Assembly (NCBI GenBank): GCA_025363675.1 | Contig: JANYDJ010000142.1 | Span: 1-53,525, forward strand | From: Flavobacteriaceae bacterium | GTDB taxonomy: Bacteria; Bacteroidota; Bacteroidia; UKL13-3 | Reading direction: 5' to 3' | Length of the DNA stretch: 53,525 bases | Shown: positions 1 through 53,525 of the stretch, in pieces | Position numbering within the stretch: the stretch's first letter is position 1 | How the letters are laid out: each line of letters opens with the position of its first letter | Notes under the pieces: generated by a model | Seen by the model: only the letters and a program-made list of their open reading frames with translations | Databases searched by the model: none | Told to the model about the DNA's origin: nothing | Position numbers and translations under genes: made by a program

Positions 1-7
1 ACCCAGA

Positions 8-360
8 TTACGCAATAGCCTTTTCAAAAGGATAGTCAAAAGCCTTTGAATAATTCCAAAGCCCACTAAACCATGCCCTTCTCTTTTTACTAAGGGCTAT
101 TTTCAGTACTAGTTTATCGTTTATTTTTTCGAAGTATGCTCCAATTGCAAAAGTACGATATCGCAAGGTTGACAATGTTTTCTGTGTCTTTTCTTGTAGT
201 ACAAATGTTCTAAAAAGAGCCATTAAATTATAGGCTATCATGGCAAATGTTAGGGCAGCTTCGGTAGCGTAAAAATCTTTTAGATTAAAGCTGTCAAAAC
301 CAAAATCATACTTTTCCCGATAGCTATCGGGATTAATTCTGTTTTCAGCATCGCCTCTTC
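8..360 (-). pseudogene. IS1380-like transposase, C-terminal fragment only
   Basis: RRGDAENRI...KYDFGFDSFNLKDFYATEAALTFAMIAYNLMALFRTFVLQEKTQKTLSTLRYRTFAIGAYF resembles the C-terminal part of IS1380-family transposases; the N-terminal part is absent and reading runs into an unrelated + strand gene. Confidence 0.7.
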
Positions 361-526
361 TACTGCTACAGCAGAAAAAGCAAAAGCAGAAGCAGAAGTT
401 AGCAAACCTGACCCAGAACAAGCTATGAAAGATTCTCTAGAGAAAGTACGTGTAGAAGATTCAGTTAAGCACCACGCTGGCAAAAAAGGCGACATGCACA
501 AAGAAGGCGACATGCACAAAAAGTAA
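341..526 (+). pseudogene. 3' remnant of a small secreted Lys/Glu/Ala-rich protein, 5' end replaced by transposase sequence
   Basis: Open + frame ending TAA at 524-526: ...FSIASSTATAEKAKAEAEVSKPDPEQAMKDSLEKVRVEDSVKHHAGKKGDMHKEGDMHKK*, followed by a terminator hairpin; no ATG start in frame. Confidence 0.5.
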
Positions 527-548
527 TCTTTCTTTTAACATTACAAAT

Positions 549-580
549 AAAAAAGGCAATCAGAAATGGTTGCCTTTTTT
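549..580 (+). terminator. Rho-independent terminator
   Basis: AAAAAGGCAATC-agaaat-GGTTGCCTTTTTT hairpin with T-tract, just after the stop at 526. Confidence 0.75.
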
Positions 581-852
581 ATTTATCTGAGATTTTCGAA
601 ACATCAAGTTGTTTTCACTTGGCTCGATTTAATTTGCTTAGTTTGCAAATTACTAGTTGGTTTTTGTTGCCTTGTAAAAAATAAAATAAAAATTTTTGCG
701 GTTTAAATACCGTCGTTATCTTCGCCCATCAAATTATGCACAAATAATTTGATAACGAACAACATAGTGCTTAAGCCTGCTCCTTCAAAAAAAGCACGTT
801 TAGCTTTTAAATAGTTTCAGTTACTTAATAAAACACATAAAAACTAACCCAC

Positions 853-2958
853 ATGGAAAACAATGCAAATCTAAATTGCCCTAATTGTGGCACCCAAGTT
901 TCGAGTAGCTTAAACTTCTGCTCTTCTTGTGGGTTTAATCTTAAAAATGCGGCAGAAAACAAAGAAACTCCCAAGGAGGAGCCAGAGGTTAAAATCACCG
1001 ATGCTGAACATGCAAAAGAAAAGAAAAGCCATAAGAAACCTGTCAATAAGCCTATGGCTGATATGAAAAGTTCTGTACCTCAGCGAAAAAAACCTGGTGC
1101 AAAGAAATGGGCATTGGTTTCTGTTGTTGTGTTGGTTATTGCATTGGGCTTATATAAATTCTCACCTAGCTTGTTTGGAGGAGTTGGGAAAGTAGATGTG
1201 ACCCATATCCCTTTTAAAGAAACAGAAAAAGGCCGTTGGGGATTAATATCGTATGATGGCCAAGTTTTGGTTTCAGAGGAATGGGAAAATGAACCCAGTG
1301 AGGCGATAGAAGGATATGTGAGAGTGCGGAATAAAGACGGTAAAACACAATTTTTTACAGTATCAGAAAAAGTAAAACAAGTGGGTGACGATTATGTGGA
1401 AGCATCGTTTCATAGAGAAGGTCTGTGTGTTGCCGTGAAGGAAAACTCTCCTATTGGATATTATGATAGAAAAATGAGTCTTGCTTTTGAAGTAAAGGTT
1501 TTGGATGGGAAAGCAATTGAAAGTGCGGGCTCATTTTTTGATGGTTTGGCTCGAGTTAAAGATGAGGATGGCAAATGGGGTTATATTAATAGCAAGGGTG
1601 AGTTAGCAATACCATGCACATTTGATGATGCAGAACCTTTTAAGGATGGACTTGCTTTGGTGTCAAAAAATGAAAAAAAAGCGGCTGGAGGATCTGAGAC
1701 GCAACATGGCTTCATTAATAAAGCTGGTGAAACAATTATTAAATTTGAGGCAGGCAAAATATACACATCATCGTCTGAAGGTCTAATTGCCTTTAGTGAT
1801 GACAAAGAACATAAACAATGGGGCTTTATTAACCACGATGGAGAGAAAATAATTAAACCAAGTGAAAAGTTTGCAGAAGTCTCACCTTTCTATCAAGGAT
1901 ATGCAACATTCTCCGATGGAAGTCTTTGTGGGATTATGGATAAAAAAGGAGAAATCATCATTAGACCTAAATATAAGTTTGCTACTTATGCTGATGGTTT
2001 GGTGATGATAAATGACGCTTCTACCTCAGACGATAAGAACAAATATGGATTTATTAATTTAGAGGGGGAGAAAGTTGTTGATCCAGACTATGAAAGTGCA
2101 CACCAGTTTCATAGTGATTATGCTTTTGTAAAACGTAGTACTAAATGGGAAATTATAGATAAAAAAGGCAAATCTGTAGGCAAAAAGGATTTTTATGCTA
2201 TCAATTATCGTGATGAGAATAGACTTAATATGTACGACCCCTTGGTGAGTTCCGATTTTATAGATATTCCCGGGATTGCAAGTAAAATGTTACCTGAATT
2301 AGGGGTAAATACATTTAATAGCCTGGATGGAAATACTGATATTGCAAAATTGATTAAGGTATTAAGCCTTGACAAGCCAAAGGACAGTGAGGTAAAGAAA
2401 GAAGAAAGGAAGGATGAGATAAACGACCCCTATAAATATCTTAGTCAATCTAGAACAGTATATGCTGTGAAAGAATTGAATGGAATGATCGCATACAATA
2501 TCCAAGCATATTTTAACGAAGATGTAAAAGAAGCTGTTACAGCCACCACTGCATCTGTTGAGAGAGAATACAGATATGGCTATAACGGTTACGATTATTA
2601 TCCTACTACAGTGACTAGAGAAAGAGTTACCGGTTATAAACTATCAAAAACTGCAAAGTTATTGAATGTATCATATTCATATTTCCTAAACAGAAAAGCT
2701 GAGCGTAAAACTGATAAAATATTTGCTGCACTTAAAGAAGCGATTGTAAAAAAAGGATTTGTACTACTGAGTCCTGAGGGAGATAAACTACAATCATATT
2801 ATTTTGGCAATAAGAAAGATGGATCTATTAAAATATATATATCCTCTAATGGAAGTAAAATTGATGTTCTGTTCTATTTTACTGAAGACCAACTGATGCC
2901 TGAATCTACAAGTATGATGCAAGGAAGCCCTGATATCCCTCAAGAGGAGCGAAAGTAA
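853..2958 (+). CDS. Zinc-ribbon / transmembrane / WG-repeat protein
   Basis: N-terminal CPNCG...CSSCG zinc ribbon, TM segment KKWALVSVVVLVIALGLYKF, then about 7 WG-like repeats (GRWGLISYDGQVLV, GKWGYINSKGELAI, KQWGFINHDGEKII...). Confidence 0.85.
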   Translation: MENNANLNCPNCGTQVSSSLNFCSSCGFNLKNAAENKETPKEEPEVKITDAEHAKEKKSHKKPVNKPMADMKSSVPQRKKPGAKKWALVSVVVLVIALGLYKFSPSLFGGVGKVDVTHIPFKETEKGRWGLISYDGQVLVSEEWENEPSEAIEGYVRVRNKDGKTQFFTVSEKVKQVGDDYVEASFHREGLCVAVKENSPIGYYDRKMSLAFEVKVLDGKAIESAGSFFDGLARVKDEDGKWGYINSKGELAIPCTFDDAEPFKDGLALVSKNEKKAAGGSETQHGFINKAGETIIKFEAGKIYTSSSEGLIAFSDDKEHKQWGFINHDGEKIIKPSEKFAEVSPFYQGYATFSDGSLCGIMDKKGEIIIRPKYKFATYADGLVMINDASTSDDKNKYGFINLEGEKVVDPDYESAHQFHSDYAFVKRSTKWEIIDKKGKSVGKKDFYAINYRDENRLNMYDPLVSSDFIDIPGIASKMLPELGVNTFNSLDGNTDIAKLIKVLSLDKPKDSEVKKEERKDEINDPYKYLSQSRTVYAVKELNGMIAYNIQAYFNEDVKEAVTATTASVEREYRYGYNGYDYYPTTVTRERVTGYKLSKTAKLLNVSYSYFLNRKAERKTDKIFAALKEAIVKKGFVLLSPEGDKLQSYYFGNKKDGSIKIYISSNGSKIDVLFYFTEDQLMPESTSMMQGSPDIPQEERK

Positions 2959-3019
2959 AATGCATCGATATTAATTTATTTAGATTTTGGATTTTTCTTA
3001 AAGTAATTCTTGATATCGA

Positions 3020-5548
3020 ATGAAAAATAGTATTTTACTAGTTGCGTTGCTATGGTCAATTAGTATGCACGCAGATAATATAAAAAAAGGCTTAAAATAT
3101 TTAGAGAAGAAAAATTATGCTAAGGCTCATACTTGTTTTAACAAAGCAGTAGTAAAAGACAGCAATAATGCAATAGGGTGGTATGGGCTTTATAAACTAT
3201 ATAGTGATAAAGCTACTCCTTATTATAATTTAGAAAAAGGTAACACTTATGCCTTTAATGCCAAAAACACCTTACTAAAAATTGATTATGATCCAGTAAA
3301 GTATAAGCTAACCCGAAGTGAGATAGAGAATGCTTTTTATTCCATCGATCGTGAGTTGTATAACAATGCTTATGTGAATATTAGCATTATTTCATTAGAA
3401 TATTATATATCTATATCTAAGTATACTCCCAATATGGCATATGCCACCAAGTCAAGAGATTCATTGGCCTATGCGAAAGCAAGTACCGAAAATACTATCA
3501 GTGCGTATGCAATATTTGTTCAATTATATCCGGAGGCAAATGAGTTAAAGCAAGCACAAGAAAATATAAGAATTCTAGAATTTTCAGGGTGTAAAACTAG
3601 TAGAGATATATCCTGTTTGGAAGCAATGAGAACCAAATACAGCGATAATACCAAATGGGTTGTCAAAATTCAAAATGAAATTTATTCAATGGCCTTAGAT
3701 TTAGCCGTCGAATCAGGGAAAAGTTCTGAGGTGAAAGCATACCTATCAAAATATACAGAAAGTAATATTATTGCAATAGCTCAGGCCAAATATGATAGTA
3801 TGTTTTTTTCTGAAAGTATTCCAACTGGAGATTATCAAAAAGCAGAAGAATATATAAGGAACTACCCTACGTCCAAATATAGAAAATTGGCTGAAGAAAA
3901 GTTATATATGTTTTTTACCGCCGATGAAACAAATACCGAAAAACTTTATGAATTCTCTAAGAAATATCCCGAAAATCCATTTGCTGAAATATCATTCAGA
4001 AAACACTTCTTACTATTGACTAATAACCTTCAAGACTCTTCGGGATTAGCAAAATATGTAAGCGAGTATAAAGAGAGCAAATTGTATAATGAAGCCCTAG
4101 AGGCTTTCTATAAAATTTATACAGAACATGAAACAAATCCATCTTGTATTTTATCATTCAAACAATTTGTAACGGAGCCCTCACATATTGACTATCTTAA
4201 CTATAAATATTTTATTACTTTAACTAAAGAAGGTTTAAATCTTGAAGGTTTAAAAAAGTTTATTGCAAATAAAAAAAATTCAGGTTCTATTTATCGAGAT
4301 TATGCATTATTACGATACTACCAATTGTTCACTGAAGCATATATGAATAAAAAGAATGTTGCTGCCTATTTAAATGATAATGTTTATTCTGTATCTATAT
4401 ATAAGAAGCATGCTCAAGCATGTAAATTTGAAAATGACATTTATTCTATGAGCGAAACAAATTTATGGGCCTGGATAACGACCAATAGTAATGATATATA
4501 TTTAAAGGATGCGTTACATAAATACTGTCAAAAAAACACACAAGGTAAAGAAGCTTATAAAGAAAAATTGAAGGTGTTCTTAATGAATAAAACAGAAAGC
4601 TATATTTATTGGGATTATGTAACAAGTTGTGTAAGGACAAATAATAATTATGGCAATAATGTGCAATGTTACGCACCTAATAATTCCCAACTAGAAGTTG
4701 ACAAGAATATTGGGGAACTAACATATGCAGCGGTAGAATACCCTTTTGATAAATCATTTAAAGAAACAAAAAATAAAGCCGCTGAGCAGGGAACTACTGA
4801 AATAGTCACTGCCAATCATACAGAAACTGCTGACCAAATTATTGAAACTACTACTGAGGAATCACAAATAAAATTAGAGACGAACGAAAATATCATCTTT
4901 AAACCTACTGAATTAGTGGCAATGACAAAGGATATTTTATTTTCAGCAGCTTATAAATTATTCAGCAAAAGAATTGATTATAATGACGACGAATTATATA
5001 CCGAATTGCTAAGACAGTATGATAATGAAAGCTATAACACGCTTTATCAATCTAGTGCCAATAGCCAATTATATGTTACGAGAGGCAAATCTATATTGGA
5101 AGATTTACAAAAAATTGATCCGTTTAATAAATTGTACTCTTTCGAAATAACATGTAATGCTAAAAACTATTGGGGTGGATCATCAGCAGTAGTTGAACTA
5201 GAAAACAATATTATAAAAATAACTTCTATAGTCATTGAGCACGGATACACGATGCAGAACTATACACATAACTCAATTAAATTTGACAAGGGCAAGTGGC
5301 TTAACACTCATTTTAATGCTCTCAATGCGTCTGATTTTCAGTTCCCAGTATATAACGAAAATCAAACTTTAAACGAGTATTCTGTAAAACCTATATTTTC
5401 TATTTTACCTTTTAAACTTGGCCCTGACCAAAATCAATTTATTGTTTTTATACATAGAATGGAAGTGTATTGGGGCAAAACTCTAGTCAATACGCTTTCT
5501 TCAACACACCCGTTGAGTCATTATATGCCCGATTATAACTTTAGGTAA
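3020..5548 (+). CDS. Secreted TPR-like hypothetical protein
   Basis: 842-aa ORF with signal peptide; N-terminal TPR-like GLKYLEKKNYAKAHTCFNKAVVKDSNNAIGWYGLYKLY. Confidence 0.7.
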   Translation: MKNSILLVALLWSISMHADNIKKGLKYLEKKNYAKAHTCFNKAVVKDSNNAIGWYGLYKLYSDKATPYYNLEKGNTYAFNAKNTLLKIDYDPVKYKLTRSEIENAFYSIDRELYNNAYVNISIISLEYYISISKYTPNMAYATKSRDSLAYAKASTENTISAYAIFVQLYPEANELKQAQENIRILEFSGCKTSRDISCLEAMRTKYSDNTKWVVKIQNEIYSMALDLAVESGKSSEVKAYLSKYTESNIIAIAQAKYDSMFFSESIPTGDYQKAEEYIRNYPTSKYRKLAEEKLYMFFTADETNTEKLYEFSKKYPENPFAEISFRKHFLLLTNNLQDSSGLAKYVSEYKESKLYNEALEAFYKIYTEHETNPSCILSFKQFVTEPSHIDYLNYKYFITLTKEGLNLEGLKKFIANKKNSGSIYRDYALLRYYQLFTEAYMNKKNVAAYLNDNVYSVSIYKKHAQACKFENDIYSMSETNLWAWITTNSNDIYLKDALHKYCQKNTQGKEAYKEKLKVFLMNKTESYIYWDYVTSCVRTNNNYGNNVQCYAPNNSQLEVDKNIGELTYAAVEYPFDKSFKETKNKAAEQGTTEIVTANHTETADQIIETTTEESQIKLETNENIIFKPTELVAMTKDILFSAAYKLFSKRIDYNDDELYTELLRQYDNESYNTLYQSSANSQLYVTRGKSILEDLQKIDPFNKLYSFEITCNAKNYWGGSSAVVELENNIIKITSIVIEHGYTMQNYTHNSIKFDKGKWLNTHFNALNASDFQFPVYNENQTLNEYSVKPIFSILPFKLGPDQNQFIVFIHRMEVYWGKTLVNTLSSTHPLSHYMPDYNFR

Positions 5549-5552
5549 TATT

Positions 5553-6557
5553 TTATTTCATACTCCAAGTCAATCCAATTCGATGGATGTTCCCCAATTT
5601 GAATTTATTGCAAAAACCATAATCTATATTTAGGCTCCCCTTCCGTTTTTGCAACTTTAGGCCAAAACCTGCCGAAGGGAATCCTCCTTCGTCTACACCA
5701 AATTCATAGCCTGTTCTAAGATATAATAGCTTATGCCAGCCATATTCTAGCCCCATTGAAAATGTCTCGTTGTTATCACTATAATGGTTTAATTGGGCTG
5801 TACCTAACATAAATTGATTGTTCCCTCGCCAAACATCCATAGCAAACCCCAAACGAAAAACCGCTGGAACCGATACTCGCTGATAATTTGTAATATCTGA
5901 CTGCCCGCTAAATTTGAGTACTTCCATTTGCCCATTCGGTTTAACATTGGCTCCAAAATTATTAATGGTAACTGCAAACCTCGCATTTCTGATATCTAAA
6001 TCGTAGCGTAATCCGAAATCAAACAATAAATTATTGACTGTTACACCTGCCAATCCTTCATGTGCTAACTTCATATTAATTCCAAACGAAAAAAAATCTG
6101 TGAGCGTACGAGCGTAACTACTGCCAATCGTCCAACTATTCATATTGATAGTTCGACCTGTTCCAAATGGTTGGAATTCTGTAGTTTCCATCATACTACC
6201 AAAATCGTTGTAAGCTAAGCTAATGCCAAATTTGGTATACTTCCCTTTGTTAAATACCGCAGATACCCAGCTTTGACTAGTATTGACAAAATACCTAGTG
6301 GTAGAAATTTGCACTTTTACTTTTGCAGTATCCCCTTTTACAAGTCCCGCGGGATTCCAATATGCTGCTGAAGGGTCATCAACCAAGGCGATTACTGCAC
6401 CCGCCAAGGCTCCCGATCTACCATCGGGCCAAACTTTTAAAAACTGCATTCCTGAAGTACCTGAACGACTATTACCAAAAGTAGGAAGTACTTGGGCAAA
6501 AGCATTATACAAGGGATTTGCAAACAGAAAAAGAAATAATAAACTCTTATTTTTCAC
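5553..6557 (-). CDS. PorV/PorQ family outer-membrane protein (type IX secretion-associated)
   Basis: SGMQFLKVWPDGRSGALAGAVIALVDDPSAAYWNPAGL motif typical of the PorV/PorQ family; beta-barrel-like remainder. Confidence 0.85.
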   Translation of the reverse strand: MKNKSLLFLFLFANPLYNAFAQVLPTFGNSRSGTSGMQFLKVWPDGRSGALAGAVIALVDDPSAAYWNPAGLVKGDTAKVKVQISTTRYFVNTSQSWVSAVFNKGKYTKFGISLAYNDFGSMMETTEFQPFGTGRTINMNSWTIGSSYARTLTDFFSFGINMKLAHEGLAGVTVNNLLFDFGLRYDLDIRNARFAVTINNFGANVKPNGQMEVLKFSGQSDITNYQRVSVPAVFRLGFAMDVWRGNNQFMLGTAQLNHYSDNNETFSMGLEYGWHKLLYLRTGYEFGVDEGGFPSAGFGLKLQKRKGSLNIDYGFCNKFKLGNIHRIGLTWSMK

Positions 6558-6567
6558 TGTCTCAAAA

Positions 6568-9500
6568 TTACTGAATTATGAGTTTTTTGCAGATGATATT
6601 ATTGTTATCTTTTAGTTTAATTATATAACATCCCTTAGGAAAATTACTGCAATTAATCTCTTCAATATGCTGTTTTAGCTGATACGAGAGCATGGACTTA
6701 CCTGTTAAATCAAAAATTTCTATCATTATGTTTTGCTTATCAGTTTGCAGCGTAAATATTCCAGCATTGGGATTGGGGAACAACTCAAAAAACAAATCAC
6801 TTCCAATTTCATTTATTGAAACTTTTGCCAAATCAATATCCAGTGATTTTGCATTACAACCGTTGGAGTCAGTAATATGTACTTTGTATATTCCTAGTTG
6901 ATTATATATATAGGTTTGATTGGTAGCACCAGTTAATGCACTCCCGTTTAAGAACCATTGATAGTTAGCTGCAGCAGAACTGGTAAGTTTTTTATTGGGT
7001 ATATCAGTGGTGATACTGGGTTTGGCCAAGGATGGGAATACGGTGATGGTTTTTGCCTGTTTATTGGTACATCCGCCACTGTTTGTTACATCAATTTCAT
7101 ATTGGGCACCCACTGTTACTAATAATGAATTGGAAGTAGCCGAGCTAATTACGACACCGTCTTTTTTCCATACATAAGTGTTACCTACTGCATTGGGAAC
7201 ACTTAAGATAACCTGGCCCCCGCTACAAAAAATAAAGGGCCCGCTTCCAGAAATGCTTGCATTGGGTAAAGTATTAATGGTAACAGTAATTCCTTTCGAC
7301 GTATCGGTGCAGCCAATACCGTTGCTTAGAACCAGCTGGTAGATACCAGAACTGTTTGCGGTGAGTGTATCCAAATTTGCACCTGTTATCATACTTCCAT
7401 CTTTAAGCCATTGGTAAGAAAATCCTGCACTTGAAGGGCCTATCAGATCAACTGTTTTTCCTGCACAAAGTGTGGTACTTCCGTTTGCTGTAATTGTGGA
7501 AGTTGGTTTCGAATTTACTGTAACACTAACTGTTGATGAAGTGCTAGAGCCACAACCATTAGTAACCACTAAATCGTAACTACCGCTAACCTTGGCACTA
7601 TATATAGAATCCGTAGCTCCATTTAAGTTGTTGCCATTAAAACGCCATTGGTATGACCATCCAGCACCTGTAGTGGCTTTGAGTGCAACGAGTCCGCCTT
7701 GGCAAAAGGTTGTATTTCCTTGTGCTGTAATGGAAGCAGACGGAGCAACATTATTTACCGCAACCTGCACCGCACTAGATGAGGTAGTGCAAGCACTGTT
7801 ACTTACCTCAGCAAGGTAGTCGCCCGTTGTTTTGGCTATAATACTTGCGGATGTGGCTCCAGAAATAACATTGCCGTTTTTTTTCCATTGCACTGTTTCC
7901 CCGCTTTTTAAAGTAACGCTCAATATCACAGAATCTCCTGTGCAAAATGAAACTTTCCCACTTTTATTGACAATCGGATTGGGTGCAGGATTTATGGTGA
8001 GGTCCGTTCCGTTATCACCGCCATTAATAGCTGGGCTGCTTCCAACTACTCTAATGCGATAGCCAGTTCCTGCTACTGTGGAAATGGGGATTTGAACATT
8101 AATATTGGCAGGGAATGAATCATTTAAGGTGCTTAATTTTACAGGGCTGCCAAAACTGCCCTTAGCATCAGATAACTGCACTGTATAAGTATTAGTGCCA
8201 TTGAACTGTCCACTTTTGAAGGTGATATTTACTTTATCGCCCGAGCAGAAGGTAGTGGTAGAAATAGCATCCGTAGTGATAAACTGTGGTTTCACTATAT
8301 AATTATAGTTTGCTCCATTATTGTCATTAACATTAATGGAATACATTTCGTAGTAATTATATACATTTATTTTGGTGGAAGAAAAAGCATAGTATAATAC
8401 AGTATCTCCTGACGAATGTGGAGGAATAATAGCAGTGCCCATATTGTTATTCATTTTTACTGCTGAAATCATGGATGTCTTCCATTTATTGTTTGAGTAC
8501 CTTATATAAAAATACTCATTACCAGATGGTGTTTTATTTGTTTTAATCCCAATGTTTACGGCATTATTATTATATACATTTATTGGAGTTTGCCACACGC
8601 TGTCTATAGTAACTGGTAGAGAAGGCGTTTCCATAAATATAGCTTTTGTATTATTATAACCTTTATCCATAAAGTTCATGGTATACCAATTACCATCAGT
8701 AACTGAAATATTATTATTGGTAGTGCTACTATAAGTATAATCCTGTAGTGAATCCATTATCACATTTGTATTTGCCCACTGATTTTGATTATAATTAGCT
8801 GATGGGCCGCTGGTGAAAAGAAAATCATAACTACCTGCACTGGTATCGGCTCCACTTTTGGAATCAATATAAAAAGTGGTATGATATCTTTTAGCACCTA
8901 GGCTAAGCAGGGTTATATTACCACCAGCTTGAAGTTTTGAAGCCCAGTTTTTCTGAGTGGGTGGATTGGACCAATTGCTCCACTGCCCGGGCATGTTTAT
9001 ACCCTCAGCCACATATATATTGCTACAACCACTTTGTTGTGTAATAGTAATTGTGTTTGATACTGATTGGCAGCCATTACTTGCCGTTGCTATCATATAA
9101 TAAGACGAAACACTTTTTGCATAATATAGGGTATCTGTTTGCCCATTAATACTCGTACCATTATTAAACCATTGCACATTTGTTCCGCTGGGTTGGTTGC
9201 CGCTCAGTTTTATTGAATCACCCAAACAAATAGTATTGCCATTTAGCGATTGAATTTGCACTGTAGGAATAGTAATACTGCTCACACTAATAGCATTTGA
9301 ACTATCCTTATTACATGCATCTGAAATTATAACTTTGTATATACCACTTGCTGAAACATAGCAAAATGAATCTGTAGCACCTATTATATAGTTTCCATTA
9401 AGTGTCCATTGATATATTTTGCCGGTATATGAAATTTCTGAAAGCTTGATAGAGTCGCCCTGGCAGATATTTGTTTTGCCCGATGCAAATACTTTGGGAG

Positions 9501-10614
9501 CTAATTTGGCGTTGAGTTCTAAATTTACACCATTATCATAACCTGTATCTACAGGATTATTTGCGATAACACGTACTCTATAATATTTGCTAGGTATACA
9601 ATTGGCGGGGATGGTACACGCAACCGTGTCTGGATTGGGTGATTTAAGATATCCAATGTTCACCGGGCTTGAAAAACTACCTGCTGAATCAGATAATTGT
9701 ATGGTGAATTTATTGCCGCTGTTATACTTATCGTATGATACAAAAGGTATATCGATGCTACTACCTGGGCAAAGTGTTTTACCTATCAATGAATCTGTAT
9801 ATAATACACTTGATTGTGTTATATATTTATAATTCGCTCCATTGTTATTATTGAAGTTTAAAGTGTACAAATCATAATCATTGATAATATTATCTCGGGT
9901 AGAAGAGAAAACATAATATTGCACAACAGTACCGGCAGCACATCCTGGAATATAAGCTGCCCCAGTATCTTGATCGATATTTACATACGCCACTAAAGAA
10001 CTTGCCCAATTATTTGTTGTAAATCGAAGATATATTTTTTCTTCATACATAGGGGTATCACTTAGATATACGCCTATATAGGCATTGGTATACTCCTTCA
10101 CATGTGGCGTCATTTGCACCACCGAATCTATAGTAACAGGTTTTGATTTTGTTTCCATAAAAACCGCTTTGGTGTCATAATATCCTCGGTCTTCAAAGTT
10201 TACGGTATACCAACTTCCATCGTTAACATACATTTGATTGCTACCGGCTGAGCCGCCATAAGTGTAGGTCATCACTGTATCTGGTTTAACCGGCACTACC
10301 CCACCCCATCGGCTCTGCGACGGATTTGAGCTTGGTCCGCAAGTAAAAAAGAAATTATAGTTGCCTGATGTGGTATCGGCACCTGATAAAGTATCAATAT
10401 AAAATGTAGTGTGATACCTACGGGTGGTTTTAGGAATCAAGTATACTCCCCCGCCCGTTATTTGACTATCGCTTGCAAAATTGGGCTTGTTTTTGGGAGG
10501 GTTTTGCCAGTTGGTCCACTGCCCAGATAGGTTTAAGCCTTGGCTTATGGATATCTGACCATCAGCTATAAATGAACATGAAAGAAGAAGAAGACCTAGT
10601 AAATATTTTCTCAT
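6568..10614 (-). CDS. Large multi-domain T9SS type A sorting-domain cargo protein with Ig-like repeats
   Basis: Signal peptide; duplicated N-terminal module; repeated Ig/SprB-like units (FCTGDSVILSV...VQWKKNGNVISGAT); C-terminal FELFPNPNAGIFTLQTD...GKSMLSYQ...GCYIIKLKDNNNIICKKLIIQ. Confidence 0.88.
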   Translation of the reverse strand: MRKYLLGLLLLSCSFIADGQISISQGLNLSGQWTNWQNPPKNKPNFASDSQITGGGVYLIPKTTRRYHTTFYIDTLSGADTTSGNYNFFFTCGPSSNPSQSRWGGVVPVKPDTVMTYTYGGSAGSNQMYVNDGSWYTVNFEDRGYYDTKAVFMETKSKPVTIDSVVQMTPHVKEYTNAYIGVYLSDTPMYEEKIYLRFTTNNWASSLVAYVNIDQDTGAAYIPGCAAGTVVQYYVFSSTRDNIINDYDLYTLNFNNNNGANYKYITQSSVLYTDSLIGKTLCPGSSIDIPFVSYDKYNSGNKFTIQLSDSAGSFSSPVNIGYLKSPNPDTVACTIPANCIPSKYYRVRVIANNPVDTGYDNGVNLELNAKLAPKVFASGKTNICQGDSIKLSEISYTGKIYQWTLNGNYIIGATDSFCYVSASGIYKVIISDACNKDSSNAISVSSITIPTVQIQSLNGNTICLGDSIKLSGNQPSGTNVQWFNNGTSINGQTDTLYYAKSVSSYYMIATASNGCQSVSNTITITQQSGCSNIYVAEGINMPGQWSNWSNPPTQKNWASKLQAGGNITLLSLGAKRYHTTFYIDSKSGADTSAGSYDFLFTSGPSANYNQNQWANTNVIMDSLQDYTYSSTTNNNISVTDGNWYTMNFMDKGYNNTKAIFMETPSLPVTIDSVWQTPINVYNNNAVNIGIKTNKTPSGNEYFYIRYSNNKWKTSMISAVKMNNNMGTAIIPPHSSGDTVLYYAFSSTKINVYNYYEMYSINVNDNNGANYNYIVKPQFITTDAISTTTFCSGDKVNITFKSGQFNGTNTYTVQLSDAKGSFGSPVKLSTLNDSFPANINVQIPISTVAGTGYRIRVVGSSPAINGGDNGTDLTINPAPNPIVNKSGKVSFCTGDSVILSVTLKSGETVQWKKNGNVISGATSASIIAKTTGDYLAEVSNSACTTSSSAVQVAVNNVAPSASITAQGNTTFCQGGLVALKATTGAGWSYQWRFNGNNLNGATDSIYSAKVSGSYDLVVTNGCGSSTSSTVSVTVNSKPTSTITANGSTTLCAGKTVDLIGPSSAGFSYQWLKDGSMITGANLDTLTANSSGIYQLVLSNGIGCTDTSKGITVTINTLPNASISGSGPFIFCSGGQVILSVPNAVGNTYVWKKDGVVISSATSNSLLVTVGAQYEIDVTNSGGCTNKQAKTITVFPSLAKPSITTDIPNKKLTSSAAANYQWFLNGSALTGATNQTYIYNQLGIYKVHITDSNGCNAKSLDIDLAKVSINEIGSDLFFELFPNPNAGIFTLQTDKQNIMIEIFDLTGKSMLSYQLKQHIEEINCSNFPKGCYIIKLKDNNNIICKKLIIQ

Positions 10615-10764
10615 AGTACACTGTGTTATTTTGTAGCAAATTTATAACAAGACTATTAAATTGGTTGAAGGGTTGCCAAAAATTTTACTTTTCTTATTTT
10701 ACTAAATCCAAACCTGCGTTTTGCACCCGTTCATACAATCATAATCCAAAAGTAAAATTGAGGA

Positions 10765-10778
10765 AACACTGCGGTAAC
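10765..10778 (+). promoter_or_regulatory. Candidate regulator-binding motif AACACTGCGGTAAC
   Basis: Shares 13 of 14 nt with 21189-21202; 41 nt upstream of the TonB receptor start. Confidence 0.5.
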
Positions 10779-10819
10779 ATAAAGTTTTAAACTTTGTACT
10801 CCTTTTAATAATTCGCTTT

Positions 10820-13630
10820 ATGATTCATAAGTACCTGTTAATCTTTATTTTTTTATTGTGTTCTGTGCTCACTACCTTGGCCCAAAAAGGTAGCATACAC
10901 GGTGAGGTTACCGATTTGAAAACAGGGGAGAAACTCTCCGGAGTGGGGATTAGTTTGAAAGGTAAAAAAAATACGACCTATTCAGATAAAGATGGCGGGT
11001 TTGTTTTCTCCAATTTAGACTCAGGTTTATATACATTGGAATTTACGTTTGGTACTTATAAAGATAAAACTCTTAAAGCTATCGCGGTTTATGCAACTAA
11101 AACAAGCGAACTAAAAGTGCAATTAGAACCAGCCGACCCTGAACAGCTTAAAGCTACCAGGGTAGTTGCTACACGTGCAAAAAATACAGAATCAGCTATT
11201 GTGCTAGAGATGAAGCGTAGTGACAATATTGTGAGCGGTATATCGGCCAGCCAAATACAAAAAGGTCAAGACCGTGATGCATCGGAAGTGGTGAGAAGGG
11301 TGCCAGGTGTTACCATTATTGAAAACCGCTTTATTATGATACGCGGATTAAATGATCGCTATAATACTGTATGGTTGAACGATGCGGGAGCTCCCAGTTC
11401 GGAAACCGATAAAAAAGCATTTTCGTTCGATATTATTCCCGCAGGTCTTATCGACAGAATATTGATATACAAAACCCCATCGGCCGATTTGCCCGGTGAT
11501 TTTGCCGGAGGCATGGTAAAAATATATACCAAAGCTTTCCCCGAAAAAAGTAATATATCATTCGATATTAAAAGTTCATATCGCACGGGCACTACCGGAA
11601 ATTTGTACGACTATAATACCAAAAGCAATACCGATTGGCTAGGCTTCGATTATGGCCAACGGAAACTACCCAAAGGCTTAAATGATTATATATCAAAGTA
11701 TGACGAAAATATAGCTGAAGAAACCAAATCTTTTAACGGCAATTGGGCCAAGCAAGAACAGAAAGCTATGCCCGATATGCGTTTCAATTTCAATTTTAAT
11801 AAACTGGCAAATATTGGCAAGCTAAAATTAGGAAATATTCTTGGCGTTAATTACTCAAATACTTATACTGTGTTTAATATACAAAGACAAGATTGGGATT
11901 CCGTTTCAAAAAATATGGATTTAGTTGACAAGCAGAGTACGCAAACCGTTAGGCTTAATGTGCTTGAAAACTTTGCAGTAAAATTTGACAACCATAAAAT
12001 AGAATTTAAAAATCTTCTAAATCAAACTGGAATGCAGCAAACCGTGTTTCGTAATAGTGTTTTAGAAAACAGTCCGAGTGAAAAATCTTATCAATATTGG
12101 TATCAATCAAAAACAACCTTTACCAGTCAATTAAGTGGAATACATAAATGGTTGCAGGAAAAATTATTATACGATTGGACCGTGGGATATTCTTATATAC
12201 ACCGCAACGATCCCGACCTTAGAAGAATTAAATATACAAAAGCTCCAACAGCACCTGACAGTATGTATAAAGCTGCTGTGGCCAATGTGGTAGATAATTC
12301 AAATGGCGGAGGAAGATTTTTTTCTACACTTACCGAAAGTGTATATTCTCTTGCTCAAAGTTTGAAATATAAAACTACCCTAAAAGGCATGGCGATAGAA
12401 GCAAGCACTGGTGGTTATATAGAACTAAAAGAGCGTTCATTCGATTCGCGTTTTCTGGGATATGTAATAAAGCCAGGTGCTGAGGCACAAAGGTTGACAC
12501 GCTTGCCTATTGAACAAATTTTTGCACCACAAAATATTGGAACCAGTACTGGTTTTAAACTTGATGAGATAACTAGTGGTTCAGATAGATACAAAGCACA
12601 AAATAGTTTATACGCTGGATATGGAATGTTAAATATTCAAGCAACAAAACGCATAAAAATAGTAGGTGGACTTCGTTACGAATATAATAAACAAGCATTG
12701 CAAAGCAGGTTAAATCAAGATAGTATTAGCCCCCGAATTATTACCAAGTTTTGGTTGCCGTCATTTAATATGGCATATAACTTTAACAAACAATCATTGC
12801 TACGCGTTGCTTATGGTAAAACTTTGAACAGACCCGAATTTCGTGAGTGGTCGCCGTTTTATTTCTATGATTTTAATTTTAGTGCAGGCACTTATGGTTC
12901 CTTGTTCAATACTGTATTATTCCCCAACGGCAATATATTAAAAGTGGCCACTATACAAAACTTCGATTTAAGATATGAGTTATATGGCAAAGGTTCAGAC
13001 TTTGTGCAAGTGGGATTATTCTATAAGTATTTTAAGAATCCTATCCAACAAATCATCCTTTCATCGGGAAGTGATAGCAGGGCTTTCTCATTTGTAAATG
13101 GTGACTGGGCATACACAAAAGGAATTGAAATTGATTTTAGAAAAAACATGGGAGCATTTGCAAAATCAGTACATTGCAAAGAACTAGCTAATTTGAATAT
13201 TGTTGGAAATATATCATTAATTCAAAGTCAGTTATATATTAGCAAAAATATTAACCAAGCCAATAAAACACAGTTGCAAGGACAATCACCCTATATTATA
13301 AACGGAGGACTATATTATCAAAATGATAGCAGTGGTTTGCAAATAAGTGTATTATATAATGTGTTTGGTCCTCGTATATTTTTATTAGGTACTTTGCAAT
13401 ATCCCAACATTGGCGAACTTGCTCGCCATACCATTGATATAACAGTTTCGCAACGATTAAACAAACGTTTCTCTTTAAATTTTGGAGCTCAAGATATACT
13501 GAACAATCCTATATTCCTTGTTCAAGATACAAACAATGATGGGCACTTTAGCCCCGATGGTAGTGACAAACTTATTATGAAATACCGTAGTGGACCCTAT
13601 TATACCCTTGGTGTGAAATACGTGCTATAA
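10820..13630 (+). CDS. TonB-dependent receptor with carboxypeptidase-regulatory-like N-terminal domain
   Basis: Signal peptide; GSIHGEVTDLKTGEKLSGVGISLKG; plug VVRRVPGVTIIENRFIMIRGLNDRYN; C-terminal beta-barrel. Confidence 0.92.
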   Translation: MIHKYLLIFIFLLCSVLTTLAQKGSIHGEVTDLKTGEKLSGVGISLKGKKNTTYSDKDGGFVFSNLDSGLYTLEFTFGTYKDKTLKAIAVYATKTSELKVQLEPADPEQLKATRVVATRAKNTESAIVLEMKRSDNIVSGISASQIQKGQDRDASEVVRRVPGVTIIENRFIMIRGLNDRYNTVWLNDAGAPSSETDKKAFSFDIIPAGLIDRILIYKTPSADLPGDFAGGMVKIYTKAFPEKSNISFDIKSSYRTGTTGNLYDYNTKSNTDWLGFDYGQRKLPKGLNDYISKYDENIAEETKSFNGNWAKQEQKAMPDMRFNFNFNKLANIGKLKLGNILGVNYSNTYTVFNIQRQDWDSVSKNMDLVDKQSTQTVRLNVLENFAVKFDNHKIEFKNLLNQTGMQQTVFRNSVLENSPSEKSYQYWYQSKTTFTSQLSGIHKWLQEKLLYDWTVGYSYIHRNDPDLRRIKYTKAPTAPDSMYKAAVANVVDNSNGGGRFFSTLTESVYSLAQSLKYKTTLKGMAIEASTGGYIELKERSFDSRFLGYVIKPGAEAQRLTRLPIEQIFAPQNIGTSTGFKLDEITSGSDRYKAQNSLYAGYGMLNIQATKRIKIVGGLRYEYNKQALQSRLNQDSISPRIITKFWLPSFNMAYNFNKQSLLRVAYGKTLNRPEFREWSPFYFYDFNFSAGTYGSLFNTVLFPNGNILKVATIQNFDLRYELYGKGSDFVQVGLFYKYFKNPIQQIILSSGSDSRAFSFVNGDWAYTKGIEIDFRKNMGAFAKSVHCKELANLNIVGNISLIQSQLYISKNINQANKTQLQGQSPYIINGGLYYQNDSSGLQISVLYNVFGPRIFLLGTLQYPNIGELARHTIDITVSQRLNKRFSLNFGAQDILNNPIFLVQDTNNDGHFSPDGSDKLIMKYRSGPYYTLGVKYVL

Positions 13631-13651
13631 TTCTTTAAAAACAAGGTACCG

Positions 13652-16426
13652 CTATTTTTTGATCCATTTGTCTAACATCTCTTTGCACCTTTGCATAATA
13701 TAATATTCAGTAGTATTAATTGTAGCCAATGTTGTACTTTTATACAATTCGGTGATACTGTCTTTTACACTGGCATCCAATTTTTTTACGGGTCTGTCGT
13801 GCAATTTCTCTATTACGTCCAGTAACATGGTTGCTTCCTCTTTATCGTTACACCATTCAAGATAACTGCAGGCTCCTGCGGCAAACTCATCTAATAACTT
13901 AAAGGCATTGCTTTGCATCCCTTCGATATAATATTTTCCCAATTCAGTAAACTTATATTCAGATAGGCGGGCAAGAAGGTGCGATTTTTCTATCATATCA
14001 TTGTCTTTATCTAAAAGATGTTGCACTGCTTTAAAAGCATTTTGTGAATCGAGCTGCAGATATAATTTAAAAGCATTACTTTGTATAATATAACTTGTAT
14101 CGAAAATTAGTTTTTGCAACAATGGGATAAGTTTATCATTGGGGTCTTTACTTAAAAACTCGAGTGCTTCTTTGCGTACATTTTTACGAGAATCAGTATT
14201 CGCAAGTGCATATATACTATTATATATTTTGGTACGGTCTTCTGATTTCTCTAATCTATCGAGAAGATTGACAGCACTGGCACTTTCGAGGAAGGTAACA
14301 TCTTGTGCATATAATAACAGTTGGTCTCTTGTTGCTTGTCTATCGGCTTCTTCAAAAAGTTCTAATTCTGTTTCTTTCAGCATATCTAAGCATAATGATT
14401 TCTGAGCATAAGTATTAGCAGCCTTTAATAAAGTTGTAATAGTTTTGGATGTTTGTTTAAAATCATATTCTGCCAATAATTGTTGATTAGGGTCTATCAG
14501 CACGGCTTCGGGCAATGCATCTAACTGAAATTTCAAATTTGGATAATACGAATTTACAGATACATTTCTAATTTCCATTTTACCATTTACCACAAACCCA
14601 ATTTGCAAAGGCAAGCGATAGGGAAATAATTCATCATTAAGTTTATATCCATTCTGCGATAAATTAATTACATATTCATTTGCTGTACTACCCGAAGCAA
14701 TTTCGGCTGTAATTTTGGGATGGCCTGGAGCAAAATACCATTGATTGAAAAACCAGTTCAAATCGCGTCCGCTGGCTTCTTCAAATGCTAGACGGAGTTG
14801 ATGTGCTTCGGCATTATTATAGGCATTTTTGGTAAGATATATATTCAATCCTTTAAAGAAAGATTTATCTCCCAATTCGTGCCTGAGCATTTGTATAATA
14901 GCCCCTCCTTTGGGATAACTAATTCCATCAAAAACTTCTTCAGGAATTTCATACGATTTGCGAATGAGCGGCACGTTTTTAAATTGGTCGGTGCGAATAC
15001 CTGCATCGCAGTTATTTTGAAATTTGAGCTGTGCAGCATCCATTCCTTTTTTATGTTCGTGCCATAATATTTCACCAAAGGTTGCGAACGATTCATTCAA
15101 TGATATATGATGCCACGATTTGCAGGTAACCAAATCGCCAAACCATTGGTGGAACAGCTCGTGGCAGATTACATCTTCCGAATTATTATCATACCATTGG
15201 CGTGGAGTTCTGTTCAAAAACTCTCCATGCAAAGTAGCCGATGTATTTTCCATAGCACCCGATACATATTCACGCACCACTACTTGTGCATATTTATCCC
15301 AAGCATAGGGAACACCCAAAACATCACTATAATAAGTGAGCATTTCTTTGGTGTTACCGAATATAGTTTTTGCATAAGGAGCAAATTCGGGTTCCATATA
15401 ATAATCGACTGTCATATCAATTGACATTTTTTTAGACTCAGGTATTTCTAATAGATATGCCCACATTTGATCCTTAACTTGATATGACCATGTATCACTT
15501 ACTTTTATAAAATTGCCAATAGCCAACATAGCCAAATAGCCTGAATGTGGCTTCCCTTGAGCCCATTTGTCTGTACGTGTTCCGTCATTATTATTTACTG
15601 ACTTTTCAAGTTTTCCATTTGACAAAGTAGTCAAATTTGAATCTACAGTCAATGATATTTTTTGCGTAAATTTTTCGTTTGGATGATCAATAGTAGGGAA
15701 CCAATTATGATTATGTTCTGTTTCGCCCTGTGTCCATAACTGCTTTGGTCGGTCTATATACTTATTTTTTGAATTAATAAAATACAATCCTTTATCGCTG
15801 CTTATGGCCATGCCTTTTTGATTGCTGGTTTCACGAGGATGTGCTTTATAATTTATTTTTATTTTATATTGATCAGCTTGATATCGATTACTGCTCAAGC
15901 CCATAAAATTTGCAATGTCTTTTTTCGGAATATATATGTGCAATTGCTCCGAATCTGGGTAGACAAAAGTTGTTGGTAGATAGACTCCATCATATAATGT
16001 AGTAATTATATTTTGTTTATATCGTCTGGGATAGTCTGGTGGATAATCGTTATCTACTTTTTTATTACAAAACACAGAAATACTCAATATCTCAAATCTA
16101 CGTGCATCGAGCACCAATGTATCTACCCACTCTGCATAAGGAGCACACTCTAGAACACACTCCCCTATCACCGTTTCTTTTTCCCAATCGAAACTTAGAG
16201 CCAAATCCATGTGTATAATATCCGTTTCTTTTACAGGTGCTTCTGTAATTTCTTTTGATTTTTGCTCCTCTTCATCTGCCTGCATTTTTACGGCAGCAAG
16301 TGTGTCTTTGGCATTCCAAGATATATTGTTTTTTTGTTTAGCAAGTTTTTCGTTTTTATGCGATTTGAATAAAAAACAAGACTGCATTAGTGGTAATAAA
16401 ATGATTAAGTATCGAAAATATTTCAT
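13652..16426 (-). CDS. M1-family aminopeptidase, probable lipoprotein
   Basis: GAMENTSATLHGE and HELFHQWFGDLVTCKSW...NESFA zinc-peptidase motifs; N-terminal lipobox-like LLPLMQSC; HEAT-like C-terminal region. Confidence 0.92.
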   Translation of the reverse strand: MKYFRYLIILLPLMQSCFLFKSHKNEKLAKQKNNISWNAKDTLAAVKMQADEEEQKSKEITEAPVKETDIIHMDLALSFDWEKETVIGECVLECAPYAEWVDTLVLDARRFEILSISVFCNKKVDNDYPPDYPRRYKQNIITTLYDGVYLPTTFVYPDSEQLHIYIPKKDIANFMGLSSNRYQADQYKIKINYKAHPRETSNQKGMAISSDKGLYFINSKNKYIDRPKQLWTQGETEHNHNWFPTIDHPNEKFTQKISLTVDSNLTTLSNGKLEKSVNNNDGTRTDKWAQGKPHSGYLAMLAIGNFIKVSDTWSYQVKDQMWAYLLEIPESKKMSIDMTVDYYMEPEFAPYAKTIFGNTKEMLTYYSDVLGVPYAWDKYAQVVVREYVSGAMENTSATLHGEFLNRTPRQWYDNNSEDVICHELFHQWFGDLVTCKSWHHISLNESFATFGEILWHEHKKGMDAAQLKFQNNCDAGIRTDQFKNVPLIRKSYEIPEEVFDGISYPKGGAIIQMLRHELGDKSFFKGLNIYLTKNAYNNAEAHQLRLAFEEASGRDLNWFFNQWYFAPGHPKITAEIASGSTANEYVINLSQNGYKLNDELFPYRLPLQIGFVVNGKMEIRNVSVNSYYPNLKFQLDALPEAVLIDPNQQLLAEYDFKQTSKTITTLLKAANTYAQKSLCLDMLKETELELFEEADRQATRDQLLLYAQDVTFLESASAVNLLDRLEKSEDRTKIYNSIYALANTDSRKNVRKEALEFLSKDPNDKLIPLLQKLIFDTSYIIQSNAFKLYLQLDSQNAFKAVQHLLDKDNDMIEKSHLLARLSEYKFTELGKYYIEGMQSNAFKLLDEFAAGACSYLEWCNDKEEATMLLDVIEKLHDRPVKKLDASVKDSITELYKSTTLATINTTEYYIMQRCKEMLDKWIKK

Positions 16427-16470
16427 TAGTTGTTGTATATTATTGTTCTGCGGTGCGACCTAAGTATATA

Positions 16471-19161
16471 CTATAATTTCCATTTATTTTTTATGGCTTC
16501 CTTGGCTTTGTCTTTGGCGTTTTGTTTTTGCTTGTTCAGTTCATCTTGGGCTTTTTGTTTGGCTTTGTCGGCTTCCTCTTTGGCCTTTTGTTCTGCTGCT
16601 TGTTTGGCTTTATCTACTTCGGCTTGGGCTTTTTCTTCTGCTGCTTTCTTTTGTTTATCGAGTTCGGCTTTTCCGTTATCTATATATTCATCTTTTTTCT
16701 GATTGATATATCCTTTCAGCTGACTCTTTATGTCATCTACAAATTTTGCTTTGGCTTCTTTTAAACTTGCTTTAACAATAGGTTTTGTAATAGTTCCTGT
16801 CATAGATATATTAACTGGAATTTTTTGTGCCATATTAATATTAATTCCTTGCTTTTTTGCTTGGTCTAACAAATTATTCAACTCGGCATCGGCTTGTGCA
16901 AATTGGCTGCGGGGAATTTCCATCACCATATTATAGTTTATAATTTTATCTAAAGTGGTATATCCATCTTTATCTACTTTTAAAGTATTTCCGCTCAACT
17001 CGGTTTGTAAACCACGGGCTAAATATATTTTTCCCTCTTTTATGGTAAACCACATTTGTAGTTTTTGCACCACCAATTGTTTTAAATCGGTACGTTGCAG
17101 TGCTTCTGCTATTTTAGTTATGGGTTCGAAACCAGAAATTTTAAAACTGGGAATATCAAAATCTCCAATTGAAGTTAGTGAGTTTAATTGTGGTTTTAAA
17201 TGTTTATCTAAACTACCATTGGCAATAAAATCGGCATTGAAACTGCCGGTTACATAATCAGCAACTGGTGCATAGGCTTTAATGGTACTACAATATTTAG
17301 AGATTTGTCCGATATCCATTTGTTTCATATTGATATGGAAATTCATATCGGGCTTTGTTATATTATTGGCATCGTAATATCCTTCCATTTTTACTTTGCC
17401 ACCCATCAACCCCGATTCTAAATCTTCTATAGTCAACCTTCCACTATGTAATAATAAAACTGCTGTGGTATTATTAAGCAACAGGTTATCATATAATACT
17501 TCTTTGGCTTTTGCATGCAGGGTAAAATCTATATTAGTGGGCAACGAGAATGCTTCCAAAGGCACAGTATCTTTGGGTTGTGGGGCCTTATTATCTTTTG
17601 CGTCATTACTTAAAAATGTATTGCAGTTAAAATAATTAGAAGTAATATCTAGCTTGCCTCTTATAATATCATTTTTGAATATATATGCTAGAAAATTTTC
17701 TAGCTTGCCACTTGCTTCCACATCACTATTGCCAAAAGTACATTTGAACTTTTCCAGATTTACATATTGTGGTGTGAAGCCCAAATTCATATTTTGTATA
17801 TTAATCGGTTGTTTAAGAGAAGTAGATTTATATATAAAATTATCAATTCCTACATTGCCTTTTGCATTAAACTTATCATATTGCTTATTGGTAATACTAC
17901 TCATGCGACCGTTTGCAGCTATATCTGCTTTTAGTATACCATTCATTTCTGTGCCTTTTTCTTGCGGAACTATCTTTGCAATCTCAGCCAAATCTATAAT
18001 ACCTTTTACATGGGCATCTATCTGTGCATCGCTAACAGGAGTTTGCAAAATCAATTTCATATCAAACGGGTTTTTGCCAATCTCTGCATGTGCAGCGGGT
18101 AAGTTTATAATAGTATGATCGGGCACCCCGTCTGGATTTTTTATATTCAAATCCAAATTAATATTTCGCACATCGGATGGCATGCCTGGATAAGCAAAAG
18201 ATGCGTTTTTAATTTTAAGGTCCACACCAAATGCGGGAATTTGTTTATCATTATATATACCTTTTGCATTGGCAGCAAATGCCATTTGTCCGTTGGTTTT
18301 CACTTGGGCGAAACTAGTTTTATATATACCAGGCACTAACGATAATATATTTTTGAATTCTGTTTGTTTGCAGATAAGTTTGAGGTCCATTTTCATATCA
18401 TCGCCTGGCATAGCAAAAGTTCCATCTAAACCAAATTGAAGGTCGTTGATATTGATTTTATTTTCTTTAAATACAAATGCGAAATTTTTTATATCCATAT
18501 CAATTACTGCATCTGCCTTGGCTTTAACATTACTTAAATAATTCATGCCACCATAGGCCATGGTATAATTCTCAATAGTGGTTTTGGTATCCATGTCAAA
18601 CTTGTCTTGGGTAAAATCGCCTGACAGGGTATGGTCTATATGTTCGGCCTTGGTATAAAAACCGAGCTCCTTGTCATCATATACCAAATACCCATCTGTA
18701 ATACTAAACTCTTTCAACTTCATTTTAAATTTTGAAGCGGTATCACCCGGTTTTTTCAAGCTATCGGGCAGGCTGATTGACCAATTTGCACGCCCATCTT
18801 GCATTACCCTGGCATTGATGCGTGGCTGATCTAAATGGATTGTTCTAACAGAAATTTCGTCCCCGCTGAACACGCTCATCAAATCCATTTTAATATATAT
18901 ATATTTGGCAGATATAAGTGTATCCCCCATAAACGCTCCTTTATTTGCCACACTCAGATTATCAATACCAATGGACAAATTGGGAAAAGAACGCAAAAAA
19001 CCGATACTGATATCATCATTAAAATTAAGTGTTGCATTCAAATGTTTGTTAGCTTCTTGCTTAATGAGGCTCACAATTTTAGATTTGAAAAAATAAGGAA
19101 TAGCTATCAATATACCCAATATAACGAGCAGGGTGATGCCAATATTTTTAATACGTTTCAT
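16471..19161 (-). CDS. AsmA family protein with Lys/Ala/Glu-rich C-terminal tail
   Basis: N-terminal MKRIKNIGITLLVILGILIAIPYFFKSKIVSLIKQEANKHLNATLNFNDDISIGFLRSFPNLSIGIDNLSV is AsmA-like; charged coiled-coil tail. Confidence 0.85.
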   Translation of the reverse strand: MKRIKNIGITLLVILGILIAIPYFFKSKIVSLIKQEANKHLNATLNFNDDISIGFLRSFPNLSIGIDNLSVANKGAFMGDTLISAKYIYIKMDLMSVFSGDEISVRTIHLDQPRINARVMQDGRANWSISLPDSLKKPGDTASKFKMKLKEFSITDGYLVYDDKELGFYTKAEHIDHTLSGDFTQDKFDMDTKTTIENYTMAYGGMNYLSNVKAKADAVIDMDIKNFAFVFKENKININDLQFGLDGTFAMPGDDMKMDLKLICKQTEFKNILSLVPGIYKTSFAQVKTNGQMAFAANAKGIYNDKQIPAFGVDLKIKNASFAYPGMPSDVRNINLDLNIKNPDGVPDHTIINLPAAHAEIGKNPFDMKLILQTPVSDAQIDAHVKGIIDLAEIAKIVPQEKGTEMNGILKADIAANGRMSSITNKQYDKFNAKGNVGIDNFIYKSTSLKQPINIQNMNLGFTPQYVNLEKFKCTFGNSDVEASGKLENFLAYIFKNDIIRGKLDITSNYFNCNTFLSNDAKDNKAPQPKDTVPLEAFSLPTNIDFTLHAKAKEVLYDNLLLNNTTAVLLLHSGRLTIEDLESGLMGGKVKMEGYYDANNITKPDMNFHINMKQMDIGQISKYCSTIKAYAPVADYVTGSFNADFIANGSLDKHLKPQLNSLTSIGDFDIPSFKISGFEPITKIAEALQRTDLKQLVVQKLQMWFTIKEGKIYLARGLQTELSGNTLKVDKDGYTTLDKIINYNMVMEIPRSQFAQADAELNNLLDQAKKQGININMAQKIPVNISMTGTITKPIVKASLKEAKAKFVDDIKSQLKGYINQKKDEYIDNGKAELDKQKKAAEEKAQAEVDKAKQAAEQKAKEEADKAKQKAQDELNKQKQNAKDKAKEAIKNKWKL

Positions 19162-19288
19162 TGCAGGTTTAGTATATAATGTTTTAGTAGGGCAAATATA
19201 TGCAATATCAGCCCTTGCAATACCACGTTGATTCGTTTTTTTTGGACACTCTTAAAAAATGATATGGAAAAAAAATAACTAGGCTAAG

Positions 19289-19843
19289 GTGATTATTAAA
19301 TTTTATCTTAGTTATTTGCAGGTAATGAAAGGATATGTTTGCTTGATTGTTATCTCATTTTTTGCCCTTGTAATGCCCTGCAGGGCACAAACGGTGCAGG
19401 GTGAAATTCCTGATAGTGTGGCCAAAAAATTTGGTTGTCATTCCATTTGGAAAGTGATTGATGCCTCACGCACCCAGTTCAAGAGTATTAGAGGAGCAAA
19501 AAGACCAAATAGGTATACAAATGTATATCAAGCCACAGCATTGGTAAAAGGAACAAGCAATGCCCAAATAATTGTAGATGGCCCACACAGTAAATATGTA
19601 GCAACTATTATAGAAACCTTTAATGGTTCAGATGCCACGAAAGCTTATTCTAAATTTTTACCCACTGCCGAAATTTGTTTAGAAGGATGGGTATTTGTTA
19701 CTGAACCTGAAGAGGAAAGCAATCAAATATATCGATTTATTGCTTACGAAAAAGAGGATATGATTAGTGGAGTTAGTGTAGAGGTTACTTTAAGCAAAGG
19801 AAAAAATGGGAAGTACAAGGTAGTGTTAACGATACAGCCTTAG
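19289..19843 (+). CDS. Secreted hypothetical protein
   Basis: 184-aa ORF with hydrophobic signal sequence (YVCLIVISFFALVMPCRAQ); start likely ATG at 19325 (MKGYVC). Confidence 0.65.
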   Translation: MIIKFYLSYLQVMKGYVCLIVISFFALVMPCRAQTVQGEIPDSVAKKFGCHSIWKVIDASRTQFKSIRGAKRPNRYTNVYQATALVKGTSNAQIIVDGPHSKYVATIIETFNGSDATKAYSKFLPTAEICLEGWVFVTEPEEESNQIYRFIAYEKEDMISGVSVEVTLSKGKNGKYKVVLTIQP

Positions 19844-19846
19844 ATT

Positions 19847-19980
19847 GTAGTTAGTAGTTAGTAAATAGTAGTTAGTAGTTAGTAGTTAGTGCTGCGGTGA
19901 GATTACATTTTCCGTGGCTGAAAGCGGACGGCAATTGTGGCAATTGAATCAGCCAATCAATTTGCCGCGGCGAACATTCA
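19847..19980. repeat. Intergenic heptamer array (AGTAGTT-type) plus GCCGCGGCGAACA core
   Basis: gtagttagtagttagtaaatagtagttagtagttagtagttagt with 7-nt period; GCCGCGGCGAACA at 19964-19976 is shared with 44840-44852. Confidence 0.75.
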
Positions 19981-19996
19981 ATCATTAAATATATAG

Positions 19997-20078
19997 TGCC
20001 CACAAGGAGACTCGAACTCCCACACCTTACGGAACCACCCCCTCAAGATGGCGTGTCTACCAATTCCACCATATGGGC
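19997..20078 (-). tRNA. tRNA-Leu(GAG)
   Basis: Reverse complement GCCCATATGGTGGAATTGGTAGACACGCCATCTTGAGGGGGTGG...GGGAGTTCGAGTCTCCTTGTGGGCA folds as a class II tRNA; acceptor GCCCATA/TGTGGGC; anticodon loop TTGAGGG. Confidence 0.93.
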
Positions 20079-20160
20079 AAATTACTTTTGTAAACTAAGC
20101 TGCAAATATACATTCACTTGTTAGATTTGGCAAATGCGGGATGGATTGAATATATTTTTT

Positions 20161-20238
20161 AACCCGTCATACTGAATTTATTTCAGTATCTATAACGATG
20201 AATCAAAGATGCTGAAATAAATTCAGCATGACGGGTTA
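20161..20238. repeat. Long inverted repeat made of two nested palindromes
   Basis: 31-bp arms AACCCGTCATACTGAATTTATTTCAGTATCT / AGATGCTGAAATAAATTCAGCATGACGGGTT, 2 mismatches; each arm is itself palindromic. Confidence 0.9.
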
Positions 20239-20244
20239 GGTTAT

Positions 20245-20928
20245 TTACTTATCGAATTTATATCCAACACCTTTAACGGTACCTATATAATCATCGCCTA
20301 ACTTTTCACGAATTTTGCGTATGTGGACATCGATAGTCCTATCAATTACCAAAACATCATCGCCCCATATTTTTTCCAATATACTTTCTCTGTTAAATAC
20401 TTTACCAGGTTTAGATGCCAATAGATATAAAAGTTCAAACTCTTTGCGGGCCAGTTGTATTTTTTCTGAACCACGGAACACCATAAACTGTTCGCGGTCG
20501 ATTACAATATCACCCACATCCAAAGTTTCACTTTCCTTTAAAGTAGTTTTGCGGCGAAGGATGGCTTTAAGTCTGCTCAAGAGCAAACGGGGTTTTATAG
20601 GCTTGGCTACATAATCGTCAGCACCTGCATTGAAACCGCTTATCTCAGAATATTCTTCGCTGCGGGCAGTGAGAAATACAATAAAATTTCCTCTCATTTC
20701 GGGGAGCTCTCGCAGTTGTATACATGTTTCTATGCCATCTTGGATAGGCATCATCACATCTAACAAAACCAAGTCGGGAGCAAAAAGTTTGGCTTTTTCT
20801 ACAGCTTCTTTGCCATTGGCAGCTGTTTCAACCCGGTAGCCATCTTTAATTAGATTGTATGAAATAAATTCTACAATATCTGGCTCATCGTCTACCACCA
20901 ATATTTTGTGGCTTGTGTTATTGTTCAT
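20245..20928 (-). CDS. OmpR/PhoB-family response regulator (orphan)
   Basis: REC domain (ILVVDDEPDIVEF, DLVLLDVMMPIQDG) plus winged-helix output (RKEFELLYLLASKPGKVFNRESILEKIWG...VDVHIRKIREKLG...VKGVGYKF); no adjacent histidine kinase. Confidence 0.93.
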   Translation of the reverse strand: MNNNTSHKILVVDDEPDIVEFISYNLIKDGYRVETAANGKEAVEKAKLFAPDLVLLDVMMPIQDGIETCIQLRELPEMRGNFIVFLTARSEEYSEISGFNAGADDYVAKPIKPRLLLSRLKAILRRKTTLKESETLDVGDIVIDREQFMVFRGSEKIQLARKEFELLYLLASKPGKVFNRESILEKIWGDDVLVIDRTIDVHIRKIREKLGDDYIGTVKGVGYKFDK

Positions 20929-21188
20929 ATTATTATTTGTTGCTGCAATATTATTATAATAATGTGAATGGGTTGTTATGGGTGGGTTACGTTTGTGTTA
21001 TGTGCTGTTTTGATTGTGCCAAGCATCTGAAAATTATCACTAAAATAGGTATACTAAAACCTGTTAAAGATGATATATTTATACTACAAAAGTACAACGA
21101 TTTATTCATAGTGCTTCTTTAAATATTACAAAATAAAAGTACTTCATGTTTGCGTAATCAATTATTAACTCTTTAATAACTCCTTGCG

Positions 21189-21202
21189 AACACTGAGGTA
21201 AC
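21189..21202 (+). promoter_or_regulatory. Candidate regulator-binding motif AACACTGAGGTAAC
   Basis: Shares 13 of 14 nt with 10765-10778; 81 nt upstream of the T9SS cargo start, beside a PhoB-like regulator gene. Confidence 0.5.
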
Positions 21203-21283
21203 GCTAACGTAATTGTTTTGCGGCTATATAATAAGGCTATAAAAAACCTAAAGTAGTAACCCATAATAAATATAAATATAACA

Positions 21284-23194
21284 ATGAAAAAACAAAAATT
21301 ACTTACTATTGCTATCTTCCTGTGCATAGGATTTTCAGCATCTATTTCTAATGCACAAGTTACTGTAGTAACTCTGCAGGACAGTATTAGCACAAACACT
21401 AAATGGACCAGCAACAAACAATACTTGATTAAAGGATATGTATATGTAACTGCCGGCACTACACTTACTATTGAACCTGGCACTATTATTAAAGGTGACA
21501 AAAACAGCAAAGGCACTTTGATTATAGAACGCGGAGCCAAACTTATGGCAGCGGGAACACTAACGAATCCAATTGTATTTACCAGTAACCAAGCAGCCGG
21601 TAACCGTAGCTATGGCGACTGGGGCGGGCTTATATTATGTGGTAGTGCTCCTACCAACTGGGCAGCAGGGCAAGGACAAGTAGAAGGCGGACCTCGCAGT
21701 TTATATGGTGGTACCGATGCCCAAGACAATTCAGGTATATTAACTTATGCCCGAATAGAATTTGGTGGAATTGCCTTCTCGCCCAATAATGAAGTAAACG
21801 GATTAACCCTATGTGGTGTGGGAGAAGCAACAACTATCCATCATATACAAGTATCGTATAGTGGTGATGATAGTTACGAGTGGTTTGGTGGAAATGTGAA
21901 TGCTAAATATCTTGTTTCGTACAGAGGATGGGATGACGACTTTGATAATGATATAGGTTATAGAGGAAAAAACCAATTTTTGGTATCTCTACGCGATCCT
22001 TATGCTGCCGACCAATCAGGCAGTAAATGTTTTGAAAGTGATAGTTATCAGGCTGGCACCAAAACTGGTTTAGCGGGTGATACCAGCGGTGTTACTCGCC
22101 CTATATTTGCAAATGTAACAGCGGTTGGCCCATTGGTGAGCCCAACTTCTACCGCATACGATCCACAATTTGTTTCTGCCGCACACATACGCAGAGGAAG
22201 CAGTATGAGTATATTAAACAGCTTATTAATAGGTTACCCTGCGGGTATATTAATTGATGAATCTTCGTCTTCATTTGGATCGACAGTAGCCAATATACAG
22301 GACTCTTTATTGGAAATATCGGGTGTGGCCATTGCTGGTATTCCTTCTGGTGGAAGCCCTGCTCAAAAAGAGATATTATATGTAATAAATGGAGCTAGGA
22401 GTTTAACCCCTACTAATGCAAGTGCAGATACTGTTACAGGAAATCCTTTTGCTCCTTACAATGGTCCCTTCTCTTGGTTAAAAGAAAGCAAACACCGTAA
22501 TAAAATATATGCCAATGCTTCTAACGGATTAAGACTTCAAAGCCCATTCAACTTAAGCAATCCCAACTTTGTTCCTACCAGTAGTTCTGTAATTTGTTAT
22601 AATAGTAAAGCTCTACCCACCTACATGACCGATTTATCTCATTTTGCAAAAGCTGACCCATTTAAAAACGGAAAAGTATATCCTTTCGATCCATCTAAGC
22701 CCATTAATACAGATACTTCAAATTGGTTTGCAAGCTATAATGCTCCAGATTTTGTGCCCTCGAGCAGCCCAAAATTATCTGACCCTTTCTTTGACAAAGT
22801 AAATTATATAGGAGCATTCTCTGGAACACAAACTACCAACGACGACTGGACCAAAGGATGGTGCAATTGGGATCCTGTTAATACAGACTATAGCAAAGTA
22901 CTTGACCCAACTGCTATTAATAATGTTGAACAAAAAACATTAACCGCTTCTGTATATCCTAACCCTGCTCGCGAAACAAGTACTATTGCTATTTCACTTG
23001 TTAAAAATGCTGACGTAGTATGCAACTTATATGATGTTGCAGGTAAATTGGTTTACACTACAGGTAAACAAAATTTATCAGTAGGACAAAGCTACATTAT
23101 CATAAATACAGCCCAATTGCCAGAAGGTATTTATTATAGCAATACTACAAGTGGCAATACTACTGTTACCAATAAAATAGTGGTGGTTAAGTAA
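21284..23194 (+). CDS. T9SS type A sorting-domain secreted protein
   Basis: Signal peptide; TTLTIEPGTIIKGDKNSKGTLIIERGAKLMAAGT; C-terminal SVYPNPARETSTIAI...GKLVYTTGKQ...LPEGIYY...NKIVVVK. Confidence 0.9.
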   Translation: MKKQKLLTIAIFLCIGFSASISNAQVTVVTLQDSISTNTKWTSNKQYLIKGYVYVTAGTTLTIEPGTIIKGDKNSKGTLIIERGAKLMAAGTLTNPIVFTSNQAAGNRSYGDWGGLILCGSAPTNWAAGQGQVEGGPRSLYGGTDAQDNSGILTYARIEFGGIAFSPNNEVNGLTLCGVGEATTIHHIQVSYSGDDSYEWFGGNVNAKYLVSYRGWDDDFDNDIGYRGKNQFLVSLRDPYAADQSGSKCFESDSYQAGTKTGLAGDTSGVTRPIFANVTAVGPLVSPTSTAYDPQFVSAAHIRRGSSMSILNSLLIGYPAGILIDESSSSFGSTVANIQDSLLEISGVAIAGIPSGGSPAQKEILYVINGARSLTPTNASADTVTGNPFAPYNGPFSWLKESKHRNKIYANASNGLRLQSPFNLSNPNFVPTSSSVICYNSKALPTYMTDLSHFAKADPFKNGKVYPFDPSKPINTDTSNWFASYNAPDFVPSSSPKLSDPFFDKVNYIGAFSGTQTTNDDWTKGWCNWDPVNTDYSKVLDPTAINNVEQKTLTASVYPNPARETSTIAISLVKNADVVCNLYDVAGKLVYTTGKQNLSVGQSYIIINTAQLPEGIYYSNTTSGNTTVTNKIVVVK

Positions 23195-23231
23195 ACTGAA
23201 CCTCAATAGTTTTTTTAAATTTTGAAACAAG

Positions 23232-23259
23232 AAAGCCTCTCAGAAATGAGAGGCTTTTT
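23232..23259 (+). terminator. Rho-independent terminator
   Basis: AAAGCCTCTCA-gaaa-TGAGAGGCTTTTT perfect hairpin with T-run after the 23194 stop. Confidence 0.9.
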
Positions 23260-23286
23260 GTATTATATATGATTATATAAAAAAGA

Positions 23287-24057
23287 CTATTTATTATACT
23301 TGATATATATATCTCCAAAGCCCGTATCGGTAAACTTTTGCGATGTGATTTCCGCAATCATTTGCTCAGGAGTTAACCATTCTGTTAAGGCCCATTTCAT
23401 ACTTTCGCCGATAGAATAATTGCAGGAAACTTTATTATTAGAAATTTCCATGATTCTCTGCAAACATAGCACTGCCTTATCTGTTTGCTCAGGTACTGCA
23501 TATTCATACGATATAGTGTCAATGGGGTGGGTAAGCCCTTTTAGCACTTCAATTTCAAATCCTTCCACATCAATTTTAATAAACCTGGGCAAGCCAAATT
23601 CAGCAATCAAATTGTCGAGGGTGGTCATTTTTATTTGGCGTTTCACATTCCAGTTATACATACTAAATCTTCCACTCTTTTTGGTCGATTCAATAAAATC
23701 TTCTGAGAAAGTAGAGATGGTATGTGCATCGGAAATAAACATTGTTTTTTCTTCTACTTTTGGGCCCAAACCCATAGGAACTAGTTTAATTTTATTGCCG
23801 AATTTTCTTTTTAAATATTTCAAACATTCGTATTGGGGTTCAACAGCAATAATATTGATACCCGAATTGATAATTGGATATATTCTATTACCATAATTGG
23901 CACCCACATCGTAATAGGTATCTCCAGAATTTAGAAACTGCAAATAAAAGTTCTTCCGCTTTTCGATCATCTCTTTTTCTTTTTGCGATATAAAGAGCGA
24001 ACGCAGGTACATGATATTGGAGATGCCAACCGTATTTAAAAGTAATTTCTTTATCAT
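23287..24057 (-). CDS. FkbM family methyltransferase
   Basis: YYDVGANYGNRIYPIINSGINIIAVEPQ and RFIKIDVEGFEIEVLKGL motifs. Confidence 0.85.
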   Translation of the reverse strand: MIKKLLLNTVGISNIMYLRSLFISQKEKEMIEKRKNFYLQFLNSGDTYYDVGANYGNRIYPIINSGINIIAVEPQYECLKYLKRKFGNKIKLVPMGLGPKVEEKTMFISDAHTISTFSEDFIESTKKSGRFSMYNWNVKRQIKMTTLDNLIAEFGLPRFIKIDVEGFEIEVLKGLTHPIDTISYEYAVPEQTDKAVLCLQRIMEISNNKVSCNYSIGESMKWALTEWLTPEQMIAEITSQKFTDTGFGDIYIKYNK

Positions 24058-24237
24058 TTTTTATTTATTTATATGATTTACAATAACCAAAATATTAATA
24101 CCATGGATATAGCAAATTAGTTTGCAAAAGTAACACAGACGAGAGGATAAAACAAGTAACCCGCAAGACCAATAGTGAAGGGTGTTTAGGGCAGTTTAGT
24201 ACTTAACCAACTGACAAGGTAAATATGCAATTGCAAG

Positions 24238-25017
24238 CTATTTCTTTACCAATTCAAAAATACCACAGCCGTAAGTACAACCATAATTTTTATCAATATC
24301 GGTTTGATTGGTTTCAATATTTTCAAATAAATCACCTTTGTCGCTCACATAAGAAAATGTTTCAATAATATAGTCACTGGCAAACAAATCGAACAAATAT
24401 TTTAGGGCAAAAACACGGTGGGCGTTAAACTCTATCCTTTGAGGACCAATGGGTACAGAGAAATAAAACTTGCCGCCTACCTTTAACATTTTAGTAATGT
24501 TTTGTATGGCCTTTAAATACCCATAATAATCAATAGGATCTCCATATCGTCCCAATCCGAAATGCTCGATAGCATGCAGCGACGATATTGACTCGCACAC
24601 ACCAACCATGTCATCGGGCAGTTGCATTAAATCTGCTTTTCTAAATGATATATTGGGCACTTTGCTTATCTGTTCTCTAATATCAATAATTTCAATCGCT
24701 CTATACGAAGCCACATGTGCCACAAAACCATCTGTTCTTGAACCAATATCGATGTGCCTAGCTGGGTTATTGTGAAATATTTTTCGGGCTACCAATAAAT
24801 CTTGGTGAAAATATGCCCCTTTCATTGTTCCCGATGATGAAAAACGTTCGGTTAAAATGGGATAATTGGCCCCAAAATAAAATTTGGAATCATCTCCTTT
24901 TTGCTTTTTCAATTTCGACAAATCGGTATAGTAAAAGCTTAGCCCACGCATATTGTTTAAAAATGTTCTGGGATTAAAGCCTAAAAAGCATAAAAAAGTA
25001 TATATTCGTTTCAGCAT
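24238..25017 (-). CDS. DUF268-type SAM-dependent methyltransferase-like protein
   Basis: HIDIGSRTDGFVAHVASYR...ISSLHAIEHFGLGRYGDPIDYYG...MLKVGGKFYFSVPIGPQRIEFNAHRVF. Confidence 0.75.
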   Translation of the reverse strand: MLKRIYTFLCFLGFNPRTFLNNMRGLSFYYTDLSKLKKQKGDDSKFYFGANYPILTERFSSSGTMKGAYFHQDLLVARKIFHNNPARHIDIGSRTDGFVAHVASYRAIEIIDIREQISKVPNISFRKADLMQLPDDMVGVCESISSLHAIEHFGLGRYGDPIDYYGYLKAIQNITKMLKVGGKFYFSVPIGPQRIEFNAHRVFALKYLFDLFASDYIIETFSYVSDKGDLFENIETNQTDIDKNYGCTYGCGIFELVKK

Positions 25018-25178
25018 ATATTTAAGGGTTATAATAAAATAAATCTATAGGATAAAGTTAGGGGCAAATTTACAGAATTATTCTTATCTCTGGGCAATTT
25101 TATATGGGGTATCTACAAGATACTTGGCTTGTCCGATAGTTTATTAAACTGATGTGCTTAAATAGATATGCTTGTACC

Positions 25179-25631
25179 TTATAAGTTTAGTATCTGCGAT
25201 GAATGGTTTTTGGCAACTACTTTTTCAATAATTTGTTCGATAATGCCTTTCTCATTTATTACAAATGTGGTGCGAATAATCCCCATATACTTGCGGCCAA
25301 ACAATATCTTCTCGCCCCAAACTCCATAATCGGAAATTATTTGGTGTTCGCTGTCGCTCAATAGTGAAAATGGGAGTGCGTATTTTTTAATAAAGTTGCT
25401 GTGTTTCCTTGGAGTATCCATATTAATCCCCAAAATTTCGTAACCTAAACTTTTAAAATGTTTATAATTGTCACGCAAATCGCAAGCCTCGGTTGTACAT
25501 GTTGGGGTATCATCTTTGGGGTAAAAATACAAGACTAATTTTTTGCCGTAGTAATCAGACAATGAAACTATTTCACCTTTTTCGTTGGTACTTTTAAATT
25601 CGGGTGCTTCTTGTCCTACCTGTAAGTGCAT
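25179..25631 (-). CDS. bcp: Thioredoxin-dependent peroxiredoxin (Bcp family)
   Basis: GQEAPEF...LVLYFYPKDDTPTCTTEACDLRDN catalytic motif. Confidence 0.9.
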   Translation of the reverse strand: MHLQVGQEAPEFKSTNEKGEIVSLSDYYGKKLVLYFYPKDDTPTCTTEACDLRDNYKHFKSLGYEILGINMDTPRKHSNFIKKYALPFSLLSDSEHQIISDYGVWGEKILFGRKYMGIIRTTFVINEKGIIEQIIEKVVAKNHSSQILNL

Positions 25632-25645
25632 GGTATATATATAAA

Positions 25646-26188
25646 CTACGAAAGCAGCTGCTGCCTTAATAAAAACTCCAACTGCCCATTCACTTTTTCC
25701 AACTCATTGTTAAGCCCTGCAAGCTCGTCATTTTTCACTTCCAGTTGATCGTTCTTCAACCTTACCTCTTCTAAAAGTCTATTTCTTTCACGCCTTAAGA
25801 AAAAAACTTCGGTACCCTGCTTAATGGTAGTAAGCATCTGGTTTTCGTCCCAAGGTTTTTGAAGGTATTGAAATATATTTCCCTTGTTAATGGCATCTAC
25901 CAATGCTGTAAAATCAGTATATCCTGTAAGAAGCACTCTAATAGGCTCGGGATTTATCTCCACCAATTTTTCCAAAAACTCCACACCCGTCATCTCTGGC
26001 ATGCGTTGGTCGGTAATTACCATGGCAAAGTCGTGCAGGTGTAAGTCAGCTAAGGCTTTTATAGCAGAATCGAAAGTATATACATCATATAATTTTCGAA
26101 AGTGCGACTTAAACCCAATAAGGTTTCCAGGCTCATCGTCCACATATAATATTTTTATTTTTGGTGTATTTATTTCTGAGTCCATCAT
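25646..26188 (-). CDS. Response regulator receiver protein with C-terminal coiled coil
   Basis: KILYVDDEPGNLIGF, MVITDQRMPEMTGVEFL, VLLTGYTD, YLQKPWD; heptad-rich tail; no DNA-binding domain visible. Confidence 0.88.
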   Translation of the reverse strand: MMDSEINTPKIKILYVDDEPGNLIGFKSHFRKLYDVYTFDSAIKALADLHLHDFAMVITDQRMPEMTGVEFLEKLVEINPEPIRVLLTGYTDFTALVDAINKGNIFQYLQKPWDENQMLTTIKQGTEVFFLRRERNRLLEEVRLKNDQLEVKNDELAGLNNELEKVNGQLEFLLRQQLLS

Positions 26189-26223
26189 CCTAAATTCGCC
26201 TGCAATTTATTAGAATTTTAAAA

Positions 26224-28503
26224 ATGTTCAAGCAAAATTTTTCTGAAATAAAAAAACAGGTCACTCAAAAGTACCAACCCGAAGTGTGCAAACTCAATGA
26301 CAGAAGTGAGTTGCTGCGTTTTGAAAAGCTGCATCCAAGTATTCAAATTCATTCAGAAATACAGGGGCAATTGTTCGAATTGATTAAAATAGAGAACCCC
26401 ACCATTGATTTTAAAAAGGCTGATGTACCAACAACGGTTAAAGAATATGGCAAATTGGACTATCGAGGTGTGTGGTTTTACTATCCATGGAAAAACACCT
26501 TGGTACATATTTTACAAAAAAACGATTTTATAAAAGTACGTACCAATCGCAACTTATATAAGATAACAGCGGCACAACAAACCGAACTAGGCTCTAAAAC
26601 AGTTGGCATAGTTGGGCTTTCAGTAGGAAGTATTATAGCAACCACTATGGCTATGGAACGCGTGGCCGGCACTTTTAAACTTGCCGATTTTGACACCTTG
26701 GAACTATCAAACCTGAACCGCATAAAATCAGGTATCGATTCTTTAGGGCTATCCAAAGTAGTAGTAACCGCTCGACAAATTTTGGAAATTGATCCTTATA
26801 TAAATATCGAATTATTTAATGAGGGTATAAGTAAAGAAAATATTGATTCCTTTTTGGGGGGTAAAAAACCAGTAGATATTTTAATAGAAGAATGTGATAC
26901 CTTATATATCAAATTTTTGGTGAGAGAAAAATGCAAATCACTGCGTATCCCATTGCTAATGGACACTAGCGAAAGAAATATGTTAGACATAGAACGGTAC
27001 GATTTAAACAAAGCCCAACCTCTGTTTAATGGTGTGGTAAAAAGCATAGTGTCGGACCAAATACTGAAGATGAGTGAGGCAGAAAAATTTATTACCACAG
27101 TAAAAATTGTGGGTCCCGAAAATATATCTTTGAATATGAAAGCCAGTTTTATGGAAATTAGACAAAGTATAGCTACCTGGCCCCAACTTGCATCATCAGT
27201 AATTGCTGGTGGGGGATATACTACAAGTGTGGCAAGAAGAATTTTATTGGGCGAAAAGATATTATCGGGACGCTATATGATGGATGCTGAAAGTACGATA
27301 TTGGCAGAACCGACAAAGCCAAATAAAATTGACAAACGAGATTGGGAACTGCGAAAAAAAGATATTATAAATGCGAAAAAACAAAAGCAAATTATTGACC
27401 GCGTAAAAAAGAAATTTCCTGATATTGCAAAAACAGAAACTATAAATAATAAAACCATAAAATTATTAGTAGAAGCAGCAATAACTGCACCTTCAGGGGG
27501 TAATACCCAACCTTGGGAATGGATATTTCATCAAAATACCTTATATCTTTTTCACCGTACCGAACTATCACATTCGTTGTTAGACAGTCAAAAATATGGG
27601 AGCTATATAGCTTTTGGTTGTGCAATTACAAATTTAAATATTGCCGCAAAACAATATGGATATACTGCCAAACATATATATTTTCCTGATAAAGACAGCA
27701 GACTTATTTCATGCATTACCTTTACCAAAAACAGCAAGCCCGAAAAAGAAATATTATATAACTCTATTTTTAAACGTGTGACCAATAGAGAAGTGAGTCC
27801 ACAAAAAATATCGGAACTTGATAAAAAGAATATCATACAATTGGGCAAAATAAAAACTGCTGAAGGTTTGATATTACATACTGTTACCGATGAAGCTACT
27901 AAACGAATGATTGGAGAATTTGCGGGGCATGGCACTGTTAATCGTTTCCTAAGCGATAGGGGGCATTATGATTTATTTGAAAAGGAAATTAGGTGGACGA
28001 AAAAAGAATATGAAAGAACAAAAACAGGCATCGATTTGGACTCGTTGGGTGTGGGTAAAGCTGAAGAGACCATTTTTCGCTTTGCAGCCCAACAAACAGT
28101 GATGCACAGCATGCGTAAATTCGATGGCGGCAGCATCTTTTTCAACAGCGATGTAAAGGCTGCTCTCAATTCAGTTTTTATAGGTATAATTGCAAGTAAC
28201 AAACATGATAATACCACATGGATAGAGGCAGGCAAATTACTACAGGAAACGTGGCTGTGGCTCACAAATCAGGGGTATGCGATACAACCAATTGCAGCCT
28301 CAATTTTTACAGCAAACCAAATTCAGAACCTACCCAAATATAACAAACACGAAGAAGCTATTCTGAAAAAATGGACACTCATAAAAAATATATTACCCAA
28401 GGAATATGAGCCTAAATTTATAATAAGAATATATAAACCTATAAAAAAACAAAAAATCGCATTAAGAAAAGACACCAGCGAGGTGTTAAAAATTATCGCT
28501 TAA
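26224..28503 (+). CDS. ThiF/E1-like adenylyltransferase fused to nitroreductase domain (Rv1355c-like)
   Basis: E1-like KTVGIVGLSVGSIIATTMAMERVAGTFKLADFDTLELSNLNR; nitroreductase-like AAITAPSGGNTQPWEWIFHQ in the C-terminal half. Confidence 0.82.
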   Translation: MFKQNFSEIKKQVTQKYQPEVCKLNDRSELLRFEKLHPSIQIHSEIQGQLFELIKIENPTIDFKKADVPTTVKEYGKLDYRGVWFYYPWKNTLVHILQKNDFIKVRTNRNLYKITAAQQTELGSKTVGIVGLSVGSIIATTMAMERVAGTFKLADFDTLELSNLNRIKSGIDSLGLSKVVVTARQILEIDPYINIELFNEGISKENIDSFLGGKKPVDILIEECDTLYIKFLVREKCKSLRIPLLMDTSERNMLDIERYDLNKAQPLFNGVVKSIVSDQILKMSEAEKFITTVKIVGPENISLNMKASFMEIRQSIATWPQLASSVIAGGGYTTSVARRILLGEKILSGRYMMDAESTILAEPTKPNKIDKRDWELRKKDIINAKKQKQIIDRVKKKFPDIAKTETINNKTIKLLVEAAITAPSGGNTQPWEWIFHQNTLYLFHRTELSHSLLDSQKYGSYIAFGCAITNLNIAAKQYGYTAKHIYFPDKDSRLISCITFTKNSKPEKEILYNSIFKRVTNREVSPQKISELDKKNIIQLGKIKTAEGLILHTVTDEATKRMIGEFAGHGTVNRFLSDRGHYDLFEKEIRWTKKEYERTKTGIDLDSLGVGKAEETIFRFAAQQTVMHSMRKFDGGSIFFNSDVKAALNSVFIGIIASNKHDNTTWIEAGKLLQETWLWLTNQGYAIQPIAASIFTANQIQNLPKYNKHEEAILKKWTLIKNILPKEYEPKFIIRIYKPIKKQKIALRKDTSEVLKIIA

Positions 28504-28512
28504 TATATTATA

Positions 28513-29214
28513 ATGATAGCCAATGTAAAAGTTTTCAGGCCCATCGATGATGCCTTATCAACAGATAAATTTATAGCTGGCTATTCAGATGTATTAAAAG
28601 TATATGGTGTAACAACTGTTACTTCCACTAATTCTGAATGGAGATACAATCCAGATAATTATATCATATTATTTGAAGATGAGCATGGGGATAAGGCATT
28701 AGGAGGAGGTCGAATTCAAATTTTTACACCTGAGCAGCAACTCCCTATCGAAAGGGCTGTAATGGAAAAAGACCCCAAGATATATGATGTTATTAGAGAA
28801 TATAAATACTATGAAACCGGGGAATTTTGTGGCTTGTGGAATTCAAAAGAAGTAGCAGGACATGGGATTGGAAGTATATTTTTAGGACAGGTTTCTGTAG
28901 CAATAAGTACCGCTATTAATTTAAAAGGTCTTTTTGCTCTATGCTCACCACCATCGTTGCGAAATGGCTTGCAGACAGGGTTTGAAGTGATTCGATCATT
29001 AGGAAATAATGGAACCTTTTATTATCCTAAAGAAAATTTGTTGGCTACTGCCACTATATTAAAAGATCCAATTAACTTATCAACTGCTGCCCCTTCGCAT
29101 AAAGAAGCAATATTAAAATTGAGAAATAACCCCCAACAAGTATACCATGCAAATGGACCCAAAGGGGATTTAGTATTAAACTGTAATCTTAGCATCACAC
29201 TTAATAAAAGATGA
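28513..29214 (+). CDS. Acyltransferase-like protein (GNAT / autoinducer-synthase-like fold suspected)
   Basis: ALGGGRIQIFTPEQQLPIERA...EFCGLWNSKEVAGHGIGSIFLGQVSVAISTAINLKGLFALCSPPSLRNGLQTGFEVIRSLG; assignment by pattern only. Confidence 0.5.
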   Translation: MIANVKVFRPIDDALSTDKFIAGYSDVLKVYGVTTVTSTNSEWRYNPDNYIILFEDEHGDKALGGGRIQIFTPEQQLPIERAVMEKDPKIYDVIREYKYYETGEFCGLWNSKEVAGHGIGSIFLGQVSVAISTAINLKGLFALCSPPSLRNGLQTGFEVIRSLGNNGTFYYPKENLLATATILKDPINLSTAAPSHKEAILKLRNNPQQVYHANGPKGDLVLNCNLSITLNKR

Positions 29215-31316
29215 AACTAAGACTTTATATAATTTTCGCTTTGGTTTATTTATATAAACCAGTTTCTGCTCAGATAATTTTTGAACAGCAACCAGGCGAG
29301 ATTAATTTAGGCAAAAAAATAGGTTGTTATATTGATTCTAACCAAACTTTGCAAATTAATGAGGCGATAAAACTTTCGTTCAATGAGAAAGTTTCTAGTG
29401 ATTTTGAAATACCAAACTTGCAACTTACCAATTATAATTTTTGGTTTAAGTTTAAATTGAAAAATCTTTCAGAATATCGTAAATTATTATTAACATACGA
29501 CCAGCCCATACTTAATGATATTGTATTATATAAAGTAAAAAATGGGATTGTAGATTCTATAGTATCTGGCGAGCGAGTTCCAATAGCTCAAAGACAACTC
29601 AAATATAATATACCTGCATTTGAAGTGGTAGGCGATTCATCTGATTATTATTTAAAAATAAGAAGCATTGGCACTTTGCAGCTCGACCTTAAGCTAACAA
29701 CCTTTAATAAATTTGCAGATTCTCAGTTTACAAAAAATTTATTATTGGGTATATATTATGGTATACTCTTAGCGATGTTTTTATATAACTTTTTTATATA
29801 TTTCACGGTGCGAGATAAAACATATATATACTATTCTGTGTATATGGTAATTCTTATTATCACACAACTTGCACTTGAAGGATATGGAAACGTATTATTG
29901 TGGCCCAACAATTTATGGCTCACACAGTATGGAGTATTGTTATTTACACCATTGGTTAATATTTCGGGGATTCTGTTTGCCAATAAATTTCTAAATGTAA
30001 AAGAAAACATACCCATATTACACAAGGCAAGCAAAGTTGTTTTAGCATTGCTTATTATTATACTTGGGGTAATATTATTTTATTCAAGGCCCGTTGGATA
30101 TTTTTATTTGAGAAACCTAATGGGTCTTAGTGCTACTTATTTGTTTGTGACTAGTATAGTTGGAGTAAGAAAAAAAATCCCTTCTTCCGGCTATTTTCTG
30201 CTGTCGTGGAGTAGTTTAATCATTGCTTTGTTTGTGTATATACTGCGAGACGCTGGTGTGTTAGAACATAATAACTTTACCAATTACGCACTGCAAATGG
30301 GTACTGCAATAGAAGTAACCCTTCTATCATTTGCACTGGGCGATAAAATAAGACAATATAGAATTGAAAAAGAAATATCGCAAGCTGAAGCTGTAAGAGT
30401 AGCCAAATTGAATGAAGAAATATTGGCCGAACAAAATATAGTATTGGAACACCAAGTTAAAGAAAGAACTTCAGAATTAAATAAAACATTAAGCGACCTC
30501 AAGCTTGCCCAAACCAAATTGGTGGATACTGAAAAGATGTCGTCATTGGGTCAGCTCACTGCAGGTATTGCACATGAAATAAATAACCCCATTAATTTTG
30601 TAAGTTCCAATATCAAACCTTTAAAAAGAGATGTGCAGGAACTGATGTATATTGTAACAGAGTCAGAATCGTTATATATAAATTCTGGGGATACTGAAAT
30701 GGTGGCCAAGCTAAATAGCATCAAAGAAAAATATGATTTTAATTATTTAAAAGAAGAGATACCGATGCTGTTTGATGCCATACAAAACGGAGCAGAACGC
30801 ACTACTGAAATTGTTAAGGGGCTTAAGTCTTTCTCGAGAGTGGACGAACAATCATTGAGATTATCTGATGTGCATGAAGGTATTGACTCAACGTTGATGT
30901 TGCTAAAAACACACATGGCCGGTATTAATATAATTAAAGAATATGGAGAAATGCCTTTGGTTGAGTGTTTCATTGGCAAAATGAACCAAATATTTATGAA
31001 CATATTGAGCAACTCTGTTTATGCCCTCAACCATGCTAAAGAAACTGTTACAAATCCTGAAATACGTATAAAGACCTATAATGATGAAGCAAATTTGTAT
31101 CTCGAGTTTAAAGACAATGGTTTGGGTATTAGTGAAGAACATATAGGAAAAATATTTGAACCTTTTTATACTACCAAGCCCGTGGGCGATGGAACAGGAT
31201 TGGGGCTCTCCATAGTTTATAGCATTATTGAAATGCACAAAGGACAAATTAATGTAGTGTCGAATAAAAATTTTGGAACCTTATTTAAAATTTCCATACC
31301 TTTGAAACAAGAATGA
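29211..31316 (+). CDS. 7TMR-DISM-type sensor histidine kinase
   Basis: Signal peptide, extracellular domain, 7 hydrophobic segments, coiled coil, GQLTAGIAHEINNPINFVSSNIKPL H-box, N-box/G-box GLGISEEHIGKIFEPFYTTKPVGDGTGLGLSIV. Confidence 0.9.
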   Translation: MKLRLYIIFALVYLYKPVSAQIIFEQQPGEINLGKKIGCYIDSNQTLQINEAIKLSFNEKVSSDFEIPNLQLTNYNFWFKFKLKNLSEYRKLLLTYDQPILNDIVLYKVKNGIVDSIVSGERVPIAQRQLKYNIPAFEVVGDSSDYYLKIRSIGTLQLDLKLTTFNKFADSQFTKNLLLGIYYGILLAMFLYNFFIYFTVRDKTYIYYSVYMVILIITQLALEGYGNVLLWPNNLWLTQYGVLLFTPLVNISGILFANKFLNVKENIPILHKASKVVLALLIIILGVILFYSRPVGYFYLRNLMGLSATYLFVTSIVGVRKKIPSSGYFLLSWSSLIIALFVYILRDAGVLEHNNFTNYALQMGTAIEVTLLSFALGDKIRQYRIEKEISQAEAVRVAKLNEEILAEQNIVLEHQVKERTSELNKTLSDLKLAQTKLVDTEKMSSLGQLTAGIAHEINNPINFVSSNIKPLKRDVQELMYIVTESESLYINSGDTEMVAKLNSIKEKYDFNYLKEEIPMLFDAIQNGAERTTEIVKGLKSFSRVDEQSLRLSDVHEGIDSTLMLLKTHMAGINIIKEYGEMPLVECFIGKMNQIFMNILSNSVYALNHAKETVTNPEIRIKTYNDEANLYLEFKDNGLGISEEHIGKIFEPFYTTKPVGDGTGLGLSIVYSIIEMHKGQINVVSNKNFGTLFKISIPLKQE

Positions 31317-32422
31317 AACAAACGGAAACCAAACCCAAAATTTTATACGTTGACGATGAACCCCATAATATAACGGGGTTAAAAGCAATACTTCGCAAAG
31401 AATATGAGGTAATTGGTTGTATAAATGTGCGTGATGCGTATACGTTACTTAGCGAGCAAGAATTTCAAATAGTAGTTGCTGATCTTAAATTGGGAGTAGA
31501 TGATGGGGTAGATTTTTTAGATGATATCAGGATAAAATACCCACTTCCTGTAAAAATATTACTTACTGCTTTTTTTGATTTTGAAGCTGCTGTTAAAGGT
31601 ATCAACAAGGCAAAAATATTTAGCTATTTATTTAAACCCTTAAACGAAGATGAAGTACTTTCTACTATTAGAATTGCACATGAGCACTATTTAAATAATG
31701 CCCTGCTCGAATATCGAAAAGATGAACTAGAGAAGGCCCACGAAGAGCTTAACCGTTTTGTGTATAGTGCTTCTCACGATATGCGTGCTCCCTTGCGTTC
31801 AATTATGGGCATTATAAAAGTAGCCGAAATGGAGGGCATTGACGACAGGGTAAAACATTATTTTAGTTTGATAGAAAAAAGTGTGAACCAGTTGGATGCA
31901 TTTAACGTGAACCTTATCTCCTACTTTAAAAACAGCAAGCAGGAAACCATTATTGAGCCTATTGATTTTAAAGAAATAGCACGCGATGTGTTTGAACAGT
32001 TTCAATACTATCCCGGAGCTGAGAATATTAATTTTGTAATCAATACAAACCAAAATACCCCTTGGATGGGTGATTTATTTAGAATTAAAATAATTTTTAA
32101 TAACCTGATTACCAATGCTATTAAATTTCAGCGAAGTGAAATTACCAATAAGCATATTATTTTTACCTGCGATACCAAAGACCCTGATAAAGCGATTTTA
32201 ACTTTTGAAGATAACGGGATAGGGATAGATGAAGCAAATCAGAAACGAATTTTTGAAATGTTTTATAGAGCTACAAGAGAAAACTCAGGATCGGGCATAG
32301 GCCTATACATAGTTAAAGAAGCTTTAAATAAAATTGGAGCACAAATTAGAATCGAATCAAAACCAAATATTGGAACAAAATTTATTTTGGAAATACCTAC
32401 TACCTTAAATATTGAAGAATGA
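31313..32422 (+). CDS. Hybrid receiver-histidine kinase (REC-HisKA-HATPase)
   Basis: KILYVDDEPHNITGL, IVVADLKLGVDDG; FVYSASHDMRAPLRSIMG; FEDNGIGIDEANQKRIFEMFYRATRENSGSGIGLYIVKEA. ATGA overlap with the previous gene. Confidence 0.9.
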   Translation: MKQTETKPKILYVDDEPHNITGLKAILRKEYEVIGCINVRDAYTLLSEQEFQIVVADLKLGVDDGVDFLDDIRIKYPLPVKILLTAFFDFEAAVKGINKAKIFSYLFKPLNEDEVLSTIRIAHEHYLNNALLEYRKDELEKAHEELNRFVYSASHDMRAPLRSIMGIIKVAEMEGIDDRVKHYFSLIEKSVNQLDAFNVNLISYFKNSKQETIIEPIDFKEIARDVFEQFQYYPGAENINFVINTNQNTPWMGDLFRIKIIFNNLITNAIKFQRSEITNKHIIFTCDTKDPDKAILTFEDNGIGIDEANQKRIFEMFYRATRENSGSGIGLYIVKEALNKIGAQIRIESKPNIGTKFILEIPTTLNIEE

Positions 32423-32814
32423 AGTTTTTATTGATAGACGATAGCGAAATTGAACTTTATGTAACCTCGAGGTTGCTTGATAATGCAGGCATGTCGTCGA
32501 GTGTATTAACTTTTCTTGAAGCTAAGGAGGCACTGTCTCATTTACATACTATACAAACAGAAGACCATAATTTACCCGATGTAATCTTACTTGATATTCA
32601 CATGCCCACCATGAGTGGTTTTGATTTTTTAGATAATTATATACAATCTTTGGGCGAAATATTGGGCGAAAGAATTTCCATTATCATACTTTCGAGCACG
32701 GCCGATCAAAAAGATTTTGAAAAAGCTGCAAGATACGAAGTAGTAAAAGGTGTATTTGATAAGCCGTTAGATACTGCTAGGCTTAAAGCCCTACTTGAGG
32801 AAATTAATTCTTAA
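32419..32814 (+). CDS. Single-domain response regulator
   Basis: FLLIDDSEIELYV, DVILLDIHMPTMSGFDFL, IILSSTAD, DKPLD; 131 aa, ATGA overlap with the previous gene. Confidence 0.9.
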   Translation: MKFLLIDDSEIELYVTSRLLDNAGMSSSVLTFLEAKEALSHLHTIQTEDHNLPDVILLDIHMPTMSGFDFLDNYIQSLGEILGERISIIILSSTADQKDFEKAARYEVVKGVFDKPLDTARLKALLEEINS

Positions 32815-34468
32815 AATATACTTTTTTAGTATAGGTAATTTCGTTGTTCATTTTATCAGTTACTCTTAATATAATAACCTGCCAACCAATAGGCGTATTT
32901 GTATCAAAAAAATAAGTTAGCATATCGCTTTTGGCATCATACTCAGCCAGTGCCCATTCATTATTTATATACAAACTGTACTTATCAATTCCGCTAAGTT
33001 TGTCTGTAATTTTAAAACTTAAATGCTTACCTTTTATATGATTTTTCTTGGTGAGATTGAGTGGTTTTATAAAGGGCCCTTGCAAATCTTCGCCAATAAA
33101 ATAAATACCCGGTTTTGAAATACTTGCCGACACCTTTCCATCTTTGTGCAAAACACCTCCGGCATATATCACGTTTTTGTTATAATCTATATAATACAAT
33201 GAGGATTTATGATGCTCGGTTTTACCATTATAGTTAATAGCCAAATTACAGGGTTTAATAAAGGTAATGGGCAAATCGGAGTGTTTGTATTTTACCTTCA
33301 CTTTCCCATTCCCCAATTCTTCTGTTTCTATATCATCGGGAATACTTAAGTTATTTTGTGAAAAAGTAAGTTCTGAATAGGTTTTTGCTATCACTGGTTG
33401 TGCGGTAATAATAGAATCTTTTAAAGTATCAACAATACCAAATATATTAAACTCAAACTCTTTTGAAAAACCCGCCAAATCTTTTGCTTCAATTTTTATA
33501 TGATATAATTTATTAAGCTCCACATCAAACACGCCTTCGTTTTTGGTTTGGTAAAAATAAAGCTGATTTGAACTTAGTTTATATAATCTTTGATATCTAA
33601 TTCCATAGTTCCACCAATTGGCAAAGTTGAAATGGGCATTCACATATTTAGATTTTTCGAACGAAAATTTTTCGAATATACAAGTATAATACTTGGCACT
33701 ATTTACATATAAATTTATCTCATAGGGATTGAATGGAATTACTTTAAAAGTAGTATAATCATTTACCACTGCATCAATACCCACTGTGCCTTGCGGAATA
33801 AATACAGTATCGGGGTTTTTATCATTATAATTAATTACTGCAAGCGTTTTATTGGAATTGAAATCACTTTTATATATTCTATTAATTGCTACTTGTTTTA
33901 TTTCAGGAGGAATGGTATCATTTACTTCAATTCCAAACAAAACAGGATTAATAATTTCTTCGGTTTTGGTATCTCTAATTTCAAAATGTATGTGGGGGCC
34001 TGACGAACCTCCGGTATTTCCACTCAAAGCAACTAACTGTCCTTTCACCAATGCAAGTTCACCTTTCTTGGGGAATACATCCATCTCAAAATTTTGATTG
34101 GCATATTGTATATCTTTTACATATTTTCCTATAGCACCGGTATAAGAATTTAAGTGCCCGTATACGGTTGTATAACCATTGGGGTGATCGATATATAATG
34201 CCTTGCCGTAACCCACTGGCGATATTTTAATGCGAGACACCCACCCATCGGCAGCTGCAAGCACTGGCATATTTTCTATATCATAGGTGGTAATATCTAT
34301 ACCTGCATGAAAATGATCGGTGCGTATAGTGCAAAAACCACCTGACAGATAAATAGGAGAATCGATGGGTGAGCGAAAATAATTTTTTGGATAGGGATTT
34401 TGTGCAAAAACTAAATTAGTACATAACAAAATAAAAGCAATAAATATATAGTATATTTTTTTGCTCAT
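32804..34468 (-). CDS. M23 family metallopeptidase
   Basis: RTDHFHAGIDITT...VLAAADGWVSRIKISPVGYGKALYIDHPNGYTTVYGHL...GNTGGSSGPHIHFEIRD. Confidence 0.92.
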   Translation of the reverse strand: MSKKIYYIFIAFILLCTNLVFAQNPYPKNYFRSPIDSPIYLSGGFCTIRTDHFHAGIDITTYDIENMPVLAAADGWVSRIKISPVGYGKALYIDHPNGYTTVYGHLNSYTGAIGKYVKDIQYANQNFEMDVFPKKGELALVKGQLVALSGNTGGSSGPHIHFEIRDTKTEEIINPVLFGIEVNDTIPPEIKQVAINRIYKSDFNSNKTLAVINYNDKNPDTVFIPQGTVGIDAVVNDYTTFKVIPFNPYEINLYVNSAKYYTCIFEKFSFEKSKYVNAHFNFANWWNYGIRYQRLYKLSSNQLYFYQTKNEGVFDVELNKLYHIKIEAKDLAGFSKEFEFNIFGIVDTLKDSIITAQPVIAKTYSELTFSQNNLSIPDDIETEELGNGKVKVKYKHSDLPITFIKPCNLAINYNGKTEHHKSSLYYIDYNKNVIYAGGVLHKDGKVSASISKPGIYFIGEDLQGPFIKPLNLTKKNHIKGKHLSFKITDKLSGIDKYSLYINNEWALAEYDAKSDMLTYFFDTNTPIGWQVIILRVTDKMNNEITYTKKVYFKN

Positions 34469-35076
34469 TTAATTAATACTTCCAAATTTTTCTGATCGAA
34501 TATATATCCTTCCAATTTGTCTCCCACTTGCACAGGACCAACCCCTGCGGGCGTTCCTGTATATATAATATCACCTTTTTTTAACATGAAATATTTCGAC
34601 ATAAATGCTATCAGTTCATCTATTTTATATATCATATCAGCAGTATTTCCCAATTGCTTTTTCTCGCCATTTTTATATAATGAAAATTCTATTTTCTGTA
34701 AATCATCGAACTTGTCTTTACTCACAAAATCGCCTATGGCTGCACTCATATCAAAACCTTTGGCCAATTCCCAAGGCAATCCTTTTTTCTTCAAATCATT
34801 TTGCAAATCGCGTGCTGTAAAATCAATTCCGAGTGCTATTTCATCGTAATACGTGTGGGCAAATTGGGGCAATATATGTTTTCCGGTATTATTAATTTTT
34901 ATAATCAACTCCAACTCATAATGTATATCTTTTGAAAAATCGGGATAATAAAAATCATAGCCCGGGCGAAGGATTGCATTATCGGGTTTAATAAAAATAA
35001 CAGGATTTTCGGGAACTTCATTTTCAAGTTCCTTTATATGCTCGCTATAATTTCGGCCAACGCAGAGGATTTTCAT
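34465..35076 (-). CDS. Fumarylacetoacetate hydrolase family protein
   Basis: KILCVGRNYSEHIKELENEVPENPVIFIKPDNAI...GIDFTARDLQNDLKKKGLPWELAKGFD...GDIIYTGTPAGVGPV. Confidence 0.92.
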   Translation of the reverse strand: MKILCVGRNYSEHIKELENEVPENPVIFIKPDNAILRPGYDFYYPDFSKDIHYELELIIKINNTGKHILPQFAHTYYDEIALGIDFTARDLQNDLKKKGLPWELAKGFDMSAAIGDFVSKDKFDDLQKIEFSLYKNGEKKQLGNTADMIYKIDELIAFMSKYFMLKKGDIIYTGTPAGVGPVQVGDKLEGYIFDQKNLEVLIK

Positions 35077-35081
35077 GTTTT

Positions 35082-35154
35082 AGGGGTAAGGAATAAGGGA
35101 TAAGGAATAAGGACCATTCGGCGTCAGCCCCTTACTCCTTATTCCTTATCCCTA
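35082..35154. repeat. Heptamer-arm inverted repeat with CCATTCGGCGTCAGCC core
   Basis: taggggtaaggaataagggataaggaataagg / accattcggcgtcagcc / ccttactccttattccttatcccta; arms are reverse-complementary. Confidence 0.9.
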
Positions 35155-35159
35155 CATTG

Positions 35160-36788
35160 TTATTCTTCGCTAAAATTGGGATAGGTATAATCTGTAGGTG
35201 GTGTAAAAGTTTCTTTAAGGGTACGCATACTGCACCAACGAAGCAGATTTACTTTGGCTCCCGCTTTATCATTGGTTCCACTTGCACGGCCGCCACCAAA
35301 GGGTTGTTGGCCTACTACTGCACCTGTAGGTTTATCGTTTATATAAAAATTTCCAGCTGAGTGACGCAATATTTTTGTGGCTAATTCTATGGCATAACGA
35401 TCTTGTGATATTACAGCACCCGTTAGTGCATAAGGAGATGTTTGATCTAATATATGCAAAGTTTCTTCAAATTTTTCATCATCATATATATATATAGTTA
35501 ACACGGGGCCGAATATTTCTTCGCACATTGTAATTGAATTTGGGTTCTGTGTTAGTATAATAGTTGGCCTAATAAAATATCCTTTTGTTTTATCATAAGT
35601 ACCTCCTGCAATTACTTTCACATTGGGGTCTGCTTTGGCTTGATCGATATAGCTTGCAATTTTATCAAAAGCTTTTTCATCTATTACTGCATTTACAAAA
35701 TTGGTGAAATCTTCAACGGGCCCTACTTTTATATTGTTTACTTCGGTTACCAAATCGTTTTCTAGTTTTGCCCATAAGCTTTTGGGTAAATACACCCTGG
35801 ATGCTGCTGAACATTTTTGTCCTTGAAACTCGAAAGCACCACGAACAATGGCTGTTCGCACCACATCAGCATTTGCCGATGGGTGTGCTATTATATAATC
35901 TTTCCCGCCCGTTTCACCCACTATGCGTGGATAGCTTTTGTAGGTGGCTATATTCTCACCAATCTGTTTCCACACATTTTGAAATACACCTGTGGATCCT
36001 GTAAAATGTATCCCTGCAAAATCGGGATGTTTGAAAATAATATCTCCCGTTTCAGGACCGCTGGTATAAACTAAATTTATGACCCCTGCAGGTACGCCGG
36101 CTTCTATAAATATTTCCATCAAAACATTAGCAGCATATATCTGGGTGAAAGCAGGTTTCCACACCACTACATTACCCATCATAGCTGCTGATGCGGGCAA
36201 ATTACCTGCAATAGCGGTAAAATTAAAAGGTGTGAGGGCAAATACAAAACCTTCGAGTGGCCTGTATTCAATTCTGTTCCAAATTCCTTTCGATGAAATG
36301 GGTTGGTCATTATATATTTCGCTCATAAAAGCTACATTGAAACGAAGGAAATCTATCATCTCGCATGCTGCATCAATTTCGGCCTGAAAAGCATTTTTTG
36401 ACTGACCCAACATCGTAGCCGCATTTAGTTTATAGCGATAGGGGCCAGCTAATAATTCAGCAGCTTTTAAAAATATAGCAGCCCGCTGTTCCCAGGGCAT
36501 ATTTTCCCAGTCGGCTTTGGCAGCAAGTGCGGCATCGATTGCTTGTTGCACATGTGTTGCATTTCCACGGTGAAAATGTCCCAGTTTATGGTGCCTATCA
36601 TGCGGCGGATTTAGATCTGTTGTATTTCCCGTTCGCACTTCCTGGCCATTAATATACATGGGTATGTCCAAAGTTTTTGATCGGGCTTCTACCAATGCAG
36701 CTTTTAATAATTTTCGTTCAGTGGTACCTGGAGCATAAGGATAAATTGGCTCATTTATGGGTGCTGGGATTTTGAAAAAACCGTTCAT
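35160..36788 (-). CDS. pruA: L-glutamate gamma-semialdehyde (1-pyrroline-5-carboxylate) dehydrogenase
   Basis: Aldehyde dehydrogenase motifs IVGETGGKDYIIAHPSAN and GAFEFQGQKCSAASRVY; long-form P5CDH-like N- and C-termini. Confidence 0.9.
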   Translation of the reverse strand: MNGFFKIPAPINEPIYPYAPGTTERKLLKAALVEARSKTLDIPMYINGQEVRTGNTTDLNPPHDRHHKLGHFHRGNATHVQQAIDAALAAKADWENMPWEQRAAIFLKAAELLAGPYRYKLNAATMLGQSKNAFQAEIDAACEMIDFLRFNVAFMSEIYNDQPISSKGIWNRIEYRPLEGFVFALTPFNFTAIAGNLPASAAMMGNVVVWKPAFTQIYAANVLMEIFIEAGVPAGVINLVYTSGPETGDIIFKHPDFAGIHFTGSTGVFQNVWKQIGENIATYKSYPRIVGETGGKDYIIAHPSANADVVRTAIVRGAFEFQGQKCSAASRVYLPKSLWAKLENDLVTEVNNIKVGPVEDFTNFVNAVIDEKAFDKIASYIDQAKADPNVKVIAGGTYDKTKGYFIRPTIILTQNPNSITMCEEIFGPVLTIYIYDDEKFEETLHILDQTSPYALTGAVISQDRYAIELATKILRHSAGNFYINDKPTGAVVGQQPFGGGRASGTNDKAGAKVNLLRWCSMRTLKETFTPPTDYTYPNFSEE

Positions 36789-36929
36789 TTTTTGATTATT
36801 TAATTTGGGTGCAAACCTACAAAAACAAAGCCCTAAAAAAAATTACAAAACAAAGATATTTTTTTAGGTGAGTTTTGAATGAAATACCTTTAATTCGCAT
36901 CCCTTAAAAATCACTAATCACTTACTAAT

Positions 36930-39900
36930 ATGCTTAAAAAATCAAAAATGAAAATCCTAACTTCAGTATTTACACTGCTTGTTTTGCTTTCTAATTTCGC
37001 GGCGAAAGCCCAAACCTATTGCCAACCACAGTACACCAACGGTACACAGTTTGGAGTTTTTACAACCCTTGTGGCCATCGATTCTTTGTTTGACAGTACG
37101 GGGGCCTCGGGATCACCTTATTATACCTATAACCCAACCACCACCACTTCATTGTACATTGGCAATACCTACCTTATGCAAATGAGCCCGGGCACGCTAA
37201 ATATTTCCAACAGCATGTCAGTATGGATAGATTATAATGGAGATTCTGATTTTGTGGATGCCGGCGAAAAGTTGATTCAAATGAACAATATGCCGATTAA
37301 TACTACCCGCAGTTCGTTTTACCTAACCATACCCTGCGGTGCAAAGCTTGGCAAGACCCGATTGCGTGTTAGAAATATGTTTAACAATAACAATACAAAT
37401 ATGGCACCCTGTGCTACCTATGGGTATGGTGAAACACAAGATTATGATATTACTTTACTTGAAAATACTTTGCATGTAACCACTTCAACGGCCACCCAAA
37501 ATAATACTTATAATATTGGGAAAGGAACCAGCAATCAAGAATTACTTTGCTTGAAAATTTTTGTAGCAGGCTGCTCAGATACCGCTACCATGACCCAAAT
37601 TAATTTCAACTTAAATGGCACTACCGATACTGTTGATATTACTAATGCTTCGGTATATTATACTGGCAATACAAATCAATTTGGCACGGGCACTTCTTTT
37701 GGTTCGTTGTCATCTCCAGGTTCCTCTTTTTCAATAACTGGCAGCCAGAACTTGTTAAGAGATACCAACTATTTTTGGCTAGCGGTGGACATTGCTTCCA
37801 ATGCTACAGTGGGCAATATTATAGATGCGGAAGTGTTGACTTTTGTGGCCGACTCAATGCAAGATACCCCGACAATTAAAGCCCCCAATGGCAAACGTAT
37901 TATAGCAAACCCTATGAAATTTAAGGATTTGAATGCTACACAATATACAACCGGACAAGTGGGACTTGGTACCACTAATAATGAAATAATTGGTATTGAA
38001 ATAGACATGAGTAACAACGGTGCTCAAGTTCCCTTAACCAGTTTGGCTTTTCACACAGCTGGTTGTACCAATGCAGGCAACGATATAACCAAAGCCCGAT
38101 TATACTATACGGGAAACACTACTTACTTTGATTCAACCATTTATACATTTGGTTCCTCCATTAGCAACCCAAATGGCTCTATGGTATTTAACGGACAAGT
38201 ATATCTACAAACAGGTACCAATTATTTTTGGTTAACCTACGATGTGGCTGCTGCTGCAACACTGGGCGATTCATTAGATGCAGTATTGGATAGTGCTATC
38301 ATTAACGGTATTACCAAAACTGCAACCGTATCAGACCCTGTAGGAGAGAGATTTATTTTAAACAACTACTGCGTTCCGGTGCATCCAGCATGTGCAACCA
38401 GCTATATTGATGGTGTGATATTTGGTGATATATCAAACACCAAAAGTGGTTGTTCAAGTTTAAATGGCAATGGATATAATGATTACTCCCAATCGTCGTA
38501 CTTTACTACTGTGAACAAAGGAAATGTGTACGACCTCACGGTAGTTAACAGCAATGTAAATCAAACCTTTTCTTTCTGGGGCGATTGGAATCAAAATGGC
38601 AGTTTCGATGCAGGTGAGTGGACACAGGTACATACCGGCAATCAGTTAAATGCAAATGGAACTGCTACGAAAGCAATTACAATTCCTTGCAGTGCAACTA
38701 AAGGCTGGACCAAAATACGTCTTCGCTCACGCGGCGTTCCGGCTAACAATGGTTCGGGCGACGCTTGTACCCAATATGGATCAGGTGAGACGGAAGATTA
38801 TGTCATATACGTTACCGATTCGCAGGTATTCCAAAAAACTACAGTTACTGCCAGTACTGCAGATATTGCCGGTGGAGCAACTAACAATGTAATTGTGAAA
38901 ATAAAAATGATGGCTTCTAATTGTACAAGTACCCCGCAGGCCACTGACTTTTATTTAAAAACAACAGGTAGCACCAATGCCTCGTCAGATATTACCAATG
39001 CAAAAATGTGGTATACCGGTGCCGTTGATACTTTCAAAACCACTACCCAATTTGGCAGCACGCTAACCTCACCCAGTGGCTCAATGAATTTTTCAGGCAG
39101 CACCAATATGGCTGTAGGAATTAACTACTTTTGGTTGAGCTATGATATAGCTTCGGGTGCTACTAATGGTGACTATGTGGATGCCTTGTGCGACTCGTTT
39201 AAAGTTTCAGGAAAAATATATATCCCTGAAGTAACCGCCCCCTCAGGAAATAGAAAAATTGCAGCACTTATGACTTTTAAAGATGCTGTTGCCATGCATA
39301 AAGATACTACACCTGTAGTGGCTGGCTCAACGGGCAATCAAATATTGACGGTGGCAGTAGTAATGAACCAAGGAGCTTCGGTTAACCTTACCGATATGAC
39401 CTTTAACGCCACAGGAAGTACCAGTATAACAGGCGACATTGTAAATGCCAGACTATATACATCGGGCACTAGCAAAACTTTTAATATTGCGAGTATGACC
39501 AAAATTGGGAATACAATTACTGCCTTAAATTCCACATTCACTTTTAGTGGAACAGCAGCTCTTGTGCCCGATACCAATTGGTTTTGGTTGGTATATGATA
39601 TCAATGCAGCAGCCACCGGTAACAATGTTATTGATGCAGAATGTGTGAGTATGAAAATTAATGCCATTATGGATACACCGTCAGTAACCACACCTTCTGG
39701 CTCTCGTTCGGTATTGCTTACTTATTGCTTACCCCAGTTTCAAGGTGGATGCGGACAGCAATTTATACAAAGCGTATATTTTAATACCATTAAAAATGTG
39801 AACAGTGGATGCACCAGTGGTACCTCAAATCGTTTTACCAATTATCCGATCACCTCATATACAACCACAGTTTTAAAAGGCAACAAATATGAATTGAAAA

Positions 39901-41963
39901 TTAGCAGTTCTAATGCCGCACAAATTTTTGGAGCTTGGATTGACTTTAATCAAAACAGTACTTTTGATGCCAATGAATTTTATAATAGTGGCAATGCGAT
40001 TAATGCAAGTGCAAATGATTCATTTACCATATCAATTCCGTGCAATGCAAAATTAGGATATACACGTATTAGGGTTCGTTCACGCTCTAGTCAAGCTACA
40101 CTTACCAGTGGCGACCCTTGCACACAATTTGGTAGTGGCGAAGCTGAAGACTACACCATATTGATTGCTGATAATGAAAATACAGGTGCTTTAGGAAAAG
40201 ACAAGTTGTTATGTTCTAATTCTATCTTATCACTTAGCCCTGGTGGTGGATATTATAGTTATGATTGGAGTACCGGTGACACTACAAGCTCTATTGGAAT
40301 AATAACTCCGGGTACTTATTATGTAACATACAAAACAGGATCGGGCTGTGTGAACACTGACTCTATCAATATCGGCTCATCTACTATCAGCGTTTCTGTG
40401 GGTAATGATACTGCAATATGCAATGGCGGACCCGCTACTTTTGATGCAGGTGTCGGTTATGTTACCTATTTATGGAACACGGGCGATACCACTCGTAAAA
40501 TTACGGTTACCACTCCTGGTTTTTATTATGCTACGGTCACCAATTCCGATGGCTGTGCGGCTACAGATACTGTTGAGCTCATCAAAAAACAACCCGCTAA
40601 TTTCACTCTTGGTGCCGATCAAAATGTTTGCATTGGCTTTAGTACAACCCTCGATGCCGGTTCTGGATTGTTGGGTTATAAATGGAACACGGGCGATACC
40701 ACACAAAAAATTACGGTAAACCAAACAGGTACCTACTATGTGGCTGTTGTAGACAACGGAGGCTGTGCAGGTTTGGACAGCATTAATATAACTGTAGTAA
40801 AAGCAACTACAAATTTTGGAAGTGATATAACAACTTGCTTTGGAAACACGGTAACATTAGATGGAGGAAATAACAAATCATATAAATGGAATACAGGTGC
40901 TACCACACAAACAATAAGCTTAACAAATGTAGGTACAGGTGTATTTATAGTGGATGTGGTAAGTGCTGATGGATGTAAAGCTACAGACACAATTGGAGTA
41001 ACCATTAACCCATTGCCAACAGTAAGTTTGGGTGCCAATAAATATATATGTAATGGCGGGCCACTGGCTTTAGATGCAGGCAGCGGACAAGGTGCTTATA
41101 GCTGGAATACCGGTGCTACCACACAAATATATAATGCAACTGCGGCAGGAACATATCAGGTCATTGTTACTTCACCTCAAGGTTGTATAGATAGTAGTTC
41201 TATAACACTAACAGCCTCTTCAGTATCAGTAAATGCTGGACCAGACCGCACTTATTGCGTAGGAAGTGTAGATTCGTTTTTTGTAGCACAGGGATATGGA
41301 AGCTATTCTTGGAAAGATTTAAGCAATGGCGTGGTAATGAGTGTTGGAAATTATTTCACACCCGTTAAAACGGGCACTTATACTATTGCTGTATCCAATG
41401 CAAATGGTTGCACCGCAACTGATACAGTGATGGCTACAATTAATCCAGTACCCGATGCTACATTTACCTATGCTTGGATTAGCCAAGTGGTAAACTCCGT
41501 TAAGTTTACACCAACCAAATCAGGGCAGGGAGCTTATAAATGGGATTTTGGAGATGGTGGACAAAACGTTCAAGAGAGCCCTATCTATACCTATGCTACC
41601 TTTGGCACCTATAAGGCTACATTAACAGTTACCACTGCTGCAAATTGTGCTAAATCAACGGTGCAATCGTTATCAATAACTGGCGTATCGCAAACTGAAA
41701 CAAACTTGTTTGGTGCAAGCGTAATGCCCAATCCTTTTAATACACAAAGTATATTACAATACACATTGCCCAAAGGTGATTATATAACCGCAGCTATATA
41801 TGATATACAAGGGAACCTTGTTGAAACATTATATAATGGCAAACAAGAAAGTGGCAAACAGCAACTTACTATTGATGGCAGTAAATTAGCCGCGGGTTTA
41901 TACATAGTTCGCATTTCAGGATTAAATAGCAACTCTTTAATTAAGTTGACCAAAACAGAATAA
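36930..41963 (+). CDS. Giant T9SS type A sorting-domain protein with GEVED-like, PKD and repeated cysteine-containing modules
   Basis: Three GEVED-like modules (WIDYNGDSDFVDAGEKL...YGYGETQDYDITL; WGDWNQNGSFDAGEW...YGSGETEDYVIYV; WIDFNQNSTFDANEF...FGSGEAEDYTILI), PKD YKWDFGDGG, C-terminal SVMPNPFNTQSILQYTLPKG...GLYIVRISG. Confidence 0.88.
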   Translation: MLKKSKMKILTSVFTLLVLLSNFAAKAQTYCQPQYTNGTQFGVFTTLVAIDSLFDSTGASGSPYYTYNPTTTTSLYIGNTYLMQMSPGTLNISNSMSVWIDYNGDSDFVDAGEKLIQMNNMPINTTRSSFYLTIPCGAKLGKTRLRVRNMFNNNNTNMAPCATYGYGETQDYDITLLENTLHVTTSTATQNNTYNIGKGTSNQELLCLKIFVAGCSDTATMTQINFNLNGTTDTVDITNASVYYTGNTNQFGTGTSFGSLSSPGSSFSITGSQNLLRDTNYFWLAVDIASNATVGNIIDAEVLTFVADSMQDTPTIKAPNGKRIIANPMKFKDLNATQYTTGQVGLGTTNNEIIGIEIDMSNNGAQVPLTSLAFHTAGCTNAGNDITKARLYYTGNTTYFDSTIYTFGSSISNPNGSMVFNGQVYLQTGTNYFWLTYDVAAAATLGDSLDAVLDSAIINGITKTATVSDPVGERFILNNYCVPVHPACATSYIDGVIFGDISNTKSGCSSLNGNGYNDYSQSSYFTTVNKGNVYDLTVVNSNVNQTFSFWGDWNQNGSFDAGEWTQVHTGNQLNANGTATKAITIPCSATKGWTKIRLRSRGVPANNGSGDACTQYGSGETEDYVIYVTDSQVFQKTTVTASTADIAGGATNNVIVKIKMMASNCTSTPQATDFYLKTTGSTNASSDITNAKMWYTGAVDTFKTTTQFGSTLTSPSGSMNFSGSTNMAVGINYFWLSYDIASGATNGDYVDALCDSFKVSGKIYIPEVTAPSGNRKIAALMTFKDAVAMHKDTTPVVAGSTGNQILTVAVVMNQGASVNLTDMTFNATGSTSITGDIVNARLYTSGTSKTFNIASMTKIGNTITALNSTFTFSGTAALVPDTNWFWLVYDINAAATGNNVIDAECVSMKINAIMDTPSVTTPSGSRSVLLTYCLPQFQGGCGQQFIQSVYFNTIKNVNSGCTSGTSNRFTNYPITSYTTTVLKGNKYELKISSSNAAQIFGAWIDFNQNSTFDANEFYNSGNAINASANDSFTISIPCNAKLGYTRIRVRSRSSQATLTSGDPCTQFGSGEAEDYTILIADNENTGALGKDKLLCSNSILSLSPGGGYYSYDWSTGDTTSSIGIITPGTYYVTYKTGSGCVNTDSINIGSSTISVSVGNDTAICNGGPATFDAGVGYVTYLWNTGDTTRKITVTTPGFYYATVTNSDGCAATDTVELIKKQPANFTLGADQNVCIGFSTTLDAGSGLLGYKWNTGDTTQKITVNQTGTYYVAVVDNGGCAGLDSINITVVKATTNFGSDITTCFGNTVTLDGGNNKSYKWNTGATTQTISLTNVGTGVFIVDVVSADGCKATDTIGVTINPLPTVSLGANKYICNGGPLALDAGSGQGAYSWNTGATTQIYNATAAGTYQVIVTSPQGCIDSSSITLTASSVSVNAGPDRTYCVGSVDSFFVAQGYGSYSWKDLSNGVVMSVGNYFTPVKTGTYTIAVSNANGCTATDTVMATINPVPDATFTYAWISQVVNSVKFTPTKSGQGAYKWDFGDGGQNVQESPIYTYATFGTYKATLTVTTAANCAKSTVQSLSITGVSQTETNLFGASVMPNPFNTQSILQYTLPKGDYITAAIYDIQGNLVETLYNGKQESGKQQLTIDGSKLAAGLYIVRISGLNSNSLIKLTKTE

Positions 41964-41979
41964 GTAATTCTATTATAAT

Positions 41980-42017
41980 AAAAAAGCCACTCCAAAAAAA
42001 ATGGGGTGGCTTTTTTT
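41980..42017 (+). terminator. Rho-independent terminator
   Basis: AAAAAAGCCACTCC-aaaaaaaat-GGGGTGGCTTTTTTT after the 41963 stop. Confidence 0.88.
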
Positions 42018-42074
42018 ATTATAGTCGCTTATTGCTGTATATAATTTATCTTCACATTACTTGCTTTGCAAGGA

Positions 42075-42160
42075 TTTAGTGGTTAGTAATTAGTAATCAG
42101 TAATCAGTGGCTGACGCTTCATGGACTAACGACTAATTACTAACTACTAATTAGTCGTTC
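42075..42160. repeat. Heptamer-arm inverted repeat with GGCTGACGCTTCATGG core
   Basis: ttagtggttagtaattagtaatcagtaatcagt / ggctgacgcttcatgg / actaacgactaattactaactactaattagt. Confidence 0.88.
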
Positions 42161-43558
42161 CTTAAAAAGCCTGTCTTTTTCGGGCATATATATATTGTAA
42201 ACAAAAGTATAACAATTAAGTTAAAGCCCGCCCCTGCGAGCACGCAATTTATGAAATCACCCTGTATTCCTTTTAGATGGTTGCGTAACATCCTGTGGTC
42301 GAATTTCAGGTGCCCTATTATTGGCTCTATAGAGGCCCTTCTCCTAAACTTCGCTTTTACTTTTAGTATTTCTTGTTTGGTGGCACCCTTTGCCAATAGT
42401 TTGGGGATGCTTATTATAGTATCCGCTATTTTAGTTTTGCCCCTGTACCCTCTGTCGCATATAGCTTCCAGGGGTAGCTTCCCTGTTGTGTATAATACCT
42501 GTTGTAATGTTTGCTCGAGTGTGTTTACATCGTTCATGTTGGTTGCAAAAGTTGTTGCCGCAACCACAATTCCCGATTCTCTGGTTAGTGCTATAGAAGC
42601 CTTTACACCGAACTCGTATTTTTTGTGGTCTTTTCCTTTTGCGATGCAGTAAATATGAGGCTCGTGGAGTGAATATATTTTATTGGAATCAGCCCGTTTT
42701 TGTTTCAGTACTTTTTCAAACAATATAATACATTCCCACAGTTCCGACAATGCTTCTTGTGGTAGTTTTCTTTTGATTTCCTTTAGCAGCTTTCCTGCTT
42801 AGCCCTTAATCTTTTTTATAGCTTTTACCGCCAGTTTTCTTTTCTTTGGCTGGTTAATAAACCTCACTATCAAACGCTGCTGCTTTAGCAAAAACCTAAA
42901 ACTCTGGTGCAGTTTAATATCGTTTTTTTTAGCAATACGCCAACACCCCTTCATCACATCCTGATAAAGTTTTGCGTCCGTGGGGAAAGATGTATCTTTT
43001 TCCTGAACGGTTGTATCGATAATCACAGACTTCTCTTTTGCATCATCGCCATGTATTATAATACTTTGCTTTAATAAAAACGCTTCCCCTTCCTCGCCAA
43101 TCCGTTTTCTGAAATGTACAAGGTCGCTAGGGGTCGCACGGGGGCGTGTCTCTAAAATATTGTTCGCCGCAGAAGTACTACCAATATGGATTCTGCACCC
43201 AGTTGGGGGTAATGTCCTCATCTGATACGCTGAACATACTCTTGAGCAATAAAAGCCCGGCCATCGTCCGCGTGGGAACACTTGGTCTGCCGTTTATAGC
43301 ATAATATTTCCCAAACTCTTTTTCTATCTCGTCCCAATTTATCTGATGGCTCAAAGAAACAATGGGTAGTTTGGGTGAGACGATCTGTTCAAGGCGGACT
43401 TTAAACAAATCAATCTGTGGGACATGTACTATTTTTCCTTGCATTTTCCTCTGAATTTTTAGCAAATGTCAAAAATTACAGGGGATTATTTATAATGTTT
43501 TTTCAACATATATAAGATTACTGCGGAGTTTGAATACTTTTTAAGGAACGACTAATTA
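42148..43558 (-). mobile_element. IS5-family-like insertion sequence (decayed)
   Basis: 22-bp perfect terminal inverted repeats TAATTAGTCGTTCCTTAAAAAG (42148-42169) / CTTTTTAAGGAACGACTAATTA (43537-43558) flank the transposase pseudogene. Confidence 0.85.
42151..43465 (-). pseudogene. IS5-family transposase, inactivated
   Basis: Pieces join as ...SVSDEDI..WVQNPYW(*)YFCGEQYFRDTPPCDP(fs)SDLVHFRKRIGEEG...KKIKG(*)AGKLLKE...DRGYRGK...RRRASIEPIIGHLKFDHRMLRNHLKG; stops at 43178-43180 and 42799-42801, 1-nt frameshift near 43128. Confidence 0.9.
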
Positions 43559-43745
43559 AAAAAATAAGTGAACCTGGGAAATGGAAACCCGCTATCAAAA
43601 ACAAGGAACCTGTGCGATGCAAATATTTGCTGCCATTTAATTTCACCATTGCTAAATAATTTTTATAAGTGAATCTTATCCATTCAAAAGTTAGTAAATA
43701 AAACGAAAGTAATATATATTGTTGTTCATATATTACAATTAGATC

Positions 43746-44747
43746 CTATTTAATCGTTCCCAATTTCACCACTTCAAAATCGGTGGCTTGTACTTTTTTG
43801 AGGTATTGCAAATCGATATCGTTCCAACGCGAATCGGGGGCACCACTAATGAACATATCTGAACCAATATCGGCCAATATTATTCCATAGGTTTTCATTG
43901 CTTTTAATATCACTTGCATATTTGCAGAATAGATACTGATGTCGAAAGTTGATTTCAATCTGAGTCGTGCACCCATAGGCAATGATGCTCCCAATGTACC
44001 TGTTCCATTTACTTTATGGCGTGCTGGATCTACATAGCCTTTATATACTTTTGCTTTGCTTAAAGTAAAGCGAATTGCGTGGTCTATTTTACCAGAAACA
44101 ACTTCATCGTAACGTATCAAGCAAGGCAGAATGGGCAATCCAGCAGCATCGGCTGAGGTCCATCCATCTGTGCGTGGTGTATTTGTTTTAAGATCGAACA
44201 TGGCACCGCATGAGGCTTGCCAAGTATTTCCTAATGTACCAGCATTATACAATTCATATAATACTTTGTTTTCTATATCAACAGTTAGTACATGACAGTC
44301 GCCATTGCCATAACCCTCAACTTCTGCAGAAAGCGGAATAGGGAATGGGCCTGGTTCACTTTCGTTACCGTAATTTCCATCATAACTATTAGCCCGATAA
44401 TTAACGGGTATTTTTGTTTGGCTCCCACATACTACTGAAAAGGGAATACCTATGGGGACTCCTTGCCAAGTGCCACTAGCAAAATCGGGATGCAGACTTT
44501 TGCTTCCAATAGCAGCAATAATAGCTGCGGAATTGGGATCCAATGCACTGGCAGAAATATCTGTATTTAAAGGATGGTCCGTTGGGAAAATTTGTATCTT
44601 TTCCAAGTCGGCCCTGGTAGGATTGTTACAAGTACTAACATTATTAATAGGGGTAGTAGTTGCTGATTTTTTGTTACAGGCAGTTATCAGTAAAGCTGCC
44701 GATAAAATATATAGAACTTTTTTCATGGTGGTATTTATTTGAAGCAA
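43746..44747 (-). CDS. Secreted lipoprotein, hypothetical
   Basis: MKKVLYILSAALLITACNKKS lipobox (likely start 44729); conserved-looking globular domain of unknown family. Confidence 0.75.
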   Translation of the reverse strand: MLQINTTMKKVLYILSAALLITACNKKSATTTPINNVSTCNNPTRADLEKIQIFPTDHPLNTDISASALDPNSAAIIAAIGSKSLHPDFASGTWQGVPIGIPFSVVCGSQTKIPVNYRANSYDGNYGNESEPGPFPIPLSAEVEGYGNGDCHVLTVDIENKVLYELYNAGTLGNTWQASCGAMFDLKTNTPRTDGWTSADAAGLPILPCLIRYDEVVSGKIDHAIRFTLSKAKVYKGYVDPARHKVNGTGTLGASLPMGARLRLKSTFDISIYSANMQVILKAMKTYGIILADIGSDMFISGAPDSRWNDIDLQYLKKVQATDFEVVKLGTIK

Positions 44748-44762
44748 ATGTAAGGGGAAAAA

Positions 44763-44860
44763 TGGGAATCAGGAATCAGGAGGTCGATTTACGATTTACG
44801 ATTTACGTTGCTGTATAAGCATTGCCCAAATCCAGATTCGCCGCGGCGAACAGAATCCCA
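44763..44860. repeat. Heptamer arrays (GGAATCA, GATTTAC) plus palindromic TTCGCCGCGGCGAA core
   Basis: gggaatcaggaatcagg...cgatttacgatttacgatttacg...attcgccgcggcgaacagaatccc. Confidence 0.75.
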
Positions 44861-44862
44861 AC

Positions 44863-46125
44863 CTAAGGTATATAATTTATCTGTACCGCACTCGATTTTT
44901 TAAAGTCTGAGTCCAATAATAACTGTTCTTGTTTATGGCCATCGTCAAATATTACGGCCACGGTACACGACTTTCGTCTACCTTCGCTAATAGCATATAG
45001 TACCAAATTATTTTCTCCGGGGTCTAACGTAATTACTACCTCGTATTTATGAGCCGTCAAATTATAATTTTCCAGTATCCATCTCCCATTCAAGTTAAGC
45101 GAAACAATATCACCGTCCACTATTTGTTTGTCCCATAATTTTAAGGTGAGTGTAGGGGTATGTATATTTAATATATGTGTAGTTTGCACAGGCCTGCTCC
45201 CCATTGCTTCTAGTGCAGCTTGCTTTTCGGCTTGTTTCCTAACTATCACCAATGAATCGTTTTTTAATTTTTGTGCATGTAATGAATCGTGAAGTATTTT
45301 ATCATAAGAAGGAAAATGTAGTTTGATGGGAATTAATTGAGATAATTTTTTATGCTTATATAATATATTTCTTCCCATCTCGAAGGAGAACATCACATGC
45401 CCATAATTGGTGTGCAGATCATCGTGATCCATCAATATATTTTTTGAATATACATTATAACTGCCATTCATAATAATGGGAGCATAATAAAAATATTTGA
45501 CGCCGGCAAAGAAAACAAGCTTAGTCGTATTTTTTTTGCCCCCGTCGTAGTTGAGGCCAAATTCAACGTATGCTGCATTAATTTGCTTTACATATTGTGC
45601 ATTCAAATCCAGAACAAAATTATCCGGCTGATGCAAAAAATTATCACTCGATAATGAATTTCCTATTCTTCTGTTAATCAAATATCCCGCTCCAATATAT
45701 AAGGACATTTCCAAATCATTATCATCTTTTTGTAAACCAAAAGGTAAATATCCATAAGCTGATAGACACAATGAATGATACAATTTTCGACCTTGCAATA
45801 CTACAGGTACCGAATCATCTGCCTTGGTATCTGTTGCAGAAGGGGTCTTCCTAAATCTGGGATTCACCGCATTTATAGAATGGGCCGACCATTGATAGCC
45901 TGCCTCCAGCCCAAAAAATTCCAAAAACCGATAGTGAATTTTAAGCGGGACACACACTTGGGGAAGTGAAACCCTGTTCGATATTTTAAGATTGGGAGAT
46001 AGGTATGAATTTGCCGCACCGCTGCCTACACTTATACCCGACCTCACACTTATTGAATGCTGTGCTATAGCAGAAAAAAACATCAAATTATATACAAGAA
46101 GCAGAAGAATATATTTCTTTATCAT
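44863..46125 (-). CDS. Secreted/outer-membrane hypothetical protein
   Basis: 420-aa ORF with signal peptide MIKKYILLLLVYNLMFFSAIAQH and beta-rich N-terminal region. Confidence 0.7.
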   Translation of the reverse strand: MIKKYILLLLVYNLMFFSAIAQHSISVRSGISVGSGAANSYLSPNLKISNRVSLPQVCVPLKIHYRFLEFFGLEAGYQWSAHSINAVNPRFRKTPSATDTKADDSVPVVLQGRKLYHSLCLSAYGYLPFGLQKDDNDLEMSLYIGAGYLINRRIGNSLSSDNFLHQPDNFVLDLNAQYVKQINAAYVEFGLNYDGGKKNTTKLVFFAGVKYFYYAPIIMNGSYNVYSKNILMDHDDLHTNYGHVMFSFEMGRNILYKHKKLSQLIPIKLHFPSYDKILHDSLHAQKLKNDSLVIVRKQAEKQAALEAMGSRPVQTTHILNIHTPTLTLKLWDKQIVDGDIVSLNLNGRWILENYNLTAHKYEVVITLDPGENNLVLYAISEGRRKSCTVAVIFDDGHKQEQLLLDSDFKKSSAVQINYIP

Positions 46126-46159
46126 TTATAATTTGCACTATTTTTCACCAACAAATATA

Positions 46160-46312
46160 AGGAGGATTCAGGATTTGGGGGCTGACGCAAAATTTATAAT
46201 GGGATAGAATAATAGCATCGATTCGGGATTGGGACAAAATATTAAAAAACATTTCGTACCATATCTGCAGTATGGTCCCCGATTCTCGAATCCTAAATCC
46301 GGCCCCCTAAGT
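46160..46312. repeat. Heptamer-arm inverted repeat with GGCTGACGC core
   Basis: ggaggattcaggatttgggggctgacgc ... gattctcgaatcctaaatccggccccc. Confidence 0.8.
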
Positions 46313-46948
46313 GAGGTCTTCCAACACCCCTATCCCATCTAAATGGCTTCGGTCGTTGGTTTTGAGAAGGTTGAACTTTTCATTATCATATTCAAATAAA
46401 TAAAGTCCGGTATTGCTGTGGTCATGATCATCCATGTGTTCGAGCCCCATATTTTGTATAAGGCACAAAAAAGATTTGAGTGCCCTGCCGTGCATACAAA
46501 TCAGAATTGTTTTCTCTTGGGTTTGCGAAAGTATATATTCGATGGCAGGTTGTTGGCGAGCGGCCAGTTCTAGCGGACTTTCACCACCTGTAATTTTAAT
46601 ATGCAAATGCCCCTCACGCCATTCCTTCACACGTTTCCAATATTCGTTGTCAAATTCTTTGTTATGCTCTAACCCTTCATGAATGCCCCAGCTAATTTCG
46701 TTGAGCCCTGCTAGTTCTTCAGTAGGCACCCATTTATCAATAAAATGTTGTACCGTTTGGCGGGTACGTTTTAATTTGGATATATATATTTTATCGAAAG
46801 GGATATTTTTATACTTTTTAAAAAATGAATGTGCCTGACTACGGCCGGTATCGTTTAAGTCGCTATCAACACCACTGCCCTGTACAATATTCTTTTTATT
46901 GAAATCCGTTTCTCCGTGTCGTATGATATATACTTTTTTCTTGTCCAT
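46307..46948 (-). CDS. Histidine phosphatase family protein
   Basis: KVYIIRHGETDFNKKNIVQG motif, second His in ILICMHGRALKSF. Confidence 0.9.
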   Translation of the reverse strand: MDKKKVYIIRHGETDFNKKNIVQGSGVDSDLNDTGRSQAHSFFKKYKNIPFDKIYISKLKRTRQTVQHFIDKWVPTEELAGLNEISWGIHEGLEHNKEFDNEYWKRVKEWREGHLHIKITGGESPLELAARQQPAIEYILSQTQEKTILICMHGRALKSFLCLIQNMGLEHMDDHDHSNTGLYLFEYDNEKFNLLKTNDRSHLDGIGVLEDLT

Positions 46949-46977
46949 TAAAAAAATCTATCTGTTAAATATTAAAA

Positions 46978-47010
46978 TAAAAAAAGGCTGTCGTTTGTGG
47001 GGACAGCCTA
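46978..47010 (-). terminator. Rho-independent terminator downstream of rplS
   Basis: Minus strand TAGGCTGTCCCCACAAACGACAGCCTTTTTTT. Confidence 0.85.
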
Positions 47011-47030
47011 ATATATAATGTCGTTGTATA

Positions 47031-47378
47031 TTAACCTCTTTTTTCTTTGATACGAGCCTTTTTGCCTGTAAGTCCGCGTTGGTAGAAGATACGGGCACGT
47101 CTTACTTTACCACGACTCATCACATCTATTTTTTCGATATTGGTACTGTGTATTGGAAAAATACGCTCAACACCTACACCATTAGAAATTTTACGAACAG
47201 TAAAAGTTTCGTTAAGGCCACTGTTGCGGCGTTGTATAACCACACCTTGGTATAACTGGATACGCTCTTTGGTACCCTCTTTAATTTTGTATGATACTGC
47301 TACAGTATCGCCAGCCTTGAATGAAGGAAGATCGGCTTTTAAAAATTCTTGCTCTACGATTTTAATTAAATTGCTCAT
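47031..47378 (-). CDS. rplS: 50S ribosomal protein L19
   Basis: [67 protein letters not shown]. Confidence 0.97.
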
Positions 47379-47443
47379 GATTAGCTTAAAATTTGGGAGT
47401 GCAAAAATAGGGCTTTAACCTTTATAAAAAAACATTTTTTTGA

Positions 47444-47908
47444 TTATTCCTCTTCAACGTCCTCTACTTTGAAAACCAGCTTATTGCTAAACAAAAAATT
47501 AACACCCGAACTAATTACTGTTGCAAAGATAGGGGCAATAAAAAGCCTGTTTTTGTGCAAATATGCCGGCAGAAAATCGGCCACATCCACAAAATAATAT
47601 ACCAATCCAATATTGATGAGGAAGCCAATAGCGTAGACCATAGCAAATCTTCCAAAGTAATTTTTCTCTTTTTTTGTTTGGTGCCTAAAAGTCCAATTCT
47701 TATTCACTGCATAACTCACAAACAAACCGACAATGCTACCCACTACTTGATAAACAAGGTAGTACTTCTTTACATCATGATATAACATCAAATGCAATTC
47801 GCACAGCACCGCATAAGTAATGTAGCCCGCCACAAACGAGGCTGCACCCACTATCCCAAACTTGATAAGTTTACGAACGAGTTTATTTTGGAGAATGATA
47901 CGAATCAT
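47444..47908 (-). CDS. GtrA family membrane protein
   Basis: LIKFGIVGAASFVAGYITYAVL...FVSYAVNKNWTFRHQ...NFLFSNKLVF with 4 hydrophobic segments. Confidence 0.88.
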   Translation of the reverse strand: MIRIILQNKLVRKLIKFGIVGAASFVAGYITYAVLCELHLMLYHDVKKYYLVYQVVGSIVGLFVSYAVNKNWTFRHQTKKEKNYFGRFAMVYAIGFLINIGLVYYFVDVADFLPAYLHKNRLFIAPIFATVISSGVNFLFSNKLVFKVEDVEEE

Positions 47909-47928
47909 AAAGGGGCGGCAAAAATAAT

Positions 47929-48120
47929 GGTTAATGGTTAATGATGAATTATAAATGATGGATGGTTAATGGTTAATGGTTGATGGTTAATGGTTAATGG
48001 TTAATGGGCTGACGCATGATGGTGGATGGTTAATGATGGAGGAAGAATGATTAATGATGAATGGTTAATGAGATGAGACCTGATAATGAATTATAAATGA
48101 TGAATGATGAATTGGCTGAC
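47929..48120. repeat. Long heptamer array (TTAATGG-type) with two GGCTGACGC cores
   Basis: ggttaatggttaatgg...gatggttaatggttaatggttgatggttaatggttaatggttaatgGGCTGACGC...; second GGCTGACGC at 48114-48122. Confidence 0.9.
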
Positions 48121-48146
48121 GCCAGATTTTTGAATTTGGGTGTCAG

Positions 48147-48175
48147 CGTCATTCTGAACTTGTTTCAGAATGACG
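48147..48175. repeat. Perfect hairpin CGTCATTCTGAA-cttgt-TTCAGAATGACG
   Basis: 12-bp perfect arms, 5-nt loop; same unit as in 20161-20238. Confidence 0.9.
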
Positions 48176-48186
48176 TGGTGCTTTTT

Positions 48187-48278
48187 AGAATTTAGTTATT
48201 AGACATTTAGAATTTAACTCTACTGACTTGATACTCGACTTGATACCTGATACTTTATACTTGCTACTTTATACTTAA
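48187..48278. repeat. Heptamer-type array (ATACTTT-like)
   Basis: actgacttgatactcgacttgatacctgatactttatacttgctactttatactt. Confidence 0.65.
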
Positions 48279-48288
48279 TTTCGCGGCC

Positions 48289-49029
48289 TTGCAAAAAGAT
48301 AAAACCATACATGTCGATTTATTTGTGCCTTGCCATATAGATCAGTTTTGGCCTGAGACGGGCTTTAATATGAAACGACTTTTGGAACTTGCCGGTTGTG
48401 TGGTGCATTATAATACCGAACAAACCTGTTGTGGACAGCCCGCCTTCAATGCCGGATTTTGGGATGATGCTAAAGAGGTGGGTGAAAAATTAATCGGCGA
48501 ACAAATTGCTGGACATTATATGGTAGCCGCTTCATCGGGCTGTGTAAGTATGGTTCGCCAATCGTATAATACTTTGTTTGAAAATACCTCAGTTCACAAT
48601 CCCAGTAAAAATTTACAAAAAATATTTTTCGACTTTGCTGAGTTTTGGGTTGATGTTTTAGACAATCCGCCGCTGCAAGCTACCTTTAATACTAGGGTGG
48701 CATTGCTCGATAATTGCAAAGGTATGCGTGATTGTAAAATATTTGACCAACCCCGCAAACTCCTTGGCCAGGTAGAAGGATTGGAGCTGGTAGAAATAAA
48801 AGACTATGATACTTGTTGCGGATTTGGTGGAATGTTCGCAGTAAAGTTCGAACCTGTATCGGTTGCCCTTGCCGAAGAAAAATTAAAACATGTATTAGAC
48901 ACTGGTGCCGAGTTTCTAGTATGCACAGATGGTGGCTGCCTCATGCACCTCGATTCCTATATCAAGAAAAATAATTTACATGTGAAAGCGATTCATATAG
49001 TAGATTTATTAGTGAAGGGACTTAAGTAG
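48289..49029 (+). CDS. (Fe-S)-binding oxidoreductase subunit, LutA/YkgE-like
   Basis: Two CCG-type cysteine motifs (EQTCCGQPAFNAG, YDTCCGFGGMFAVK) plus DNCKGMRDC; start as TTG near 48289. Confidence 0.88.
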   Translation: MQKDKTIHVDLFVPCHIDQFWPETGFNMKRLLELAGCVVHYNTEQTCCGQPAFNAGFWDDAKEVGEKLIGEQIAGHYMVAASSGCVSMVRQSYNTLFENTSVHNPSKNLQKIFFDFAEFWVDVLDNPPLQATFNTRVALLDNCKGMRDCKIFDQPRKLLGQVEGLELVEIKDYDTCCGFGGMFAVKFEPVSVALAEEKLKHVLDTGAEFLVCTDGGCLMHLDSYIKKNNLHVKAIHIVDLLVKGLK

Positions 49030-49059
49030 GAGTAAGGGGTAAGGAATAAGGAGCAAGGA
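49027..49059. repeat. Left heptamer arm flanking the four-helix-bundle gene
   Basis: taggagtaaggggtaaggaataaggagcaagga; 19-bp exact direct repeat AAGGGGTAAGGAATAAGGA with 49433-49451. Confidence 0.88.
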
Positions 49060-49074
49060 AAAACAACAAATTAT

Positions 49075-49428
49075 ATGGCAATTAAAAGATTTGAAGATGT
49101 GATATGCTGGCAGAAATCGCAAGATTATGCTGTGAATGTGTATGGGATATTCAGCTCTTTGAAAGATTTTGGGTTTAAAGATCAAATTTGTAGAGCAGTC
49201 GTTTCTATTTCAAACAATATTGCAGAAGGTTTTGATAGAAGTTCGAATGCCGATTTTAGCAGATTTTTATATATAGCCCTGGCATCATGTAGTGAAGTTA
49301 AATCTATGTTATACTTAGCAGAAAAACTTAAATATATTAAAACAGAACAAAGAGACAATTTACTAAAGCAAGGCGACGAAATATCTAGTATTATTAGAGG
49401 CCTTATTAAGTCCATGAAAACTATTTAG
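49075..49428 (+). CDS. Four helix bundle protein (S23/IVS-type)
   Basis: FEDVICWQKSQDYAVNVYGIFSSLKDFGFKDQICRAVVSISNNIAEGFDRSSNADFSRFLYIALASCSEVKSMLYLAEKL. Confidence 0.92.
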   Translation: MAIKRFEDVICWQKSQDYAVNVYGIFSSLKDFGFKDQICRAVVSISNNIAEGFDRSSNADFSRFLYIALASCSEVKSMLYLAEKLKYIKTEQRDNLLKQGDEISSIIRGLIKSMKTI

Positions 49429-49500
49429 GAGGAAGGGGTAAGGAATAAGGACCATTCGGCGTCAGCTCCTTATCCCTTACTCCTTATCCCTTTTTTCCTT
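49429..49500. repeat. Right heptamer arm pair with CCATTCGGCGTCAGC core
   Basis: gaggaaggggtaaggaataagg / accattcggcgtcagc / tccttatcccttactccttatccc; shares 28 nt exactly with the 35082-35154 element. Confidence 0.9.
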
Positions 49501-49507
49501 AACTTTG
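49500..49507 (+). promoter_or_regulatory. Candidate Bacteroidota -7 box (TAnnTTTG) of ruvB
   Basis: TAACTTTG 7 nt upstream of the ruvB ATG, abutting the repeat arm. Confidence 0.45.
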
Positions 49508-49514
49508 CCTCCCC

Positions 49515-50543
49515 ATGCGAAACCCCAACCTTAGTGCCGACGAAGAAAACCTGGACAATACCGAAAAGGAACTGGAGAAAGTACTCCGCCCCCAAGCCTT
49601 TGGCGACTTTAGCGGACAAGATAAAACTATAGAAAATCTTAAAATATTTGTGGGTGCTGCCCGCTTGCGTGGCGAAGCACTCGACCATGTATTGTTGCAC
49701 GGGCCTCCGGGTTTGGGTAAAACTACCTTGGCACATATTATATCAAATGAATTAGGTGCGGGAATAAAAATTACTTCAGGACCTGTTATAGAAAAGCCCG
49801 GCGATTTAGCCGGACTGCTTACCAATTTAGAACAAGGCGATGTATTATTTATTGACGAGATACATAGATTAAGCCCTGTGGTGGAAGAGTATTTATATTC
49901 TGCCATGGAAGATTATAAAATTGATATCATGCTAGAGAGCGGCCCCAATGCCCGCTCTATACAAATTGGTATCAATCCGTTTACGTTAATTGGTGCTACT
50001 ACACGTTCGGGTTTGCTTACGGCTCCGCTGCGTGCAAGGTTTGGTATCAATGCCCGATTAGAATATTATGATGTAAAATTATTGACCAGTATTGTAAAAC
50101 GCAGTGCGGGAATTTTGAAAACACAAATAGTAGATACTGCCGCCCACGAAATTGCCAAACGTAGCCGAGGAACCCCACGTATTGCAAACGCTCTATTACG
50201 CCGCACCCGCGATTTTGCCCAGATGAAAGGCGATGGAACTATAACATTTGAAATTGCACAAATGGCTTTGGACGCATTGAATGTAGACTCGCACGGCCTC
50301 GACGAAATGGACAATAAAATTCTCACCACTATTATAGAAAAATTTAAAGGCGGACCTGTGGGATTAAATACTATAGCCACTGCAGTAAGCGAAGACGCGG
50401 GCACTATAGAAGAAGTATACGAACCCTTTTTAATACAAGAAGGTTTCCTTATGCGTACCGCCCGTGGCCGCGAAGCCACAGAACTTGCTTATAAGCATTT
50501 GGGGATTATGCCGCATAGGGGGAATAGTACGCAACTGTTTTAG
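49515..50543 (+). CDS. ruvB: Holliday junction branch migration DNA helicase RuvB
   Basis: [72 protein letters not shown]. Confidence 0.97.
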
Positions 50544-50576
50544 TCTTAAAATCGTTATATAAATTATTTATATAAT

Positions 50577-52763
50577 ATGATTAATAAATTTCTCATACTT
50601 TTTATGTTATGCTTTTTATCGCATATAATATGTGCCCAAGAAATTAAATGGCACTTTCCTCCTTGTGCTGATTCGGTTACTGAGGAAAATATAGATGGGT
50701 ATTATTTCTCTTTTTATACAAATGGTAAAAAAGGATATTTTAATGGTGAAAAAATAGCAGTGCCTGCAAAGTATGATGAGATAATAGGTTCAGACCTTGA
50801 TAATTATTATTTTATAAAAAACAAAAATAAATGGGGTATATATAATGCAAACTCTGACAGTAATAAAGAAACACTGCCTTGTATTTATGACAGTATATGC
50901 AAGACAGACTGGCCCCGGACCCGATGCCGTATTGTCAAAAAAAATGAGTGTGCGTATTATAATTTAAGGTTGAATAAATGGGAAACTAAATTTACTAATA
51001 ACTGTATCTTGCCTGCTGATGAAGAAACACAATATACCTCATATCATAAAAATGTGGTTATCCAAAATACATGGATGACAAGGGAAGAATACCTTAAAAA
51101 GAAAAACGATACCGCTATAATTTTGATTCGATTGCTTTTTAAGAATAAAGAAATGTGGATGATAGAACAATTGAATGACAATATCTATTTTGTTTACGCT
51201 AAGTTCCAATATGATTCTATAAACTATGAGTATAAGAACATTATTATTAAACTATCTTCAAAAACTATTATTACTGAATATGTATCCAAAGCACAATTAG
51301 ACGGTAAAAATATTGTCTGTACTGGAATTAAAAACAAACCATGGTTAACTTATACAATTGATACAATAACGGGCAAAAAAATAACACCATTTTTCGAGCT
51401 CGTAGACACAGATATTGCAAACGGGTATATTAATTATTATTGGGGTGAGAAGTCAAGAACTGAATACAGATTAGCAAAAGTAATAAACAAAAAAGGAGTA
51501 AGTATGAAAGGTTTGTTTAATAAAGATTATAGAATAATTATACCTTTTAAATTTGATGATATTTATTTCCCATGTAGCAAAGATTTATTATTCTGCAAAA
51601 TATACTACCATCCAAAAGTGAGAACATTCAATCCATATGGTTATAATATAAATGTGGAACCCGAAATACACCACCAACCAACAATAAGAATATTTAATTT
51701 AAAAACAAATAAATTTATAGAACATAAATTTGACACCATTCAGTATGTGAGCAATACAGCTCCTATGGTTGTGCGAAAAAATAAGAAATATTATATTTAC
51801 AATCTAGAAACTGATAGAAAGACAAAATTACCTTTTAACAAAATATTATCTTCCCTTAATGAAGATAGTATTTTGATAGTTTCTAAAAAGAATAAAATTC
51901 AATTATATAATTTAAATCAAAGATGTTTTATATCCTCAGCCCATGATTCAATCTATCATGTAAGTATTGAACCTACTGACGAGAGATATAAGATGGATTA
52001 TGGATTTATTAAAAGAGCAATTGTTTTTAAAGATAATTTAACCATAGGTGTATTAAACGCACGAGGCAATATTATTATACCACCTATATATGACAATATA
52101 CTTGCCTATGGAGAACCCAACACTTCCTACTTTCCTAACAGTAAAGGTGATTTCTTATTCTTAAAAAAAGGACTCTATTCATATTTGTATAATTTAGATT
52201 CATCAAGAATAGAATATGATAGCTTGTCTCAATTAAAGAGTATATACAAATATTCACAAAATACAGACTATTGGTATAAACGCAATGGCAAATGGGGACT
52301 CGTCAATAAGTACTTAAATAAATATTTACCTGCTCAGTACGATACTTTCTATATATACAATGACAAATATTATTTGAAACAAGATGGCAAATATAAAATT
52401 TATAATTTTACCAATAGCATTCTTCAACAAGAAGGTTATGATACTATTATTCATCTAAAACAAAATGATTACCTAGTGATAAAAAGTGGAAAATATGGAT
52501 TACTGAAATTAAATAAGAAACCTAGTATAATACCGTGCATATATGACAGCATTTATTATGAATGTGATTCTCGTAATTATGAATCAAACGGAAACTCTTA
52601 TGTTTATCCAATAGCAATACTAAAAAAAGGCAATAAATTCGGAATCAGCTTACATGAGAATTATTCTACACCTGCAGTATTTGAAAACTACAAATACCGA
52701 AATTGCTCCAGAATGTGGGCCAAATACAATGGCAAATGGGGAATCCTCAGTAAAAATCAATAA
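50577..52763 (+). CDS. Secreted WG-repeat-containing protein
   Basis: Signal peptide; repeated NKWGIYN, GKWGLVNKYLNKYLPAQYD, GKYGLLKLNKKPSIIPCIYDSI, GKWGILS units. Confidence 0.85.
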   Translation: MINKFLILFMLCFLSHIICAQEIKWHFPPCADSVTEENIDGYYFSFYTNGKKGYFNGEKIAVPAKYDEIIGSDLDNYYFIKNKNKWGIYNANSDSNKETLPCIYDSICKTDWPRTRCRIVKKNECAYYNLRLNKWETKFTNNCILPADEETQYTSYHKNVVIQNTWMTREEYLKKKNDTAIILIRLLFKNKEMWMIEQLNDNIYFVYAKFQYDSINYEYKNIIIKLSSKTIITEYVSKAQLDGKNIVCTGIKNKPWLTYTIDTITGKKITPFFELVDTDIANGYINYYWGEKSRTEYRLAKVINKKGVSMKGLFNKDYRIIIPFKFDDIYFPCSKDLLFCKIYYHPKVRTFNPYGYNINVEPEIHHQPTIRIFNLKTNKFIEHKFDTIQYVSNTAPMVVRKNKKYYIYNLETDRKTKLPFNKILSSLNEDSILIVSKKNKIQLYNLNQRCFISSAHDSIYHVSIEPTDERYKMDYGFIKRAIVFKDNLTIGVLNARGNIIIPPIYDNILAYGEPNTSYFPNSKGDFLFLKKGLYSYLYNLDSSRIEYDSLSQLKSIYKYSQNTDYWYKRNGKWGLVNKYLNKYLPAQYDTFYIYNDKYYLKQDGKYKIYNFTNSILQQEGYDTIIHLKQNDYLVIKSGKYGLLKLNKKPSIIPCIYDSIYYECDSRNYESNGNSYVYPIAILKKGNKFGISLHENYSTPAVFENYKYRNCSRMWAKYNGKWGILSKNQ

Positions 52764-52784
52764 TATTATTCTATCTTTGTCCCC

Positions 52785-53525
52785 ATGCACGAAACTTATA
52801 TGAAACGATGCCTGCAACTTGCCGCTAATGGCGAGGGGCTTGTAGAGCCCAACCCAATGGTGGGCTGTGTGATTGTGCACGAGGATAAAATTATTGCAGA
52901 AGGTTTTCATCATCAATATGGTGGCGACCATGCAGAAGTGGACGCGATAAACAAATTGCACGGATTCGAAAAGTTTGGTGAGTGTAGTTTGTATGTGAAC
53001 TTGGAGCCATGTTCGCATACGGGTAAAACCCCACCTTGTGTAGATTTGATTATCGAGAAAAAATTCAAACAGGTTATTATAGCACAGCAAGACCCTAACC
53101 CATTAGTAGCAGGAAAAGGAATTGAAAAACTACAAGCCGCAGGCATAGAAACTATTATAGGAGTTAGTGGAAAAGAAGCTCTGGAATTAAACAAACGTTT
53201 CAATTGTTTTCATCAAAAAAATAGACCTTTCGTTACCCTTAAGTGGGCCCAAACTGCGGATGATATTATAGCACCGCAAATGCGTGATCCAAATTATCAA
53301 TCGTTAAGATATATCAGTAATCAATATTCGGTGAGGCAGGTGCATCGTTACAGGGCTTGCCATGGTGCAATACTTGTGGGTTCTAATACAGCGTTAAATG
53401 ACAATCCTACTTTGGATGTGCGGCATTGGGAAGGAAAGAATCCTGTACGTGTTGTTTGGGACCCGCAGTTACGATTAACACAAGATTTGAATGTGTTTGA
53501 TGGCACTACCCCTACTCTAGTTTTG
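52785..53525 (+). CDS. ribD: Riboflavin biosynthesis deaminase/reductase, partial at right edge
   Basis: MHETYMKRCLQLAANGEGLVEPNPMVGCVIV...GGDHAEVDAI...LYVNLEPCSHTGKTPPC; in frame to the window end. Confidence 0.93.
   Translation, partial: MHETYMKRCLQLAANGEGLVEPNPMVGCVIVHEDKIIAEGFHHQYGGDHAEVDAINKLHGFEKFGECSLYVNLEPCSHTGKTPPCVDLIIEKKFKQVIIAQQDPNPLVAGKGIEKLQAAGIETIIGVSGKEALELNKRFNCFHQKNRPFVTLKWAQTADDIIAPQMRDPNYQSLRYISNQYSVRQVHRYRACHGAILVGSNTALNDNPTLDVRHWEGKNPVRVVWDPQLRLTQDLNVFDGTTPTLVL

What the first reader, a model, noticed from the sequence alone, without database searches (positions are those of the whole stretch)
49027..49500. Four-helix-bundle (S23/IVS-type) gene embedded in the heptamer/core element: possible mobile cassette
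The 49075-49428 gene sits between a left arm and a right arm with an exact 19-bp direct repeat (AAGGGGTAAGGAATAAGGA at 34-52 and 433-451 of the 49 kb coordinates), followed by the core and an inverted arm. The outer ends are therefore reverse-complementary. The element at 35082-35154 shares 28 exact nt (TAAGGAATAAGGACCATTCGGCGTCAGC) but has no gene, like a non-autonomous derivative. Four-helix-bundle proteins of this family are known in rRNA intervening sequences and as Avd in diversity-generating retroelements, so a role as a nucleic-acid partner in spreading these repeats is a testable hypothesis.
Basis: partly seen in the sequence, partly recalled or inferred. Interest (0 to 1): 0.8.

Follow-up and report, generated by a model that had tools for sequence, protein, structure and literature searches.

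The report
Jumping gene framed by mirrored heptamers
A tiny four-helix-bundle gene, of a family known from insertions in ribosomal RNA, sits inside mirror-image arrays of a 7-letter repeat and behaves like a mobile element, and most relatives of this gene in other bacteria are framed the same way, each with its own 7-letter word, which links two long-unexplained features of bacterial genomes.

Summary
The gene at 49075-49428 is a PF05635/TIGR02436 (S23, 23S-rRNA-IVS-type) four-helix-bundle (4HB) gene inside inverted arms of tandem heptamers, with a 15-bp core. Among 228 distinct 4HB genes (Bacteroidota, cyanobacterial plasmids, an Azospirillum 23S rRNA insertion), 142 have period-7 and 23 period-8 arrays in their flanks. 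The two arms are complementary within a locus (64% against 5% between loci), yet the unit differs from locus to locus. Repeat similarity rises with 4HB protein similarity even at non-syntenic sites. Across 40 genomes, 4HB number tracks heptamer-array number (rho 0.73); reverse transcriptase does not, and Y1 transposase adds nothing once 4HB is allowed for. Congeners lack the gene between lutA and ruvB, and one carries its 94%-identical homologue elsewhere; this genome has a gene-less hairpin at that other site. At three orthologous hairpins both arms have changed from one heptamer to another. Best reading: an intergenic, mobile IVS-type element whose 4HB protein acts on its own heptamer class. 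The enzyme that moves it is unknown, and binding is untested. I found no paper linking 4HB genes to heptamer arrays, although heptamers upstream of the Coxiella IVS ORF are published.

The parts
49027..49061 (+). 5' (purine-rich) arm: tandem heptamers TAGGAGT AAGGGGT AAGGAAT AAGGAGC AAGGAAA
49034..49052 (+). 19-bp direct repeat, copy 1
49075..49428 (+). four-helix-bundle gene (PF05635 23S_rRNA_IVP / TIGR02436), 117 aa
   Evidence: AlphaFold2 model pLDDT 93.5 matches 2RLD and 2GSC (S23 family) and Avd 4DWL
49426..49453 (+). inner heptamer arm (19-bp direct repeat copy 2 at 49433-49451), left half of the core hairpin
49452..49466 (-). 15-bp core GCTGACGCCGAATGG (read on - strand); 17 exact copies in this genome, with inverted heptamer arms on both sides in 94% of the 33 copies compared across three genomes
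49466..49500 (-). 3' (pyrimidine-rich) arm, reverse complement of the 5' arm heptamers
35081..35154 (.). gene-less element: heptamer arm, core (35114-35128, - strand), inverted arm; orthologous site in a congener has the same core with TCAGTAG arms
48289..49029 (+). left neighbour: CCG-domain (PF02754; LutA/GlcF-like) gene; its stop codon overlaps the first heptamer
49515..50543 (+). right neighbour: ruvB; start codon 15 nt after the 3' arm
47925..48007 (+). TTAATGG heptamer array; same unit as the arms of another resident 4HB gene (L003)

Best explanation
This is an intergenic, IVS-type selfish element. A 4HB gene is carried inside two mirror-image arrays of its own degenerate heptamer, so the transcript (or single DNA strand) folds into a stem with the gene in or beside the loop, as in 23S rRNA IVS elements. 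The 4HB product (S23/Avd fold; the solved S23-family entries each hold five chains) most likely recognises the repeated heptamers of its own class, roughly one contact per unit, and acts in trans. Gene-less hairpins with the same arms then spread, are maintained, or replace older hairpins at intergenic sites, while the gene itself is copied or moved and can be lost by recombination between the direct repeats that flank it. SHOWN: the anatomy; the family-wide association with period 7 (8 in a minority); self-complementary arms that differ between loci; co-variation of repeat with protein; differing occupancy between congeners; arm replacement at orthologous sites. INFERRED: heptamer binding, action in trans, and that the protein drives the spread. 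UNKNOWN: the strand-cutting and copying machinery, presumably supplied by the host because the protein matches no known nuclease, transposase or polymerase family in the libraries searched.
For: Motif-free autocorrelation of 116 4HB flanks peaks only at lags 7, 14, 21, 28 and 35 (86-93 per mille at lag 7 against 23 in controls). A significant array lies in at least one flank for 78% of 4HB genes, against 9% upstream and 18% downstream of other genes in the same loci. In a wider set of 228 genes, 142 have period 7 and 23 period 8. Polarity is fixed: 5' arm purine-rich/AG-bearing, 3' arm its complement. Arms are complementary within but not between loci (64% against 5%, p 2e-43). Heptamer similarity between non-syntenic pairs rises from 2% at 20-40% protein identity to 34% at 70% and 50% at 80%, and period 7/8 clusters on the 4HB tree (13 changes against 21.9 shuffled). 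4HB number against array number in 40 genomes: rho 0.73, p 1e-7. Differing occupancy between congeners at two sites. The main arm type of core hairpins matches a resident 4HB: TAAGGA in G000 (12 of 17), TCAGTA in G001. 4HB genes are under purifying selection (median dN/dS 0.10). 4HB genes interrupt operons in cyanobacterial plasmids (RNR, cmr, cas6/cas4), and one lies inside 23S rRNA with heptamer-like arms.
Against: No clean empty site with a target duplication was seen; the orthologous sites examined mostly carry another hairpin or array. A quarter of 4HB genes (56 of 228) show no detectable array. The association cannot by itself tell whether the protein spreads the repeats or merely rides in them. 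Protein-repeat binding is untested. The TNAG consensus holds mainly for this gene's own clade and weakens in the wider set, although the polarity persists. The correlation across 40 genomes was not corrected for phylogeny.
Confidence: 0.7

Rival explanations
1. Passenger model: heptamer arrays are host microsatellites grown by slippage, and 4HB genes merely insert into or survive in them.
For: Arrays without genes far outnumber 4HB genes (62 AAGGAATAAGGA sites against 4 genes); slippage can lengthen such arrays.
Against: Slippage does not make mirror-image arms around a gene or core, nor units that follow 4HB protein relatedness. Genomes with at most one 4HB gene are almost array-free (0,0,0,0,0,0,0,1,6).
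Confidence: 0.12
2. Resident RNA-processing or regulatory module: the arms form an RNase III stem and the 4HB protein tunes expression of neighbours; no active mobility.
For: Strong hairpins; classical IVS are excised by RNase III (PMC4990558); the 3' arm often ends close to the next start codon (4HB stop to next start median 51 nt); positions conserved in some lineages, e.g. before a ferredoxin-like gene in marine Flavobacteriaceae; strong purifying selection.
Against: Occupancy differs between congeners; neighbours are functionally unrelated; many gene-less copies; arm replacement at orthologous sites. Not exclusive of mobility.
Confidence: 0.2
3. Retro-mobilisation in trans: the 4HB protein works like Avd with a resident reverse transcriptase.
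For: Fold matches Avd alone and in the DGR ribonucleoprotein (TM 0.78-0.81) and the PHROG Avd family weakly.
Against: RVT_1 number does not correlate with arrays (rho 0.04) or with 4HB number; nine genomes with 6-11 4HB genes, including G001 with 297 array sites, have none.
Confidence: 0.07
4. REP/BIME-like spread by a Y1 (TnpA_REP/RAYT) transposase, the 4HB being incidental.
For: Y1 transposases occur in most of these genomes; hairpins resemble REP substrates.
Against: After 4HB number is allowed for, Y1 number has no correlation with arrays (partial r 0.02), while 4HB keeps 0.69. G002 and G032 have no Y1 hit but 48 and 88 array sites. No Y1 gene was named among the annotated neighbours of the plasmid 4HB genes inspected.
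Confidence: 0.06

Closest known systems
23S rRNA intervening sequences (IVS) with S23/IVP ORF (Coxiella, Leptospira, Azospirillum)
   Same: Same protein family; ORF enclosed by inverted repeats that form a stem; Coxiella IVS has tandem heptamers (GACAGAT) upstream of the ORF (PMC4990558), and the Azospirillum copy found here has heptamer-like arms
   Different: Not in rRNA; lies between protein genes; arms are whole heptamer arrays whose unit differs per element; gene-less copies are dispersed; a core is present
Intergenic heptamer arrays (TAACTGA repeats of Beggiatoaceae, cyanobacteria and Bacteroidetes; cyanobacterial STRR)
   Same: Period-7 intergenic arrays; many copies per genome; arrays just before start codons (PMC4679880)
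   Different: Published as direct repeats with a proposed translational role and 'no mechanism is evident' for transfer; no link to 4HB genes made there (S23 / four helix: 0 occurrences)
Avd of diversity-generating retroelements
   Same: Fold (TM about 0.8 to 4DWL and 8UB7)
   Different: No reverse transcriptase partner; sequence identity 12-14%
REP/BIME with RAYT (TnpA_REP) and MITEs
   Same: Short dispersed hairpins with few gene-bearing copies
   Different: Arm sequence not conserved between copies; no dependence on Y1 transposase; no conserved terminal sequence or seen target duplication

Membership tests
PF05635/TIGR02436 four-helix-bundle (S23) family | Profile match above curated cut-off | tested here: met
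   112.5 bits vs 33.8 (Pfam) and 113.5 vs 24 (NCBIfam)
PF05635/TIGR02436 four-helix-bundle (S23) family | Four-helix fold of solved members | tested here: met
   AF2 pLDDT 93.5; 2RLD TM 0.81-0.85, 2GSC TM 0.80-0.85
23S rRNA IVS element | Located inside a 23S rRNA gene | tested here: not met
   Lies between a PF02754 gene and ruvB
23S rRNA IVS element | S23 ORF enclosed by inverted repeats that can form a stem | tested here: met
   Arms 27 nt, 85% complementary; predicted stem closes the whole element
23S rRNA IVS element | Excision by RNase III | not testable with these tools
   Needs RNA work
DGR Avd | Next to a reverse transcriptase and template/variable repeats | tested here: not met
   Neighbours are a CCG-domain gene and ruvB; RT number unrelated
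Heptamer (STRR-like) intergenic repeats | Tandem repeats of 7 nt in intergenic DNA, many per genome | tested here: met
REP/RAYT | Copy number tied to a Y1 transposase | tested here: not met
   partial r 0.02; none in G002, G032
MITE / IS-derived element | Conserved terminal inverted repeats and target-site duplication | tested here: inconclusive
   Arms differ between copies; no fully empty orthologous site was available to read a duplication

The most novel reading that the evidence does not exclude
A new class of bacterial mobile element whose ends are not a fixed sequence but mirror-image arrays of a protein-specified heptamer (octamer in a minority). Each resident 4HB protein spreads, and rewrites the arms of, dispersed hairpins into its own heptamer. 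On this reading rRNA IVS elements and the heptamer repeats of cyanobacteria and Bacteroidota are two faces of one family.
Probability: 0.4. Interest if true: 0.93.

Novelty: new variant of a known kind. Interest (0 to 1): 0.82.

Why it matters
The S23/IVS four-helix-bundle proteins are annotated in very many genomes without a function, and heptamer intergenic repeats of cyanobacteria, Beggiatoaceae and Bacteroidota have had no agreed cause (PMC4679880: 'no mechanism is evident'). The data tie the two together with a simple testable rule: the gene is framed by its own inverted heptamer. They offer a candidate trans-acting factor for heptamer repeats, a possible source for rRNA intervening sequences, and a case in which the arms of a dispersed hairpin change in concert at orthologous sites.

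Tried and rejected
(1) Reverse-transcriptase dependence (Avd analogy): tested and not supported. (2) Y1/REP transposase dependence: tested and not supported. (3) Phage or defence-island gene: no phage match, no PADLOC match. (4) The core as the essential feature: it is genus-level; most 4HB elements elsewhere have arms but no such core. (5) A fixed TNAG consensus: true for close homologues, weak in the wider set. (6) A first periodicity threshold taken from control stretches of the same loci was contaminated by further arrays and was replaced by dinucleotide-shuffle thresholds. (8) Elhai et al. 2008 on small dispersed repeats in cyanobacteria was not in the library, so prior mention of 4HB there could not be excluded. 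(9) A count of 'purine arm left of the core' says only that the 5' arm is purine-rich; for mirror-image arms it is true on both strands and says nothing about core orientation.

Full report
OBSERVATION. The stretch 49027-49500 reads: heptamer arm, 4HB gene, heptamer arm, 15-bp core, inverted heptamer arm. The 19-bp direct repeat and the 28-nt string shared with 35081-35154 are exact and occur only at the stated places. The gene is a PF05635/TIGR02436 member far above the curated cut-offs. An AlphaFold2 model (pLDDT 93.5) matches the solved S23-family proteins 2RLD and 2GSC and, at lower identity, Avd of diversity-generating retroelements. In the window only period 7 is enriched.

OWN GENOME. 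The genome (3.53 Mb, draft, 87% complete) has four PF05635 genes. Each lies among its own repeat: GACTAAC (L001), TAAGGAA/G (the window gene), TTAATGG (L003), TTAGAAT (L004). At least one further array in the window uses one of these units: TTAATGG at 47925-48007. The core GCTGACGCCGAATGG has 17 exact copies, nearly all centred between inverted heptamer arms; the arms are TAAGGA-type in 12, TTAGTC-type in 3, and other in 2.

GENERALITY. I collected 80 close homologues from other species, 4HB genes of 40 genomes of the same class (with 100 further regions) and plasmid-borne copies, mostly cyanobacterial. Without any motif, the flanks of 116 4HB genes show autocorrelation peaks only at lags 7, 14, 21, 28 and 35. 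78% have a significant array in at least one 200-bp flank; other genes of the same loci have 9% upstream and 18% downstream. Over 228 distinct genes: period 7 in 142, period 8 in 23, other 7, none 56. Orientation is fixed: chains of TNAG at period 7 occur on the + strand upstream (45% against 4%) and the - strand downstream (53% against 3%). In a set not seen when the motif was chosen, the TNAG motif is rarer but the polarity persists. The upstream arm is complementary to the downstream arm of the same locus in 64% of cases, against 5% for arms of different loci. So the sequence of the arms is free to differ, but the two arms of one element agree.

REPEAT FOLLOWS PROTEIN. Among pairs of loci with non-homologous surroundings, near-identical heptamers are found in 2% at 20-40% protein identity, 21% at 60-70%, 34% at 70-80% and 50% above 80%. 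The 7-versus-8 period is clustered on the 4HB tree: 13 changes, against 21.9 on average and 18 at least with shuffled labels. Across 40 genomes the number of 4HB genes correlates with the number of TNAGx4 array sites (rho 0.73, p 1e-7, not corrected for phylogeny); genomes with at most one 4HB gene have 0,0,0,0,0,0,0,1,6 sites. Reverse transcriptase number has no correlation (rho 0.04), and nine genomes with six or more 4HB genes have no RVT_1 hit. Y1 transposase adds nothing once 4HB is allowed for.

MOBILITY. Two congeners (ruvB 97-98% identical) lack the 4HB gene between the lutA-like gene and ruvB and carry other heptamer arrays there. One of them, G001, has the homologous gene (94% identical protein, one internal stop) with TAAGGAA arms and the same core at another site; DNA similarity to the window covers the element only. 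At that site G002 has a decayed copy and G000 has arm-core-arm without the gene. The divergence of the gene (86% DNA identity) is about that of the flanks (85%), which suggests movement or copying within the lineage rather than recent transfer; this is inference. The 19-bp direct repeats offer a simple way to lose the gene; this too is inference. In cyanobacterial plasmids 4HB genes sit between ribonucleotide reductase subunits, cas10 and cmr3, cas6 and cas4, and on either side of the same gene in two related Nostoc plasmids, mostly with heptamer arms.

ARM REPLACEMENT. At the site of the gene-less element 35081-35154, G001 has the same core in the same orientation but TCAGTAG arms, and G002 a decayed TAAGGA-type hairpin. 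At two more orthologous sites (L161/L300 and L159/L294) TAAGGA arms in this genome face TCAGTAG arms in a congener, with the core flipped; at L149/L303 the arms are alike but the core is flipped. The dominant arm type in each genome is that of a resident 4HB gene (TAAGGA in G000, TCAGTA in G001). Whether this is conversion, re-insertion into older hairpins, or independent insertion is not settled.

LINK TO rRNA IVS. An Azospirillum plasmid 4HB lies inside a 23S rRNA gene (Rfam RF02541) flanked by ACAGAGG/ACGGAGG-like units and their complement, although that locus did not pass the strict periodicity threshold. The Coxiella IVS has tandem GACAGAT heptamers before the S23 ORF and a 28-bp terminal inverted repeat (PMC4990558). 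The intergenic elements thus look like IVS elements outside rRNA.

MECHANISM. Shown: anatomy, association, co-variation, differing occupancy, arm replacement, purifying selection on the protein (median dN/dS 0.10). Inferred: the 4HB protein recognises its own heptamer (both solved S23-family entries and the DGR Avd are multi-chain assemblies) and acts in trans on gene-bearing and gene-less hairpins. Unknown: the enzymology. The protein matches no known nuclease, transposase or polymerase family in the libraries searched, so host replication or repair is the likely source.

LIMITS. Draft genomes; array counts depend on patterns; a quarter of 4HB genes show no array; no perfectly empty site with a target duplication was available; literature access was limited to open papers, and one relevant cyanobacterial paper was not held. 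I found no paper that links 4HB genes to heptamer arrays in general.

Noticed in passing
window 48115-48180: Palindrome GTCATTCTGAACTTGTTTCAGAATGAC next to a GGCTGACGCC...GGTGTCAGC hairpin, upstream of the lutA-like gene; possibly another dispersed hairpin family.
   Followed up: no
L147 (G002 lutA-ruvB site), L288 (G002 site of 35081): Palindrome CCCGCCGCGGCGGG / CCGCCGCGGCGG sits inside heptamer arrays and cores of a congener, like a nested insertion.
   Followed up: partly
L149/L303, L159/L294, L161/L300: Core orientation is flipped between orthologous hairpins of congeners, as inversion between the mirror-image arms, or re-insertion, would give.
   Followed up: partly
L229 (G032:C2:46210-47924), L267 (G026), L215 (G028): A minority of 4HB genes (23 of 228) are framed by inverted octamers rather than heptamers, e.g. 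TTAGCTTA TTAGGGAA.
   Followed up: partly
window 19841-19890, 42076-42108, 44785-44807, 48238-48279: Further period-7 arrays (TTAGTAG, TTAGTGG/TCAGTAA, TTTACGA, TACTTTA) without a 4HB gene; TTTACGA resembles the arms of 4HB genes L278/L281 in a congener.
   Followed up: partly
L085, L114, L121-L123, L125, L127, L130-L132, L137, L142: In many marine Flavobacteriaceae a 4HB gene sits at one conserved place just before a ferredoxin-like gene, with species-specific heptamer arms.
   Followed up: partly
L168 and L175 (cyanobacterial plasmids): 4HB gene lies between cas6 and cas4 in two distantly related cyanobacteria; could be shared descent or a preferred site.
   Followed up: no
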